Positions 1 to 59,509 of a stretch of DNA of 59,509 bases are shown in pieces. Made by a program: the position numbers and the translations under genes. The stretch covers positions 1 to 59,509 of the forward strand of contig JAUNQH010000007.1 of assembly GCA_030536295.1 (NCBI GenBank). The letters are read 5' to 3'. Source of the stretch: Clostridia bacterium. GTDB lineage: Bacteria; Bacillota; Clostridia; Christensenellales; Aristaeellaceae. How positions within the stretch are numbered: the first letter of the stretch is position 1; the number at the start of each line of letters is the position of its first letter. The notes beneath the pieces are model-generated. The model did not search any database and was not told the DNA's origin. It was given only the letters and a program-made list of their open reading frames with translations.

Positions 1-691
1 TGTCATGGATCGCCAGTTCGGTCTCAAGGCCGGTGCTTCCTTTCAGGCTGTTCACGAGATCCTTTGCCGTATCAAGCAGTTCCCTTTCCGTACCGTTCAG
101 TTCGCTTTCCCTGCCGGATATGTACATCTGATACACCCTGAAGCCGGGATAGTACTCGCATGCCCCGTAATACAGGCTGCAGGTGTCATCCGAATAAGTG
201 AGCTGCGGCCTGTAGAGACCGCAGCAGCCGTTGATCCCGTTCAGCACGGCGCAGTCTCTTTCCATCAGCTTCCGGTAGAGCGCCGGATCACACTGCACGG
301 TAAAATCCGCCGCCTGCTGCCCGGCAAGGGTGTCCAGCAGCGTCCGGAATTCCTCTGTGCTGCCGCAGTAACAGTATGTGGAGAACACAGCCCCGGAGAA
401 TGAAAATGTGTATACATTCCGGCGCGAGATGATCTCGCAGCCGCTGAACTCACGCATACCGCCCTGCAGGATCGCCGTCCGGAGCGGCTGATCACCGTCC
501 GCGCGGAGCTTGTCATAGGTCGCCTGATCGCATAAAACCGAAAAAGCGGTCTCGCCCGACGAGACGTGGTACCGGATCTGCCGGACGAACTCCTCCGTCG
601 ACGCGCATACGCCGTCCTGCCCCGACGCGGGCGCGCACAGCGACAGAAGGACACAGACCGTCAGCAGCAATGCCGTGAAACGTTTTTCCAT
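1..691 (-). CDS. Secreted protein, probably transglutaminase-like (3' part outside window)
   Basis: The reading frame starts at the ATG complementary to 689-691, with GGGAG nine bases upstream, and runs open off the left edge for about 230 residues. Residues 1-25 form a signal peptide (MEKRFTALLLTVCVLLSLCA, then an AxxG-type junction), so the protein is exported. The visible part has many cysteines and aromatic residues and ends in ELAIHD. In secreted transglutaminase-like proteins of Firmicutes this type of motif (AIHDYL) comes just before the Cys-His-Asp catalytic domain. The catalytic domain itself lies outside the window, so the family call is inference. A clear promoter sits upstream at 756-784, and the gene is divergent from the SH3b gene. 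An unrelated secreted protein is the main alternative. Confidence 0.55.
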   Translation of the reverse strand, partial: MEKRFTALLLTVCVLLSLCAPASGQDGVCASTEEFVRQIRYHVSSGETAFSVLCDQATYDKLRADGDQPLRTAILQGGMREFSGCEIISRRNVYTFSFSGAVFSTYCYCGSTEEFRTLLDTLAGQQAADFTVQCDPALYRKLMERDCAVLNGINGCCGLYRPQLTYSDDTCSLYYGACEYYPGFRVYQMYISGRESELNGTERELLDTAKDLVNSLKGSTGLETELAIHD

Positions 692-755
692 ATTGCATTT
701 CTCCCTTCCGTAACGCGGTCGGAGCCGGTGCTTTTCCCGGTATCGGTTTATCAGA

Positions 756-784
756 AGTTTAGCTTTCCCGCGCCATGTTGTCAA
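756..784 (-). promoter_or_regulatory. Sigma-A-type promoter for the transglutaminase-like gene
   Basis: On the minus strand a perfect -35 TTGACA (complement of 779-784) is followed after 17 bases by TAAACT (complement of 756-761). It lies about 65 bases upstream of the start codon at 691. The rest of 692-1037 shows no gene and no equally good plus-strand promoter. Confidence 0.7.
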
Positions 785-1037
785 CCGGTCTTTACAGCAG
801 GCAGTTCCGCTTCATGACCGTTTTTTTTTACGCGTTTCCGGAAGCGCGCATGCCATTCCCGCATGTCTGTGAAATATTTGAAAATTCTTTGCGGTCCCGG
901 GGAAGCTTTTCCGCGGATGACGCGTTAAGTGAGTGTCACCGTCATAAACACCGGCGGTGATCCGAAGCCCGGACAGGATCGCTCCGCGCGCGGGAGCGTT
1001 CCGCCGAAGGCAAAATGAAAAAACGGAGGCATATACC

Positions 1038-1574
1038 ATGAAAAAGAGTACGGCGATCCTGCTGCTGATGATCATCACCCTTTTATCCGCGGTCCCCTTC
1101 ACCGGCGCCTGTGCCGGCGATGATGAGATCACGCGGTACTACATCGTGACCGAAAACGGTCTGACCGTGAACATGCGTTCACGTCCTGAAGGTTCCCTGA
1201 TCACCCGTCTGGGCGTAGGCAAGCCCGTGACCCTGATCAGCGATGCCGGAAACGGCTGGACGAAGATCTCCGCCAAGGTGGACGGCGAGATCGTGACAGG
1301 TTATGTCATGAGCGAATTCCTGACCGACGAAGACCCGACCGAGCTGCCCCAGACCTTCGAGGATGTCCGCCGCTTCACGGTGACCGTATCCCCCAGCAAG
1401 GGCGAGGACGGGCACATCAACCTGCGTTCCGGACCCACCGTTGAATCCGTCTGCCTGCGCTACCTGCACAAGGACGATGTGCTCACCGTCATCGCGGAAA
1501 GCAACGCGTGGTACAAGGTCCGCACCGCCGCCGGCACCACCGGCTATGTGGTCAAGGCTTTCGTGACCAAATAA
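1038..1574 (+). CDS. Secreted protein with two SH3b (bacterial SH3) domains
   Basis: The chosen start is the ATG at 1038, preceded by GGAGG eight bases upstream. A longer in-frame extension has no ribosome binding site. The 178-residue product begins with a signal peptide (MKKSTAILLLMIITLLSAV) ending near residue 25. Two SH3_3-type domains follow. The first, about residues 35-95, has the pattern LTVNMRSRPEG...GWTKIS...GYVMSEFL. The second, about 110-178, has HINLRSGPTVES...WYKVRTAAGTTGYVVKAFV. Such domains bind peptidoglycan or wall polymers. No catalytic domain is present, so the protein is probably a wall-associated accessory factor. It lies just upstream of the LysM-peptide locus, but no sequence evidence links the two beyond a shared wall-binding theme. 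Confidence 0.85.
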   Translation: MKKSTAILLLMIITLLSAVPFTGACAGDDEITRYYIVTENGLTVNMRSRPEGSLITRLGVGKPVTLISDAGNGWTKISAKVDGEIVTGYVMSEFLTDEDPTELPQTFEDVRRFTVTVSPSKGEDGHINLRSGPTVESVCLRYLHKDDVLTVIAESNAWYKVRTAAGTTGYVVKAFVTK

Positions 1575-1701
1575 ACCGGCATGGCATACGCGGAACCCCG
1601 CCCCGTCCGGTCCGGGATCACGGAAAACCGAAGGCGGGCGAAAGCGCCGCAATATTTGTCGCAGAAAAGTCATAATTTTGAAATAATCATTGCTCAGGAT
1701 A

Positions 1702-1731
1702 TTGATTTTCTGACATATTTTGTCTTATAAT
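1702..1731 (+). promoter_or_regulatory. Promoter of the LysM peptide gene
   Basis: TTGATT at 1702-1707 and TATAAT at 1726-1731 are separated by 18 bases, about 40 bases before the start codon of the LysM peptide. The surrounding 1660-1770 stretch is clearly AT-richer than the flanking genes. Confidence 0.7.
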
Positions 1732-1770
1732 AGAGCAAATCAATGACCAACTTGAAAGGAGCAATGATCT

Positions 1771-2028
1771 ATGGATAACGAAATTCTGGAACTCAAAGAT
1801 GAAATGCTGGATGAGGTCTCCGGCGGCGCCAAGAAACTGGATCCCAAGAAGCTGACCTGGAACAAGCACAGGACCTACACTGTTGTGAAGGGCGACAGCC
1901 TGGCCAGGATCGCCAACAAGATCGGCATCCCGTGGCAGACCCTGTACGCGCACAACAAGCAGTTCCCGAATCCGCGCCTGATCCACGTCGGCGACAAGGT
2001 CAACATTCCCGACCAGGCAAAGATCTGA
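1771..2028 (+). CDS. Double-glycine-leader peptide carrying a LysM domain
   Basis: The 85-residue product begins with a strong AAAGGAG site nine bases before ATG 1771. Residues 1-19 form a bacteriocin-type leader ending EMLDEVSGG. Relative to the cut site, L at -12, L at -7, V at -4 and GG at -2/-1 fit the double-glycine consensus; only the usual E at -8 is M. Residues 34-80 are one LysM domain (TYTVVKGDSLARIANKIG ... VGDKVNIP), the fold that binds N-acetylglucosamine polymers such as peptidoglycan. Predicted processing would release a 66-residue basic LysM protein. The gene has its own promoter and a strong terminator, then an exporter pair and two NRPS-like genes. A decayed second copy lies at 11,783-11,848. 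No C39 leader peptidase is encoded in the window, so cleavage in trans, or a leader used only for recognition, must be assumed. Confidence 0.85.
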   Translation: MDNEILELKDEMLDEVSGGAKKLDPKKLTWNKHRTYTVVKGDSLARIANKIGIPWQTLYAHNKQFPNPRLIHVGDKVNIPDQAKI

Positions 2029-2098
2029 TCCCTGAATGCTGAAAAAGAGCCGCTTCGCCAATAAAGCGAAGCAGCTCTTTTTTTGTTCCGGTCAAGGC
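1971..2098 (+). repeat. Direct repeat, left copy (end of LysM gene plus terminator)
   Basis: The last 19 codons of the LysM peptide, its stop, the terminator hairpin and about a dozen bases beyond recur at 11,791-11,917 with only a handful of substitutions. The two copies enclose the exporter and NRPS genes. Confidence 0.9.
2043..2085 (+). terminator. Rho-independent terminator after the LysM peptide
   Basis: An inverted repeat GAGCCGCTTCGC / GCGAAGCAGCTC, with a seven-base loop and one mismatch, is followed by seven T residues. Most transcripts from the 1702 promoter should end here, so the exporter genes would depend on read-through or on their own promoter. Confidence 0.9.
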
Positions 2099-2184
2099 CG
2101 GACGAGATCTCTGCAGGCGGACAAAAGATTGGCCAAAAACAACATAAAACGCAACTACCGATATACACCGGTCACTTTCCGTAG

Positions 2185-2190
2185 TATAAT
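2185..2190 (+). promoter_or_regulatory. Possible -10 box ahead of the exporter operon
   Basis: A perfect TATAAT lies 45 bases before the exporter start in an AT-rich stretch, but no good -35 hexamer is visible 16-18 bases upstream. The promoter would be weak or activator-dependent. Confidence 0.35.
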
Positions 2191-2234
2191 AACAGATTAA
2201 TAAACAGTATTATTGAAACGGAGATGGATCTGTT

Positions 2235-3977
2235 TTGTCGATCATATGGGATCAAATGAAAAAATATGCCCGTCAACTGCTGATCCTTCTGCTGATGGTG
2301 ATCGTTACAACATGCTGCACAATGGCCTGGCCGCGCCTTTTGGCGGTGCTTGTGGATACGGCGATACCCGCGCAAAACAAGGGGCAGGTGTTTCTGGCAT
2401 GCGGCCTGATGCTGGCTGTCGCGGGTGTCGGTCTCCTCTGCGGGATCATGAAAAGCCGTTTCAGCGCGTATATCGCCATGAGCATCGGCAGGGATCTGAG
2501 GAGCCGGGTGTTCACAAAGGTCATTTCCTTCAGCAGGAGCGAGATCGACCGTTTTTCCGTGTCTTCGCTGATCGCGCGCACCAATAAGGATGTCGCGCAG
2601 ATCCAGATCTTCCTGAACGAATGTCTGGCCATCGCGCTCAGCGCGCCCCTGCTGTGCATAACTTCGGTCATAATGTGCGTCGCCCAGAGTCCGTCCCTTT
2701 CGCAGGTGCTGCTTGTCGCGATCCCGGTCATCATACTGATCGTGTCAATGGTCGGCTGGATCTGTCTGCCGCTGAATCTGAAGATCCAGAATTGTTCCGA
2801 CCGGATCAACCTGCTGACCCGGGAAAAGCTGACCGGCGTCCGCGTGATCCGCGCCTTCGGAACGATGAAGATCGAAAATGACAGGTTCGACACGGTCAAT
2901 CACGAAAACCGCCGCCTGAATCTGAAGTCCCAGCGGATCCTCGGGTTGATCAACGCGCTGCTTACGCTGGTCCTGGCGCTGAGCGCCGCCGCCGTGATGT
3001 ATCTTGCCGCCGTGCAGAGCACCGCCGGCGGCGGGGATTACACCACCGGCGAGGTCATGGCTATCGTCACGTACGTTCTGCAGATCATGTACGCCGTTGT
3101 TATGCTGACGGTCGTGTTTCTGACGCTGCCGGCGGCAGCCGCCTCCGCGAGACGCGTGAAGGAGGTCCTGGACAGCCGCGCGGAGATCGTGAGCGCCGAG
3201 CATCCGGCGGAGCCCGGCAGCGTGAAGGGGCAGCTTGAATTCCGCGACGTTTCCTTTACCTATCCGGGCTCGGATACGCCGGCCATTCAGGGGCTTTCGT
3301 TCACCGCGGCGCCGGGTGAGACCACCGCGATCATCGGCGGCACCGGTATGGGCAAGACCACCATTGTGAACCTGATCCCCCGCCTTTATGACGTGACGGA
3401 AGGCTCCGTGCTGGTGGACGGGATCGATGTGCGCGATTATGACCTGTCCGTTCTCCGGAACAAGATCGGCTTTGTACCGCAGATGGCCAACCTGTTTGCC
3501 GGCACCGTCCGCGATAATATCGCTTTCGGAAACAGGAATGCCGGCGGAGAAGAGATCGAGGAAGCGGCTGCCGTCGCGCAGAGCACGGACTTCATTCTGA
3601 CAAAGGAAGACGGCTTTGACGCCCGCGTCGCGCAGCGCGGCTCCAATCTTTCCGGCGGCCAGAAGCAGCGCCTCGCCATCGCGCGGGCACTGGTCCGCAA
3701 GCCCGAGATCTATGTTTTTGATGACAGCTTTTCCGCGCTGGATTTCAAAACGGACAAAGCGCTTCGCGGCGCGCTGAAGGAACAGCTTGCCGCCCGCGAG
3801 GCGACCGCCGTCATCGTCGCGCAGCGCGTTTCCACCGTCATCGACGCGGACCGGATCATCGTTGTGGATGCCGGCAGGATCATGGGGATCGGAAAGCATG
3901 ATGAACTGATGAAGACCTGCCCGGTCTACCGTGAGATCGCCGAATCCCAGCTGGGCAGAGAGGAGGCGGTATCATGA
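2235..3977 (+). CDS. ABC exporter half-transporter, degenerate-site subunit
   Basis: This 580-residue type IV ABC exporter has six membrane helices in about residues 10-300 and a nucleotide-binding domain from about 325. Visible motifs are Walker A GGTGMGKTT, Q-loop VPQMANLF, intact signature LSGGQKQR and Walker B VFDDSFSALD. Asp replaces the catalytic Glu, and the switch His is Gln (VAQRVST). These are the marks of the degenerate partner in heterodimeric exporters such as TM287/288 or LmrCD. There is no N-terminal C39 peptidase domain, since the first helix begins almost at once. The start is TTG 2235 with CGGAG upstream; Met 2256 is possible but has no clear ribosome binding site. The end overlaps the next gene by ATGA, so the two are translationally coupled. 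The likely cargo is the product of the adjacent synthetases or the LysM peptide (inference). Confidence 0.88.
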   Translation: MSIIWDQMKKYARQLLILLLMVIVTTCCTMAWPRLLAVLVDTAIPAQNKGQVFLACGLMLAVAGVGLLCGIMKSRFSAYIAMSIGRDLRSRVFTKVISFSRSEIDRFSVSSLIARTNKDVAQIQIFLNECLAIALSAPLLCITSVIMCVAQSPSLSQVLLVAIPVIILIVSMVGWICLPLNLKIQNCSDRINLLTREKLTGVRVIRAFGTMKIENDRFDTVNHENRRLNLKSQRILGLINALLTLVLALSAAAVMYLAAVQSTAGGGDYTTGEVMAIVTYVLQIMYAVVMLTVVFLTLPAAAASARRVKEVLDSRAEIVSAEHPAEPGSVKGQLEFRDVSFTYPGSDTPAIQGLSFTAAPGETTAIIGGTGMGKTTIVNLIPRLYDVTEGSVLVDGIDVRDYDLSVLRNKIGFVPQMANLFAGTVRDNIAFGNRNAGGEEIEEAAAVAQSTDFILTKEDGFDARVAQRGSNLSGGQKQRLAIARALVRKPEIYVFDDSFSALDFKTDKALRGALKEQLAAREATAVIVAQRVSTVIDADRIIVVDAGRIMGIGKHDELMKTCPVYREIAESQLGREEAVS

Positions 3978-5755
3978 CGGAAAAAACGGATAAGGAAAAG
4001 ACCGGCCGCCCGTTCTCCAGACTGGCGGGCTTCATGAAGCCGTACCGGGTGAAGCTGATCATCGCTTTCGTGCTGATCCTGCTGGATGTGACCGCGTACT
4101 CCCTCGCGCCTCTGTTTCTGGGCTACGCGATCGACTCGCTGGGCCGGATCCTCACGCATACCGATCTCCCGCTCGAAAACGGGATCTTCTTTGTCTGCCT
4201 GCTGGAGATGGTCGCCGCTTACGGTCTGAGCGCCCTGTTCTGCTATATCGACGGCCGTCTTCTGTCATCGGTCGCCGAAAACACCGTTCATGACCTCAGG
4301 GAGGCGATCAGCCGGAAACTGGACCGGCTTCCGCTGAATTACTATGACTCCCATCCGTACGGTGATATCCTTTCCCGCGTCACCAATGATATCGACCTGA
4401 TCGCCTCCGCGCTGCAGGTGAGCATCGGACAGGTGCTGCGCTCCGTTTTCACGGTGCTGATCCTGCTTGTCACCATGCTGTTCATCAATGTTCCGCTCAC
4501 GCTCATCGGGCTGGCTACCATACCGGTCTGCCTGTTTGTCGCCGCGAAGATCGCGGGAAAGAGCCAGACGGAATTTGACCGGCAGCAGGAGCAGACCGGA
4601 ACGCTGAACGGCTATGTGGAGGAATACTATACCGGGCAGAACGTGGTGGCCGTCTGCGGACGTGAGGACACGGTGACCGAAACGTTTGAAAGGATCAACG
4701 ACGAGCTTTTCGGATCCTCGCGCAGGGGGGCTTTCCTTGCCGATGTGCTGACGCCCGTGGTCGAGGGCACCGCCAATATCGGCTATATGCTGGTCTGCTT
4801 CGCCGGTGCCCTCATGGCCATTGCCGGAGGTCTCTCCGTCGGTATGATCCAGGCCTTTACACAGTATCTTTCACAGTTCACGATGGCGATCGCCGAGACA
4901 GCCTCCGTCGCGGGGATCCTTCAGTCCACCGCTTCCGCCTCGGGCAGGGTCTTTGAGTTTCTGGATGAGCCGGAGGAATCCGGCGACCCCGAGCCCGGCG
5001 CTTTCCCCGCGCGCGTGCGCGGCCGTGTGCGGTTCGATCATGTGTGTTTCGGCTATACCCCGCAGCAGACGCTGATCCATGACCTGAACGTTACGGTGGA
5101 GCCCGGTGAGAAGATCGCGATCGTCGGTCCCACCGGCGCCGGGAAAACGACGCTTGTGAACCTGATCATGCGCTTTTATGATGTCCGCGGCGGCGCGATC
5201 CTGATCGACGGAACGGATATCCGCGAAATGAAGCGTGAGCGCCTGCGGGAGCTTTTCGGCATGGTGCTGCAGGAGACCTGGCTGTTCAGCGGCACGATCA
5301 TGGAAAACATCCGCTACGGCAAGCCGGACGCGACGGATGAGGAGGTCGAGGCAGCCGCGCGGAAGGCGCATGCCGACGCTTTCATCCGCACCCTTCCGGA
5401 CGGATATCAGTTCACGCTGCAGGAAGGCGCGGAAAACATCGCGCAGGGACAGCGTCAGCTGCTGACCATCGCCCGCGCGATCCTTTCGGACGCGCCCATC
5501 ATGATCCTGGACGAAGCCACCTCCTCCGTGGATACCCGCACCGAGGTTCTGATCCAGGAGGCCATGGCGGAAGTGATCAAGGGACATACCTCCTTTGTGA
5601 TCGCGCATCGCCTGTCCACGATACGCGACGCCTCCAGGATCATGTATATGCAGAACGGAGATATTCTTGAGATCGGCAGCCATGAGGAACTGATGAAGAA
5701 AAACGGACTGTACGCGAATCTCTACCGCTCGCAGTTTTCGGAAAACAACGAATGA
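3974..5755 (+). CDS. ABC exporter half-transporter, catalytic-site subunit
   Basis: This 593-residue partner of the preceding gene has six helices in about residues 25-320 and a nucleotide-binding domain from about 345. It has Walker A GPTGAGKTT, a canonical Walker B with catalytic Glu (MILDEATSSVD) and a canonical switch His (IAHRLST). Its signature is degraded to AQGQRQ instead of LSGGQ. Together the two half-transporters form one good ATP site (this Walker A/B plus the partner's LSGGQ) and one degenerate site. This is the asymmetric arrangement known for heterodimeric multidrug and peptide exporters. Its start lies inside the previous stop (ATGA). Substrate unknown; synteny points to the LysM/NRPS product. 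Confidence 0.88.
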   Translation: MTEKTDKEKTGRPFSRLAGFMKPYRVKLIIAFVLILLDVTAYSLAPLFLGYAIDSLGRILTHTDLPLENGIFFVCLLEMVAAYGLSALFCYIDGRLLSSVAENTVHDLREAISRKLDRLPLNYYDSHPYGDILSRVTNDIDLIASALQVSIGQVLRSVFTVLILLVTMLFINVPLTLIGLATIPVCLFVAAKIAGKSQTEFDRQQEQTGTLNGYVEEYYTGQNVVAVCGREDTVTETFERINDELFGSSRRGAFLADVLTPVVEGTANIGYMLVCFAGALMAIAGGLSVGMIQAFTQYLSQFTMAIAETASVAGILQSTASASGRVFEFLDEPEESGDPEPGAFPARVRGRVRFDHVCFGYTPQQTLIHDLNVTVEPGEKIAIVGPTGAGKTTLVNLIMRFYDVRGGAILIDGTDIREMKRERLRELFGMVLQETWLFSGTIMENIRYGKPDATDEEVEAAARKAHADAFIRTLPDGYQFTLQEGAENIAQGQRQLLTIARAILSDAPIMILDEATSSVDTRTEVLIQEAMAEVIKGHTSFVIAHRLSTIRDASRIMYMQNGDILEIGSHEELMKKNGLYANLYRSQFSENNE

Positions 5756-5789
5756 TCTCCCCGCGCGGCGCGCTGAAAGGATGATAAAG

Positions 5790-8789
5790 ATGAAACCGAT
5801 GATGAGCTATTTCATGGAGAATGTTGACCGGATCCCCGACCGGAAAGCGGTCGCGGTCCCGGGGCAGGGTTCGTGCACTTTTGCCGAGCTGGACCGGCAA
5901 TCAGCCAGGGTATACCGCTATCTGACGGAGAAGGGCATCGGGAAGGAAGATTTTGTGATGCTCTGCCTGCCGCGGTCCTTCTGGGCGGTCGTCTGCATGG
6001 TCGGCGTATGGAAAGCCGGCGCTGCCTTTACCATGGTCGAGGACACCTACGCGCCGGACCGGATCCGCTTCATCTATGAGGACAGCGGCTGCAAGCTGAA
6101 GATCGATATGGATACCGTGCAGCGGATCCTTGAGCTGGAGCCCCTGCCCGGATACCGTGAAGCGCAGCTGCATGACGCGGCTTTCGCGGTGTACACCTCC
6201 GGCACCACCGGGAACCCCAAGGGCGTGCTGCATGAGTACGGCAACCTGATGACCGGCGTGGAGGAGAGCATGGTCTCCGAATCCGAAGGGACCGCGCTGC
6301 TTGAGACAGATGATCTCGATGTATTCGGTCTCCTCGCGCCGCTGAATTTCGTGGCGAGCATCATTTCCGTGCTTGATACGCTGATCTACGGAACGACGCT
6401 GGTCATCATCCCCTATGCCGTTGCCAAGGATTTCCGCAAACTGAAGGACTGCATGCTCAGCGAGCGCATCACCAGCATCTTCATGACCGCGGCCTATGTG
6501 CGGCTGTATGACAACTGGAGCCCTTACCTGAAAACGGTCTACTTCGGCAGCGAGCCGGCCAACGGGCTTTCCATCAAAGGGCCGGAGCTGTTCAATGTTT
6601 ACAGCCTCAGCGAATGCGGTTTCGATATCTGCGCGTTCAGGCTGGATAAGGCCTATGATCCCGCGCCCATCGGAAAGCCGATGCCCGGCCGCACCGTTTA
6701 TCTGCTCGATGAAAACGGGAACCCCGTGCAGCAGGGTGAGACCGGCGAGATCTGCGTAGCCGTACCCTATGTGCGCGGCTACATCAATCTGCCTGAACGC
6801 ACCGCGGAGACCTTCCGCGGCGGGATCCTGCACTCCGGCGACCTGGCGCGGACGGACGCGGACGGCAACTACTATATCGTCGGCCGCAGGGATGACATGA
6901 TCAAGATCAACGGCAACCGCGTGGAGCCCGCCGAGACCGAGACCGTGTTCCGTGAGCTGTCCGGTCTGCGCACCGTGGTGGTCAAGGGATTCAGCGATGA
7001 GAGCAGGGCCTGCCTGTGCCTGTATTATCTGCGCGCGGAAGCGGAAGCGCTGCCGGACTTCCGGCTGGATGACCTGAAGCAGCGCATGTCGGAGCGCCTT
7101 CCCTACTATATGATCCCCTCGTATTTTGTGGCGCTGGAGGAGATGCCGCTGAACCCCAACGGCAAGCTGAACAAAAAAGCGCTGACTTTGCCCGAGGCCG
7201 TGGACTACCGCGCCGAGTACGCCGCCCCCGAAAACGAAACGGAGCGCCTGCTGTGTGATACCTTTGCCAAAGCGCTGAAGCTGGACCGCGTGGGCGCCAA
7301 TGATGACTTTTATCTTATCGGCGGCGATTCCATGTCCGCCATCGCCGCGGTCACCGGCTGCGCGCTGGACGGGCTGAGCATTACCGACCTGTATGAAGGA
7401 CGCACGCCGCGGAAGATCGCGGCCCGCTGGCTTGACCGGCGGAATGATCCGGAAGATCCTGCCGAAACGCGGGAAGAAGACCTGCGCGGGGAATGGGCAT
7501 TGCTGCCGGAACAGCAGCACGTGCTGGATGATCAGCTTACCCGCCCGGAGTCGACCGTATGGCTGCTGCCCGGCGCGCTGCGCCTGAAGGACGGTACGGA
7601 TCCCGAACGCTTTGCCGCGGCCGTGAACAAAGCGATCCGCAATCATCCGTCCCTTGCCGCGGTGCTGTGCTTCAGCGGCGAAGCCGCGCAGGTGCAGCGT
7701 TACGCGCCCGAGCTTCTGCCCGTTGTCACCGTAACGGATATCCCTGAGGATGAACTGCAGGAAAGAATAAACGGCATGACCTGCCCGTTCCGCCTGTTCG
7801 ATTCCTGCCTTTGCAGATTTGAAGTTTTCCGCACCGAAAACGGCAGCTATTTCGTCTGGGTGATCCACCACCTGATATTCGACGGAACCTCCATGGGGCT
7901 GCTGTTTGACAGCATCGTGGCCTGTTACGCCGACCCGGATTGCCAGCTGAGACCCGATTACTACTTCTCCATGCTGAAAAGGCAGGCGCTTGCCGAAAAA
8001 AGCAGCCTCTTCGAAGAAACGGAGCTGTACTACCGCAGGAACTATGAGGATCGCATGCATCCGGAAAAATGGATGCTGCTGTTCCGATCGGATCCCGGGC
8101 AGGAAGCAGAGGGGTTGGACGTTGACTATTGCAGGCTTAAGTTCGGGCGTGAGGAGATCATGGCCTCCGCCGCGTGGAAGCAGATCGGTTTCAACGGCCT
8201 GTATCTCGCCTCGCTGATGCTTGCCCAGAGCATCTATAACGATGTTCCCTACGGCATCATCGGCTGGCTGCACAACGGCCGCACGGACGCTTACTCTCTG
8301 GCCTCCTGCGGTCTGCTCTTCCGCTGCTTCATGATCCTTGAACCGGACATGCGCGATATCACCCTGAAGCAGCTGCTGCAGGATATGCACAGCCAGATGG
8401 ATTATTCGCTGTCGCACAACTGCTATGGGTATCCCTACCGCAGCCGCGCGCCGCTGGACATGGTATGCAACCTTCTGTATCAGGAGAAGATCTATGACAC
8501 CGGCAGCATGGATGACCTCACCGAAGAAAGCCCCTTCGAGCCGCCGGAATCAAGAGACATCATCATACCTTTAGGCATGGAAGTGCGGGATAACATGGAC
8601 GGCAATGACCCCCTCGCTATCGTCGCGTATGACAGCGCCATGTACGCGCCTGAGAGTGCGGGATTCGTATTACTCCTGTTCTGCGCGTGCCTGCGGGAAA
8701 TGATCTCCGTCACGGATCCTGACCGCGTCACCCTCCGCGAGATCGCGGACCGCGCGCTGAAAGCGGCGGAAAGCGAAGCCGAAGAGTAA
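5790..8789 (+). CDS. NRPS-like protein, adenylation-thiolation-condensation (first)
   Basis: The likely start is ATG 5790, with GAAAGG nine bases upstream; ATG 5781 directly abuts that site. About 999 residues. The adenylation domain spans residues ~1-480 with YTSGTTGNPKGV, NVYSLSECGF, HSGDLARTD, GRRDDMIKINGNRVEPAE and the A10 lysine in NPNGKLNKKAL. A thiolation domain follows with YLIGGDSM; the phosphopantetheine Ser is codon 7329-7331. A condensation domain fills the C-terminal 430 residues, with an intact HHLIFDG (HHxxxDG) beginning at codon 7866. Where amino-acid-activating domains usually show FDAS, this one shows FVAS, so the Asp that binds the alpha-amino group seems to be missing. The activated acid may therefore not be an ordinary alpha-amino acid (inference). 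No thioesterase or reductase is present. It is a clear tandem paralogue of the next gene. Confidence 0.88.
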   Translation: MKPMMSYFMENVDRIPDRKAVAVPGQGSCTFAELDRQSARVYRYLTEKGIGKEDFVMLCLPRSFWAVVCMVGVWKAGAAFTMVEDTYAPDRIRFIYEDSGCKLKIDMDTVQRILELEPLPGYREAQLHDAAFAVYTSGTTGNPKGVLHEYGNLMTGVEESMVSESEGTALLETDDLDVFGLLAPLNFVASIISVLDTLIYGTTLVIIPYAVAKDFRKLKDCMLSERITSIFMTAAYVRLYDNWSPYLKTVYFGSEPANGLSIKGPELFNVYSLSECGFDICAFRLDKAYDPAPIGKPMPGRTVYLLDENGNPVQQGETGEICVAVPYVRGYINLPERTAETFRGGILHSGDLARTDADGNYYIVGRRDDMIKINGNRVEPAETETVFRELSGLRTVVVKGFSDESRACLCLYYLRAEAEALPDFRLDDLKQRMSERLPYYMIPSYFVALEEMPLNPNGKLNKKALTLPEAVDYRAEYAAPENETERLLCDTFAKALKLDRVGANDDFYLIGGDSMSAIAAVTGCALDGLSITDLYEGRTPRKIAARWLDRRNDPEDPAETREEDLRGEWALLPEQQHVLDDQLTRPESTVWLLPGALRLKDGTDPERFAAAVNKAIRNHPSLAAVLCFSGEAAQVQRYAPELLPVVTVTDIPEDELQERINGMTCPFRLFDSCLCRFEVFRTENGSYFVWVIHHLIFDGTSMGLLFDSIVACYADPDCQLRPDYYFSMLKRQALAEKSSLFEETELYYRRNYEDRMHPEKWMLLFRSDPGQEAEGLDVDYCRLKFGREEIMASAAWKQIGFNGLYLASLMLAQSIYNDVPYGIIGWLHNGRTDAYSLASCGLLFRCFMILEPDMRDITLKQLLQDMHSQMDYSLSHNCYGYPYRSRAPLDMVCNLLYQEKIYDTGSMDDLTEESPFEPPESRDIIIPLGMEVRDNMDGNDPLAIVAYDSAMYAPESAGFVLLLFCACLREMISVTDPDRVTLREIADRALKAAESEAEE

Positions 8790-8826
8790 AAGCAGGAATG
8801 ATCACATAAAAAAGGAGTAAATGGCC

Positions 8827-11778
8827 ATGCTGAACATGCTTGAAATGTTTGAAGAGAACGTGAAAAACTTTCCGGAACGGATCGCGCTCAGATCCGTGGG
8901 AGAGGTGACCAAAAGCCTGACCTTCCGCGAAGCGGATGAGTATTCCGGCAGAGTCTATGCCTGGCTGAAAGCGAATGGTTATGGCAAAGAGGATTTTGTG
9001 ATGATCTGTCTGCCCCGCGGGATCATGACGGGCGTGTGCGTGCTGGGCATCCTGAAGGCGGGCGCCGCTTTCGTGATCGTGGAGGACAATTACGCGCCGG
9101 AGCGGATCAGCTTCATTGAAAAGGACTGCGGCTGCAAGCTGAAGATCGACGCGGCCCTGCTGCTTGAGATCATGAAGACGCCGCCGCTCTCCGGGCACGA
9201 GCAGGCGGATCCCCATGACGCCGCCTACGCGGTCTACACCTCCGGCACCACAGGGAACCCCAAGGGTGTGCTGCATGAATACGGCAACATCTCGGAATAT
9301 CTGGAATCCGGAAACAACGAGGGGAAGATCCTCATCGCCCCCGGCGATGTGTTTGCCCTGATCGCGCCGCTGAACTTCATCGCCAGCGCCATGACCTTCT
9401 TCGGCACTTTATCCCGGGGTGCTACAATGATCATCCTGCCCTATGTCATCACCCGTGATGCGAAGCAGCTGATCCGCGTGCTGAATGCCGAAATGGTCAC
9501 CACGATGTTCATGCCGGCGGCCTATGTGCGCCTGTATGACAACTGGAGCCCCTATCTCAAACGCGTCCTGTTCGGCAGCGAACCGGCCAACGGTCTGTCC
9601 CTGAACGGCGTGGAGCTTTACAATGTCTACGGCATGAGCGAATGCGGATTTGACGTATGCTCCTTCCGCATCGATCATGCCTATCCGCAGGCGCCCATCG
9701 GCAAACCGCAGTTCGACAAGCGTGTTTTCCTGCTGGATGAAAACGGGCAGCCGGCCGAAAAGGGCGCGATGGGCGAGCTTTGCGTCGACGATCCGTATGT
9801 CCGCGGATATATCAACCTGCCCGAAAAGACCGCGCAGGTGTTTGTTGACGGAGTCTATCACACCGGCGATCTGGCCCGGATGGATGAGAACGGGCTGCTG
9901 ACGATCGTCGGCCGTAAAGACGATATGATCAAGATCAACGGCAACCGGATCGAGCCGGCCGAGATCGAAGCCTGCTGCCGCAAGGTACTGGGCGTGCGCA
10001 CCGTGGTCGCCAAGGGCTTTTCCAACACGCAGCGCGCGTGGATCTGCCTGTATTACCTGAACAAGGAAGCCGCGGCCGCCGGCCTGCTGGATGAAAGCGG
10101 CGCGCTGAAGCTGTCCGTGGACGCCATCCGGAAGCAGCTGGACCGGATGCTGCCCTATTATATGATCCCGACCTATTATGTCGGCCTGGACGCGCTGCCG
10201 CTGAACCCCAACGGCAAGCTGAACAAAAAGGCCCTGGAGTCCCCGGCCGCGGATGAATTCATGGAGCAGTACATCGCCCCCACCGATCCCGTGCAGCAGA
10301 AGATCTGCGACGCTTTCGCGTCCGTGCTCGGTCTGGAGCGCGTCGGCATCCGGGATGATTTCTATCTCATCGGCGGCGACTCCATGAACTCAATCAAAAT
10401 GCTCTCGCTGTGCGGTCTGCCCGGGCTCTCCGTGATGGATCTGATGCAGAACCATACCGCGGAAAAGCTGGCGCGGCTCTACCGCGACCGCTACGGCGAC
10501 AGCGGCAATGATATCGCCGCGGATAATGAACGCGCGCTGCATCAGCCGCAGATCCTGCTGCCGGAGCAGATCAATGTTGTGGACAACCAGTTCATCCGGG
10601 GCAAATCCACCATGTGGAACCTTTTCTCCCTGGTGCGCCTTGCCGCGGATGTCCGCGCGGAAGATTTCGCGGCGGCCGTCGGCAAGGTGATCCGGAGCCA
10701 CCCCGCGCTGCTGTCCGTCATCCGTTTCGCCACGGTCGGCCGCCGGGAAGAGCTGGTGCTGGAATATCATCCGGAGCTGTTCCGCGATGTGCCCGTGCTG
10801 GATATCACCGAGCAGGAGCTGGAGGAAAAGAAAGCGGATCTGGTCCGGTATTATCAGCTCATGAACTCCCTGCTCTACAGGGCGGAGATCTACAGGACCG
10901 AAAAGGCAAGCTATTTCTTCTTCGATGTGCATCATACCCTGTTTGACGGCACCAGCTATAAAGTCTTCCTGGATGACCTGGAAAAGGCACTTGCGGATCC
11001 CGACGCGGAACCGGAAAAGGATTATTTCTATCTGGAGCTGAGCCGCGAGCAGCAGCTCCGCGAAAGCTCATTCCTTACGGAAACGGTCAGCGCGTATGAC
11101 AAGCGCTTTGCCGGCACCGATCCGGAGCAGCTGGTCGTCCGTCCGGACAGGCAGACCATGGCCAGGGCTTACGGTTCGTTCCATGCCGACCTGCCGGCGG
11201 ATAAGGCCGCGGTCACCGCGAGCCCGCTGTACCGCAAGCTCGGCGGCAACACCTTCTTCATGACCGCCATGATGCTTGCCGTCGCCGAATACAACCATTC
11301 GCCGAAAGCGGCCGTGCAGTGGATCTACAACGGCCGTGATGAGATGACGAAGCAGCATATCACCGGTCTGATGTACAAGACCATGCCGGCGATCATTGAC
11401 CTGAGCGGCGATCCCGCCCTGCAGGATGTGTGTGACGATGTGCTTGAGCAGGTCCGCTACGGCGCCGCGCACAACAGCTGTCCGTACGTTTACCTGTCCG
11501 GCATGGCCGATGCCAATGTTCCCTGCTTCCTGTATCAGAATGATATGTATTCCGTCTTTGACCGTCCGTGCTTCAACGGCCTGGTGGAGCTTCCCGAACA
11601 GAAGGCGGCTTCCGACGCCTCCTTTGAGCTGGAGCTGATCGACAACGCGAAGGATGACTGCTTCCATGTGAGCATCGAGTATTCCGCCGCGGCCTACCGC
11701 GAGGAGAGCGTGGAAACGGTGTTCAGTCTCTTTACGAAGCATGTTCTCAGGCTCATGGCCGAAGGCGGTCAACACTGA
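8827..11778 (+). CDS. NRPS-like protein, adenylation-thiolation-condensation (second)
   Basis: ATG 8827 lies nine bases after AAAGGAG and is preferred over ATG 8821, which is only three bases away. About 983 residues. The layout matches the preceding gene: an adenylation domain with YTSGTTGNPKGV, NVYGMSECGF, HTGDLARMD, GRKDDMIKINGNRIEPAE and NPNGKLNKKAL; a thiolation domain with YLIGGDSM (Ser codon 10,381-10,383); and a C-terminal condensation domain with HHTLFDG (first His codon 10,930). The adenylation halves of the two proteins are nearly superimposable, while the condensation halves diverge more, so the pair arose by tandem duplication. The usual FDAS motif is FIAS here. A C-terminal condensation domain without a following module could join the bound acyl group to an amine on a separate acceptor. 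The gene ends directly against the LysM pseudogene remnant. Confidence 0.88.
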   Translation: MLNMLEMFEENVKNFPERIALRSVGEVTKSLTFREADEYSGRVYAWLKANGYGKEDFVMICLPRGIMTGVCVLGILKAGAAFVIVEDNYAPERISFIEKDCGCKLKIDAALLLEIMKTPPLSGHEQADPHDAAYAVYTSGTTGNPKGVLHEYGNISEYLESGNNEGKILIAPGDVFALIAPLNFIASAMTFFGTLSRGATMIILPYVITRDAKQLIRVLNAEMVTTMFMPAAYVRLYDNWSPYLKRVLFGSEPANGLSLNGVELYNVYGMSECGFDVCSFRIDHAYPQAPIGKPQFDKRVFLLDENGQPAEKGAMGELCVDDPYVRGYINLPEKTAQVFVDGVYHTGDLARMDENGLLTIVGRKDDMIKINGNRIEPAEIEACCRKVLGVRTVVAKGFSNTQRAWICLYYLNKEAAAAGLLDESGALKLSVDAIRKQLDRMLPYYMIPTYYVGLDALPLNPNGKLNKKALESPAADEFMEQYIAPTDPVQQKICDAFASVLGLERVGIRDDFYLIGGDSMNSIKMLSLCGLPGLSVMDLMQNHTAEKLARLYRDRYGDSGNDIAADNERALHQPQILLPEQINVVDNQFIRGKSTMWNLFSLVRLAADVRAEDFAAAVGKVIRSHPALLSVIRFATVGRREELVLEYHPELFRDVPVLDITEQELEEKKADLVRYYQLMNSLLYRAEIYRTEKASYFFFDVHHTLFDGTSYKVFLDDLEKALADPDAEPEKDYFYLELSREQQLRESSFLTETVSAYDKRFAGTDPEQLVVRPDRQTMARAYGSFHADLPADKAAVTASPLYRKLGGNTFFMTAMMLAVAEYNHSPKAAVQWIYNGRDEMTKQHITGLMYKTMPAIIDLSGDPALQDVCDDVLEQVRYGAAHNSCPYVYLSGMADANVPCFLYQNDMYSVFDRPCFNGLVELPEQKAASDASFELELIDNAKDDCFHVSIEYSAAAYREESVETVFSLFTKHVLRLMAEGGQH

Positions 11779-11782
11779 CAGA

Positions 11783-11848
11783 CTCCCTGATCCGCGCCTG
11801 ATCCAGATCGGCGATAAGGTCAACATTCCCGACCGGGCAAAGATCTGA
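11783..11848 (+). pseudogene. Truncated second LysM peptide gene (3' end only)
   Basis: In a frame different from the upstream synthetase, this stretch encodes LPDPRLIQIGDKVNIPDRAKI and then stop. That matches the last 21 residues of the LysM peptide (FPNPRLIHVGDKVNIPDQAKI) with six changes. The leader and the first two-thirds of the LysM domain are missing and there is no start codon. Similarity stops within a few bases of the synthetase stop codon (11,776-11,778), marking a recombination junction. The remnant still carries the copied terminator. It shows that the locus once held a second precursor gene, or that the synthetase block was inserted between duplicated precursors. Confidence 0.85.
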
Positions 11849-11917
11849 TCCCTGAATGCTGAAAAAGAGCCGCTTCGCAAATAACGCGAAGCAGCTCTTT
11901 TTTGGTTCCGGTCAAGA
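11791..11917 (+). repeat. Direct repeat, right copy
   Basis: This is the counterpart of 1971-2098. The coding tail, stop codon, spacer CCCTGAATGCTG and terminator stem are nearly unchanged; similarity fades after GGTCAAG. Together the copies bracket 9.7 kb. Confidence 0.9.
11863..11903 (+). terminator. Rho-independent terminator closing the exporter/NRPS operon
   Basis: The inverted repeat GAGCCGCTTCGC / GCGAAGCAGCTC plus six T residues duplicates the terminator at 2043-2085. It now serves as the end of the synthetase operon. The remaining 11,920-12,192 is AT-rich and non-coding, with no convincing promoter. Confidence 0.88.
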
Positions 11918-12192
11918 CCGCCCGGTCAGGGTCTTTTCCTGCCCGGCCGCGTTTTCCGTGCAGTGCCTGATCTTTACTTTTTTGAAAAAGGTAGACTTTT
12001 AGCTCTGCAGGGGTGTAAAATAAAAAAAGGCATTGAAGCATTGTTTTGATGTCATTCAAGAACATTGATCATTCCGCTTTGGATAATCTGTTTTCCGCGT
12101 GAAAGGCGTGGATATTGTCTGCTTTTGCAAAAAGTACGCGGCGCCGGCCGAAAAGGAACGGTACATGCTATTGAATACCGAGGAGAAAAGGA

Positions 12193-13161
12193 ATGAACCT
12201 GGTCAGTGTAATAGTTCCGGTCTACAATGTAGAACCTTATCTGAACAAATGCGTTCAGTCCATCGTCCGGCAGGATCATCCGCAGCTTGAGATCCTGCTG
12301 GTGGATGACGGTTCCACTGATCGCAGCGGCCTGATGTGTGATGAATGGGCAGCGCGGGACAGTCGTATTCAGGTGATCCATAAAAAGAACGGCGGGCAGT
12401 CAGAAGCCCGGAATGTCGGTCTTGGTATCGCCAAAGGAGATCTTATTGCATTTGTGGATTCGGATGATGAACTGGAGCCGGATAATATCCGTACACTGTC
12501 GGAATTGCTGAGCCGGTATGAAGAAGCGGATATCGCCCAGGGCAATCACTACACGCATCGAAACGGTAAGACCAAGCTTGAATACGCAGCTTCTCCCGAA
12601 GGTTTCATGACCCGCGCCGATGCTTTTCGCGCGGTCTTGTATCATGATCGCGTGGATGTCGGTCCATGTAATAAGCTCTTCAGAAGAAAGGTTTTTGAAA
12701 CACTGCGTTTTCCGGAAGGCAGGATCTATGAAGACACGGCCCTGTTCGGAAAGCTTTTATCAGAAAGCAGCGGATTTGTTTATTGCGGCAGACCGCTCTA
12801 CCATTACTTCGTCAGAGAAGGATCGACCGTGCACGGCGGATTTGATGAGAAAAGGCTGGGCTATATCAGTGCCGTGCAGGAGCTGAATCAGGCCGCGATG
12901 CAGACGGACAGCCGTTTGGAGGAAGCTTGCACGCGTCGGATCACACACGCGTATCTGAGTGTGCTTCGGTATATGGAGCATTGTGAAGCAGGTGACCGCG
13001 CCTTGCGTGACGATCTGCGGATGAAAGCGCTGCAGAACAGCGCCGCGGTGATCGGAAACGCGAGCGCGCCGAAAAGAGACAAGCTCGCGCTGCGGCTTCT
13101 GAAGCTGGGATATCTGCCGTTTTACGCGAGCTGGCGTTTGTACGGAAAACTCAGACCATGA
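12193..13161 (+). CDS. Family 2 glycosyltransferase
   Basis: This 322-residue GT-A fold protein has the family 2 signature at its N-terminus (VSVIVPVYNVEPYLNKCVQS), ILLVDDGSTDRSG near residue 35, a conserved NGGQSEARNVGL, and the metal-binding DSDD near residue 91. There is no signal peptide or clear membrane anchor, so it is probably cytoplasmic or peripheral. It transfers a sugar from a nucleotide donor to an unknown acceptor, probably a surface polysaccharide or glycolipid. The start is ATG 12,193 behind GGAGAAAAGG. The next gene is another glycosyltransferase 30 bases on, suggesting one operon. No promoter or terminator joins it to the upstream synthetase locus. Confidence 0.88.
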   Translation: MNLVSVIVPVYNVEPYLNKCVQSIVRQDHPQLEILLVDDGSTDRSGLMCDEWAARDSRIQVIHKKNGGQSEARNVGLGIAKGDLIAFVDSDDELEPDNIRTLSELLSRYEEADIAQGNHYTHRNGKTKLEYAASPEGFMTRADAFRAVLYHDRVDVGPCNKLFRRKVFETLRFPEGRIYEDTALFGKLLSESSGFVYCGRPLYHYFVREGSTVHGGFDEKRLGYISAVQELNQAAMQTDSRLEEACTRRITHAYLSVLRYMEHCEAGDRALRDDLRMKALQNSAAVIGNASAPKRDKLALRLLKLGYLPFYASWRLYGKLRP

Positions 13162-13191
13162 TAGGATTTCGGAAGGGACGGGTCTAAGCTG

Positions 13192-14655
13192 TTGGACAAG
13201 AAAGCCATTAAGTATAAGCTGAAAAACTCGTATATCCTGTCAACGGCATTCTATTTTGCCAGACAATGCATCGTTGAGCCGCTCAAAGCGAGGGGAAAAG
13301 AACCGGTCATCCATCGTCCGCAAAACGCGTTATTTCAGGTGAAGGTCGCCATTATCTGCGATGAGATGACCTGGCAGAACTGCAAGGATCTTTTTCAGGA
13401 AGCCTGTTATCTTACACCGGGCAACTGGAAAAAAACGCTGGAACAGTATAAGCCTGATTTTCTTTTTTGTGAATCCGCGTGGACAGGGATCGATGAGTAT
13501 TGGCACATCTGGTGCGGCAGAATATTCAAGAATCATAAGGTGCTGTTTGAAAACCGCAAGGCGCTGCTCGGTATTTTAGCCTGTTGCAAAAAAGAAGGGA
13601 TCCCTGCCGTATTCTGGAACAAGGAAGACCCCGTGTTCTACCGCGAGCCGCAAAGTGATTTTACGGAAACCGCGCTGCTGTTCGATCATATTTTTACGAC
13701 CGCGCGGGAATGTGTTGCCGGTTATGAGGCAGAAGGACACAGCAGTGTGCACGTGATGCCTTTCGGATTTTCACCGCGCATGTTCCATCCCCTGGAGCGC
13801 GGCGGGGAAGCAAACGGCGCGGTGTTCGCCGGCTCCTGGTTCAGTGAGCACAAACAGCGCTGCAAAGATATGCGTTCTGCATTCGAATGGCTGAAGAAAC
13901 GTGAGATCGCGTTGACGATCTATGACCGCCAATACGGCAAAAACGGTGTTTCCTCGTTTCCATATGAATACCGGTCAGATGTCCGCCCGGCTGAAGCGTA
14001 TGCGGATATGGGAGCGATCTACAGAAAGTATGCGATCGGCGTGAACATCAATACGGTCAAGGAATCGGAAACAATGTTCGCAAGGCGTGTATACGAGATG
14101 ATCGCATGCGGATTGCCGGTGGTCAGCAACGAGTCGCTGGGTATTCGGGAGCGCTTCGGCCGCGGTGTTGCTTTTGTGGAAGACACGGACGCGGAGATCG
14201 CGTCACCTGAAAAGGCACATGATCTGCTGCGGGATGTATTCCTGCATGATACATTTGAAGCAAGGATCCGCGTACTGCTGGAAACGATCGGCATATCACA
14301 GCACAAGCTGCTGCCCGCGCTGGATGTGTTCTGTATCGGAGAAAAGGCTTGCAGGACCGGTGAAGAGATCGACTGGCCCCGCAAGCGCCTGATTCCGGTA
14401 AGCAGTGAAGCGGAGCTGAAAGAAGCGATCGCAAAGGCGAGCGGTCAGTACGGCATTGTCCTGGATGATGACTCCGTGTGTCCGGATATCGCATTCTTTT
14501 TGACACAGTTTGCCTTTTTGCCCGCTGACTGCGGTGTATGTGCGGGAAGCGAGCACTATCGTATTGAGAAAACATCATCCTGCAAAGACATTCTGTGGCC
14601 GTTACGCACGCTGAAGTGCAACGCGCCGGCGGGAAAATACCGTTATATCTGCTGA
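13192..14655 (+). CDS. CgeB/DUF3880-type glycosyltransferase-like protein
   Basis: This 487-residue protein starts at TTG 13,192; GGAAGGG lies about 14 bases upstream, so the exact start is uncertain. The central part has the pattern of DUF3880 and glycosyl transferase 1-2 domains (CgeB-like spore-coat family): PDFLFCESAWTG, a segment on whether the target is AVFWNKEDP, HVMPFGFSPRMFHP, GVNINTVKES and YEMIACGLPVVSNES. The last is the typical GT-B sugar-nucleotide region. The C-terminal 120 residues resemble a glycosyltransferase-associated DDDSVCPD segment but are unassigned. Its GC content is somewhat lower than its neighbours. It probably acts with the upstream family 2 enzyme on a surface glycan. 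Confidence 0.72.
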   Translation: MDKKAIKYKLKNSYILSTAFYFARQCIVEPLKARGKEPVIHRPQNALFQVKVAIICDEMTWQNCKDLFQEACYLTPGNWKKTLEQYKPDFLFCESAWTGIDEYWHIWCGRIFKNHKVLFENRKALLGILACCKKEGIPAVFWNKEDPVFYREPQSDFTETALLFDHIFTTARECVAGYEAEGHSSVHVMPFGFSPRMFHPLERGGEANGAVFAGSWFSEHKQRCKDMRSAFEWLKKREIALTIYDRQYGKNGVSSFPYEYRSDVRPAEAYADMGAIYRKYAIGVNINTVKESETMFARRVYEMIACGLPVVSNESLGIRERFGRGVAFVEDTDAEIASPEKAHDLLRDVFLHDTFEARIRVLLETIGISQHKLLPALDVFCIGEKACRTGEEIDWPRKRLIPVSSEAELKEAIAKASGQYGIVLDDDSVCPDIAFFLTQFAFLPADCGVCAGSEHYRIEKTSSCKDILWPLRTLKCNAPAGKYRYIC

Positions 14656-14736
14656 TAAGGATGCCTGTTATTGTGATCCGCCGCGGCGATCATCCGCATC
14701 CCGGTCAATCAACAAAAAAACAGGAATAAACTAAAA

Positions 14737-14763
14737 CCGGGATCGTCAATATGATGATCCCGG
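14737..14763. terminator. Bidirectional terminator between converging genes
   Basis: A perfect eight-pair stem CCGGGATC / GATCCCGG with an 11-base loop has A-rich sequence on the left and a short T-rich run on the right. It can end both the glycosyltransferase operon and the DUF4037 gene, which converge here. Confidence 0.7.
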
Positions 14764-14805
14764 TCATTTATCTGCAGCATGAGAATATGAGAACTTGTTC
14801 CTCCT

Positions 14806-15756
14806 TTATTCGTTTACAGCCGCCAGAATATTCAGGTTGCGCACATCTCCGTCCGCGATCCGGTCATTCACGGAATACGCGTGCTTTTCAAGATCGCCGC
14901 ATACAGCCTCCGTCAGCTGCTGATCCTGAAGCTCATCGATCATATCCGCCGCGATCTCTTCGATCACCGCGTATTTCCGCTCCGCGGCCGCGTCGTCCCT
15001 GCAGTCGCCGAAAAGCAGAAAGCCCAGCTTATCCGCGAACCGCTCCATTCCGTAAAGCTGACGAAGCGCGCGGAAACACCATTTGTAATACGGCGCGTAC
15101 CGGTTCCGCAGCAGGAAGACGTTCCGGATCGCGGCATTCACGAACTGCACGCAGGCGAGCTGCGCCGCTTCCGGTTCGCCATGCTTCAGGCAGCGGACGA
15201 AATTATACTGCCCGGCCTGCGCCATGATCAGCAAATTCCCGGCAACGCGCTTGAGCCGGATATCCTCCGGCATGCAGATCAGCTTTTCCCTGATGCCGGA
15301 AAACGCCCCGAGGTTGTCGAAAAACACTTCGCCGTTGACTGCCTCGGCCAGCGCGTAGTCCGGCAGCGTCAGCCACTGCCGTGCCGTCAGCTTCCCGTCT
15401 GCCGCCCCGACCGCTTTCAGATAAAAATCCGCCGTCCTGATCACGCCGTTCCGGCTGCCGCCGACGGGTGAAAGCGGCTGACGCTTCAGCCCCGCGTATT
15501 CCTTCGGCAGCTTCGCGTAGGCCCGCTCCAGGCGGAAGGCCTGCCTGCGGTCGATCACATCCTCCCCGGGCAGGAAGATGCAGAACCCCGGTTCAAAGTC
15601 ATGATCCCGTGATATCTCATCGTCAAAGCCGAAGCGTTCCGATCCGTTACCGACAAGACCCGCCGCGAGATACGGCAGCAGATCGGCAAACTCATTCTCC
15701 AGCATCGGCCTGCCGAAGGCTTCATAATAACCTTTCGCGATCTCAAGCCCGTTCAT
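14806..15756 (-). CDS. DUF4037 nucleotidyltransferase-like protein
   Basis: This 316-residue protein has the nucleotidyltransferase-like core motif GSERFGFDDEISRDHDFEPG near residues 37-56. The pattern is GSxxxGxDDExSRDHD, typical of DUF4037 proteins. The remainder is helical, with the LNEMIG-free, Tyr-rich C-terminal part seen in that family. No substrate is established for the family, so no function is assigned beyond a probable nucleotidyltransferase fold. Its start overlaps the end of the upstream TPR gene by 14 bases, so the two are co-translated and probably work together. There is no signal peptide, so it is cytoplasmic. Confidence 0.75.
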   Translation of the reverse strand: MNGLEIAKGYYEAFGRPMLENEFADLLPYLAAGLVGNGSERFGFDDEISRDHDFEPGFCIFLPGEDVIDRRQAFRLERAYAKLPKEYAGLKRQPLSPVGGSRNGVIRTADFYLKAVGAADGKLTARQWLTLPDYALAEAVNGEVFFDNLGAFSGIREKLICMPEDIRLKRVAGNLLIMAQAGQYNFVRCLKHGEPEAAQLACVQFVNAAIRNVFLLRNRYAPYYKWCFRALRQLYGMERFADKLGFLLFGDCRDDAAAERKYAVIEEIAADMIDELQDQQLTEAVCGDLEKHAYSVNDRIADGDVRNLNILAAVNE

Positions 15757-16573
15757 AGATCTCCCCTGCTCTCCGTTTCAGCTCCTGTTCCGCGGCGAAC
15801 CAGCCGTAGTGCCCGAAAACAGGCGCGCATTTTTCACATACAAAAGCATAGTGCCCGTCCCGCGGCAGTCCTTCCGTATCCAGAAGCGCCTCCGCTTCCG
15901 CCAGGTACCCGTCGATCCTTTCAGCCCCGTTCTCCGGCCCTGCTTCCGCTTCCGTAAGATCGGCCAGATTCAGCAGCGTCACGGCGATCTCCGGCTCGCC
16001 GCCGGCCTGTTTCCGCATCACGCCGATCGCCTTGTGATACAGCGCCTCCGCCTCACGGTATTCCTTCAGCCCGGAAAGCGTAACGGCCATATTGTTGTAA
16101 AGCCCGCCGAGCCGTTCATCATCCGGCTGCAGGCAGGTCTCATAGATGCTCCGCGCCCCGCGGTAAAGCTTCAGCGCCTCCTCCGTCCGGCCGAAGGCCC
16201 TGTATCCCGTGGCGGCGTTGATCAGCGTTGTGCCGTAAGACACGGTGCCGCCGATCTCCATGCCGTCCGCCAGCGCGAGGGCGTCCGCAACGGCCTGCAG
16301 GCATTCCTGCCCCCTGTTCATCTTGCGGTACAGGCCGATCATCTCATTGAGCACGGTCAGCCTGCCGCGCGCGTCGCCGCTGCTCTCCGCTTCCGCGAGC
16401 CAGTACCGCAGATGGCGTTCGGCGGCGGACCAGTCATTGCGGCTGAGATGCTGATCCAGCTTTTCAATGACTCTCCCCGCGGGGATCGGTCTGATCTCCG
16501 GGTGCATATTCAGCAGGCACTGAGGTTCTTTGTAGTCCTCCCCGGACAAAGGGCGGCCGTTCACATCATTCAT
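15743..16573 (-). CDS. Tetratricopeptide-repeat protein
   Basis: This 276-residue cytoplasmic protein is built of TPR helices, with repeat cores around residues 55-200. Visible examples are LINAATGYRAFGRTEEALKL, LYNNMAVTLSGLKEYREAEA and VTLLNLADLTEAEAG. No catalytic motif is seen. It overlaps the DUF4037 gene by 14 bases, a pairing that suggests a scaffold or sensor for that enzyme (inference). No regulatory domain is visible. Confidence 0.8.
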   Translation of the reverse strand: MNDVNGRPLSGEDYKEPQCLLNMHPEIRPIPAGRVIEKLDQHLSRNDWSAAERHLRYWLAEAESSGDARGRLTVLNEMIGLYRKMNRGQECLQAVADALALADGMEIGGTVSYGTTLINAATGYRAFGRTEEALKLYRGARSIYETCLQPDDERLGGLYNNMAVTLSGLKEYREAEALYHKAIGVMRKQAGGEPEIAVTLLNLADLTEAEAGPENGAERIDGYLAEAEALLDTEGLPRDGHYAFVCEKCAPVFGHYGWFAAEQELKRRAGEIYERA

Positions 16574-16652
16574 ACCGGTTTCCGTTCACACTTTCCTGCC
16601 GGTCCTGCCGCGGCTCTCCGGCGCGCGGCTTTCCGGATCATTGCTTTTTTAT

Positions 16653-16902
16653 GGTTCTTCATAAAAAGTCAGGCTATGTTAAAGGGATGCCGCGAAGGTT
16701 TCCAAAGGGAAATCTCATTCACGACCGCCGGTGGCGGGAGTTTCGTGAATGAGTTTCTCAAGCGAAAGGGAGCAGTCTCAACAGTGTTGAGCTGCGACCA
16801 TTGAGCTTGCGGATCGATCGCAAAGCCCTTTGGTCGCGCCCGCAGGCGCGAGATCTTTTTGCTGCAATGAAGAACAGATAGCCCAGGTTTCCGTGAAGAG
16901 CC
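16653..16902 (+). mobile_element. MITE-like structured repeat, copy 1
   Basis: A 250-bp non-coding element bounded by 25-bp imperfect terminal inverted repeats (17 of 25 match: GGTTCTTCA... and, read inward from the right end, GGCTCTTCA..., both ending GGCTAT). It is flanked by a perfect 6-bp duplication TTTTAT (16,647-16,652 and 16,903-16,908). Inside are an 11-pair stem CTCATTCACGA/TCGTGAATGAG (16,714-16,724 with 16,743-16,753), a dyad CTCAACAGTGTTGAG, a long-range stem CCAAAGGG/CCCTTTGG (16,702-16,709 with 16,826-16,833) and CGCGCC-CGCA-GGCGCG. A second copy lies at 24,113-24,412. No open frame or transposase is present. It fills most of the gap between the TPR gene and the LacI promoter. 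Confidence 0.85.
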
Positions 16903-16991
16903 TTTTATATTATACGCCCGCAGCGATCTGTTATCAATATGACCGCTTTTCCGGCCGCGGACAAAAAAGCCGCGGGATCCAAAATCCGGTA

Positions 16992-17020
16992 TTGACATTA
17001 AACGTTTAAGTTGTTAGAAT
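16992..17020 (+). promoter_or_regulatory. LacI-gene promoter with operator in the spacer
   Basis: TTGACA (16,992-16,997) and TAGAAT (17,015-17,020) are separated by exactly 17 bases. A perfect 12-bp palindrome TTAAACGTTTAA occupies 16,998-17,009 within the spacer. A bound LacI-type repressor would block RNA polymerase directly, so the gene is probably autoregulated. A partial second site (AATCGTTTAA) follows near 17,031. Confidence 0.88.
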
Positions 17021-17059
17021 ACAGACAATGAATCGTTTAAGCTGTATGAGGTGCGTGCA

Positions 17060-18079
17060 ATGAAACGGGTAAGCATTAAGGATGTGGCCGAAGCCGCGGG
17101 CGTTTCCACGGCTACCGTCAGCTATGTCATCAATGCCCGGCCCGATCAGACGATCTCACCGGAAACAAGCGCCCGGGTGCAGAAGGCGATCCGGGAGCTC
17201 AATTACATCCCCAATTCCGCCGCGTCCAGCCTGAAAAGCAAAAAGACCAATCTCATCGGTCTCGTCATCCCGCAGACGGAGCCCGGCAAGGAATTCATGT
17301 TTTCAAATCCCTTCTACGGCGATCTGCTCTCATCCATTGAATACGCCGCCCGCCGTGAAGGCTACCATATTCTGCTGTCCGCGCCCGATAACGGGCAGAG
17401 CTACATCAACATCGCGCGCAACCGCGATGTTGACGGCATCATCATCGTCGGGGCATATCCGGACGAGTGGCTCGATGAGCTGCATTCCCTGTCCATCCCC
17501 GTGGTGCTGATCGATACCTACGTAAAGGATCCGGTATATCACACCGTCGGCATCGATGACCGCCTCGGCGGCAGAATGGCGACCGAATACCTGCTCAGCC
17601 GCGGCCACCGCGATATCGCCTTCCTTTCCGGGCAGATCGAGGAGCACGGCGTCGTTCACAAGCGTTTTCAGGGATATAAGGACGCCCTGGAAAACGCCGG
17701 GCTGCCCGTCCGCGATGAATACCTTTACTGCGGCTCCATCTCCTTTGAATACGCTGAGCAGGCCGCGCGCGAGATGATCGGCAGAGGCGGAAAGGAGACC
17801 GCCGTTTTCGCCACGGCGGACGTCATGGGCGTCGGTCTGATCAGCGGGCTCCATGATCTCGGGGTCAGGGTGCCCGATGACATCTCCGTGATCGGCTTTG
17901 ATGACGGCATTCTGGCAAAGATGTGCAATCCGCGGCTGACAACGATCCATCAGGATATCGCCGAAAAGGGCGTCGCCGCGATCCGTTTTATCATGGATTC
18001 CATCAACGGCTCCCCGGATAAGCAGGAGATCATCCTGCCGCTCACGATCGTCGAAAGGCAGACCGTAAGGCGGATCTGA
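17060..18079 (+). CDS. LacI/GalR-family transcriptional regulator
   Basis: The start is ATG 17,060 with GAGGTG seven bases upstream; an upstream in-frame GTG at 17,051 falls inside that site. About 339 residues. The N-terminal helix-turn-helix (ISIKDVAEAAG-like, then VSTATVSYVIN) is followed by the hinge helix NSAASSLKSKKTNLIG. A periplasmic-binding-protein-like effector domain (about residues 58-335) includes FLSGQIEEHG, AVFATADVMGVGLI, VIGFDDG and LTTIHQD. It should bind the CG-centred palindrome TTAAACGTTTAA found in its own promoter and ahead of the GH31 gene, and release it on binding a sugar. The ligand is probably a product of the downstream alpha-glycosidases (inference). Confidence 0.93.
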   Translation: MKRVSIKDVAEAAGVSTATVSYVINARPDQTISPETSARVQKAIRELNYIPNSAASSLKSKKTNLIGLVIPQTEPGKEFMFSNPFYGDLLSSIEYAARREGYHILLSAPDNGQSYINIARNRDVDGIIIVGAYPDEWLDELHSLSIPVVLIDTYVKDPVYHTVGIDDRLGGRMATEYLLSRGHRDIAFLSGQIEEHGVVHKRFQGYKDALENAGLPVRDEYLYCGSISFEYAEQAAREMIGRGGKETAVFATADVMGVGLISGLHDLGVRVPDDISVIGFDDGILAKMCNPRLTTIHQDIAEKGVAAIRFIMDSINGSPDKQEIILPLTIVERQTVRRI

Positions 18080-18114
18080 GTCCGGAGATCATCCGTTTGT
18101 GCCTTTATGGTTAC

Positions 18115-18126
18115 TTAAACGTTTAA
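18115..18126 (+). promoter_or_regulatory. LacI-type operator before the GH31 gene
   Basis: A perfect TTAAACGTTTAA, identical to the operator inside the regulator promoter, lies 19 bases before the GH31 start and just upstream of its AAGGAG site. At this position it could block transcription reading through from the regulator gene. Confidence 0.85.
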
Positions 18127-18144
18127 GGTGTATAAGGAGAAGAT

Positions 18145-20358
18145 ATGCTGAAGCACACTGAAACGCAGCTTGTACCCTTTGAAGACTGCGGTTTTGCCCG
18201 ATATCCGGAGCTGCCCCTGACCGGCGAGCCCGTCACCGTCAGATGCAAAGTATATGAGCCGGACGATGTGCCGCTTCTCCGCGTCACGGAAAACGGAAAA
18301 ACAAAGGTCCTGCAGGCGGATGAACACGAAAACGGCTGTTACGCGTTCCACCTCGGCAGCCGGGAAACGCCGGCGCGTGTTGCCTATCAGTTTTTCACCG
18401 GCACGGAGGAGACTCCGGTCTATACCTTTGACGTGCATACCGCCCGGACCTTGACGCAGGCCCGTGTCCCGGAAGCATCCGGCGGCGGACGGGAGCTGCT
18501 TGCCGGTGAGGATCTCCTGATCACGGTGGATCCGGGAGAGCAGGCCGGGCTGCGTTACCGGCAGCTCTGTTCAGCCGGAGCGTCGGTTCCGGGCACGTTC
18601 AGCTTCACCGGAGACGGCTGCGCCGTATCCTCCGCCGAAGACGGGCTGCTTTCCGTATCGCGCGGCGGCGAAACGCTGCTGACCCTGACCTCGCTGACCG
18701 TCCTCAGGGATTCGGAAGACCGGATCGTGAAGATCACGGAGAACTGGAAAACGACAAACAGGCATGTGCTGGGCACCGGTGAAAGATTCCACCGGGTCGA
18801 CCAGGCGGGCAGCCATACGTCCGGCTCCGTTACGGAGCGTTTTACCCGGCAGGGGGATCAGACATACCTGCCCGTTCCCTTCTTCATGACCGAAAAAGGC
18901 TGGGGCTGGTATACGCCCGAAGCGGAACCCGCCGCCTGCGCCTTCGGTGAAAGCACGTTCACGCTGACCAGGGAGACAGAGCCCTTCGCGCCGTGGTCCG
19001 ATCGATTTCTGTTCGGCGAGCCGCGGGATATGCTGGCCGGATTTCTGCGTGCTTCCGGCGGGTGCGCGCTGCCGCCGGAATGGGCCTTCGGCGTCTGGAT
19101 CAGCGGCAACGGCTGGAACTGTGACGCGGAAGTGGACGAGCAGCTCAGGCAGCTGAAGGAAAATGATTATCCCGCTTCCGTGATGGTGCTGGAACAGTGG
19201 AGCGATGAGCGGACGTTCCACATCTGGAACAAAGACCGCTTTCCGGCGCCGGAAGCCACGGTCGCCCGCATCCGCGAAGCCGGTCTGCATCCCGTGCTCT
19301 GGCAGATCCCCGTCATCAAGTATGAATGGGACGGCGAGCCCGGCCCGGAGCTGCAGCTGGATGAGGCGGAAGCCGTGGCGAAAGGCTATGTTGTGCAAAG
19401 GGAGGACGGTACCCCCTACCGCGTCACGGAAAGGTGGTTCCACAACAGTCTTCTCCCGGATTTTTCCGATCCCGATGCCGCTGCCTGGTGGTTTGGCAAG
19501 CGGCAGCACCTGCTCGATATCGGCATCGAGGGGTTCAAGACGGACGGAGGCGAATTCCTGTTTGACCGCCGTGTCCGTCTCCATGACGGCACGACCGGCC
19601 CCGCCGCGCATAACAGATATCCCATGCTTTACGAAAAGGCGTACGCGGATTTTCTGAAACGGAACAACGTAAACGGCGTCATCTTCAGCCGCGCCGGATA
19701 CACCGGCGCGCAGACCGTGCCGATCCACTGGGCCGGCGACCAGGTGAGCGAATGGAGCGAGCTGCGCGCCCAGCTGACCGCGGGCATCACGGCCGGGCTT
19801 TCCGGCGTCATCTTCTGGAGCTTTGACATCGGCGGCTTCGCCGGTCCGATCCCGGAACCGGAGCTGTATCTCCGCGCGACGGCCATGGCCTGTTTCTGCC
19901 CCGTGATGCAGTGGCATTCAGAGCCCCGCGGCGGCCAGTTCTCCGGCGGCATGGGCGAAGGCTACAACAATGACAGGAGCCCCTGGAACCTGGCGGAGAA
20001 ATGGCATGATCCGAAGCTGCTGGAGATCAGCACCGGCTTCGCGAGGCTGAGGGAGACCCTGCGGCCTTACCTGTGGCGGGAGGCGCGAAGATGCGCCGCC
20101 GGATGCAGGCCCATGATGGCGCACCTGTGTCTGGACTGGCCGGATGATCCCCGCGCCTGGTGTACGGATGACGAGTATATGCTCGGGCATGATCTGCTGG
20201 TCGCCCCGGTCACGGAAAAAGGGGTCTCCGAGCGTACTGTATGGCTGCCCCGCGGGGAATGGGAAGCATGGTCCACAGGCGATAGATATACCGGCGGACG
20301 GGAGATCACCGCCGCGTGCCCGATCGGTTCCATACCTGTTTTCAGGAAGGTGAAATAA
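18145..20358 (+). CDS. Family 31 glycoside hydrolase (alpha-glucosidase/alpha-xylosidase type)
   Basis: This 737-residue protein has an N-terminal beta-sandwich region (about 1-300), then the (beta/alpha)8 barrel with the GH31 nucleophile motif GFKTDGGEFLF near residue 460 and the acid/base Asp in HWAGDQVSEW near 535. A C-terminal beta domain ends with DLLVAPVTEKGVSERTVWLP. Tryptophan-rich substrate motifs such as GVWISGNGWN and SVMVLEQWSDE are present. There is no signal peptide, so it acts on imported oligosaccharides in the cytosol. GH31 members cleave alpha-glucosides or alpha-xylosides; the exact linkage cannot be read from sequence. It is the first gene behind the operator and is followed after one base by the GH65 gene. 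Confidence 0.9.
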   Translation: MLKHTETQLVPFEDCGFARYPELPLTGEPVTVRCKVYEPDDVPLLRVTENGKTKVLQADEHENGCYAFHLGSRETPARVAYQFFTGTEETPVYTFDVHTARTLTQARVPEASGGGRELLAGEDLLITVDPGEQAGLRYRQLCSAGASVPGTFSFTGDGCAVSSAEDGLLSVSRGGETLLTLTSLTVLRDSEDRIVKITENWKTTNRHVLGTGERFHRVDQAGSHTSGSVTERFTRQGDQTYLPVPFFMTEKGWGWYTPEAEPAACAFGESTFTLTRETEPFAPWSDRFLFGEPRDMLAGFLRASGGCALPPEWAFGVWISGNGWNCDAEVDEQLRQLKENDYPASVMVLEQWSDERTFHIWNKDRFPAPEATVARIREAGLHPVLWQIPVIKYEWDGEPGPELQLDEAEAVAKGYVVQREDGTPYRVTERWFHNSLLPDFSDPDAAAWWFGKRQHLLDIGIEGFKTDGGEFLFDRRVRLHDGTTGPAAHNRYPMLYEKAYADFLKRNNVNGVIFSRAGYTGAQTVPIHWAGDQVSEWSELRAQLTAGITAGLSGVIFWSFDIGGFAGPIPEPELYLRATAMACFCPVMQWHSEPRGGQFSGGMGEGYNNDRSPWNLAEKWHDPKLLEISTGFARLRETLRPYLWREARRCAAGCRPMMAHLCLDWPDDPRAWCTDDEYMLGHDLLVAPVTEKGVSERTVWLPRGEWEAWSTGDRYTGGREITAACPIGSIPVFRKVK

Positions 20359-20359
20359 C

Positions 20360-22384
20360 ATGACCGGCAATGTTGTCATTCATCCATGGTGTATTGAAAG
20401 ATACTCGGAGATCGATGATCTCAGCGAATCCGTTTTCTTCACGGGAAACGGGTACATCGGCCTGCGCGGTTTCGCGGGATGGCAGTGCAAAAAAAGTCCA
20501 CGCGACCATGCCGTTTTCCGGGCCGGGCTGTTCAGCGCGATCCGGCCCGGCATCACGGACATGGTCCAGCTGCCGGATGTCACGACCGTCATCCCCGAGG
20601 GGCACACGCCCGTTCAGGTGCTGCAGCGGCTGGATCTGAAAAGGGCCGCTGCCGAATGGGAATGGGATACGGATGACTTCCGCTTTCTGATGCAGCGGAT
20701 CGCGTCCATGGCCGACCCGCAGCTGATCTGCGTCAGGCTGAAGGTGAGCGCCCTTAAAAATGCCAACTTAAACGTTAAAGTTGTTGAAGATCCGAGGGTT
20801 TCCAACCTGCCGGTCCATGATGACCAGACCATACAGTCGACCGATCTTGTTACGCTGCTGGTTCCGGATGAGATCGCTGAGCGTCACATGGCGTTTCATA
20901 CCATAGCGGAAAAAGAACCCGTGCATATCAGCTGGCGCGTAACGGACAGCCTTTCCGCGCGATCCCGCGTCACTGTCGGCGATACCGTATCCGAAACGCT
21001 TTCCGCGCGGCTGGCCGCCGGCGATGAATGGGTCATTGAGAAACGGATCCGCGTGCTGTGCGGCAATGAGACCGCGAACCCGGATACGGATGACCCATGG
21101 ACCGAACACGAAAAAGCCTGGTCACTTCTCCTGAATGACTGCGATATCGTGATCGACGCGGATGATCCGGATCTGCAGGGCGCGCTGCGCTGGAACATCT
21201 ACCAGATGCTTGCCAGCAACGCGGCCTCCCGTTCCGATGTGTCCATCGGCGCCCGGGGGCTGACCCACGGCCGCTACAAGGGCAACACCTTCTGGGATAC
21301 GGAGATCTTCCTGTTCCCCTTCTATATGTGGACAAGGCCCGCAGCCGCCCGCAATCTGCTGATGTACAGGGTCAGCCGCCTGGATGACGCGAAGGCGCTT
21401 GCCCGCAGGCAGAATCTTGAAGGCGCCAGATATCCGTGGATGTGCTCGTCCGACGGGTCGGAGCAGTGCGAGAGCTGGGATATCGGCCTGTGTGAAGTGC
21501 ACATCACCGCGGATATCGCGTACGCGGCGGACCGGTATGCCACGGTGACGGGCGATGCCGCTTTCGGAAGCGAGATCGCGGAGCTCATGCTGGAAACGGC
21601 CCGCTACTGGAAAAGCAGGCTGACATGGGAGCCCGGCAAGGCGCAGTACAGCAGCTTCTTTGTCAAAGGGCCCGATGAATACTGCGGCGCGGCCGTGAAC
21701 AACACGTACACAAATTACATGGCGCGCCACAATATCGACCTGGCGCTGAAATACGCCGCCATGCCGGATGAGGAGCGGGAGGAACTGACCTTTGTGCGGG
21801 ATCATATCGCGATCCTGTACGATCCCGAAAGGCGGCTCTACCTGCAGGATGAGACCCTGGACCGTCTGCCGCCGCTGGAGCGCCCGCGTTCCGACGCGCC
21901 TGTCTATCACGAGATCTGTTTTGACCGGCTGCAGCGCTACAGGGTGCTCAAGCAGGCCGATCTCGTGCTCCTCATGACGCTGTTCCCCTCAGGGTTTACG
22001 GCGGAAGAGAAACGGAACGTGTTTGAAGCCTATGAACCCATCACCCTGCATGATTCGACCCTCAGCTGGGGCATCCACGCGGAGCTCGCGCTGCAGACGG
22101 GGCTGTGGGAAAAGGGTGAAACGTATCTGAAAAAGGCGCTGCTGCTGGACCTGAAGGACCTGATGGGCAACACCGGCCGCGAAGGCGTTCATATGGCCGC
22201 GCTGGGCGCCGCGTGGCAGGCGGTCGTCTGCGGCGCGGCCGGCCTGTGGGATAACGGAGACGCTCCGGCGGTCAGGCCCATGCTTCCGCCCTCCGTGCAC
22301 GGTCTCTCCTTCACCGTCATGTATCACGGGGAACGCTGGCGGATCAGCATCACCGAAAACGGATCTTCAGTCACAAGGGAGTGA
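20360..22384 (+). CDS. Family 65 glycoside phosphorylase/hydrolase
   Basis: This 674-residue protein has an N-terminal beta-sandwich, then a central (alpha/alpha)6 barrel with the GH65 marks HGRYKGNTFWDTEIFLFPFY and the catalytic acid in GPDEYCGAAVNN. The C-terminal part shows REGVHMAALGAAWQAVV and a short beta domain. Family members phosphorolyse alpha-linked disaccharides (maltose, trehalose, kojibiose, nigerose) to beta-glucose 1-phosphate. It is shorter than the usual 750-780 residues, mainly through a short C-terminal domain. No signal peptide. The start lies one base after the GH31 stop, with GGAAGG upstream. A near-perfect operator copy lies inside the gene at 20,768-20,779. Confidence 0.88.
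   Translation: MTGNVVIHPWCIERYSEIDDLSESVFFTGNGYIGLRGFAGWQCKKSPRDHAVFRAGLFSAIRPGITDMVQLPDVTTVIPEGHTPVQVLQRLDLKRAAAEWEWDTDDFRFLMQRIASMADPQLICVRLKVSALKNANLNVKVVEDPRVSNLPVHDDQTIQSTDLVTLLVPDEIAERHMAFHTIAEKEPVHISWRVTDSLSARSRVTVGDTVSETLSARLAAGDEWVIEKRIRVLCGNETANPDTDDPWTEHEKAWSLLLNDCDIVIDADDPDLQGALRWNIYQMLASNAASRSDVSIGARGLTHGRYKGNTFWDTEIFLFPFYMWTRPAAARNLLMYRVSRLDDAKALARRQNLEGARYPWMCSSDGSEQCESWDIGLCEVHITADIAYAADRYATVTGDAAFGSEIAELMLETARYWKSRLTWEPGKAQYSSFFVKGPDEYCGAAVNNTYTNYMARHNIDLALKYAAMPDEEREELTFVRDHIAILYDPERRLYLQDETLDRLPPLERPRSDAPVYHEICFDRLQRYRVLKQADLVLLMTLFPSGFTAEEKRNVFEAYEPITLHDSTLSWGIHAELALQTGLWEKGETYLKKALLLDLKDLMGNTGREGVHMAALGAAWQAVVCGAAGLWDNGDAPAVRPMLPPSVHGLSFTVMYHGERWRISITENGSSVTRE
20768..20779 (+). 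promoter_or_regulatory. Possible intragenic LacI-type operator
   Basis: TTAAACGTTAAA differs from the promoter operator by one base. The following GTTGTTGAAGA also resembles the bases after the promoter operator (GTTGTTAGAAT). It encodes residues of a normal GH65 segment, so coincidence is possible. A roadblock or a second site for DNA looping is the functional alternative. Confidence 0.4.
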
Positions 22385-22388
22385 GGAA

Positions 22389-23276
22389 ATGTATCTGCCG
22401 AAGACCGCGGGGCGCAGAAGAACAACGATCCTGTTCCTCGCTCCGTCCATGATCGGGCTGATCGTATTCTGCCTGATCCCGATGATCTCATCGCTGGTTT
22501 ATTCCTTTATGGATTATGACCTGCTGGAAGGCAACATGACGTTTATCGGGTTCCGCAATTTCGAGCGGATCCTGACCGGAAAGGAGTTCCCGAAGGTCCT
22601 GGTCCATACGCTGACCTACCTCGGGCTGTATCTCCCGCTGATCCTCGTCACCTCGGTCTCCGAGGCGCTGATCCTGAACAGGTCCTTCCGCGGCCGCGGG
22701 ATCTTCCGCGCGGTCTTCTACACGCCGGTCATCACCTCCTGGGTCGCGGCCGCTGTCGTGTGGACATGGGTCCTGAGCGGAAAATACGGTTTGCTGAACC
22801 AGCTGCTCGCCGCTGTCGGCATCACCGGTCCCTCCTGGCTGAACAGCCCGGACTGGGCCATGCCCGGCGTGGTGATCGCCGCCGTGTGGAAGGATACCGG
22901 ATACTACGCGCTGATGGTGCTGGCGGCGCTGAAGTCCATCGACCCCACATACTATGAAGCCGCTTCCATCGACGGCGCCTCCTCCTGGCGCCGGTTCAGA
23001 AGCATCACCCTGCCGCTGCTGTCGCCCACGCTTTTCCTGCTGATCGTGATCAATGTCATCTACGGGCTGCAGGTCTTTGATTCGGTGCTGATCATGACAA
23101 ACGGCGGTCCCGGCGGAGCGACCTCCGTATTCCTGGAGCGGATCTACAAGTACGCCTTCAAGCAATACAAGATGGGCATGGCATCCGCCTACTCCTGGAT
23201 CCTGTTCATCATGATCTTCGTCCTGACCGTGATCCAGTTCGGGCTCCAGAAAAAGTGGGTGAATTATGATGCGTAA
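22389..23276 (+). CDS. Sugar ABC transporter permease, MalF type
   Basis: This 295-residue integral membrane protein has six predicted helices. The first is residues 15-37 (ILFLAPSMIGLIVFCLIPMI). The cytoplasmic EAA loop that contacts the ATPase is visible near residues 193-215 (YYEAASIDGASSWRRFRSI). It belongs to the CUT1 family of carbohydrate importers. The start is four bases after the GH65 stop and the end overlaps the next permease by 11 bases. No ATPase gene is nearby; CUT1 systems of Firmicutes often share a single MsiK-type ATPase encoded elsewhere. Confidence 0.92.
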   Translation: MYLPKTAGRRRTTILFLAPSMIGLIVFCLIPMISSLVYSFMDYDLLEGNMTFIGFRNFERILTGKEFPKVLVHTLTYLGLYLPLILVTSVSEALILNRSFRGRGIFRAVFYTPVITSWVAAAVVWTWVLSGKYGLLNQLLAAVGITGPSWLNSPDWAMPGVVIAAVWKDTGYYALMVLAALKSIDPTYYEAASIDGASSWRRFRSITLPLLSPTLFLLIVINVIYGLQVFDSVLIMTNGGPGGATSVFLERIYKYAFKQYKMGMASAYSWILFIMIFVLTVIQFGLQKKWVNYDA

Positions 23277-24111
23277 AAAGAAGATCGTAAAGCAGATCGC
23301 CGGAAAGACCGGCTTCTACCTTGCCCTGATCCTGATGGCGCTGATCACCGTGCTTCCCTTTCTCTGGATGCTGTCATCCTCATTCAAGGGCAGCGAGGCG
23401 ATCCGGACCATTCCGATCCGGTGGATCCCGGAGCGGCCGACCCTTGAGGGCTATGAAAAAGTCTTCAATATGGAAAGCTTCTCCTTTGCCAGATCCGTTG
23501 CCAACAGCCTGTTCCTCGCGATCGCCTGCACGGTGGTCCAGGTGCTCAGCGCTTCCATGGCCGCGTTCGTGTTCACCAAGATGCCCTTCCGCGGCTCCGA
23601 CAAGCTTTTCGGCCTGTATCTGGCCACCATGATGATCCCCGGCACGGTCACCATGGTGCCGAACTACGTGATCCTGCGCGTGCTCGGATTGCTGGATACA
23701 TACACCGGGCTGATCCTGCCTTCACTGTCCAACGCGTTCGGCGTTTTCCTGATGCGGCAGAGCCTGATGACGCTGAATGACAGCTATCTTGAATCCGCGC
23801 TGCTGGACGGCGCCTCCATGTTCAGGATCTTCTTCCGGATCGCGCTGCCCATGGTGGCCCCGACGCTGGCGACCATGACGCTGCTGGCGTTCATGGGCAG
23901 CTGGAACAGCTACCTGTGGCCGCTGATCGTGCTCACCAGCAATCACAAGCAGACCCTGCAGGTCGTGCTCGGCAGCATGAACGGCATCTATAAGAACAAT
24001 GAGCATGTGCTGATGGCCGGCGCCGTGCTCACGATCATTCCGATCCTGATCGTTTATCTGGCTTCCCAGCGTAAAGTCGACGCCGGTATCGCGCTCGGCG
24101 GACTGAAATAA
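23266..24111 (+). CDS. Sugar ABC transporter permease, MalG type
   Basis: This 281-residue protein has six predicted helices and the EAA motif YLESALLDGASMFRIFFRIA. It forms the heterodimeric channel with the preceding permease and takes sugar from the binding protein encoded at 24,468. Two ATG codons in a row (23,266 and 23,269) could serve as start. The stop codon TAA at 24,109-24,111 directly touches the left end of the structured repeat, so the repeat inserted at or very near the end of the gene. Confidence 0.92.
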   Translation: MMRKKKIVKQIAGKTGFYLALILMALITVLPFLWMLSSSFKGSEAIRTIPIRWIPERPTLEGYEKVFNMESFSFARSVANSLFLAIACTVVQVLSASMAAFVFTKMPFRGSDKLFGLYLATMMIPGTVTMVPNYVILRVLGLLDTYTGLILPSLSNAFGVFLMRQSLMTLNDSYLESALLDGASMFRIFFRIALPMVAPTLATMTLLAFMGSWNSYLWPLIVLTSNHKQTLQVVLGSMNGIYKNNEHVLMAGAVLTIIPILIVYLASQRKVDAGIALGGLK

Positions 24112-24112
24112 T

Positions 24113-24412
24113 GGTTCTTCACGGAAAGTCAGGCTATGGTAAAGATATGCTGCGAAGGGGTCCCGGGGGAAATCTCATTCACGACCGCCAGTGGCGGGAG
24201 TTTCGTGAATGAGTTTCTCAAGCGAAAAGGAGCAGGCTCAACAGTGTTGAGCTGCGACTATTGAGTTTGCGGATGATTGCAAAGCCTTTTGGAAGTGGGT
24301 TGCATGCGAAGGGGTCCCGGGGGCGATCGCAAAGCCCCCGGGTCGCGCCCGCAGGCGCGAAATCTCTTTGCTGCAATGAAGAACAGATAGCACAGGTCTC
24401 CGTGAAGATCCC
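24113..24412 (+). mobile_element. MITE-like structured repeat, copy 2
   Basis: A 300-bp copy of the element at 16,653-16,902 in the same orientation. Its terminal inverted repeats match at 18 of 25 positions. The 11-pair stem recurs at 24,174-24,184 with 24,203-24,213. The long-range stem is CCCGGGGG/CCCCCGGG (24,162-24,169 with 24,336-24,343), three compensated changes from copy 1. It is about 50 bp longer because an internal segment with GCGAAGGGGTCCCGGGGG is repeated at 24,307-24,324. No flanking target duplication is visible. It separates the MalG-type permease from the binding-protein gene and could act as an intercistronic RNA structure. Confidence 0.85.
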
Positions 24413-24467
24413 CAAAGTTGTGCATTGCGCGTAAAACGCGTTGCAAAATATATAAGGAGGTATTCCC

Positions 24468-25697
24468 ATGAAAAAACTCATCGCGCTCGTCCTGTCCCTG
24501 GTTCTGATCCTGACGGCCGTGTACTCCGCCGTCGCGGATCCGGTCACCATCACCTACGCCCACTTCTCCGGTGCCGGCGCGCAGGAAGAAACCCTCAAAA
24601 AGATGATCGAAGTCTTTGAATCCAAGAACCCCGATATCAAAGTCGATCTTCAGATCACCGGTTTTGATGATTACTTCACCAAGCTGGCCACCACCGTCGG
24701 CGGCAACAACGCCACGGACTGCTTCGAGATGAACATGGAAAACTATCTCGCGTACATGCTGCGCGGCGCCTGCGCGGATCTGACCGGTCTGATCGATACC
24801 GCCAATTATTCCGAAGGCACCCTGAGCGCCGTCTCTTCCGACGGAAAGCTGTATGCCGTTCCCATGAGCTTCTCCACCTGCGTGCTGTTCTTCAACAAGG
24901 CTCTGTTTGACCAGGCCGGCATCGCCTATCCCACCGCCGACTGGACCTGGGCCGACGCGCAGAAGGCCGCCGAAGCCATCACCGCGCTGGGCGATGACAT
25001 CTGGGGCTACTATCAGCCCATCACCTACAACGAGTTCTACAAGTCCGTCAAGGGCAACGGCGGCAGCCTGCTGAATGACGACTACACCGCCTTCACCGTG
25101 AACAGCGCCGAGAACGTTGCCGTGCTGGATGCCATGATCAGCCGCGTCCGCGGTGAGAACCACGTCATGCCCACTTCCGAGGAAATGGCCGGCCGCGGCG
25201 ACTGGGACCTGTTCTGCGAAGGCAAACTCGGTATGATCGTCACCGGTATCTGGGGCTTCTCCACCTTTGCCGAGAAGTGCACCTTTGACTGGGATATCGT
25301 TGTCGAGCCCGGCTACGCCACCCCCAGCACCTTCTTCTTCGCCAACGTGAACTGCGTGAACCCCGGCAGCGAAAAGAAGGAAGCCGCCGCGAAGTTCATC
25401 GACGCCATGGGCTCCGATCCCGACATCGTGCAGCTCCGTCTGGATGCCAGCTGGGAACTGCCCACCATCGCCGATCAGAGCAAGCTGGCCCAGTATCTGG
25501 AAGTCACTCCTCCGGCCAACCGCGCCGCCGTGTTTGACAGCATGGATTTCGCCGCCGCTCCGCCCGCGCTGAAGGAATCCGGCGCCGCCACCGAGATCAT
25601 CAACAACATCCTCAGCACCCTCGAGCTGAACGAAATGACCGCTCAGGAAGCGCTGGACGCCATCCAGGTTGAACTGGAAGACGCTGATCTGTTATAA
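24468..25697 (+). CDS. Sugar ABC transporter substrate-binding protein
   Basis: This 409-residue family 1 extracellular solute-binding protein has a signal peptide (MKKLIALVLSLVLILTAVYS) and a predicted signal-peptidase I site after SAVA. The mature part begins DPVTITYAHFSG and has the usual two-lobe pattern, including KMIEVFESKNPDIKVD, YAVPMSFSTCVLFFNKALFD and YPTADWTWAD. No lipobox cysteine is present, which is unusual for a Gram-positive binding protein because there is no lipid anchor. The ribosome binding site AAGGAGG lies eight bases before ATG. It is separated from its permeases by a structured repeat, and a weak promoter (TTGCGC, 18 bases, TATATA) may lie between repeat and gene. Confidence 0.92.
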   Translation: MKKLIALVLSLVLILTAVYSAVADPVTITYAHFSGAGAQEETLKKMIEVFESKNPDIKVDLQITGFDDYFTKLATTVGGNNATDCFEMNMENYLAYMLRGACADLTGLIDTANYSEGTLSAVSSDGKLYAVPMSFSTCVLFFNKALFDQAGIAYPTADWTWADAQKAAEAITALGDDIWGYYQPITYNEFYKSVKGNGGSLLNDDYTAFTVNSAENVAVLDAMISRVRGENHVMPTSEEMAGRGDWDLFCEGKLGMIVTGIWGFSTFAEKCTFDWDIVVEPGYATPSTFFFANVNCVNPGSEKKEAAAKFIDAMGSDPDIVQLRLDASWELPTIADQSKLAQYLEVTPPANRAAVFDSMDFAAAPPALKESGAATEIINNILSTLELNEMTAQEALDAIQVELEDADLL

Positions 25698-25708
25698 TCG
25701 AACCGTCC

Positions 25709-25740
25709 GGCGGGGGAAGGGATCATCTCCTTCCCCCGCC
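25709..25740 (+). terminator. Strong hairpin after the sugar-binding protein gene
   Basis: A perfect 12-pair stem GGCGGGGGAAGG / CCTTCCCCCGCC with an eight-base loop lies right after the stop codon. No T-run follows (ATTTATG), so it is more likely a transcript-stabilising or partially terminating hairpin. It would keep binding-protein mRNA above that of the next gene. Confidence 0.6.
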
Positions 25741-25766
25741 ATTTATGATCAACGGAGGTCTTCGCC

Positions 25767-27539
25767 ATGTATCAGGTGACGGGAAACGAATATGTCTCAC
25801 TGCCGCGGATCGACGCGGATAACGGCTCCGTACGGAGCCTTACATTCCTGTATATGCAGGCCAAAGGCATGCTGGAAATGTTCGGCCGGGACGCGCTGGT
25901 CCATCCTTATTTCAGCATCGGCGGCGAACCGGTCTCAGCCGTCCCCCGCTGGGAACGGAAGCATTACTGGATCCCGGCAATGACCGTATCCGATGAACGG
26001 GCACGGTTCACCTGCACCTATCTGACGCCCCCCGGCGAACGCGGGTTCGTGCTGCATCTGACAGCGGAAAACATCTCGGACGCGGAGCTTTCCGTCCGCG
26101 TCGGCGCCGGCGGAGACTGGGCCGGTACCAATCACCGTGTCAATGAAAGCATGCCAATGGAGACCGGACGCTTTGTCAAGCAGTCCGGCTGGAATCATAT
26201 GTTTGTTTTTCAGCAGAAGCAGCTGCTGCCGCTTTTCGCCTTCGCGCCCATCGTTTCGGATGATCAGCCTTTCAGCGAGATCGATCAGGGAGCCGACTGG
26301 AAAACGGACGGCTTCACCTATGACATCGGCAGATCGGTCATGCTGCGGCCCGGCGAAAAAGCCGCGCTGGATATCTGCTTCGGCATCGGCTATGAGGAGG
26401 TCGCCGCCTGCACCTCCGCCAAGGAGATGCTCCGGCAGGGATATGATGTTCTGCTCCGCCGCGGCGAAGACTGGCTTTCCCGCCGGGAGAGGCATCTGTC
26501 CGACCCGCGTCTTGAAGAGATCCTGAACACCAACCTCTTCTTCTGCTTCTTCTTCGCTTCGGGAAGGACGATCGATACGGAAGAACTGTGCATGGTCACT
26601 TCCCGCAGCCCGCGCTACTACGTGTCTGCTGCCTTCTGGGACCGCGACAGCCTGCTTTGGGCCTTCCCCGCGATCCTTGAGGCGGACCCGCTCTATGCCG
26701 GTGAACTGCTTCGTTCCGTATTTCACCGGCAGGCCCGCAACTTCGGCATTCACAGCCGCTTTATCGACGGCACGGTCCTGGAACCCGGCTTTGAGCTGGA
26801 TGAACTGTGCGCGCCGGTCATCGCGCTTGACAGATATATCCGCAGGACCGGAGACACGGCCATCCTGTCCGAACCCGCGGTCGCCGGGGCGGTCAGCCGC
26901 GTTCTCCGTACGCTGGATGAAAAGAAGCATCCGACCGTGGAGCTGTACGCCACCTTCCTGCAGCCCACGGATGACCTGAACCGCTATCCGTATCTCACCT
27001 ATGACAACGCCCTGGTCTGCCGTATCTTCAGCCGGCTGGCCGTACTGCTTGATCGTGAGGATCTGCGTGAAAAGGCCGAACGTGTACGCGCTGCCGTATA
27101 TGAAAACTGCGTCATCGACGGACCGGACGGACCGATGTTTGCCTGGTCCACCGATCTGAACGGTCACAGCGATATCTATGATGAACCGCCGGGCAGCCTG
27201 CAGCTGCTGCCCTTCTACGGTTTCTGTGATCCGGTGGATCCCGTGTGGCGCAATACGGTCGCCCACATCCGCAGCGAGACCTATTCCCTGTCCTTCTCCG
27301 GTCACAGGATCGCGGAGATCGGGTGCAAGCACGCGCCTCATCCGTGGATCCTGTCGATCTGCAACAGCATGCTTTGCGGATACGCCGAAAAAGCGAGGGA
27401 TCATCTGGCATGCACCGCGCTGGATAACGGCATCGCCTGTGAGAGCGTGCATGAAGACACCGGCGAATGCACAACGGGCGCGGCCTTCGCGACCTGCGCC
27501 GGCTTCCTGGCATACGCGCTGCTCTCATCTGAGATCTGA
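25767..27539 (+). CDS. (alpha/alpha)6-barrel glycoside hydrolase, GH125/GH15-like
   Basis: This 590-residue protein has an N-terminal beta-sandwich (about 1-220) followed by an (alpha/alpha)6-type domain. Landmarks are SAAFWDRDSLLWAFP, GFELDELCAPVIALDRYIR, DDLNRYPYLTYDN, GSLQLLPFYGF, HPWILSICNSML and CESVHEDTGECTTGAAF. These follow the order of conserved blocks in GH125 exo-alpha-mannosidases (DS near the centre, ELDSLCYP, WPMS, HESF), but several family residues differ. The family assignment is therefore tentative; a GH15-like glucoamylase relative is the alternative. No signal peptide, so it is cytosolic. It lies downstream of the binding-protein gene and probably handles part of the same imported oligosaccharide. 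Confidence 0.6.
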   Translation: MYQVTGNEYVSLPRIDADNGSVRSLTFLYMQAKGMLEMFGRDALVHPYFSIGGEPVSAVPRWERKHYWIPAMTVSDERARFTCTYLTPPGERGFVLHLTAENISDAELSVRVGAGGDWAGTNHRVNESMPMETGRFVKQSGWNHMFVFQQKQLLPLFAFAPIVSDDQPFSEIDQGADWKTDGFTYDIGRSVMLRPGEKAALDICFGIGYEEVAACTSAKEMLRQGYDVLLRRGEDWLSRRERHLSDPRLEEILNTNLFFCFFFASGRTIDTEELCMVTSRSPRYYVSAAFWDRDSLLWAFPAILEADPLYAGELLRSVFHRQARNFGIHSRFIDGTVLEPGFELDELCAPVIALDRYIRRTGDTAILSEPAVAGAVSRVLRTLDEKKHPTVELYATFLQPTDDLNRYPYLTYDNALVCRIFSRLAVLLDREDLREKAERVRAAVYENCVIDGPDGPMFAWSTDLNGHSDIYDEPPGSLQLLPFYGFCDPVDPVWRNTVAHIRSETYSLSFSGHRIAEIGCKHAPHPWILSICNSMLCGYAEKARDHLACTALDNGIACESVHEDTGECTTGAAFATCAGFLAYALLSSEI

Positions 27540-27681
27540 AAGCCGCACGACCATGAAGCGGTCAGAAATGCCAATTCTCCTTTTGGGTTGATCAGCCTTT
27601 GGGGTCCAGACGTAAGAAGGAAGTTAAGCTGGTCTGTATGCTGAATTCATACGTTTACCCGGCGTTCAGACACGGTTTACA

Positions 27682-28074
27682 TCAAGTATAAATAGCTATA
27701 TTGTTCGTACGATGCGAAATAGTACGACACAATAGAGTAATGTGTGAATCGTCTTCGCAATCTATCATTACTTTTTTCATTCTTTCGTCCTTGTTCTCTA
27801 TCGATAATGCAAAAATCCTGTGGAATCCAGTATAAGTATAGTGTTTTTGGTATGAACAAGGATTTAGAATGCTATTAATGGAAAATTCATATACGTCAGC
27901 GAATATTAACGTGTGAGAAATATCGTTGTTTGAGTTTGCCAAAACAATCTGTATGGTAGTCAAACCAGGTCGACTATATTTTATAATATGTTCCCCTGTA
28001 TTTGCCATATATACGCTAACAATATACCAATCATGAAAGTATCCGTACGATTCCAATGTTTTGCAGATATCCAC
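27682..28074 (-). CDS. AT-rich orphan gene, hypothetical protein (possible immunity-type)
   Basis: The start is GTG 28,074, with GGAGG eight bases upstream. A longer in-frame start at 28,158 is excluded because the promoter at 28,130-28,158 would lie inside the gene. The 130-residue product has no signal peptide or membrane helix. It contains YFHDWYIVSVYM near its N-terminus and TLIFADVYEFSINSI in the middle. The FHD pattern with short beta strands recalls small immunity or SUKH-like families, but this is only a hint. Base composition is far more AT-rich than every neighbour and codon choice is different, which indicates horizontal transfer. No toxin partner is visible. The spacer 27,540-27,681 shows nothing recognisable. 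Confidence 0.65.
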   Translation of the reverse strand: MDICKTLESYGYFHDWYIVSVYMANTGEHIIKYSRPGLTTIQIVLANSNNDISHTLIFADVYEFSINSILNPCSYQKHYTYTGFHRIFALSIENKDERMKKVMIDCEDDSHITLLCRTISHRTNNIAIYT

Positions 28075-28129
28075 TTTTCTTACCTCCAGCCAACACAAGA
28101 TAATAAAGACTTTAGTTTCTATATCCAGT

Positions 28130-28158
28130 ATTATCGCGTTTTTATATGTAAAAGTCAA
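28130..28158 (-). promoter_or_regulatory. Promoter of the AT-rich orphan gene
   Basis: On the minus strand TTGACT (complement of 28,153-28,158) and GATAAT (complement of 28,130-28,135) are spaced by 17 bases, 56 bases before the GTG start. Confidence 0.75.
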
Positions 28159-28298
28159 CTGACCGATGTAAAAATCTCCTTACCGGGTGATGGCAAAATC
28201 AGCTTACCACCCACACTGTTCACTGCTGTTCAGTTCTGAACCGGCGGATCTGTAAGTGATCACAATACACAACTGAAATATAGGAGGAGCATCCCGAA

Positions 28299-28353
28299 AA
28301 CAAAACAGCCTCCGCCGTCACACACATTCCGTTCCGGCAGAGGCTGTTTTGTT
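28299..28353. terminator. Terminator after polC
   Basis: A long inverted repeat, ACAAAACAGCCTC...GCCG with CGGC..GAGGCTGTTTTGT, has a loop of about 17 bases and A/T-rich flanks. It can end the minus-strand housekeeping operon and may also work in the other direction. The rest of 28,160-28,394 is non-coding. Confidence 0.75.
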
Positions 28354-28394
28354 GTTCATGACCGATCCTGTCCGTTCAGGCTTCGGCTGTCGCT

Positions 28395-31300
28395 TTATCC
28401 GAACATGCTCAGCTGGCTCGTTTCGCTCATGCCCTCCAGCGAGCCGTGCGTACGAAGCAGCTCGATCGTTCCGGCGCCGACCTTCGCGCGGTTCCGCAGG
28501 TCCTCAATGCTCAGGAAGGGTCCATCCTTCCGCGCTTCCACGATCGGCAGCGCTGCGCTCTCGCCGAGGCCGCTCAGGCTGGTGAACGGGCAGCGCAGGT
28601 TTCCGTCCTCGATGGTGAATTTCTTCACCTCGCTCCTGTACAGGTCCACCGGCAGGAATCTGATGCCGCGCATGTTCATCTCCAGTACCAGCTCCAGCGA
28701 GGTCGCCTGTTCCTTGTCCTTGGCGGACGGCTTGTCCATCTCGCGGATGGCCTTCAGTTTCTCCCTGCAGGTCTCCGGGGATACAAGCATGGTGGAAGCG
28801 TCAAAACCGTCGCCGCGGATGGTGAAATACGCGCAGTAGTACGCGGCCGGGCGGTGCACCTTGTACCAGGCCACGCGCAGACTCATGGTCACATAAGCCA
28901 CCGCGTGCCCCTTCGGGAACATGTACTTGATCTTCTTGCAGCTTTCGATAAACCAGTCCGGCACATTGGCGTCCAGCATGGCCTGCTCCATCTCGGGCTT
29001 CAGGCCCTTGCCCTTGCGCACGCTTTCCATCGTCGTGAAGGACAGCTTGGGCGCCACGCCTTTGTCTATCAGATAATTCATGATATCATCGCGGCAGCAC
29101 ACGCACTCGCTCAGCGTCGCCACGCCGCTGGCGATGATCGCCTGCGCGTTGTCCAGCCACACGTCCGTGCCGTGGCTCAGGCCGGAGATGCGCAGCAGCT
29201 CCTCCATCATGCAGGGACGCGTTTCATCCAGCATGCCGCGCACGAACGCCGTGCCGAATTCCGGCACGCCGTAGGTGCCGGTGTTGCACAGGATCTCATC
29301 TTCCGTCACGCCCAGCGCCATGGGGCTGGTGAACAGGCTGCGAACGGGCTGGTCATCCAGCGGCACATCGCGGAAGTTAATGCCGGTCAGTTCCTCCAGC
29401 ATGTGCATCATGGTGGGATCGTCGTGCCCGAGGCAGTCCAGCTTCACCAGGATGTCATGCATGGAGTTGAAGTCAAAATGCGTGGTCGTGAAGTCGCTCT
29501 CAAGGTCATCCGCCGGATGCTGCACGGCGGTGAACTGATAGATCTCGTACTCCTTCGGCACAACGACCATGCCGCCGGGATGCTGACCGGTGGTCCGCTT
29601 GACGCCCGTGCATTCCGCGGCAAGGCGCTCCTTTTCCGCGTTGCCCGCCTGGATATTCCGTTCCTCCAGATACTTCAGGGCATAGCCGTAGGCCGTCTTG
29701 TCCGCCACGCCGGCGATCGTGCCCGCGCGGAACACGTGATCGTGACCGAAAAGCTCCTCCACATAATGGTGGGCCTTGTTCTGATACTCGCCGCTGAAGT
29801 TCAGGTCGATATCGGGCACCTTGTCGCCCTCAAAGCCCAGGAACACTTCAAACGGAATATCAAAGCCGTCCTTTGTGAGCCGTTTTCCGCACTCCGGGCA
29901 GTCCTTGTCCGGCAGATCGACGCCCACATGGTATTTGCTCTTGTCCACATCAAAGAAGCCCCTGTGACAGTGGGTGCACCTGTAATGCGGCGGCAGCGCG
30001 TTCACCTCTGTGATGCCGCACATGCGCGCCACCAGGCTGGAGCCGACGCTGCCGCGGCTGCCCACCAGATAGCCGTCCTCCAGGGATTTGGATACGAGGC
30101 GCTCGGCAATGTTATACAGCGTGCAGTAGCCGTAGCCCACGATGGACTTCAGTTCCTTTTCCAGACGCGCGCGCACGATATCCGGCAGCGGATCGCCGTA
30201 CATCTCCTTGGCCGTGGACCAGGACATGTTCTGGATGTTCATTTCCGCGTCCGGCCAGAAGGGCTGGAAGGTATCCTCCCCCTTCGGGTGTTTCGGGAAC
30301 AGGCGCAGGTCCGCCACCTGATCCGCGATGGCGCGCGGCGTGGTGATCACGACCTCACGCGCCTTTTCCGGGCCGAGATAGGCGAAGTCCTGCAGCATTT
30401 CATTGGTAGTCTTGAAATAGAGCGGCGGCTGATTGTCCGCGTCTTCAAAGCCCATGCCCGCCTGAATGATCGCGCGGCCGATGGCGTCATGCGGATCCAG
30501 GAAATGCACATCGCCCGTGGCCGCGACCGGCAGGCCCATTTCCTCACCGAGGCTGACGATCACGCGGTTCATTTCCCGCAGTTCTTCCTCATCCTTCGCC
30601 TGCCCGTCCCGGATCATGAACGCGTTGTTGCCGGTCGGCTGTATCTCAAGATAGTCATAGAAGGACGCGATCTGCTTCAGGCGTTCACGGCTTTCTCCCG
30701 CGCATACCGCCCTGAACAGCTCGCCCGCTTCACACGCGCTGCCGATGATCAGCCCTTCACGGTATTTGGAGATCATCTCACGCGGCATATGCGGTCTTCT
30801 GCTGAAATAATCCAGATGGCTCACGGAGACCAGACGGTTCAGGTTCACCAGACCCTCCTGGCTCTTTGCCAGCAGGATGATGTGCCAGCTCTCGCCGATA
30901 GCGCCTCCGCGCAGGTTCTTGTTCAGATCCCGGTAGGTCGCGATCTGCGGGAAACGTTCCTTCGTTTCCGCGAACATTTTACTCAGGCACTGCGCAGTCG
31001 CCGTGGCGTCATGCACAGCCCGGTGCGCGTTCTTCAGGCTGACGCCCAGACGCTTGCAGACCGCGCCCAGCTTGAAGCTTTTCATTTCCGGATACAATTT
31101 TCTGGCATAGGTCAGTGTATCCAGCACCGGCCGGTCAAAGGTCATGCCGATCCTGCGCAGCTCCGCGCGCAGCAGGCTCGCGTCATAGGCGGCGTTGTGG
31201 GCCGCGATCGGGCAGTCACCGATGAATTCCATCAGCCGCGGCAGCACCGTTTCGGCCTTTTCCTTGTCCCGCAGGTTCACATCGGTGATCCCGGTCAGGT

Positions 31301-32849
31301 CGATGACCTTCTGCTTCAGCGGTTCCCCGGGATCCACCAGCTCGCTGAAGCTGTCCGCCACGGTATCGCCGATCAGCTTCACCGCGCCGATCTCAATGAT
31401 CCTCGCCGTTGCCGTGCTCAGCCCCGTCGCCTCAAAATCAAGCACGACGATCGGCCTGTCAAACGGCTGATCATCCGCGTCCGATACGATATCCTTCTCG
31501 TCCACCAGATAGCCTTCGCAGCCGGGGATCAGCTTGATCTTTCCCTTGGCGGCCTTGAACGCCGCCGGGAAGGACTGCAGCACGCCGTGATCCGTGATGG
31601 CCACGGCGGGGTGACCCCATTTCGCGGCGCGGCTCACCAGCACGCCCGCGTCCGTGAGCGCGTCCATGGTGGACATGCTCGTATGCATATGCAGCTCAAC
31701 GCGTTTTTCGTCCGCCGTATCCTCGCGCTCGATCTTCTCCATTTCCACCATATCCTTTACGGAAACGGACAGTTCATGCGCGAAGTTGTCATACAGACAT
31801 TCCCCGCGGATCTTTACATTGATGCCGTTTTTGATGCGGTCCACTTTTTCCTGTACGGCTTTGCGCTCCTCGTCCGTGATCGGCGCGGGTTCCGCGTCAT
31901 CGTTCTTCTTGGAAAAGCGGTTCCTGTAGCGGAAAAAGATCTTGCACAGAATGGAGGAGGTATAATCCGTCACGGCAAAGGACACGAGCAGCAGCTCCCC
32001 GCCCTTCAGTTCCCTGGTCTCCAGCTTGAAGATATCGCCCTGGATCACCACGGTGCCGCTTTCGCTGTTCAGCTCGCGCATTTCCACAGGCCGGTCGGCA
32101 ATGCTTCTGCCCATGATCGGCTTGTTCAGGGCGTGATCCGTCATTTCCGGCGTCGGCTGACCCGCGGCTGTCGGCGCGGGGCGGGCGGCAGGCTTCTTTT
32201 CCGCCGGTTTCCGTTCCCCTGCGGGTCTTTGTTCCGCCGGGGGCTTCCGTTCCTTCTTCTTTTCACTTTCGCCGGTGCCGGTACCGTAGCGTTCCTGCAG
32301 CTCGTTTCGGCTCACAGGAGCGCTCAGCTTTTCACGCTCGCGTCTGCTTTCCGCGATGCGCGCCTCGCGGTCGCCGGATACGGTCAGCTCCACGATCACG
32401 TCCGCGTCAAAGATATCCTTGATCGCGCGCTGCAGCCGGCCGGAGATGTTCACCCTGGCCATATACTGCATGCTGAATTCATCCGGGAACACAAGCGTGA
32501 TGCGGCCGTTGTCACTGCGCCAGTCGATGTCCTCCAGCCAACTGACGGAGCCCGGGTAGTTCCTTTTCAGGAAGTCCGTCAGCACCTGCCGGTACGGCGC
32601 GGCGTCCGCGATAAACGCCTCGCGCAGCGCGGAACAGACGATACGCAGGCTGATGCTCTGGCTTTTGAACGTTTGCCTGAGAACACGTTCGATCGTCAGA
32701 AACTGTTTTTCTCCTACAAGCTGCGTGCTTTGAAAGGTGATATAGGTTTTTCCCGCAGATCTGATATATGTGACAACGGGAGACTGAAGACACCCTTTCA
32801 GCTCCGGCACTTCCTTGTAGATGGAAGTCAGCAGATCCTCATAACTCAT
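28395..32849 (-). CDS. polC: DNA polymerase III alpha subunit, PolC type
   Basis: This 1484-residue replicative polymerase is the Gram-positive type with built-in proofreading. Domains in order are an N-terminal region, a charged Pro/Lys linker near 190-235, an OB domain (about 255-380), a PHP domain starting VELHMHTSMSTMDAL, and an inserted DnaQ-like 3'-5' exonuclease (VVLDFEATGLSTATARIIEI, DATATAQC). The polymerase core follows, with the catalytic PDIDLNFSGEYQ and TTGQHPGGMVVVP, then a helix-hairpin-helix region near the C-terminus. A zinc-like CTHCHRG...CPECGKR segment is present. The start codon overlaps the ispG stop (ATGA), so it is the last gene of the frr-polC operon. Length is normal for the family. 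Confidence 0.97.
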   Translation of the reverse strand: MSYEDLLTSIYKEVPELKGCLQSPVVTYIRSAGKTYITFQSTQLVGEKQFLTIERVLRQTFKSQSISLRIVCSALREAFIADAAPYRQVLTDFLKRNYPGSVSWLEDIDWRSDNGRITLVFPDEFSMQYMARVNISGRLQRAIKDIFDADVIVELTVSGDREARIAESRREREKLSAPVSRNELQERYGTGTGESEKKKERKPPAEQRPAGERKPAEKKPAARPAPTAAGQPTPEMTDHALNKPIMGRSIADRPVEMRELNSESGTVVIQGDIFKLETRELKGGELLLVSFAVTDYTSSILCKIFFRYRNRFSKKNDDAEPAPITDEERKAVQEKVDRIKNGINVKIRGECLYDNFAHELSVSVKDMVEMEKIEREDTADEKRVELHMHTSMSTMDALTDAGVLVSRAAKWGHPAVAITDHGVLQSFPAAFKAAKGKIKLIPGCEGYLVDEKDIVSDADDQPFDRPIVVLDFEATGLSTATARIIEIGAVKLIGDTVADSFSELVDPGEPLKQKVIDLTGITDVNLRDKEKAETVLPRLMEFIGDCPIAAHNAAYDASLLRAELRRIGMTFDRPVLDTLTYARKLYPEMKSFKLGAVCKRLGVSLKNAHRAVHDATATAQCLSKMFAETKERFPQIATYRDLNKNLRGGAIGESWHIILLAKSQEGLVNLNRLVSVSHLDYFSRRPHMPREMISKYREGLIIGSACEAGELFRAVCAGESRERLKQIASFYDYLEIQPTGNNAFMIRDGQAKDEEELREMNRVIVSLGEEMGLPVAATGDVHFLDPHDAIGRAIIQAGMGFEDADNQPPLYFKTTNEMLQDFAYLGPEKAREVVITTPRAIADQVADLRLFPKHPKGEDTFQPFWPDAEMNIQNMSWSTAKEMYGDPLPDIVRARLEKELKSIVGYGYCTLYNIAERLVSKSLEDGYLVGSRGSVGSSLVARMCGITEVNALPPHYRCTHCHRGFFDVDKSKYHVGVDLPDKDCPECGKRLTKDGFDIPFEVFLGFEGDKVPDIDLNFSGEYQNKAHHYVEELFGHDHVFRAGTIAGVADKTAYGYALKYLEERNIQAGNAEKERLAAECTGVKRTTGQHPGGMVVVPKEYEIYQFTAVQHPADDLESDFTTTHFDFNSMHDILVKLDCLGHDDPTMMHMLEELTGINFRDVPLDDQPVRSLFTSPMALGVTEDEILCNTGTYGVPEFGTAFVRGMLDETRPCMMEELLRISGLSHGTDVWLDNAQAIIASGVATLSECVCCRDDIMNYLIDKGVAPKLSFTTMESVRKGKGLKPEMEQAMLDANVPDWFIESCKKIKYMFPKGHAVAYVTMSLRVAWYKVHRPAAYYCAYFTIRGDGFDASTMLVSPETCREKLKAIREMDKPSAKDKEQATSLELVLEMNMRGIRFLPVDLYRSEVKKFTIEDGNLRCPFTSLSGLGESAALPIVEARKDGPFLSIEDLRNRAKVGAGTIELLRTHGSLEGMSETSQLSMFG

Positions 32850-33901
32850 TGTTTCTCCGCCGCGATCTTCCGCGCGGCTTCGATCAGAGCCGCCGCGAGA
32901 TCCCCGTCCACACGGCGCGCGGTCTGTCCCTTCACAAACAGCGCCCCGCCGTTCCGGCCGCCCGCGATGCCGACATCCGCCTCGCGCGCTTCACCGGGAC
33001 CGTTCACGATGCATCCCATCACCGCCACCTTCAGCGGTACGGTGATATCTTTCAGTTCTTTCTCCACGCGCGCCGCGATGCCCGGCACATCGATGCAGGT
33101 CCGGCCGCAGGTCGGGCATGAGATCAGCTGCACGCCTTTCACGCGCATATCCAGCGCCCGCAGGATATCCCACGCGGCAGCGGCTTCCGGCACGGGGTCG
33201 CCGCTCAGGCTCACGCGGATCGTGTCGCCGATGCCGTCACACAGCAGGCTGCCGATGCCGATCGCGCTTTTGATGGTGCCCTGGCCGGGCAGACCCGCCT
33301 CTGTCACGCCTACATGCAGCGGATAATCGCACCGCCGTGACGCCAGCCGGTAGGATTCCACCGTCAGGCGCACATTGCTGGATTTCATGGACAGCACGAT
33401 ATCATCAAAGCCGGCTTTCTCCAGCATCCGCGCGTGGGAAAGCGCGCTCTCCACCAGGCACTCCGCCGTCGGTCCGCCGTACTTTGCCAGCAGATCCTTC
33501 TCCACAGAACCGCTGTTCACGCCGATGCGGATCGGGATCCCGTGCATCTTCGCGCAGTCCGCCAGCACGCGCACGTTCTGCTCCCCGCCGATATTGCCGG
33601 GATTGATACGTAGCTTGCTGATGCCGTTTTCCGCGGCCATGACCGCAAGCTGATGGTCAAAGTGGATATCCGCGACCAGCGGTACGGGAGAACCGTCCAC
33701 CAGGTCACGCACCGCGCGCGCACATTCCTCATCATACACGCTCACGCGCACGATATCGCATCCGGCTTCCGCCAGCGCTTTGATCTGCGCGAGCGTCGCC
33801 TGCACATCCCTGGTGTCCGTATTGGTCATGCTCTGCACCCACACGGGGTTATTGCCGCCCAGCGTCAGCCTTCCGACAGTCACGGCATGTTTTGCGCCCA
33901 T
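32846..33901 (-). CDS. ispG: 4-hydroxy-3-methylbut-2-en-1-yl diphosphate synthase
   Basis: This 351-residue enzyme of the MEP isoprenoid pathway converts 2-C-methyl-D-erythritol 2,4-cyclodiphosphate to HMBPP. It has VWVQSMTNTDTRD near the N-terminus and the [4Fe-4S] cysteines in CPTCGRTC and MGCIVNGPGEA. Its short bacterial form lacks the extra domain of plant enzymes. It is co-transcribed with dxr from the same pathway and with uppS, which uses the isoprenoid product. Cytoplasmic. Confidence 0.96.
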   Translation of the reverse strand: MGAKHAVTVGRLTLGGNNPVWVQSMTNTDTRDVQATLAQIKALAEAGCDIVRVSVYDEECARAVRDLVDGSPVPLVADIHFDHQLAVMAAENGISKLRINPGNIGGEQNVRVLADCAKMHGIPIRIGVNSGSVEKDLLAKYGGPTAECLVESALSHARMLEKAGFDDIVLSMKSSNVRLTVESYRLASRRCDYPLHVGVTEAGLPGQGTIKSAIGIGSLLCDGIGDTIRVSLSGDPVPEAAAAWDILRALDMRVKGVQLISCPTCGRTCIDVPGIAARVEKELKDITVPLKVAVMGCIVNGPGEAREADVGIAGGRNGGALFVKGQTARRVDGDLAAALIEAARKIAAEKQ

Positions 33902-33919
33902 TGTTTCCGTTCACTCCAG

Positions 33920-34999
33920 TCAGTTGAAAAGTCGGATGATATCCTTGAATGTAAAGAAGATCATCAGCCCGAACAGCAGCGCCATGCCGCACAGATGGAC
34001 GATGGCTTCCTTCTCCGGCGGAACGGGTTTTCCCCGGATCACTTCGATGATCCCGAAGATCAGCCGCGACCCGTCAAGGCCGGGGATCGGCAGCAGGTTC
34101 ATGATGCCCAGATTGATGGAGATCACCACCAGCAGCTGGATATACATCTCAAACCCGTATTCCTGCACCTGTTCGGTCACCAGCGATATCACGCCGACGG
34201 GACCGGATGTCTGATCCAGTCCTTCGCCTTTTGTCACAAGGTTCCCGAGCGCCTCGAAGATCGTTCCGCCCGCGTATACGCAATATTGCCAGCTGCCGGC
34301 GATCGCCTCAAGCGGGCCGACGCGCACGGTCTCCGTGCGGTACCTGCCGCCGATGATCACGCCGATCCGCATCTTGTTTTCTTCTTCGTCAAAATACGGC
34401 GTCAGTTCCATCTGCAGCGTCTCATCACCGCGCAGCACCGTGATATCCAGCGGATCATCGCCTTCGCGCCAGGAATCGATCATGCCGATCAGCGTATCGG
34501 TGGTGCCGTCAAGCACATCCGTTCCGTTCACGCGGGTGATGATATCGCCGTCCTTCATGCCGGCGTCATGCGCGGGGCCGGACGCCGTCACGGATACGAT
34601 ATACGGGTCCACACCCGTCACCGTCTGCACGCCGCCGATCAGATAGAAGCAGGCCGCGACAACGAACGCCAGCACAAAATTCATCACCGGACCCATCAGG
34701 ATCGTGAACATGCGCTTCCATACGTTCTGTTTCGAAAACGCGCGCGGATCGTCCTTGCTCTCTCCGGTGGGATCATCCTCACCGTAAAAGGCGCAGAAGC
34801 CGCCCAGCGGGATCGCGCGCAGGGAGAAATCCGTTTCGTACTTTTTACTTTTCCATCCAAGTATTTTCGGACCGAAACCGACCGCGAACTCGCGTACCTC
34901 GATCTTCATCAGCCGTGCCGCGGTATAGTGGCCCAGTTCATGTACCACGATCAGGATCGCGAGCATCAGGATCGCGAGCAAAACATAAAATACTGTCAT
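33920..34999 (-). CDS. rseP: Site-2 zinc metalloprotease (RseP/RasP family)
   Basis: This 359-residue intramembrane protease has the zinc-binding HELGHY in its first helix (about residues 21-26). A PDZ domain lies near 125-215 (ASGPAHDAGMKDGDIITRVNG), and the second conserved motif is LLPIPGLDGSRL near 300. A final helix ends at the C-terminus. In Gram-positive bacteria the enzyme cleaves anti-sigma factors and leftover signal peptides in the membrane. It sits between dxr and ispG as in many clostridia. Ribosome binding site GGAGAAG precedes ATG 34,999. Confidence 0.95.
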   Translation of the reverse strand: MTVFYVLLAILMLAILIVVHELGHYTAARLMKIEVREFAVGFGPKILGWKSKKYETDFSLRAIPLGGFCAFYGEDDPTGESKDDPRAFSKQNVWKRMFTILMGPVMNFVLAFVVAACFYLIGGVQTVTGVDPYIVSVTASGPAHDAGMKDGDIITRVNGTDVLDGTTDTLIGMIDSWREGDDPLDITVLRGDETLQMELTPYFDEEENKMRIGVIIGGRYRTETVRVGPLEAIAGSWQYCVYAGGTIFEALGNLVTKGEGLDQTSGPVGVISLVTEQVQEYGFEMYIQLLVVISINLGIMNLLPIPGLDGSRLIFGIIEVIRGKPVPPEKEAIVHLCGMALLFGLMIFFTFKDIIRLFN

Positions 35000-35016
35000 C
35001 GTTCTTCTCCGGGCGT

Positions 35017-36159
35017 TCAGGCCATGGCCTGCCTTACCTGCAGCCTCGCCAGCCGGTCCGCCTCAAAAATATCGTCAATGGTGTCCGCCTTCAGATCAGG
35101 CAGTTTTTCCAGCGCGTTTTCCACAAGCTCCGCGATCCTGCCGAAGGGGATCTCATCCCGCAGGAACGCGGCCACGGCCTCCTCGTTCGCGCCGTTGAGC
35201 ACCGTGCACGCCGCGCCGCCGGCATTCAGGCATTCGCCCGCCAGCCGCAGCGCCGGGAAACGCGCGGGGTCTCCCTTTTCAAAAGTCAGGGAGCCGAGCG
35301 CGAACAGGTCAAGCGGCCGGCTTCCCGTTGTCAGCCGTTCCGGATAGGCCATGGCGTACATGATCGGCACACGCATATCCGGCACGCCCATCTGCGCCAG
35401 CACCGCCCCGTCCGCGAATTCCACGGCGGAATGGATGATGCTCTGCGGATGCACGACCACGTGAATGTTTTCCGGAGGCATATCAAACAGCCAGCGCGCC
35501 TCCATGATCTCCAGCGCTTTGTTGAACATGCTCGCGCTGTCCACCGTGATCTTCGCGCCCATGTTCCAGTTCGGATGCTTCAGCGCGTCCTGCCGGGTCG
35601 CATTCATCATCTGTTCTTTCGTCCAGGTGCGGAAAGGCCCGCCGGAGGCCGTCAGCAGGATGCCTGTCGGTTCATTGCCGTTCGCGGCGCGCAGACACTG
35701 GAATATCGCGCTGTGCTCGCTGTCCACGGGCAGGATCGGCTTGCCCGCCGCTTTTGCCCTGTCCATCACCAGATGACCGCCGGTCACCAGCGCCTCCTTG
35801 TTGGCCAGCAGCACCTGCCGGCCGGCGTCCAGCGCGTCCAGCACGCTCTGCAGGCCGGCGATCCCCACGATGCTCACCAGCACCATGTCCGCTTCGATCT
35901 CCGCCGCGGCGGCATGAAGCGCTTCCCTGCCCATCACCCATTTGCAGAAGCGCAGATCCTCCGGGATCTCGGAATACGGCACCGGTTCGGCAAAACCTGC
36001 CAGCAGCGGCCGGAACTCGCGCACCTGCTCAAACAGCTTTTCCCTGCTGCTTCTCGCTGTCAGCGCCGTCACCCGGAACCGGTCCGGGTGCAGCCGGCAC
36101 AGCTCCAGCGCCTGGGTGCCGATCGAGCCCGTCGACCCTAAAATGGATATCGTTTTCAT
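35017..36159 (-). CDS. dxr: 1-deoxy-D-xylulose 5-phosphate reductoisomerase
   Basis: This 380-residue NADPH-dependent enzyme performs the first committed step of the MEP isoprenoid pathway. It has the nucleotide-binding ILGSTGSIGTQALE at the N-terminus, the metal and substrate motif PVDSEHSAIFQCL, and KITVDSASMFNKALE. GGAGG precedes ATG 36,159. It lies between cdsA and rseP. Full length and cytoplasmic. Confidence 0.97.
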   Translation of the reverse strand: MKTISILGSTGSIGTQALELCRLHPDRFRVTALTARSSREKLFEQVREFRPLLAGFAEPVPYSEIPEDLRFCKWVMGREALHAAAAEIEADMVLVSIVGIAGLQSVLDALDAGRQVLLANKEALVTGGHLVMDRAKAAGKPILPVDSEHSAIFQCLRAANGNEPTGILLTASGGPFRTWTKEQMMNATRQDALKHPNWNMGAKITVDSASMFNKALEIMEARWLFDMPPENIHVVVHPQSIIHSAVEFADGAVLAQMGVPDMRVPIMYAMAYPERLTTGSRPLDLFALGSLTFEKGDPARFPALRLAGECLNAGGAACTVLNGANEEAVAAFLRDEIPFGRIAELVENALEKLPDLKADTIDDIFEADRLARLQVRQAMA

Positions 36160-36172
36160 CGTTCAGCCTCCG

Positions 36173-36994
36173 TTACGCACGGAAAAACAGCAGGAAGCAG
36201 TACATCAGCACCGCCATGAAAAAGACGCTGTCCAGCCGGTCCAGCATGCCGCCGTGCCCCGGGAAAAGATCCGAAAAATCCTTGATGCCGCTGTGACGCT
36301 TGACCATGGAGGCAAACAGGTCTCCCACCTGCCCCACAACGCCGCCGAACAGCCCCAGCAGCAGATACTGCCACAGTACCGGCAGCTTCGCCAGCGTAGG
36401 CGCGTCGCAGGTGATCGCCGCCGCGGCGCAGATCAGCGCGGAAGCGATCAGGCTTCCGACGAGCCCGCCGATGGCGCCCGCCACGGTCTTGTTCGGGCTC
36501 ACGCCCGGGCACAGCTTGCGCCCGCCCACTTTGGTACCGACCAGCAGCGCGAAAACATCCCCGACCAGCGGCACACCGAATGTCAGCGTCAGCCAGATCA
36601 CTTTCACGGCCTTCTGATCCACAAGGCTCATGGATACAAGGCAGAGGCCCGGCAGCAGCACGGTCAGCAGCGGCAGCGCGCTCAGGCTCATGTCGATCAG
36701 CTTCGGCTCTTCCCGGAAGATGATCTCGATCGCCATCAGCAGCAGCGCGGCACCGATCAGCGGCACCATGACCTTCGGTCCGAATGCGATGGTCATCGGA
36801 ACGCTCGCGATCAGCGCGATCCATGTCGGCCATGATACCGGCCGGTGTCCCGCGGTCACCAGCGCGTGGTACTCCTCCCATACGGCAAAGCCGGACGCGA
36901 TCAGCGCCGCCAGCGCGAATACCCAGCCGGGCAGCCACACAAGGATCACGAATAAAAGAACCAGCAGCAGCCCTGTCACTATACGTTGTGTCAT
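36173..36994 (-). CDS. cdsA: Phosphatidate cytidylyltransferase
   Basis: The start is placed at the internal ATG 36,994 because GGAGG lies seven bases upstream; the longer form to 37,015 has no such site. The 273-residue integral membrane enzyme has about eight helices and the family signature near the C-terminus (SMVKRHSGIKDFSDLFPGHG, then GMLDRLDS). It makes CDP-diacylglycerol for phospholipid synthesis. It sits between uppS and dxr in the conserved block. Confidence 0.95.
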   Translation of the reverse strand: MTQRIVTGLLLVLLFVILVWLPGWVFALAALIASGFAVWEEYHALVTAGHRPVSWPTWIALIASVPMTIAFGPKVMVPLIGAALLLMAIEIIFREEPKLIDMSLSALPLLTVLLPGLCLVSMSLVDQKAVKVIWLTLTFGVPLVGDVFALLVGTKVGGRKLCPGVSPNKTVAGAIGGLVGSLIASALICAAAAITCDAPTLAKLPVLWQYLLLGLFGGVVGQVGDLFASMVKRHSGIKDFSDLFPGHGGMLDRLDSVFFMAVLMYCFLLFFRA

Positions 36995-37024
36995 TCTGTT
37001 TCCTCCGTTTGGCACAAATGGTCT

Positions 37025-37789
37025 TTACAGCCTCGCGCCGAATCTTCTCTGCCTGTGCGCGAAGGTCGCGAGCGCCTGATCGTATGCCTCGACCGTAAAA
37101 TCAGGCCAGAGCACGGCCGGGAACGTGAATTCCGCGTACGCGTTCTGATAAAGCATGAAATTGCTCAGCCGCATCTCCCCGCTCGTCCGGATCATGAGAT
37201 CCACATCCGGCTGCCCGCGGGTATACAGATGGTCGGAAACGGTCTGCTCCGTGATCGCGTTCAGCTGCAGCTCGCCGTTTTTCACCAGCAGCGCGATCTC
37301 CTTCGCCGCGAGCACGATCTCCGCGCGGCTGCCGTAATTCACGGCAATGTTCAGGTTCAGCCCGGTGTTCTTCTCCGTGCGGCGCTCCGCCTCGATCAGC
37401 GTATCGCGCTGTTTTTCCGGCAGGCCGCCCTTGTCACCCATGATGCGGATCCTGACATTCTTCGCGTCCAGCTCATCGATCTCGCTTCTGAAGAAGTCCA
37501 GGATCAGCTGCATCAGCGCGGCGACTTCCTCGGGCGAACGCTTCCAGTTCTCCGTGGAGAACGCGTACAGGCTCAGCGAACCGATGCCCAGATCATCCGT
37601 GTGGCGGATGATCTCACGCAGCGTTTCCGTGCCCTGCCTGTGCCCCTTTGACACGGAGAGCTTGTGCTTCTTTGCCCAGCGGCCGTTTCCGTCCATAATG
37701 ATCGCGACGTGCGCCGGCAGTTTTTCAAAATCCGCGGCTTCACGCGGGCCTTTTCCCGGGAAAAACTTCTTCATATCCTTCAGTAACAT
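37025..37789 (-). CDS. uppS: Undecaprenyl diphosphate synthase (isoprenyl transferase)
   Basis: The start at ATG 37,789, with AAGGG about ten bases upstream, is preferred over a TTG at 37,822. The 254-residue cis-prenyltransferase has the active-site IIMDGNGRWAKK near residue 30, YAFSTENWKRSPEE and the conserved RTSGEMRLSNFMLYQ. It makes the C55 lipid carrier for peptidoglycan and wall polymers from IPP delivered by the dxr and ispG pathway of the same operon. Cytoplasmic. Confidence 0.95.
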   Translation of the reverse strand: MLLKDMKKFFPGKGPREAADFEKLPAHVAIIMDGNGRWAKKHKLSVSKGHRQGTETLREIIRHTDDLGIGSLSLYAFSTENWKRSPEEVAALMQLILDFFRSEIDELDAKNVRIRIMGDKGGLPEKQRDTLIEAERRTEKNTGLNLNIAVNYGSRAEIVLAAKEIALLVKNGELQLNAITEQTVSDHLYTRGQPDVDLMIRTSGEMRLSNFMLYQNAYAEFTFPAVLWPDFTVEAYDQALATFAHRQRRFGARL

Positions 37790-37856
37790 ATACTGTCCGC
37801 CCTTATGCCGAAAAATGCGCAAGTTCCTTCAGGAACCCGCGCATATTTTCCTTGTT

Positions 37857-38042
37857 TCATTCCGGCGTACCGTCAGGAAAACACGCGACTGTCAGTTCGT
37901 TCCCCTTCACGCGGATCACGCGGAGCGAACCTTCACGTTCTTCCTTCCCGGGAGCCGTCGTATACACGATCACCGGTTCAATGCCCTGCTTTTCCAGCAG
38001 CGGCAGCACTTCATCAAGACGCCGGCCAAGCAGATCCGTCAT
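37857..38042 (-). CDS. Small conserved protein, PASTA-like fold
   Basis: This 61-residue protein has its start codon overlapping the frr stop by one base (TGATG), with GGAGG four bases upstream, so it is translationally coupled. It contains LLGRRLDEVLPLLEKQGIEP followed by short strands. This matches the opening of PASTA domains (G-x-x-L-x-x-A-x-x-x-L-x-x-x-G). It has no membrane segment or signal peptide, so unlike usual PASTA domains it would be cytoplasmic. Function unknown. It lies between frr and uppS, where small proteins of this kind occur in other clostridia. Confidence 0.7.
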   Translation of the reverse strand: MTDLLGRRLDEVLPLLEKQGIEPVIVYTTAPGKEEREGSLRVIRVKGNELTVACFPDGTPE

Positions 38043-38599
38043 CAGACCTCCATGATCTCCTTTTCCTTCGCGGCGTAGATCGCGTCAACATCCTTGATGG
38101 CCTTGTCGGTGAGCTTCTGCATATCTTCCTCGGCCTTGTGCTGGTCATCCTCGGTGATCTCGCTGTTCTTCTTCAGCTTCTTGATCTGCTCGATCGCGTC
38201 CCTGCGGATGGAGCGGATGGCGACCTTGGTCTCCTCGGCGCCCTTGGAAGCGATCTTGGTCAGGTCGCGGCGGCGTTCCTCATTCAGTTCCGGGAAAACA
38301 AGGCGGATGACCTTGCCGTCATTCGAGGGGTTCAGGCCCAGATCGCTCTTCTGGATCGCTTTTTCGATCTGGGGGATCATCTTGGCTTCCCACGGACTGA
38401 TCACCAGCAAACGGGGTTCAGGTGAGGAGATATTGCCAATCTGATTGATGGGTGTGGGCGTTCCCCAATAGTCGACCATGATCCGGTCAAGCAGCTGGGG
38501 ATTCGCGCGGCCGGCACGCAGACCGACCATGTCGCGCTGATAGGACGCGCAGGACTTGCCCATTTTTTCCTTTGCAAGGTCCATAATATCTTTGATCAT
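38042..38599 (-). CDS. frr: Ribosome recycling factor
   Basis: The start is ATG 38,599, with AGGAGG eight bases upstream, giving the standard 185 residues; a longer frame begins 13 codons earlier without a ribosome binding site. Typical motifs are MGLRAGRANP-type MVGLRAGRANPQLLDRIMVD and KVIRLVFPELNEERRRDLTK. It splits post-termination ribosomes together with EF-G. It is the first gene after the operon promoter. The usual upstream partners tsf and pyrH are not present here. Confidence 0.97.
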   Translation of the reverse strand: MIKDIMDLAKEKMGKSCASYQRDMVGLRAGRANPQLLDRIMVDYWGTPTPINQIGNISSPEPRLLVISPWEAKMIPQIEKAIQKSDLGLNPSNDGKVIRLVFPELNEERRRDLTKIASKGAEETKVAIRSIRRDAIEQIKKLKKNSEITEDDQHKAEEDMQKLTDKAIKDVDAIYAAKEKEIMEV

Positions 38600-38640
38600 G
38601 TTCAAAACCTCCTCATGATGATAACGAGTCTTCTGCATCT

Positions 38641-38669
38641 ATTATACCTGTTTTCGTTCCCATACGCAA
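38641..38669 (-). promoter_or_regulatory. Promoter of the frr-polC operon
   Basis: On the minus strand TTGCGT (complement of 38,664-38,669) and TATAAT (complement of 38,641-38,646) are spaced by 17 bases, 42 bases before frr. It explains expression of the ten-kilobase housekeeping block as a unit. Confidence 0.75.
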
Positions 38670-38718
38670 GCACAAACCGGAGAACGTCGCACCGGGCTTT
38701 CGGGCGCCGCGGGGATCC

Positions 38719-39321
38719 TTATTTTTCCGGTCTGTACCGTTCATTGGGCACTTCATGGAACTCCATGCCGCGCAGCGTGATGATCTCACCGAAAGCCAGC
38801 CCCGCCGCGATCAGGCACAGGATAAGATAAAGCACATCCTCGCTCAGGAATATCCAGTCGCCCGATATGATACGGTATACAGGCTCGCAGACCACGGCAG
38901 CCGCGCCGGTCAGGATCAGCACCGCCAGGGATGACCGGCAGATCCTGATGACCGAGTGCATATACCTGTCCCTCGTCAGCGGCTTCAGCCGCCACGGCAG
39001 GTCAATGCTTCCCAGCGCGCCGTACGCGCCCGGGAAAAGCGCCGCCATCAGCGGAACGGCGGTATACCAGCAGCCGGATGAAGCGTGCCGGAACAGCTGC
39101 AGCCCGATCAGCGCCGCCAGGATCAGCCATGTGCCGATACCGCAGGCGCGGATCCTGATACGCGTTCCCCTGTCCGTGCTCAGCGGCACAGTCCACGGTC
39201 CCGTATAGCGCAGCCGGGTCTTCTTCCTGCCGCGCGCGTCCACATAATTCTCGCTCTGATACAGCGAGGCGAATTTCATGGTCTTCTCTCCGGGGACCCA
39301 GCTCTTCTTTTCAGAACTCAT
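38719..39321 (-). CDS. Hypothetical membrane protein
   Basis: The start is ATG 39,321, preceded by GGAAGGG nine bases upstream; a longer frame to 39,432 has none. The 200-residue protein has a polar N-terminus (ENYVDARGRKKTRLRYTGPW), then about four helices, for example WLILAALIGLQLF and LAVLILTGAAAVVCEPVY. It ends in a charged tail. I do not recognise the family. It follows the left-hand oligopeptide transporter operon and may be its last gene, though 65 bases separate it from the preceding small gene. Confidence 0.65.
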   Translation of the reverse strand: MSSEKKSWVPGEKTMKFASLYQSENYVDARGRKKTRLRYTGPWTVPLSTDRGTRIRIRACGIGTWLILAALIGLQLFRHASSGCWYTAVPLMAALFPGAYGALGSIDLPWRLKPLTRDRYMHSVIRICRSSLAVLILTGAAAVVCEPVYRIISGDWIFLSEDVLYLILCLIAAGLAFGEIITLRGMEFHEVPNERYRPEK

Positions 39322-39385
39322 TTCAGCATACCCTTCCTTGCTGTGAAAAGAATACCGGGAGGCGATCAACCGTCTCCCGGTATTA

Positions 39386-39559
39386 TCAGCCGCGGCCGAA
39401 AAGCAGCAGCAGAACACATGTGACAACAGCAACGATCAGCAGGACCGGCAGTCCGACCGTCAGTGTGCCGGCCAGCCACATCGCGAGGAAATCGTGTTTC
39501 TCCAGCGGCAGACCTTCGTCCTCACGTTCAGACGGTCGATCATCATTACGTTTACGCAT
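39386..39559 (-). CDS. Small single-helix membrane protein after oppF
   Basis: ATG 39,559 lies inside the oppF tail (8-base overlap), with GGAGAG five bases upstream. The 57-residue product is charged for 30 residues (MRKRNDDRPSEREDEG) and then forms one helix (LTVGLPVLLIVAVVTCVLLL). Translational coupling and composition support a real gene that may belong to the transporter. No family is recognised. Confidence 0.6.
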   Translation of the reverse strand: MRKRNDDRPSEREDEGLPLEKHDFLAMWLAGTLTVGLPVLLIVAVVTCVLLLLFGRG

Positions 39560-41159
39560 TCTTCTCTCCGCCCGTTGTCTTCGCGTTGAACAGATACTGT
39601 CTGTTTTCATCCAGCTTGCGCTCCGGATAATGGCAGGCGCAGAAATGACCGGGTTCGATCTCCTGCAGGGCCGGCGTCACGCGGCGGCACTTTTCGGTCG
39701 CCATAAAGCAGCGCGTGCAGAACTTGCAGCCTTCCGGGGGATTGACGGGGCTCGGGATGTTGCCTTCCAGGATGATCCTTTCCTTGTCGGCGGAACCCGG
39801 ATCGGTGGTGGGAATGGAGGACAGCAGCGCCACAGTGTAGGGATGTCTCGGATCCTCAAACAGCGTCTTCTTGTCCGCCAGCTCCACGATGTTGCCCAGA
39901 TACATGACCAGGATCCGGTCGGAGATGAACTTCACGACGGACAGGTCATGAGAAATGAACATGTAGGTCAGGTGCTGCTGTTCCTTCAGTTCCTGCAGCA
40001 GATTGATGATCTGGCTCTGGATCGAAACATCCAGCGCGGAAACGCACTCATCGCATACAACGAACTTGGGCTGAACCGCCAGCGCGCGCGCGATGCAGAT
40101 GCGCTGACGCTGTCCGCCGGAGAACTGATGCGGGAAGCGGTGAAGCATATACTCCTGCAGGCCGCACTTTTCCATCGTTTCAACGATGTACTGCCGCATC
40201 TTCGCGGAGCCGTGCTTGAAGAAGTTGTGGGTCACAAGGCCTTCCTCAATGATCTGGCCGACCGTGAAGCGCGGATTCAGGCTGGAATAGGGATCCTGGA
40301 AAATGATCTGCAGATCCTTGCGCAGACCCCGCATCTCGCCGTAATTCAGACGGGCAAGGTCGATACCGTTGTCCGCCATGGCCTCATACTTTTCGAATTC
40401 CGGATCGCCCGCGTACTTCGCCTTCACGGCGTTCAGCTTCGTCTTCAGCCCGTCAAGCGTATCCTCAACGGTCTTCAGTTCGGCCCGGACCTTTTCCGTT
40501 TTCTGTTCCAGCGAGCTGATCTTTCCGTCATATTTGCCGGGCTTTTCGGTGCCTGCTTCCGCTTCGCTCCTGTAATGCTCCAGCTCGTTGTTCAGCACCT
40601 TCAGCTGTTCACGGATCTTTTTCCGTTTTCCGTTTTCACGGTTGATCTCCCGCAGAAGCTGTATGCCTTCGGCATCGTCCTTCGCGAAGAAGCCGCCCAT
40701 CACCTTCACGATATTGCTGGTGCAGGTCTGCTCCTCGCAGCGGGCGATATTCGCGCTCTGCAGCAGATAGAAGTCCGCGCCGTCCTCGCCGCCGGCTTCC
40801 TCCACGCGCTTCGCCAGCTCAGCCGCTTTTGTCTGCGCTTTATGCAGTTTGGCACGGTATTTCTTCTCTTTTTTCAGCGTATCCTCAACATAGGAGGGCG
40901 CCATTTCATCCAGTGTGGTGCCGTAATACAGCGTGCAGCCCGCGGTCTGCGGATACAGCTGCAGCAGCACACGGCCCAGGGTGGATTTTCCGCAGCCGGA
41001 TTCACCCACAACGCCCAGCGTCTCGCCTTCGTAGATATCGATCGTGATATCCTCATTGGCGCGTACATACAGCTGCTGCTTCTGGAAAATGGAGGTCTTC
41101 GCCACCGGGAAATACTTCTTCAGATTAGTGATTGACAGTAATTTCTTGGTGTTCTCCAC
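39552..41159 (-). CDS. oppF: Oligopeptide ABC transporter ATPase OppF with coiled-coil insert
   Basis: This 535-residue protein starts at GTG 41,159, with GGAGG nine bases upstream, where family members have about 320. Walker A GESGCGKST is at residues 52-60, but the Q-loop [11 protein letters not shown] comes only at 287-297. In the neighbouring normal OppF that gap is about 40 residues; here it is about 227. The extra ~190 residues (about 81-270) are Lys/Glu-rich heptad-like helices with a CEEQTC motif. They must project from the ATPase core as a coiled coil. The rest is canonical: signature FSGGQRQR, Walker B VVCDECVSALD, switch His SHDLSV and a cysteine-rich C-terminus (CKFCTRC...CACHYPE). 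Walker B reads DE-C-VSALD, Cys replacing the usual Pro. It works with oppABCD upstream. Confidence 0.92.
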   Translation of the reverse strand: MENTKKLLSITNLKKYFPVAKTSIFQKQQLYVRANEDITIDIYEGETLGVVGESGCGKSTLGRVLLQLYPQTAGCTLYYGTTLDEMAPSYVEDTLKKEKKYRAKLHKAQTKAAELAKRVEEAGGEDGADFYLLQSANIARCEEQTCTSNIVKVMGGFFAKDDAEGIQLLREINRENGKRKKIREQLKVLNNELEHYRSEAEAGTEKPGKYDGKISSLEQKTEKVRAELKTVEDTLDGLKTKLNAVKAKYAGDPEFEKYEAMADNGIDLARLNYGEMRGLRKDLQIIFQDPYSSLNPRFTVGQIIEEGLVTHNFFKHGSAKMRQYIVETMEKCGLQEYMLHRFPHQFSGGQRQRICIARALAVQPKFVVCDECVSALDVSIQSQIINLLQELKEQQHLTYMFISHDLSVVKFISDRILVMYLGNIVELADKKTLFEDPRHPYTVALLSSIPTTDPGSADKERIILEGNIPSPVNPPEGCKFCTRCFMATEKCRRVTPALQEIEPGHFCACHYPERKLDENRQYLFNAKTTGGEKNA

Positions 41160-42138
41160 TGTTTCTCACCTCCATTTCCGGATAGAAGCATCTGATCAGA
41201 TGATCGTGATCGACCAGCTCCAGCTTCGGTTCCTCTTCCATGCATTTCTTTGTGCAATACTTGCATCTCGGCGCGAACTTGCAGCCCTTCGGCAGCGCCA
41301 GCGGATGCGGCACCACACCGGGGATCGGCTCCAGACGGTCGCTGTCATTCTCAAGCCGCGGGATGGAGGTCATCAGGCCTTCCGTATAGGGATGGCTCTT
41401 ATCCGGTTTGCCGAAGATCAGGCTCGCGGGCGCTTTTTCCACGACCTGACCGCAGTACATCACGGCCACGTCATCCGCCATCTCGTTGATCACGCCCAGG
41501 TCATGGGTGATAAAGATGATCGCGGTGCCTGTCGACTTTTTCAGTTCATTCATCAGCTTCAGGATCTGCGCCTGAATGGTCACGTCCAGCGCGGTGGTGG
41601 GCTCATCGGCGATCAGGATACGGGGTTTGCACGCCAGCGCCATGGCGATCATCACGCGCTGCCGCATACCGCCGGAAAGCTGGTGCGGATACTGCTTGAT
41701 CACGACCTCCGGATTGGGGATCTGCACATCATACAGCATCTGCAGCGCGTGCTCATGAGCTTCCTTCTTGTTCATGCCCTGATGTACCATGAAGGGCTCG
41801 CTCAGCTGGCGATCCACGCTGAAAACAGGGTTCAGGCTCGTCATAGGCTCCTGGAAGATCACGGAGATCTCATTGCCGCGGATATGGTTCATTTCCTTGA
41901 TCGTAAGCGTGGTCAGCTCCTTGCCTTCCAGCTTGATGCTGCCGCTTTCGATATATCCGTTTCCGTCCAGCAGCTGCAGGATGCTCATGGCGGATACTGA
42001 CTTGCCGGAGCCGGATTCACCCACGATACCGATGGTCTTTCCCGCTTCCAGCGTATAGGAAACGCCGTTGACCGCCTTCACGATCCCCTTCTTGGTGGTA
42101 AAAAAGGTGTGGAGATCATTCACTTCTAGTAATGCCAT
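41125..42138 (-). CDS. oppD: Oligopeptide ABC transporter ATPase OppD
   Basis: This 337-residue peptide-import ATPase has Walker [11 protein letters not shown]-loop [10 protein letters not shown], signature LSGGMRQR, Walker [12 protein letters not shown] and switch THDLGV. The C-terminal oligopeptide/dipeptide extension carries clustered cysteines ([14 protein letters not shown]). It has normal length, unlike the OppF and OppC of the same operon. GGAGGGAG lies eight bases before ATG 42,138; its end overlaps oppF by 35 bases. Confidence 0.95.
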
Positions 42139-42154
42139 TGTTCAATCTCCCTCC

Positions 42155-44125
42155 TTATTTGTCGTTGCTGGACTTCGGATCCATGACGTCGCGCAGTGTA
42201 TCGCCGATGGTGTTGATGCACACGGTCGTCAGGATCAGAATGACCGATGTGAATATCCACTGCCAGGGGAAGTTGATGGCGGTGGTCGCGTTGCTGGCCT
42301 GCGAGAGCATGTTGCCCCAGCTCGGCTGCGGATAGTTGACGCCGAATCCCAGGAAGGACAGGCTCGTTTCCGTCTGCATGGACGCCGCGAAGCTCAGTGT
42401 CATATTCACAAGGATCACGGAGAAGATATTGGGCAGGATATGCTTGAAGGCGATCCGGCCTTCCTTTACGCCCATGGCCTGCGCCGCGGTCACATATTCG
42501 CTTTCACGGGCCACCAGGATCTGGGCACGGGTCAGATACGCGAACCCGGGCCAGCCCAGCACACCCAGGATCACCATGATCATGAACAGTCGCATCTCCG
42601 TTGTCATGGACACCTGCGCCAGCAGCGAGGACAGGATGAGCATGAACGGATAGAGCGGCAGAGAACCGATGACCTCGGCGATACGCATGATCAGCATATC
42701 CACCCAGCCGCCAAAGTAGCCGGAGATACAGCCGAGGCTGACACCGATCAGGATCTCGATGATAACGGCTACGGCGCCCACCGTCATGGTGATGCGGCCG
42801 CCGGCGATAACGCGCTGGAAGATATCCGCGCCCTTGTCATCCGTGCCGAAGATGAATCCCTTCAGACCCCAGCTGCCGATCAGGTCGCCCGCGTCATTGA
42901 CCGCGTAGGACTGGAAGGCGCCCGTATACACCTTGGCCGCCTTGCCCAGCTTTTCGGGCACCGTTGCCTGATAATAGTGGTCACCGCCGAAAGAGTATAC
43001 ATTGCCCTTGTCGGTCAGCACCGTATAGTGATAGTTGCCGGATTCAACGCTGATGACCTTTTCATCCGCCGCAAGCTTCGGCATCTCAATGCTGTCAGCC
43101 AGGAAGTCGCCCGTTACGGCGATGGTGCCGTCATCCAGCAGCATGCAGATGCTCTGCGTTGACGCGGCGATCTCCACGATCTTCCTGTCCTTCATGAATG
43201 TCATCATCTTCTCGCCGGTTCCGGTCACGGATGTACGCGCCGTGGTATACAGACCCTTCACGCCGACGCTGATGCTGCTCTGCTTGCTGTCAACGCCCAC
43301 GATGTAGTTCAGCGTGAAGTCGACATCCACCATGTTCGTCTTGCCGATGAACCAGTTCATGTTGCTGTAGGCCTGTTTGTTGCCCCATACATACAGCGTG
43401 CCGTCATTCATCAGCAGCGCGGTGGCCTGATAGCCGCACTTCAGCTTTTTGATCTGCGTCACATCGATCCCGCCGTTGGCGATGATCTCCGGCACGGGCT
43501 CCAGGTTCGGGTTCTCCAGCACGGTCTCGGTCCGCTCATACTGCGCGAAGCGGTTGCTGCCCCAGCCGTAATACTTACCGTCATCGCCAAAGGCAATGAT
43601 ATGATCCAGACCGGCGGCCACCAGCACGATGTTCGCGTCCTTCACTTCCTGCGGGATATCCGCGAGGTCGATGCCGGTGGCGCCGACCGCGGTGGAACCC
43701 CACACATAGACCTTGCCGCTGTTGGAAAGGCCTACGGAGAACGCGCCGTAGCTGTCGATCATCTTGATGTCATTCTTCAGTTCCTTAGGTACGGCGGTCA
43801 TGCTCATGTTTGGCGGCATATTCTTCAGTGTGACCTCGGTATAGCTGTCGGAATACTTCGGCATGAACAGCGGGCCGATGAAGACCACAAGGAACATGAA
43901 CAGCACCAGGATCACGGAAAACACCGCGAACTTGCGCTCCATAAAGCGTTCAAAGATCTGCCGCGCCGGCGTGACGATCAGTTCGCTGTCATCGGGTTTC
44001 TTTTCTTCCCCGCCGTTCTCCGCCTGCTGCTTCGCGCGCCACTTTTCCTCGTATTTCATTCCCAGTACCGAGCGGATCAGCCATCCGGAGATTCTGCTGG
44101 AAAACTTGCTCTTTTTCTTTTCCAT
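42155..44125 (-). CDS. oppC: Oligopeptide ABC permease OppC with inserted RCC1-like propeller
   Basis: This 656-residue permease is about twice the usual 300. After a cytoplasmic N-terminus comes the first helix (about 67-88, VFSVILVLFMFLVVFIGPLF). About residues 100-425 then form an RCC1/BNR-type repeat domain. Six repeats are visible, with the pattern aliphatic-DxG-x-VYxWG: LSNSGKVYVWGS, FGDDGKYYGWGSN, LMNDGTLYVWGNK, LLDDGTIAVTGD, LTDKGNVYSFGGD and VNDAGDLIGSWG. The OppC signature loop FIFGTDDKGADIFQRVIAGG and the remaining five helices follow, with the cytoplasmic EAA motif (TAAQAMGVKEGRIAFKHILP). The propeller replaces the short extracellular loop before the TDxxGRDxF motif and so faces outside the cell. 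The reading frame is intact, and the same operon has an altered OppF. Confidence 0.93.
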   Translation of the reverse strand: MEKKKSKFSSRISGWLIRSVLGMKYEEKWRAKQQAENGGEEKKPDDSELIVTPARQIFERFMERKFAVFSVILVLFMFLVVFIGPLFMPKYSDSYTEVTLKNMPPNMSMTAVPKELKNDIKMIDSYGAFSVGLSNSGKVYVWGSTAVGATGIDLADIPQEVKDANIVLVAAGLDHIIAFGDDGKYYGWGSNRFAQYERTETVLENPNLEPVPEIIANGGIDVTQIKKLKCGYQATALLMNDGTLYVWGNKQAYSNMNWFIGKTNMVDVDFTLNYIVGVDSKQSSISVGVKGLYTTARTSVTGTGEKMMTFMKDRKIVEIAASTQSICMLLDDGTIAVTGDFLADSIEMPKLAADEKVISVESGNYHYTVLTDKGNVYSFGGDHYYQATVPEKLGKAAKVYTGAFQSYAVNDAGDLIGSWGLKGFIFGTDDKGADIFQRVIAGGRITMTVGAVAVIIEILIGVSLGCISGYFGGWVDMLIMRIAEVIGSLPLYPFMLILSSLLAQVSMTTEMRLFMIMVILGVLGWPGFAYLTRAQILVARESEYVTAAQAMGVKEGRIAFKHILPNIFSVILVNMTLSFAASMQTETSLSFLGFGVNYPQPSWGNMLSQASNATTAINFPWQWIFTSVILILTTVCINTIGDTLRDVMDPKSSNDK

Positions 44126-44140
44126 TGTTTTCTCTCCTCC

Positions 44141-45184
44141 TTACTTGCTGATGCGTACGCGCGGGTCGACCAGGCCGTAGCACAGGTCCGTGACCAGTGT
44201 GCTGAACAGGCCGAGGAATGTGTAGATCACTTCAAGGAACATGATCAGGTCATAGTCCGCGGTGATGACCGCGTTGAAGAACAGCTGGCCCATCCCCTTG
44301 AAGCCGAACATTCTTTCCATGATGATCGCGCCGGAGATAATGCCGAAGAAACCGCCCACCAGGATCGAGACCATGGGCACCATGGCATTGCGCCAGGCGT
44401 GTGAATAAACAACGACCTTTTCACGCAGACCCTTGGCGCGCGCCGTCTTGATGCAGTCCAGATTCAGCGCGTCGATCATGGAGGCGCGCGTGATGCGGGT
44501 GATGGAAGCCAGTGAGGAGAACACCAGGCAGATCGTCGGCAGGATCACGTGGTACAGGGTATCCCACACCGCGGCCCAGCCGGTATAATTCGTGCCCGGT
44601 GTTTTCATTCCGCTCACCGGGAACCAGTGCAGGATCGAGCAGAAGAAAACAATGAACACGATGTAGATGATAAAGGAAGGCGTTGAAAAGCCGATCAGGG
44701 AGAAGATCTGCGTCCCCTTGTCAAACTTGCTGTTTTTCTTTGTGGCACACACGATGCCGAGCGGGATCGTGATCGCAAGCACAGCAAGCTCGGTGATCAC
44801 GCCGATGATCGCGGTGTTCCGCATCGCGGGCCCGACGACCTGAACGACCGGCGCGTTATGCTCATAGGAATATCCGAAGTTGCCCTGGAATATTCCGTTG
44901 CAGTGTCCGTCATAGAAGGGATACAGACCCAGCCAGCGCAGATACAGCACAACGCTGTTGTCCGTGTCCGTGCCGTACAGACGCTGATATTTCAGATAAA
45001 GCTCATCGAATTTCGCGTCGCGTTCCTCCGCCTTGATGGAGTTCTTCAGACTCAGCATTTCAGCTTTGGCGTCAGTATACGCGCGGTTGGCCGGCATCAG
45101 CTGATACAGGTTGAACAGCAGAAAAGTCAGCAGTACGAACACGACCACCATGTAAACGCATCTTTTCAGTACGTATCTTCCCAT
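44141..45184 (-). CDS. oppB: Oligopeptide ABC permease OppB
   Basis: This 347-residue permease has six helices and an EAA loop (IKTARAKGLREKVVVYSHAW), and ends with LCYGLVDPRVRISK. Between helix 1 and helix 2 it has an extended outer loop with a helical Lys/Glu-rich stretch (SLKNSIKAEERDAKFDELYL). It is larger than in the neighbouring operon, so OppB also enlarges the outer face of this transporter. The start ATG 45,184 has only a modest AAGGA site. It pairs with the RCC1-bearing OppC. Confidence 0.93.
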   Translation of the reverse strand: MGRYVLKRCVYMVVVFVLLTFLLFNLYQLMPANRAYTDAKAEMLSLKNSIKAEERDAKFDELYLKYQRLYGTDTDNSVVLYLRWLGLYPFYDGHCNGIFQGNFGYSYEHNAPVVQVVGPAMRNTAIIGVITELAVLAITIPLGIVCATKKNSKFDKGTQIFSLIGFSTPSFIIYIVFIVFFCSILHWFPVSGMKTPGTNYTGWAAVWDTLYHVILPTICLVFSSLASITRITRASMIDALNLDCIKTARAKGLREKVVVYSHAWRNAMVPMVSILVGGFFGIISGAIIMERMFGFKGMGQLFFNAVITADYDLIMFLEVIYTFLGLFSTLVTDLCYGLVDPRVRISK

Positions 45185-45318
45185 AAGCTCAAGATCCTTT
45201 TCGGTGGATTTTTTATCTATCGTTTCTATTCCGGCCGGTCATGGCGGAACGTTTCCGAACACGCCCCGGCGGAACACGGTACTTTCGAATTTCATCAGGA
45301 CCCCTGCAGGGGAAAAGG

Positions 45319-45343
45319 CATCCGGCGGAAACCGCCGGATGCC
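45319..45343 (-). terminator. Attenuating hairpin between oppA and oppB
   Basis: A perfect 12-pair stem GGCATCCGGCGG/CCGCCGGATGCC with a three-base loop is followed on the minus strand by only four T residues. Partial termination would keep binding-protein mRNA in excess over permease mRNA. The same 213-bp gap (45,185-45,397) also holds the 12-bp palindrome CCCCTGCAGGGG (45,301-45,312) and a 22-bp near-palindrome (45,358-45,379). Confidence 0.65.
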
Positions 45344-45357
45344 CAGCCCTGCCGGTC

Positions 45358-45379
45358 CTCAATTGAGATCTCAGTTGAG
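45358..45379. other. 22-bp near-perfect palindrome downstream of oppA
   Basis: CTCAATTGAG followed by ATCTCAGTTGAG reads almost the same on both strands (20 of 22). It lies 19 bases downstream of the oppA stop and may be a processing hairpin or a protein-binding site. Confidence 0.5.
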
Positions 45380-45397
45380 GCTCAGCAATCAGAATGA

Positions 45398-47569
45398 TCA
45401 GTTATTGAGCCAGCAGATATCGGCGGCGTCCTTCACATAGCAGGCGGAGTAGTCCAGATAGATGGAAGGATCGATGGTCCAGTTCCAGCTGTAGTCATAC
45501 ACAGCGGAGTTGAAGCCGGTCGCGAAGTTGAAAGCGCAATAGCAGGGGGTTCCGGAATAGTAGCCGTAGATAGCGGTCTGATACAGTTCATCCAGCATGG
45601 GAGCGAAGTCGCCCAGCGTGTTGTAGACCTTCATGCCGATCGCGGCCACGTTCTCGTTTTCACGGAAGCCGGTCTGCAGCAGGTCGGTGAACTCGTTATC
45701 AGTGGTGCCGTACCAGTTGATGACCAGCGGCATATAATAGTCGCCGTTCACTTCGGTGGTCACATAGGTGCCGTCAACGGAATGATAAGCCTTGTCGTTC
45801 TCGTTGATCTTGTCACCGGGGATCTTCTTATAGCGGACGCCCTCGACATAGTCGGAGCCGTCAGCGGCGTATACCCAGCCGTCAGCTTCCAGCACGGCGA
45901 TGGCGCTTTCGGCGGAAGTGGCATAGGTATCAAGCAGCATGCCCTGTCCCACGGCAGCCTGGTACATCCAGGAGCCGGCATAGTACGGGCCATCAACAAC
46001 ACCGCCGTAGCCGCCGGTGAAGTCCTTGGCGAACTGACCGCGGTTCATGCAGTAAGCGATCGCCTGACGCACGGAGACGAACTGAGCGGGGCCGTAGTCG
46101 CCGCGGAAGCCGAGCTTGCCGTAGCCGGCACGGCTGTAGTGGGTGTAAACGGCTTTGCCTTCGGAAGCATCGGCATAGGCCAGAGCTTCGTCGGTCTCTT
46201 TGCCGCCGGTGATACCGGAAATGACATCCAGGCCGCCGGCCTTGAAGTCTTCCATCTGGGTCGCGGAAACGACCTTCTTGTAAACGATGGTCTCAATGCC
46301 GGGCTTCACGCCTTCGTAGTTGCCCTTGAAGTTCTTGTTGGCAACCAGAACGGCGGAAGAATCGGTGGTGTCGAAGGACTTCACGCAGTAGGGGCCGGAA
46401 TAGGGATACTTGGCATATCCTTCTTCGGTCACGTTGGTGTAGGTGTCCTTGATGATCGCGGCAACGACGTAGTTGTCGCCGTCCTTGGCGTAGAATTCAT
46501 CGGTCAGGTAGCAGCCTTCGCCGTCATCCTTGATGTCGGCATCGCCCAGCACGGAGGCGGGGAAGATGGGGCTGAATCCGCCGTAAGTGATGGCATAGTA
46601 GTAGGGCAGCACATCAGCGGAGATCTGGCAGGAGAAGGTGTAGTCATCGATCAGGCGGACGCCGGTGATGACCTTGTTGCCTTCTTCGGAATCGGGACCG
46701 GTGTACTTCTGGAAGTCAGCGGCGCCGACAACGGTGGTGGCAGACACGTGTCTGGTGGAAGCCTGCTCATAAACGGGCGTATAGCCTACGCACGCGCTGA
46801 TGGCATAGTCCTTGGCGGTGATGGGGGTGCCGTCGCTGTATACCAGGTCATCATAAATGGTGATGGTATAGGTGCGGGAGCCGTCCTCATTGTCCACTTC
46901 GTTGTGTTCCTTCACAACGGTGGGATTCCATACGTAGCCGCCTTCCTTGGTGGCGGAAACGGTCTCGAGGCCGTTGATCAGACCGTCGATGTCGTTATCC
47001 GCGGCGCCGGGAGAGGACTTGCCGAAGGAAGAGCTGCGGAACTGGCCGCTCAGCTCAGTGCTGTTGCCCAGGATGATGCTGCCGTCTTCCTTTTCGGAAG
47101 TCCAGTCGATCAGGGCATTGGCGGGGCTCCAGTAGGGGTTGGTGGGGAATTCCTGAACGCCCTTGATCTGAGCATTGTACAGATCATAGTACTCGTTGGA
47201 GTACAGGGGAACTTCGGGCAGCAGGTAATTCCAGCGGGTGATGTACATACGCCACCAGGCGGCGTATACATCATCTTCGGTGGCATAGTCACCGGCGGGC
47301 GTGGTGTTGTACACCATGGCCATGCTCAGGAAGTCCATGCCGAGTTCTACCATTTCGCCGTTATATTCAATATAGGCGAATCCGGTTTCGGGATCCTCGA
47401 TAACGTCCGCGATCGTGATGTCTTTACCGCAGACTTCGTACAGGGACTGGTAGTCCTTGCCGTACTCATAATTGCCGAGAGTCATTACGTCGAACTCATC
47501 AGCAACGGCTGAGCACACCATGGTAGCCGCCAGTGCAAGAGCCAGAACCAAAGCAAGCAGTTTCTTCAT
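45398..47569 (-). CDS. oppA: Oligopeptide-binding protein OppA (large form)
   Basis: This 723-residue family 5 solute-binding protein is large; most members have 520-600 residues. The signal peptide (MKKLLALVLALALAATMVCS) ends with a signal-peptidase I site after SAVA. The only nearby cysteine is in the sequence TMVC, which does not fit a lipobox, so a lipid anchor is unlikely. Family landmarks include YTITIYDDLVYSDGTPITAKD, FRGDYGPAQFVSVRQAIAYC and GYGGVVDGPYYAG. It should deliver peptides to OppB/OppC of the same operon. A good promoter (47,633-47,661) precedes it and a hairpin follows. Confidence 0.92.
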   Translation of the reverse strand: MKKLLALVLALALAATMVCSAVADEFDVMTLGNYEYGKDYQSLYEVCGKDITIADVIEDPETGFAYIEYNGEMVELGMDFLSMAMVYNTTPAGDYATEDDVYAAWWRMYITRWNYLLPEVPLYSNEYYDLYNAQIKGVQEFPTNPYWSPANALIDWTSEKEDGSIILGNSTELSGQFRSSSFGKSSPGAADNDIDGLINGLETVSATKEGGYVWNPTVVKEHNEVDNEDGSRTYTITIYDDLVYSDGTPITAKDYAISACVGYTPVYEQASTRHVSATTVVGAADFQKYTGPDSEEGNKVITGVRLIDDYTFSCQISADVLPYYYAITYGGFSPIFPASVLGDADIKDDGEGCYLTDEFYAKDGDNYVVAAIIKDTYTNVTEEGYAKYPYSGPYCVKSFDTTDSSAVLVANKNFKGNYEGVKPGIETIVYKKVVSATQMEDFKAGGLDVISGITGGKETDEALAYADASEGKAVYTHYSRAGYGKLGFRGDYGPAQFVSVRQAIAYCMNRGQFAKDFTGGYGGVVDGPYYAGSWMYQAAVGQGMLLDTYATSAESAIAVLEADGWVYAADGSDYVEGVRYKKIPGDKINENDKAYHSVDGTYVTTEVNGDYYMPLVINWYGTTDNEFTDLLQTGFRENENVAAIGMKVYNTLGDFAPMLDELYQTAIYGYYSGTPCYCAFNFATGFNSAVYDYSWNWTIDPSIYLDYSACYVKDAADICWLNN

Positions 47570-47632
47570 GGTTGGGTAATTCCTTTCTTGTTATATTTTT
47601 GTCGTCGGTTAAAACGGCAAATACTTTAAAAA

Positions 47633-47661
47633 ATAATATCATATAAAGCGTATTTTGTAAA
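47633..47661 (-). promoter_or_regulatory. Promoter of the left-hand opp operon
   Basis: On the minus strand TTTACA (complement of 47,656-47,661) and TATTAT (complement of 47,633-47,638) are spaced by 17 bases in an AT-rich stretch. A perfect 10-bp palindrome CAAACGTTTG (47,671-47,680) lies just upstream of the -35. It resembles CG-centred LacI-family sites, including the TTAAACGTTTAA operators at 17 kb. Confidence 0.7.
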
Positions 47662-47776
47662 CCTTCGGCGCAAACGTTTGTTCTTTTTTTGTGCCGCGCC
47701 GTATTTCCGTTGTTTTTCACAGCAGGTCATCACGCCGGTCCGGTCTCCGGTTTTCCGGGCGGAACCGGTATAAAAA

Positions 47777-47803
47777 GAGCTCCCCGCCTGCCGGCGGAGA
47801 GCT
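47777..47803 (-). terminator. Terminator of the right-hand opp operon
   Basis: On the minus strand a stem GAGCTCTCCGCC / GGCGGGGAGCTC with a short GGCA loop is followed by TTTTTAT. It lies about 35 bases after the oppA stop. Confidence 0.85.
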
Positions 47804-47838
47804 CCGTGATCATGCTTGTTTCCTTACGGATATCCGGA

Positions 47839-49590
47839 TCACTTGACGGTGCAGTACATGAAGTACTTGTATCCCAGAGGATTGGAGAAGAAGCCGTCAA
47901 TGTTGTCCTTCAGCATATAGATGTCGGTGTAGAAGTACAGCGGCACGATGCAGCCGGTGGACATCAGCATATCCTCGGCGATGTGCATCATGGCATAGCG
48001 GTTGGCGGAATCGGTGCAGCCCTTGATGGCGGAGATCAGCACATCATAGGTCTCGGCCCAGGTGCCGTTCTCGACCTTCACATCCAGACCGTAAGCGGTC
48101 AGATCCAGGTTGTACATCTTCAGATCCTTGTGCCCGTCGCGGCCGTACTGCACGTCGTTGTTGCCGGACTCGCTCACCCACATATCCAGGAAGCAGATCG
48201 GATCATTGTAGTCGGCCAGCCAGCCGTTGCGGGCGATGGAATAGTCGCCGTCCTTACGGGTGTTCAGGAAGGTGTTCCATTCCTGGTTGACCAGATTCAT
48301 GGTGATGCCGACGCCGGCGACCGCGTTCTGCAGGTATTCGCCGATGGCCTTGTGACCTTCGCTGGTGTTGTACAGGTAGGTCAGGCTCGGGAAGTTGGTG
48401 AACATGCAGGTCGCTTCGTCATAGTTGTAATACTTGCGCAGCGTGGCGATCGCGGCGTCCCAGTTGTCCAGGTACGCGTCGGCGCTGGTGTCGAAGTAGC
48501 CGTAGTATTCCTTGTCGGCGGGACCGGCGTTCTTATAGAATTCGCCGGTGGTGTCGCTCATACCCATGGCGACGAAGGAGGAAGCGGGGACCTGACCGGC
48601 CTGGCCGATCTCTTCAACGATGTAGTTGCGGTCAAACAGCAGGCCGATGGCATTGCGGATCTCGGCACGGGCGGCCTCAGCGGCTTCACCGGTCAGTTCG
48701 CAGCCTTCGGGCAGGATCTCTTCGTTGATGTTCCAGCAGACATAGTAGGTGCCGATCTGGCCGGCGACCACGAACTCGGTGGGATATTCGACCTTCAGAT
48801 TGGCGATCTCGGAGGTGGGAACGTCGTCGATCAGCTGCCAGTCGCCGTTTTCGAAGTTGGCCAGCATGTTGTTGGCATCATCGGACAGGAAGCACTTGAT
48901 CTCGTCCATCAGGATCTCGTCAGCCTTGAAGTAGTTGGGGTTCTTGGTCAGCGTGATCACGCTGTTGTGCTCCCAGGCGGAGATGGTGTACGGGCCGTTG
49001 CAGATATAGGTCGCGGGGTCGGTCGCCCAGGCTTCGCTGGCCACGACGTCTTCACGTACGGGCAGGTAGGTCGGGAAAGCGAGCAGCTCGTTCCAGTAGG
49101 CAACGGGGTTGTTCAGGGTCACTTCCAGGGTCAGGTCATCCAGCGCAGTCACAGCCAGCTCATCCGGATAGCCCTTGACGACCTCGAACATGTAGCCGTA
49201 GTCGGCGCCCAGCGCGGTGGAAGCGGCGCGCTTCCAGGCGAACTCGTAATCCTTGGCGGTCAGGTCTTTGCCGTCAGACCATTTCTGACCGGCGACCAGC
49301 TTGTAGGTGTAGGTCACGGTGCCGTCTTCATTGGCAACGGGCTCGGTGAGTTCTTCGGCGCCATTGGCGACGATCACCAGGGAGCCGTCTTCGGTCTGGG
49401 CCCAGGTGGACAGACCGGCAAACAGATGCGCGATCATGGTAGCGCCGTCAACAGCGGAGTTGAGGGCGGGATCCAGGGTGTCCGGCTCGGAAGAGAGGCA
49501 TACGGAGATCGTGGTGCCTTCCGCGGAAGCGAAGCTCACGCAGGAAAGAACCATGGCCAGAGCCAGCAGGAGAGCAAGGGTCTTTTTCAT
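47839..49590 (-). CDS. oppA: Oligopeptide-binding protein OppA (second system)
   Basis: This 583-residue family 5 solute-binding protein has a signal peptide (MKKTLALLLALAMVLSCVSF) and a mature start near EGTTISVCLSSEPDTLDPAL, a very typical opening for the family. The VLSC at the end of the hydrophobic core is only a marginal lipobox, while FASA|E fits signal peptidase I. Other landmarks are YTYKLVAGQKWSDGKDLTAK and NGPYTISAWEHNSVITL. GGAGG precedes ATG 49,590. It is the last gene of an oppBCDFA operon and is separated from oppF by a hairpin that may stabilise its mRNA. Confidence 0.95.
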   Translation of the reverse strand: MKKTLALLLALAMVLSCVSFASAEGTTISVCLSSEPDTLDPALNSAVDGATMIAHLFAGLSTWAQTEDGSLVIVANGAEELTEPVANEDGTVTYTYKLVAGQKWSDGKDLTAKDYEFAWKRAASTALGADYGYMFEVVKGYPDELAVTALDDLTLEVTLNNPVAYWNELLAFPTYLPVREDVVASEAWATDPATYICNGPYTISAWEHNSVITLTKNPNYFKADEILMDEIKCFLSDDANNMLANFENGDWQLIDDVPTSEIANLKVEYPTEFVVAGQIGTYYVCWNINEEILPEGCELTGEAAEAARAEIRNAIGLLFDRNYIVEEIGQAGQVPASSFVAMGMSDTTGEFYKNAGPADKEYYGYFDTSADAYLDNWDAAIATLRKYYNYDEATCMFTNFPSLTYLYNTSEGHKAIGEYLQNAVAGVGITMNLVNQEWNTFLNTRKDGDYSIARNGWLADYNDPICFLDMWVSESGNNDVQYGRDGHKDLKMYNLDLTAYGLDVKVENGTWAETYDVLISAIKGCTDSANRYAMMHIAEDMLMSTGCIVPLYFYTDIYMLKDNIDGFFSNPLGYKYFMYCTVK

Positions 49591-49623
49591 GGTATTTCCT
49601 CCATTACAAAATATTTATCAATC

Positions 49624-49647
49624 AATACGGCGGCAATGCTCCGTATT
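49624..49647 (-). other. Intercistronic hairpin before oppA
   Basis: A perfect seven-pair stem AATACGG/CCGTATT with a ten-base loop lies in the 74-bp gap between oppF and oppA, without a T-run. It is probably an mRNA processing or stabilising structure that raises binding-protein levels. Confidence 0.5.
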
Positions 49648-49664
49648 TATTGAACAAAGGAAGC

Positions 49665-50654
49665 TCAGCCGATCTCCTTCAGCCGGTGGCAGGCGACAAA
49701 GTGGCCTTTCTCCACCTCTTCAAAGGGCGGCATGCTCTGCGCGCACTGTTCCGTGGCGTACGGACAGCGTGTGCGGAAGGGGCATCCCGAAGGCGCGTTC
49801 AGCGGGCTCGGGATATCGCCGGTCAGCGCGATGCGCTTGTTGGCCCGCGCGATCTTCGGATCCGGGATCGGCACGGCGGACAGCAGCGATCTGGAATACG
49901 GGTGCAGCGGGTGATCGTAGATCTCGCCCGCGTCAGCCAGCTCCACCATCTTGCCGAGATACATCACGGCGATGCGGTCGGAGATATGGCGCACCACCAG
50001 CAGGTCATGCGCGATGAACAGATATGTCAGTCCAAGTTTATCCTGCAGGTCATCGAACATATTGATCACCTGCGCCTGGATCGACACATCCAGCGCGGAA
50101 ACAGGCTCGTCACACACGATGAATTCCGGGTTCACGGCCAGCGCGCGGGCGATGCCGATGCGCTGACGCTGACCGCCGGAAAACTCATGCGCGTAGCGGG
50201 ACGCGTGTTCGCTGTTCAGCCCCACGTAGTTCAGCAGCTCCAGCACACGCTCCTCCCGCTCCTTCGCGTTGGCACAGAGGTGATGCACATCCAGCGGCTC
50301 AGCCACGATATCGGATACGGTCATTCTGGGGTTCAGCGAGGAATAGGGATCCTGGAAGACCATGGTCGCCTTCTTGCGGAATTCCTGGATATCCCTGTCG
50401 GTCTTCAGCAGTTTGCCGTCATACCATACCTCGCCGGCTGTCGGTTTGTAGAGATGCAGGATCGTGCGGCCCACAGTGGTCTTTCCGCACCCGGACTCGC
50501 CCACCAGACCCAGCGTCTCACCCTTATTGATGGTGAATGACACGTCATCCACCGCCTTCAGCGGTTTGGAACGGAAGAAACCGATATTGATATCGAAATA
50601 CTCCTTCAGCCCTTTGACCTCGACCAACGGCCTTTCATTTCCGGTTTCAGACAC
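49665..50654 (-). CDS. oppF: Oligopeptide ABC transporter ATPase OppF (second system)
   Basis: This 329-residue ATPase of normal length has Walker [10 protein letters not shown] (52-60), Q-loop [11 protein letters not shown] (100-110), signature FSGGQRQR, Walker [12 protein letters not shown] and switch AHDLLV. It is the closest in-window comparison for the left-hand OppF, which has about 190 extra residues between the same two motifs. It overlaps oppD by eight bases. Confidence 0.96.
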
Positions 50655-51660
50655 GTTCGATCCCCTCCTCCCCGGTGATGATGCCGTCTTTCGCGGCGCG
50701 CCTGATGTTCATCCAGCAGCGGGCATAATGTTCATCGTTGATCCTGACACGCTCCGCCTGTTCCTGCAGGCAGATCTTCATCGCCGCGTCACACCGCGGC
50801 GCGAAGGGGCAGCCCTTCGGCATGTTCAGCAGGTCGATCGGCGTGCCCGTGATAGGCTGCAGCCTTTCGCCGTTGTTGGCGTCCGTCGGGATGGAACGCA
50901 TCAGGCCTTTTGTATACTCATGGCACGGATTGTAAAAGATCTCATCGGCCGTTCCCTGCTCGCAGATGGAACCGGCGTACATGACCACGACCTCGTCGCA
51001 CAGCTGCGCGATCACGCCCAGGTCATGCGTGATCATGATGATCGCCATGCCGAGCTTCTTCTGCAGGTCCTGCATCAGCTCCAGGATCTGCGCCTGGATG
51101 GTCACATCCAGCGCGGTGGTGGGTTCATCGGCGATCAGGATATCCGGTTCGCAGGCAAGCGCCATGGCGATCATCACGCGCTGACGCATACCGCCGGACA
51201 GTTCATAGGGATACTGCTTCAGACGCTTTTCCGGTTCGTTGACGTTCACCAGCCGGAGCATCTCCAGCGCGCGCTGCTTTGCTTCCGCGCGGTTCCGGTC
51301 CGTATGGAGCATGATCGCCTCACGCAGCTGATGCCCGATCGTGTAAGTCGGATTCAGCGATGTCATCGGGTCCTGAAAGATGATCGAGATACGGTTGCCG
51401 CGCACGGTACGCATCACTTTTTCACCCGCGCCGACAAGCTCCTGCCCGTCCAGTTTGATGCTGCCGGACACGATCTTTCCGGTAGGCGCGAGGATCTGCA
51501 TGACTGAATATGCCGTGACCGATTTTCCGGAGCCGGATTCGCCCACGATGCCCAGTACCTTTCCGCGGTCAAGGGTGAATGAAACGCCGTTCACGGCTCT
51601 TACTTCACCCGCGTCCGTAAAGAAGGACGTATGCAGGTCTTTTACTTCCAACAAAGCCAT
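50647..51660 (-). CDS. oppD: Oligopeptide ABC transporter ATPase OppD (second system)
   Basis: This 337-residue ATPase has Walker [11 protein letters not shown]-loop [10 protein letters not shown], signature LSGGMRQR, Walker [12 protein letters not shown] and switch THDLGV. A C-terminal cysteine-containing extension ([14 protein letters not shown]) follows. It is clearly paralogous to the OppD at 41,125-42,138. It lies 18 bases after oppC with AAAGGAG upstream of its ATG. Confidence 0.96.
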
Positions 51661-51678
51661 AGGTCAGCGCTCCTTTCG

Positions 51679-52734
51679 TCAGGCATTCAGTTTCGGGTCG
51701 AAAGCGTCGCGCAGACCGTCGCCGAAGAGGTTCAGGGAAAGCACGATCAGGCAGATGATCACCGCCGGGATGATCAGCCGGTAGGTATAGGAATTGATGC
51801 CGTTGAGCGCGTCAGACGCCAGGGATCCGAGGGAAGGCATCGGCGCGTTCACGCCGAGACCAAGGAAGGACAGGAAGCTTTCCGTGAAAATGGCGTTCGG
51901 GATCTGCAGCGCGGTGGAAATGATCACAACACTGATGCAGTTCGGCAGCAGATGCTTGGTGATGATCCATTTCCCTTTCGCGCCGGTCGCGCGGGCGGAG
52001 AGCACGTATTCCTGCTCGCGCAGGGACAGGATCTGACCGCGGATCAGGCGCGCCATGCTGACCCAGTACAGCAGGCCGAACACGATGAACATGCTGATGA
52101 TGTTGGAGCCGATCTTTTCCAGGACCGTGCCTTCCACGCTCAGCACCCGCCCGAGCACAACGGACAGAAGGATGATGATCAGCGTATCCGGCAGCGAATA
52201 GATGATATCAACGATCCGCATGATGATCAGGTCCACCTTGCCGCCGGCATAGCCGGCAATGGAACCGATGGTCATGCCGATCACGAGCACGATCAGGCTG
52301 GCAAAGAAGCCGACCGCCAGCGAGATGCGCGTTCCGTATACTACACGGATGAAATAGTCGCGGCCGTGGGCGTCCGTCCCGAAGATATGCGGGAAGATCT
52401 TCTCCCCCGCGTCGATGCGCTTCAGTTCCGTTTTGCCGTAGGTGAACGGCGCGAGGTTGTTGTATGAGCTGTCCATGGGCCGGCCGGGCGTGCTGCCCAG
52501 CATCTGCTCATAGGAATACGGCCACACCAGCGGCAGGATAATGGAAGCCAGCGTGATCAGCACCACAACGATCAAGCTGATCGTCGCGACCTTGTTTTTC
52601 AGCAGGCGCTTCACGCCGTCCCTGAAGAATGTGGAGGACGGCCGCATCTTCGTGATATATTCTTTTTCTTCAGCTGTCGCCGGTTCAAACATTTTGGGGT
52701 CCAGCTGCATGCTGAACGGTTTCTTCGTATTCAT
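51679..52734 (-). CDS. oppC: Oligopeptide ABC permease OppC (second system)
   Basis: This 351-residue permease has a cytoplasmic N-terminal segment, helix 1 near residues 50-70, a modest outer loop and the signature HIFGTDAHGRDYFIRVVYGT. Five more helices and the EAA loop (SARATGAKGKWIITKHLLP) follow. It is the conventional form against which the RCC1-bearing OppC of the neighbouring operon stands out. GGAGG lies just upstream of its ATG. Confidence 0.95.
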   Translation of the reverse strand: MNTKKPFSMQLDPKMFEPATAEEKEYITKMRPSSTFFRDGVKRLLKNKVATISLIVVVLITLASIILPLVWPYSYEQMLGSTPGRPMDSSYNNLAPFTYGKTELKRIDAGEKIFPHIFGTDAHGRDYFIRVVYGTRISLAVGFFASLIVLVIGMTIGSIAGYAGGKVDLIIMRIVDIIYSLPDTLIIILLSVVLGRVLSVEGTVLEKIGSNIISMFIVFGLLYWVSMARLIRGQILSLREQEYVLSARATGAKGKWIITKHLLPNCISVVIISTALQIPNAIFTESFLSFLGLGVNAPMPSLGSLASDALNGINSYTYRLIIPAVIICLIVLSLNLFGDGLRDAFDPKLNA

Positions 52735-52748
52735 TCCGTCTTCCCTCC

Positions 52749-53678
52749 TCAGTCAAACTCGATGCGCGGATCAACGACCTTGTAGAGCAGATCGCTGACC
52801 AGGTTCATCACGACGATCAGAGAGGCAAGGAAGATGGTCGTGCCCATGATCATGGTATAGTCGCGGTTGGTGATGCTGGAAACGAACGCCCGGCCGATCC
52901 CGGGCACCGCGAAGATCTGCTCCACCACCATGGAGCCCGTCACGATATACGCCAGCATCGGTCCGAAATAGGTGATCACCGGGATCAGGGAATTCTTCAG
53001 CGCGTGGCCGAAGATCACCTTCGACGACGGCACGCCCTTCGCGCGCGCGGTGCGGATATAATCCTGACCGAGCACATCCAGCATGGAGGAGCGGGTCAGC
53101 CGTGTGATGTAGGACATCGGATACAGCGCCAGCGTGATCACGGGCAGGACCAGACCGGCCGCCGTGGATCCGTTGGCCGGCAGCCACCCCAGCTTCACGG
53201 AGATAATGACGAGCAGGAATGATCCGACGATGAATGAAGGCATTGAAACGAACGCGGTCGTGATCACCATGATGCATTTATCCACAAGCTTGTTCCGCTT
53301 CAGCGCGGCGACGGATCCCAGCACGATGCCGACCAGGGCTGCCGCGAAGGCGGCGATCAGGCCCAGCTTGGCCGAGGTCTTCATGCCGTCCATGATGACA
53401 TCGATCACCTGACGGCCGCGCTGCTTCAGGGACGGGCCGAAATCGAACTTTGTCACGATATCCTTCAGATAGGTCACATACTGCTCCATCAGCGGCTTGT
53501 CAAGGCCGTACTTCGCCTCCAGCGCGGCAGTCGCTTCCTTGGAGATCGCTTTTTCCCCGACGAACGGACCGCCGGGCACGGAATGCATGACAAAAAAAGT
53601 CACCGTGATCACGATCCATATCGTCAGCAATGCCAGCAGTATGCGTTTAAGGATATAAAACATCAGTTTCGGACTCAT
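52749..53678 (-). CDS. oppB: Oligopeptide ABC permease OppB (second system)
   Basis: The start is placed at ATG 53,678 (MSPKLMFYILKRILLALLTI), where the first helix begins as in the family; AGGGG lies ten bases upstream. A longer frame to 53,759 would add a cysteine-rich stretch that covers a leader hairpin. The 309-residue permease has six helices, an EAA loop (IRTARAKGVPSSKVIFGHAL) and the C-terminal LLYKVVDPRIEFD. It is the first gene of the second opp operon. Confidence 0.95.
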   Translation of the reverse strand: MSPKLMFYILKRILLALLTIWIVITVTFFVMHSVPGGPFVGEKAISKEATAALEAKYGLDKPLMEQYVTYLKDIVTKFDFGPSLKQRGRQVIDVIMDGMKTSAKLGLIAAFAAALVGIVLGSVAALKRNKLVDKCIMVITTAFVSMPSFIVGSFLLVIISVKLGWLPANGSTAAGLVLPVITLALYPMSYITRLTRSSMLDVLGQDYIRTARAKGVPSSKVIFGHALKNSLIPVITYFGPMLAYIVTGSMVVEQIFAVPGIGRAFVSSITNRDYTMIMGTTIFLASLIVVMNLVSDLLYKVVDPRIEFD

Positions 53679-53722
53679 TTCGGGGCACCCCTTGATCTGC
53701 TCTGTATTGGCGCCGTTCCCGG

Positions 53723-53797
53723 CATCCGGGCAGTCATCCGTGCACCGCCCGGATGACATACTTTCTTAAATTCTAAGCAATCGTCGGAAAAAAGCAA
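53723..53797 (-). promoter_or_regulatory. Promoter and leader hairpin of the right-hand opp operon
   Basis: On the minus strand TTGCTT (complement of 53,792-53,797) and TAGAAT (complement of 53,770-53,775) are 16 bases apart. Downstream the leader holds a nine-pair stem CATCCGGGC/GCCCGGATG (53,723-53,731 with 53,747-53,755) around a 15-base loop, which could control translation or stability. Confidence 0.6.
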
Positions 53798-53813
53798 GCG
53801 AAAATTCAAAAAC

Positions 53814-53866
53814 AACCAAAAAAAGGACGAAGATCCCGCGGGTGATGCTCGCGGGATCCGTCCTTA
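53814..53866 (-). terminator. Terminator after the CvpA-family gene
   Basis: On the minus strand the stem GGACG-GATCCCGCG / CGCGGGATC-TT-CGTCC is followed by seven T residues and more T-rich sequence. It ends the PBP-nfo-ldt-cvpA operon just before the opp promoter. Confidence 0.88.
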
Positions 53867-53884
53867 GGGCACGCGCTGCCGATC

Positions 53885-54595
53885 CTACAGCCTGCCGTTC
53901 ATGATCGCGATGATCAGATTGCCCGTGTTGAACATCGGCGCCAGCGTGCTCTGCTCCACCAGCTCCGTGATCATATCCAGCGGCAGCATGGTCTGCAGCA
54001 GCGGCAGCAGCGCGAAGGCGATATAGCACAGCAGCAGACCGCGCAGCAGGCCGAACACGCCGCCGACGACCGAATTCAGCTGCTTCAGCACCGGCAGTTT
54101 GAAGATCACCTTGATCAGGTTCAGCAGGATCGAGACCGCGAGAAAGACCGCGATAAAGCAGACCACAAAACAGATCACATTGAGGATCGTGCCGACGATC
54201 GTCTGGCTGACATAATTGCCTACGGTCCCCTCCATCCCGCTGGGCGCGAACACCTGATTCTCCAGGTTGACCTTCAGCAGCTGATTCAGGGGATACGGGA
54301 GATCGACCCTGCTGAGCACTTCCGTGATCTTTTCGCCCGTCAGGTTGGCCACCTTCATCAGGGACAGTTCAATGTCCCCGATCCTGCTTGAGGCATCCGT
54401 ATAGCTGAGCAGCGTATTGGTCAGCCCCTGATTGCTTTTGATCAGTTCAGCCAGCTTCGGCCCGAGCTTGAACGCGGCGAAAAGCGAAAGCACGCATCCG
54501 CCGGTATTCACCGCGGATGACACAAAACCGCGGTACAGTCCGATCAGGATGCTGAGCGCGATGATGCCGACAACAACGATATCAACGATATTCAT
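53885..54595 (-). CDS. CvpA-family membrane protein
   Basis: This 236-residue protein has the CvpA opening (IVDIVVVGIIALSILIGLYR-type, then GFVSSAVNTGG), a first pair of helices, a long outer loop (about 55-125) and further helices with LNSVVGGVFGLLRGLLLCYI. CvpA-family proteins are linked to colicin V production in E. coli and to envelope homeostasis; the molecular role is not settled. It lies six bases after the L,D-transpeptidase gene and ends an envelope-related operon. Confidence 0.88.
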   Translation of the reverse strand: MNIVDIVVVGIIALSILIGLYRGFVSSAVNTGGCVLSLFAAFKLGPKLAELIKSNQGLTNTLLSYTDASSRIGDIELSLMKVANLTGEKITEVLSRVDLPYPLNQLLKVNLENQVFAPSGMEGTVGNYVSQTIVGTILNVICFVVCFIAVFLAVSILLNLIKVIFKLPVLKQLNSVVGGVFGLLRGLLLCYIAFALLPLLQTMLPLDMITELVEQSTLAPMFNTGNLIIAIMNGRL

Positions 54596-54601
54596 AACAG
54601 A

Positions 54602-55801
54602 TCACTTCTTCAGCTTTCTCGGGCAGGTCTTCAGCGCTTCGGTCAGAACCGGATCGTGATCGCCCCCCGGCGCGTAAACTTCATTGATGGCCTCGATCTC
54701 CGCCTTCCGGAGCGCGGGCGTGCAGTACTGGCAGCGCGTAAGCCCGGCATACGGTTCCGTGTCCAGTTCGGCATAGGTGAATGCGGCATAGGGTTCGGTC
54801 CGGCTGCTGTCCGCGTAGCAATGATCCTGTGAATGATAGGTCCCATCATTTCCGTCATCCGCGTACAGCAGCATGTCATCCGGCGGAACCGTGATCTGCC
54901 TTCCCTGCCAGTCCTCCCAGATCAGCATCTTCGTGTTCTTCACCCGGTTTTCCCAGAGCCAGTACATGTTCACGCCTTCCGGCGTCTTTTTGCGCTGCAC
55001 CCGGATGCAGCCGTGGCTCGCTTTCGTGCCGAGCTTGGCCTCGCACTTCTTGTAATCCTTGCTTTTCCCGTCCCGCATCAGCGTATAGGGCACCTCATGC
55101 AGCAGATCGCCGTCATTGAACCGGATCGCGTAGCCGCAGCGCAGGTTGTCGCTCTTGAAGGTGCCGACGGCGCTGGTCAGCAGGAATTCGCCGGAGCGCG
55201 TTTCGTTGTACGGCTGCTTCGCGTTGCTCAGTCCCGTTGACACAAGAAGCGTGCTGAACAGTTTTCCGTCCATGAACAGATACAGCCGCTGCGTCAGCTT
55301 GTCGACCACGATGCCGTATTTCTGGTTCGGAACAGTCGTTTTCAGATACTTCGTCGGCACATAGCCCTGCACGAGCTTGTTCCAGTTCAGGATCGGGCTG
55401 TCATGGAACGAGGAGGAATAGCACTCGATCAGCGTCCACTCCTCGCCTTCTTCCAGTACATGCACGCCCTGCGTGATGCAGGTCACCGTACCGACGCCGG
55501 CGCTCTTGCTGTCCGGCTCCGACCGGACCACGATCTGGCTCTTTTCGGAGTATCCCTTTCCGCGGTCGAGCACCGTCACGGGCTGCATCAGCACTTCCCA
55601 TACGGCAGCCTCATCCGTGATATCCATCGGCAGCGTCCAGTAGTTCAGCGAATCGTCCGTTCCTTCATACGGGCTGCCCTTCGCCGGCGTGAAAGCGGAG
55701 GCCGGCAGGATCTCAACCACAGAAAGATCATTTTCACCGGAGGCGCAGGCGGCAAGCATGCTCAGCATCAGTACCGAAAGCAGACAGATGATCTTTTTCA
55801 T
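54602..55801 (-). CDS. L,D-transpeptidase lipoprotein (YkuD domain)
   Basis: The start is ATG 55,801, with GGAGG five to six bases upstream; an in-frame GTG at 55,813 is part of that site. The 399-residue protein has a signal peptide with a true lipobox LAAC near residue 19, so it is membrane-anchored. A SH3-like region (about 85-160, [19 protein letters not shown]) precedes the YkuD catalytic domain, with [20 protein letters not shown] and the active-site SHGCIRV near residue 265. Family members cross-link peptidoglycan by 3-3 bonds or attach proteins to it. The C-terminal 100 residues, Tyr/Asp-rich with two cysteines, are not recognised. Its start overlaps the nfo stop (ATGA). Confidence 0.92.
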
Positions 55802-56634
55802 TCCGCCCTCCACGATCCCCGCAGCATCGCGATCTCAGCCGCGTACCCGTCCAGTTCGTTCGGCGTTTCCAGATAAAACGGAAGGTCCCGCAGCGCCGGA
55901 TGCGTCATCACGCGGACGATCGCTTCCGTTCCGAGCGTGCCCAGACCGATCTTCTCATGCCTGTCCTTATGCGCTGCCAGCGGGTTCTTGCTGTCATTGA
56001 CATGGATCGCCTTCAGCCGTTTCAGACCGATCACACGGTCGAATTCCGTCAGTACGCCGTCGATATCCCCGGCAATATCATACCCCGCGTCATTCACATG
56101 ACAGGTGTCAAGGCACACACCGAGCAGCTCACCGCGCTCCGTCCTGTCGATGATCTCCCGCAGTTCCTCAAACCGGCTTCCGACTTCGCTGCCTTTTCCG
56201 GCCATGGTCTCCAGCAGCACGGTGGTGTGAAGCTCCGGCTTCAGGATGCCGCTGAGCATCTCCGCGATCTGCGCGATGCCCGTTTCGATCCCCTGCCCCA
56301 CATGGCTGCCCGGGTGAAAGTTATACAGATTCCCCGGCGTATACTCCATCCGTTCCAGGTCGTCCGCCATGGTCCGCGCGGCAAAAGCGCGTATCGCCGG
56401 GTCGGCCGAGCAGGCATTCAGCGTATACGGCGCGTGCGCCAGGATCACATCGATCCCGTGTTCCGCGGCATATTGGCGGAACGCTTCCGTATCGGCCGCG
56501 TCCATGGGTCTCGCGCTGCCTCCGCGCGGGTTGCGCGTAAAGAACTGAAAGGTGTTCGCGCCGATGGAAACGGCTTCCTGTCCCATGTGCAGATAGCCTT
56601 TCGCGGCGGATAAATGACATCCGATCTTCAGCAT
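55798..56634 (-). CDS. nfo: Deoxyribonuclease IV (AP endonuclease)
   Basis: This 278-residue TIM-barrel zinc enzyme cleaves DNA 5' to abasic sites during base excision repair. Metal ligands are visible in [46 protein letters not shown] and [20 protein letters not shown], the standard order. Full length and cytoplasmic. It is unusual company for wall genes but lies in one transcription unit with them: 20 bases after the PBP gene and overlapping the L,D-transpeptidase start. Confidence 0.96.
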
Positions 56635-56654
56635 ATTTACACTCCTTTTCCGTC

Positions 56655-59402
56655 TCAGTACAGGCCGGCCATTGCCTGTGTCAGCCGTCCCATGGCGGAA
56701 GCGACCTCATTCTGCCCCGGATCTCCGGATGAGATCACCGCTTCCAGATCATTCACGGCGTTCTGTATCGCGATGTACCGGCTGTCGGAAGGATCCATTC
56801 CGCTCATCTGATCCAGCGCGGTATCGATCAGGGTGCGCGCGTCACCGATCAGCTGCATCGTTGTCGCGCTGATGCCGCCCGTATTCCCGGTGTGCACCGA
56901 GCACTGACCGCCGGAAGCGGCCGTTCCGATACCCAGATACTCCTGCAGCACCTGCTCATACTTTGTGCCGATAAATTTGTACATCGGGTGGCCCGCCGGT
57001 ATGTTCACCACGCCCTTCTGCTCGGTTTCCGGGCACCACGGCGAGGCGGGTTCGCCGGTCGCGGCGCACACGGTCTGCACGGAATGCAGCTGGCAGTAGA
57101 CCTGCGGCTGCGTGCCGTTCGCCCAGAGATCCGTAACCGTGCCGTAGCCCATCGCGTCATGCCGGCAGGCGTCTGTCGCCAGCTGTCCGCTCACCGCGCA
57201 TGTTTCAACACGCACAAGCCCGTAAGCCGACGCGTCCCCGTCCAGGATATCGCGGTTGCTCAATCCCTTGTGCAGCTTGCTCATATATGCCTGCCACAGC
57301 GGGGCGGCCGCGCCGGAACCCGTTGATTTGCTGCTCAGCGCCTTATAGTTGTCATGCCCGATCCACAGCGCGGACGCGTAGTAGCCGGTCATTCCGGCAA
57401 AAGTGACGCCTTTCTGGTCTGAGTTGGTGCCCGTCTTGCCGGCCACGGTCTGTCCGCTGATCTTCGCGCTCGTTCCGGTGCCGCTCTTCACAACGGATTT
57501 GAGCATATCCACGATCATATACGCGGTGCTTTCGGAGAACACCTTGCGCCGCGTCGCCTGCTGCTGCTGATGCCCGTCCCAGATCACGTTTCCCTCCGAG
57601 TCGGAAATGCCCAGCACGGAGATCGGCTGCTGATAGACCCCGCCGTTCGCGAGGACGCCGTAAGCCGTTGTCAGCTGCAGCGGTGTGATGCCGCTGGAGC
57701 CCAGTGAAAGCCCGAACGGCGTCGCGTCAATGTGCCCGTCATCTATGCCCAGCCTGTGCAGATAATCAACGGAGCGTTCCACCGTCACATAGTTGAGCAG
57801 CGTATAAGCGGCTGCCGTATTGTGGCTCTTCGTCATTGCCTGGCGCAGCGTTTCCGGACCCACATACCCGTTTCCGCCGTAGTTGGTGGGCCAGGAATCG
57901 TTTCCGTTCTTGTCCTTCCAGCCGCTGATCGGCACCGGCATATTGAATGCGATGCTCGCGGGCGACGCGCCCAGTTCCAGCGCCGGCGCGTAGACCGCGA
58001 TCGGCTTGATGGAAGATCCGATCGGCATCTTCATGTCCGTCGCGCGGTTCAGCGTCTTCCGCGCGGTCGGCTCATCCCTTCCGCCGATGATCGCCTTCAG
58101 TTCGCCCGTGCGGTAATCGAGCACGACGCACGCGGCCTGCGGTTCCGCGATCTCGGTATATGTTCCGTCCGAGTTGACCGACCGGAAGACCTTGTCTGAC
58201 GGGTCGCGCAGCGCGGGATACTTTGACCAGTTCGAAAGGGTGTCCTGCACGGTCGTCTGGATCACGGGATCCAGCGCCAGCTTCACATGATAGCCGGCCG
58301 TACGGAATCTGCTTTCCATCAGGCTCCGGTTCTCCTGTGTGTTTTCCAGACCGTTGAGCTGCAGCATGATATCCACGACTTCCTTGACCGCGTACTCAAC
58401 ATAGTGCGCGTACGGATACATCGTATCATTGCCGACATCCGTGGACTTCAGGACCGTTGCCGTCTCCGGATCCAGCGCGTCCTGGTACTGGTCATAGGTG
58501 ATAAACTGGTTTTCATACATGCAGCGGAGCACATAATCGGTCCGGTCATTGGTGATCGCGGCATAATCCGTGCCTTCCTTGCTGCGGGTATAGAAATTGC
58601 GCCGCGGATTGTAGTAATACGGGCTGTTCGTCACGCCTGCCAGCATCGCGCACTCGCGCAGCGTCAGTTCCGCCATAGATTTGCCGAAATAGCCCTCCGC
58701 CGCGACCTGCACGCCGTAATAATTCTCACCGAGATAGATCGTGTTCAGATAGCTTTCGAGGATCTCATCCTTTGTATACTTCTGCTCAAGCTGCAGCGCC
58801 AGATAAGCCTCCTGGATCTTGCGCTTGTAGCTCTGTTCCGAGGACAGAAGCGTATTCTTGATCAGCTGCTGCGTGATCGTGGATCCGCCCTGTGTGCCGC
58901 TCGATGTCAGGTTGCTGACAAACGCGCCGATGATGCGCTTCAGGTCAACACCGCTGTGTGTATAGAACCTCGCGTCCTCAACGGCGACAAACGCCTGCCG
59001 GAGCTGCAGCGGCACCGCCGCGAGCGAGACCATGATGCGGTTTTCCGTTCCCTTGTACTCGGTGATCAGGTTCCCGTTGCAGTCATAGATAAACGAGGTC
59101 TGCGCCTGATCGTCAAGCGCGGCGAGATCAAGCTCGGGCGCGGTATCCACGTAGCCCTTGGCGATCCCGAATACAGCGCCGGCAATGGCCAGCCCGCCCA
59201 GCACGATGAGCAGCAGCAGTACCCTGACCGTGTTTACCAGAACGCTCAGAATAAAGTGCGGCTTGCGCATCTCGGGCCTCAGAATGGAGATCGGCTCCTC
59301 CGTTTCCTCATTCCCGTCCTGTTCCTCAAGGTCCTGATCTTCATATTCATAATCATAATCGCCGAAGCCGTCATCCGGCCGGTTTTTTCTTTTACGGAAC
59401 AA
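56655..59402 (-). CDS. Class A penicillin-binding protein (bifunctional PBP1A type)
   Basis: This 915-residue protein starts at TTG 59,402, with AGGAGG seven bases upstream. An acidic cytoplasmic tail precedes one helix (about 53-80). The glycosyltransferase domain shows [12 protein letters not shown] and [12 protein letters not shown] with catalytic Glu residues. The transpeptidase domain has the active-site SSIK in [21 protein letters not shown] (SxN) and [12 protein letters not shown]-terminal extension of about 170 residues holds five or more cysteines ([16 protein letters not shown]) and a final helical segment. It polymerises and cross-links peptidoglycan outside the membrane. First gene of the operon with nfo, the L,D-transpeptidase and cvpA. 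Confidence 0.95.
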
Positions 59403-59474
59403 AGCAGCTCCTCCTGTTATACAGTACAGTGTCCGGCCGCGCCCCGCGTTTTCCCGTACACTTCCACATTCTGC

Positions 59475-59503
59475 ATTATATCACAAACCTCATCGTGTGT
59501 CAT
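59475..59503 (-). promoter_or_regulatory. Promoter of the PBP operon
   Basis: On the minus strand ATGACA (complement of 59,498-59,503) and TATAAT (complement of 59,475-59,480) are spaced by 17 bases, about 72 bases before the TTG start. Confidence 0.75.
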
Positions 59504-59509
59504 CCGTAT

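What the first reader, a model, noticed from the sequence alone, without database searches (positions are those of the whole stretch)
1702..11917. Candidate hybrid system: double-glycine-leader LysM peptide, heterodimeric exporter and two A-T-C synthetases
Seen: an 85-residue peptide joins a classic double-glycine leader (EMLDEVSGG) to a full LysM domain. It is followed by an ABC exporter pair and two adenylation-thiolation-condensation proteins, and a remnant of the same peptide gene ends the block. Known: double-glycine leaders direct bacteriocin-type export and cleavage by C39 peptidases; LysM binds peptidoglycan. Inference: the LysM peptide may be an exported wall-binding carrier, or the acceptor that the C-terminal condensation domains modify. 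A LysM domain as the core of a leader peptide next to NRPS genes is not an arrangement I know.
Basis: partly seen in the sequence, partly recalled or inferred. Interest (0 to 1): 0.85.

Follow-up and report, generated by a model that had tools for sequence, protein, structure and literature searches.

The report
Leader-guided LysM wall-binding peptide family
A bacterium encodes a tiny protein with a cell-wall-binding domain and an export tag normally seen on bacteriocins; it belongs to a family that seems to go with a known peptide exporter, while the neighbouring peptide-synthetase genes look like an unrelated unit that merely sits next to it.

Summary
In detail: an 85-aa double-glycine-leader LysM peptide (1771-2028), a C39-less ABC exporter pair, two A-T-C proteins, and the tail of a second LysM gene. 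The peptide has its own promoter-like and terminator-like sites. Of 40 peptide loci fetched from 21 relatives, 0 hold A-T-C genes or a close ABC pair. Of 80 named A-T-C homologues, 0 hold the peptide; many sit with STAS, carboxylesterase and SpoIIE genes. The ABC pair is a common type, and none of 29 homologous loci adjoins A-T-C.

What emerges is a leader-LysM family: at least 22 of 200 genomes of the bacterial family. The three copies here are this genome's only Pfam LysM hits. 4 of 40 loci lie beside an NHLM-type C39 exporter; C39 occurs in 19 of 22 leader-LysM genomes against 63 of 178 others. This genome's own exporter, on another contig, passes TIGR03796's cut-off. Classical NHLP leaders pass theirs in 1 of 200 genomes. 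Best reading: a free, basic LysM domain exported by the NHLM system without Sec, beside an unrelated NRPS/ABC operon that ends at a remnant LysM terminator. Export and function are unproven.

The parts
1702..1731 (+). promoter-like site of the peptide gene (TTGATT-18-TATAAT)
   Evidence: consensus scan, 10 of 12 matches; consensus match only
1771..2028 (+). double-glycine-leader LysM peptide, 85 aa; leader residues 1-19 (GG at 18-19), core 66 aa, net charge +9, calculated pI 10.3
2052..2080 (+). terminator-like hairpin (stem 2052-2072) and T run ending the peptide unit
   Evidence: consensus match only
2162..2190 (+). promoter-like site before the ABC / A-T-C genes (TATACA-17-TATAAT)
   Evidence: consensus match only
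2235..3977 (+). ABC exporter subunit a (580 aa), no C39 domain; Asp at the Walker B catalytic position (VFDDSFSALD)
   Evidence: residue read from the sequence, motif meaning recalled
3974..5755 (+). ABC exporter subunit b (593 aa), no C39 domain; degenerate signature (IAQGQ), Glu at Walker B (ILDEATSSVD)
   Evidence: residue read from the sequence, motif meaning recalled
5781..8789 (+). A-T-C protein 1 (1002 aa), stand-alone adenylation-thiolation-condensation
   Evidence: Pfam AMP-binding, PP-binding, Condensation
8821..11778 (+). A-T-C protein 2 (985 aa)
   Evidence: Pfam; alignment to LgrA
11784..11920 (+). 3' remnant of a second LysM-peptide gene: about the last 20 codons plus its terminator (stem 11872-11892), now just downstream of A-T-C 2

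Best explanation
Two unrelated units lie side by side. (1) The LysM peptide is one of three paralogues in this genome of a leader-LysM peptide family. The leader is proposed to route it to the NHLM-type C39 exporter encoded on another contig, which would cut after GG and release a free, strongly basic LysM domain that binds peptidoglycan outside the cell (of its own or of other bacteria). (2) The ABC pair and two A-T-C proteins form a separate operon that makes and exports a small non-ribosomal product, probably not from ordinary alpha-amino acids. It lies between an intact LysM gene and the tail of a second one, most likely after recombination in a tandem LysM array, and the first terminator-like hairpin after it is the remnant's. 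Shown: the family, the leader, exporter linkage and co-occurrence, absence of A-T-C linkage in the relatives examined. Inferred: cleavage, export, wall binding, the A-T-C product, the recombination history.
For: All 3 Pfam LysM hits in this genome are short leader-GG peptides on three contigs. Leader-covering matches in at least 22 of 200 family genomes, 11 genera, often tandem. GG invariant in 48 aligned members. 4 of 40 fetched peptide loci have MFP-like + C39 + ABC2-like genes, the ABC2-like gene ending 0.1-1.3 kb from the peptide. C39 in 19 of 22 leader-LysM genomes against 63 of 178 others, p = 9e-6. Own-genome exporter: TIGR03796 873.7 bits, cut-off 853.3. NHLP leader over cut-off in 1 of 200 genomes, own genome 0; own Nif11 0. 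Core pI over 8 in 47 of 48. A-T-C: 0 of 80 named loci with the peptide; COesterase within 300 bp downstream in 50, STAS within 200 bp upstream in 35. ABC pair: homologues in 182 of 200 genomes; 0 of 29 other homologous loci read adjoin A-T-C.
Against: In this genome the exporter is on another contig and no leader peptide was found beside it, so pairing is by family pattern only. 36 of 40 peptide loci show no adjacent C39 exporter (6 of the 40 are under 6 kb long). The co-occurrence test ignores kinship, and the family profile contains the leader, so leader conservation in the 48 members is partly selected. C39 was not found in 3 of 22 leader-LysM genomes (72-87% complete). The own ABC2-like gene is below its cut-off (683 against 709.4) and the HlyD-like match is weak (22 bits, cut-off 156). 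A-T-C-like matches are enriched at genome level. This genome is 67% complete; the 137-nt repeat could be an assembly joint.
Confidence: 0.72

Rival explanations
1. One hybrid system: the A-T-C proteins attach an acyl or aminoacyl group to the LysM core (or use it as carrier) and the adjacent ABC pair exports it.
For: Adjacency in the window; the remnant on the far side frames the block; A-T-C-like matches enriched in leader-LysM genomes, 8 of 22 against 18 of 178; one of 80 named A-T-C loci, L137, has a C39/ABC2 exporter about 4.6 kb downstream, and one, L135, an ABC pair about 4.3 kb away on the other strand.
Against: 0 of 40 peptide loci with an A-T-C match or an ABC match over 250 bits; 0 of 80 named A-T-C loci with a leader-LysM peptide; the pair has no C39 domain; separate promoter-like and terminator-like sites; the stretches read around the two other own LysM peptides show neither neighbour.
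Confidence: 0.06
2. The leader-LysM peptides are class II bacteriocin-like killers of neighbours, with the LysM core as the toxic part.
For: Leader type, small basic core (median charge +6), tandem paralogues; one of 48 members matches the cerein-type class IIb model weakly.
Against: No recurring immunity-like neighbour found among neighbours clustered at 4 or more loci; I recall no lytic activity for LysM alone.
Confidence: 0.3
3. The peptides act on the producer's own wall (wall decoration, hydrolase regulation, surface adaptor), not as weapons.
For: LysM is a peptidoglycan-binding domain (recalled); SpoIIE/STAS genes in 6 of 40 peptide loci; no immunity-like neighbour found.
Against: Patchy distribution and tandem copies, two of them shortened or frame-broken (L020, L086), look more like conflict genes than housekeeping.
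Confidence: 0.4
4. The GG motif is chance: a cytosolic or spore-type small LysM protein.
For: The LysM part matches a SafA-type model below its cut-off.
Against: Leader present in all 3 own LysM hits found without it and in 11 genera; in a 398-genome phylum sample 366 genomes have matches, but among the matches listed only this genome's begin before model position 16 (GG at about 22-23).
Confidence: 0.07

Closest known systems
NHLM export system with NHLP / Nif11-type precursors (TIGR03796/03797/03794 with TIGR03793/03798; Haft et al. 2010, PMC2887384: start of abstract and passages seen)
   Same: C39-ABC + ABC2 exporter with a HlyD-like partner, Gly-Gly cleavage motif, multiple paralogous precursors
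   Different: Leader is short (median 23 aa in 48 members), no TIGR03793 match; core is a LysM domain instead of a heterocyclisable or lanthionine core; no recurring modification enzyme found
Class II (double-glycine) bacteriocins
   Same: Short acidic leader ending in GG, small basic core
   Different: Core is a LysM domain; no recurring immunity-like gene found and no exporter operon around the window's copy
LysM-containing secreted fungal effector Ecp6 (best PDB match of the profile)
   Same: Secreted protein built of LysM domains that binds N-acetylglucosamine polymers (function recalled)
   Different: Bacterial, a single LysM, proposed leader/C39 route instead of a signal peptide
Stand-alone A-T-C NRPS proteins, largely of rumen and gut Clostridia (80 named loci)
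   Same: Same domain order and similar length, 38-41% identity
   Different: The window has two in tandem behind an ABC pair, without the STAS, carboxylesterase and MATE partners

Membership tests
LysM domain (PF01476) | match over curated cut-off | tested here: met
   47.7 bits, cut-off 20.9
Double-glycine leader peptide | acidic leader with hydrophobic register ending in GG | tested here: met
   MDNEILELKDEMLDEVSGG; GG invariant in 48 members; cleavage itself not tested
NHLP precursor (TIGR03793) | nitrile-hydratase-like leader | tested here: not met
   not among the NCBIfam hits of the peptide nor of the 48 members; own genome 0
NHLM export system | C39-ABC over TIGR03796 cut-off in the genome | tested here: met
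   873.7 bits, cut-off 853.3
NHLM export system | ABC2 (TIGR03797) and HlyD (TIGR03794) over cut-off | tested here: inconclusive
   683 bits against 709.4; 22.2 bits against 156.2
NHLM export system | precursor clustered with exporter | tested here: inconclusive
   4 of 40 fetched peptide loci of relatives; not so in this genome
Class II bacteriocin | immunity gene next to precursor | tested here: inconclusive
   at 4 or more loci only exporter-type genes and a ~60-aa AAG-ending protein (5 loci) recur; two further clusters lie antisense to exporter genes; rarer or unrelated immunity genes would be missed
Class II bacteriocin | antimicrobial activity | not testable with these tools
   needs a bench assay
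Modified RiPP | maturase beside the precursor | tested here: inconclusive
   no recurring enzyme among neighbours clustered at 4 or more loci
Amino-acid-activating NRPS module | Asp that holds the alpha-amino group (GrsA D235; number and role recalled) | tested here: not met
   Ile in A-T-C 2 opposite Asp in LgrA; Val or Ile in 89 of 89
Amino-acid-activating NRPS module | carrier GGDS and condensation HHxxxDG motifs | tested here: met
   GGDS; HHLIFDG and HHTLFDG

The most novel reading that the evidence does not exclude
Leader-LysM peptides are an undescribed main cargo class of NHLM-type exporters in this bacterial family: a Sec-independent route that ships free, strongly basic wall-binding domains (LysM and, in one genome of a related family, bacterial SH3) out of the cell, in part under SpoIIE/STAS switches. 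They would answer what many NHLM exporters without NHLP or Nif11 precursors carry.
Probability: 0.5. Interest if true: 0.68.

Novelty: new variant of a known kind. Interest (0 to 1): 0.52.

Why it matters
Haft et al. reported that the NHLM export system is spread more broadly than the NHLP family and that this leaves further precursor families to be found (PMC2887384, passages). In this bacterial family a C39 match occurs in 82 of 200 genomes, NHLP leaders pass their cut-off in 1 (10 at E <= 0.001), and leader-LysM peptides occur in at least 22. If the pairing holds, it names cargo for orphan exporters and shows a peptide exporter handling an intact wall-binding domain, which one deletion and one mass spectrum could test.

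Tried and rejected
Hybrid A-T-C / LysM system: rejected on 0 of 40 and 0 of 80 linkage. One of the 80 named A-T-C loci, L183, does hold a LysM protein, but a 426-aa lysozyme-type one (glycosyl hydrolase 25 plus LysM), not a leader peptide. Three of the 40 peptide loci (L078, L082, L098) hold weaker ABC matches of 103-183 bits. Empty site: the stretch 14806-16000 has matches in 34 of the 44 other genus genomes (my count, whose tally of 37 of 45 includes this genome and two matches elsewhere); in the 14 fetched (of 34), the window's left-flank genes, LysM, A-T-C and glycosyltransferases gave no match at E <= 1e-6 over my 60-bit filter, and only ABC matches of 27-38% appeared, so the insertion could not be read as before/after. 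Leader-SH3 peptides: one clear case (L227; Pfam SH3_3 39.7 bits, cut-off 27); a family-wide search listed only SH3 matches in frames of 174 aa or more. Virus carriage: the viral scan could not run and I did not go on. Structure prediction: unavailable twice, so no fold model is used. Base composition does not set the block off sharply (GC 0.54-0.62 at 2-12 kb, 0.50-0.53 at 12-15 kb). Papers: nine searches (82 was on the A-T-C neighbourhood) gave no paper that I could see to describe a double-glycine-leader LysM peptide; the library holds open-licence papers only. I saw passages of PMC2887384, PMC13289728, PMC3482391, PMC11322243, PMC3873254 and PMC10100652; all other papers only as listings. 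The passages of the last five do not describe such a peptide. The name of the window's family was not established by any search; the records of the 80 named A-T-C homologues are mostly uncultured Clostridia-type MAGs, many labelled rumen or gut.

Full report
What is there. The 85-residue peptide at 1771-2028 has an acidic leader ending in GG and one complete LysM domain. The ABC genes at 2235-5755 are a pair without a C39 peptidase hit. The two A-T-C proteins at 5781-11778 are 44% identical paralogues. The far remnant (11784-11920) is the tail of a LysM gene with its terminator.

Two units, not one. A promoter-like site lies before the peptide (1702-1731), a terminator-like hairpin after it (2052-2072), and another promoter-like site before the ABC genes (2162-2190) (consensus matches only, 11 promoter-like sites against 4.3 expected, 14 terminator-like against 9.1). 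The A-T-C 2 stop codon ends at 11778, five bases before the repeat copy at 11784, so the first terminator-like hairpin after the operon is the remnant's own (a second, weaker one is listed at 12094-12112). The two repeat copies differ by a few, mostly conservative codon changes, and within the hairpin only in the loop. That fits a second functional paralogue that lost its 5' part better than a fresh duplication. Tandem leader-LysM genes are found in relatives (for example L068, L071, L083, L087, L093). That the operon entered such an array is an inference.

The peptide is a family. Pfam LysM finds three places in this genome, and all three are short peptides with a GG leader, on three contigs; this search did not use the leader. 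A profile of the three finds matches that begin within the first 8 model positions and reach through the LysM part in at least 22 of 200 genomes of the family, in 11 genera (my count from the listed rows, which are cut off at weaker scores, so a lower bound). An alignment of 48 members keeps GG in all; because the profile contains the leader, this is partly selected. In a sample of 398 genomes of the phylum, 366 have matches, but among those listed only this genome's begin before model position 16, with GG at about 22-23 (capped list). Cores have median charge +6 (range 0 to +13) and pI over 8 in 47 of 48. No NCBIfam model takes the window peptide over its cut-off; the models matched by the 48 members are mostly LysM-bearing families, with three leader-type models matched once each (no cut-offs shown there).

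The likely exporter. This genome has one C39 match, on another contig: a C39-ABC protein over the TIGR03796 cut-off, followed by an ABC2-like protein below its cut-off and preceded by a short protein with a weak HlyD-type match. Among 40 peptide loci that I fetched from 21 of the 22 leader-LysM genomes, 4 (L080, L088, L093, L094, from four genomes) hold the same trio with the ABC2-like gene 0.1-1.3 kb from the peptide; in L088, L093 and L094 a SpoIIE-type gene lies next to it. C39 is found in 19 of 22 leader-LysM genomes and 63 of 178 others (Fisher p = 9e-6, no kinship correction); the three exceptions are 72-87% complete. NHLP leaders pass their cut-off in 1 of 200 genomes and neither NHLP nor Nif11 is found in this genome. 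Against: 36 of 40 loci show no adjacent exporter (6 of the 40 are under 6 kb), and in this genome the pairing is only by pattern.

The synthetases belong to something else. A carboxylesterase gene follows within 300 bases in 50 of 80, a STAS gene precedes within 200 bases in 35, SpoIIE-type genes lie in 31 loci, MATE genes in 18. L135 has a pair like ABCa/ABCb on the other strand about 4.3 kb away, and L137 a C39/ABC2 exporter about 4.6 kb downstream. Among 17 unnamed A-T-C loci, two of them from this genome, none has the peptide or an ABCa/ABCb match over 150 bits. The residue that holds the substrate's alpha-amino group in ordinary A domains is Val or Ile in 89 of 89 aligned proteins, the two of the window included (role recalled), so the substrate is probably not an ordinary alpha-amino acid. 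Result against separation: A-T-C-like NRPS matches are enriched in leader-LysM genomes, 8 of 22 against 18 of 178 (p = 0.0026); this count includes large NRPS genes.

The exporter pair is common. ABCb matches at E <= 1e-120 occur in 182 of 200 genomes. This genome has a second pair, 62 and 67% identical, on contig C15, with no A-T-C or LysM match in the 14 kb read; its downstream side runs off the contig after about 600 bases. Of the 30 loci given, 29 are not the window's; all show both subunits (one of them, L282, only partly) and none shows A-T-C in its flank of at most about 1.5 kb; the LysM test there used E <= 1e-8 and would miss distant peptides. The pair lacks C39, so by itself it should not cut the GG leader.

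Judgement. The window holds an adjacency of two units that looks accidental, one of which belongs to a family that I could not find described. The most useful result is that leader-LysM peptides may be missing cargo of NHLM exporters in this bacterial family. Export, cleavage, wall binding and any killing are untested.

Noticed in passing
L227:11438-11701 (genome G242, another family of the order): A GG-leader peptide whose core is a bacterial SH3 domain instead of LysM (Pfam SH3_3 39.7 bits, cut-off 27); a family-wide search listed no second clear case.
   Followed up: partly
L073:1846-2043, L068:419-634, L232:11917-12108, L234 (two), L235, L236, L240; weaker in L088, L093, L094: A ~60-aa protein (FDYQKFEG...RELSxDELxxVSAAG) near NHLM exporters and leader-LysM genes; its end looks like the leader but with AAG instead of GG; one member has no Pfam match. 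Possibly a leader mimic or regulator.
   Followed up: partly
L123-L202: Stand-alone A-T-C proteins share a recurring neighbourhood: STAS, carboxylesterase, SpoIIE-HATPase and MATE genes (one MATE protein carries a HATPase domain).
   Followed up: partly
window 5781-11778 and 87 relatives: A domains carry Val or Ile where ordinary amino-acid-activating domains have Asp (89 of 89).
   Followed up: yes
L017:1232-1744 (genome G076): Two leader-LysM copies in one frame, beside further tandem copies.
   Followed up: no
L291:615-4140 (own genome, contig C15): A second ABC pair, 62 and 67% identical to the window's, without A-T-C or LysM match in the stretch read.
   Followed up: partly
L003:1408-1644 (own genome, contig C75): A leader-LysM paralogue just upstream of a response-regulator gene (Pfam Response_reg + Trans_reg_C).
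   Followed up: partly
window 14806-16573: Two minus-strand genes found in all 14 genus genomes fetched here, 49-59% identical; the genes upstream in the window were not found beside them, so this may mark the edge of a variable region.
   Followed up: partly
L137 9614-21943: STAS, A-T-C and carboxylesterase genes followed by a short HlyD-like, C39-ABC and ABC2-like exporter in one locus.
   Followed up: partly
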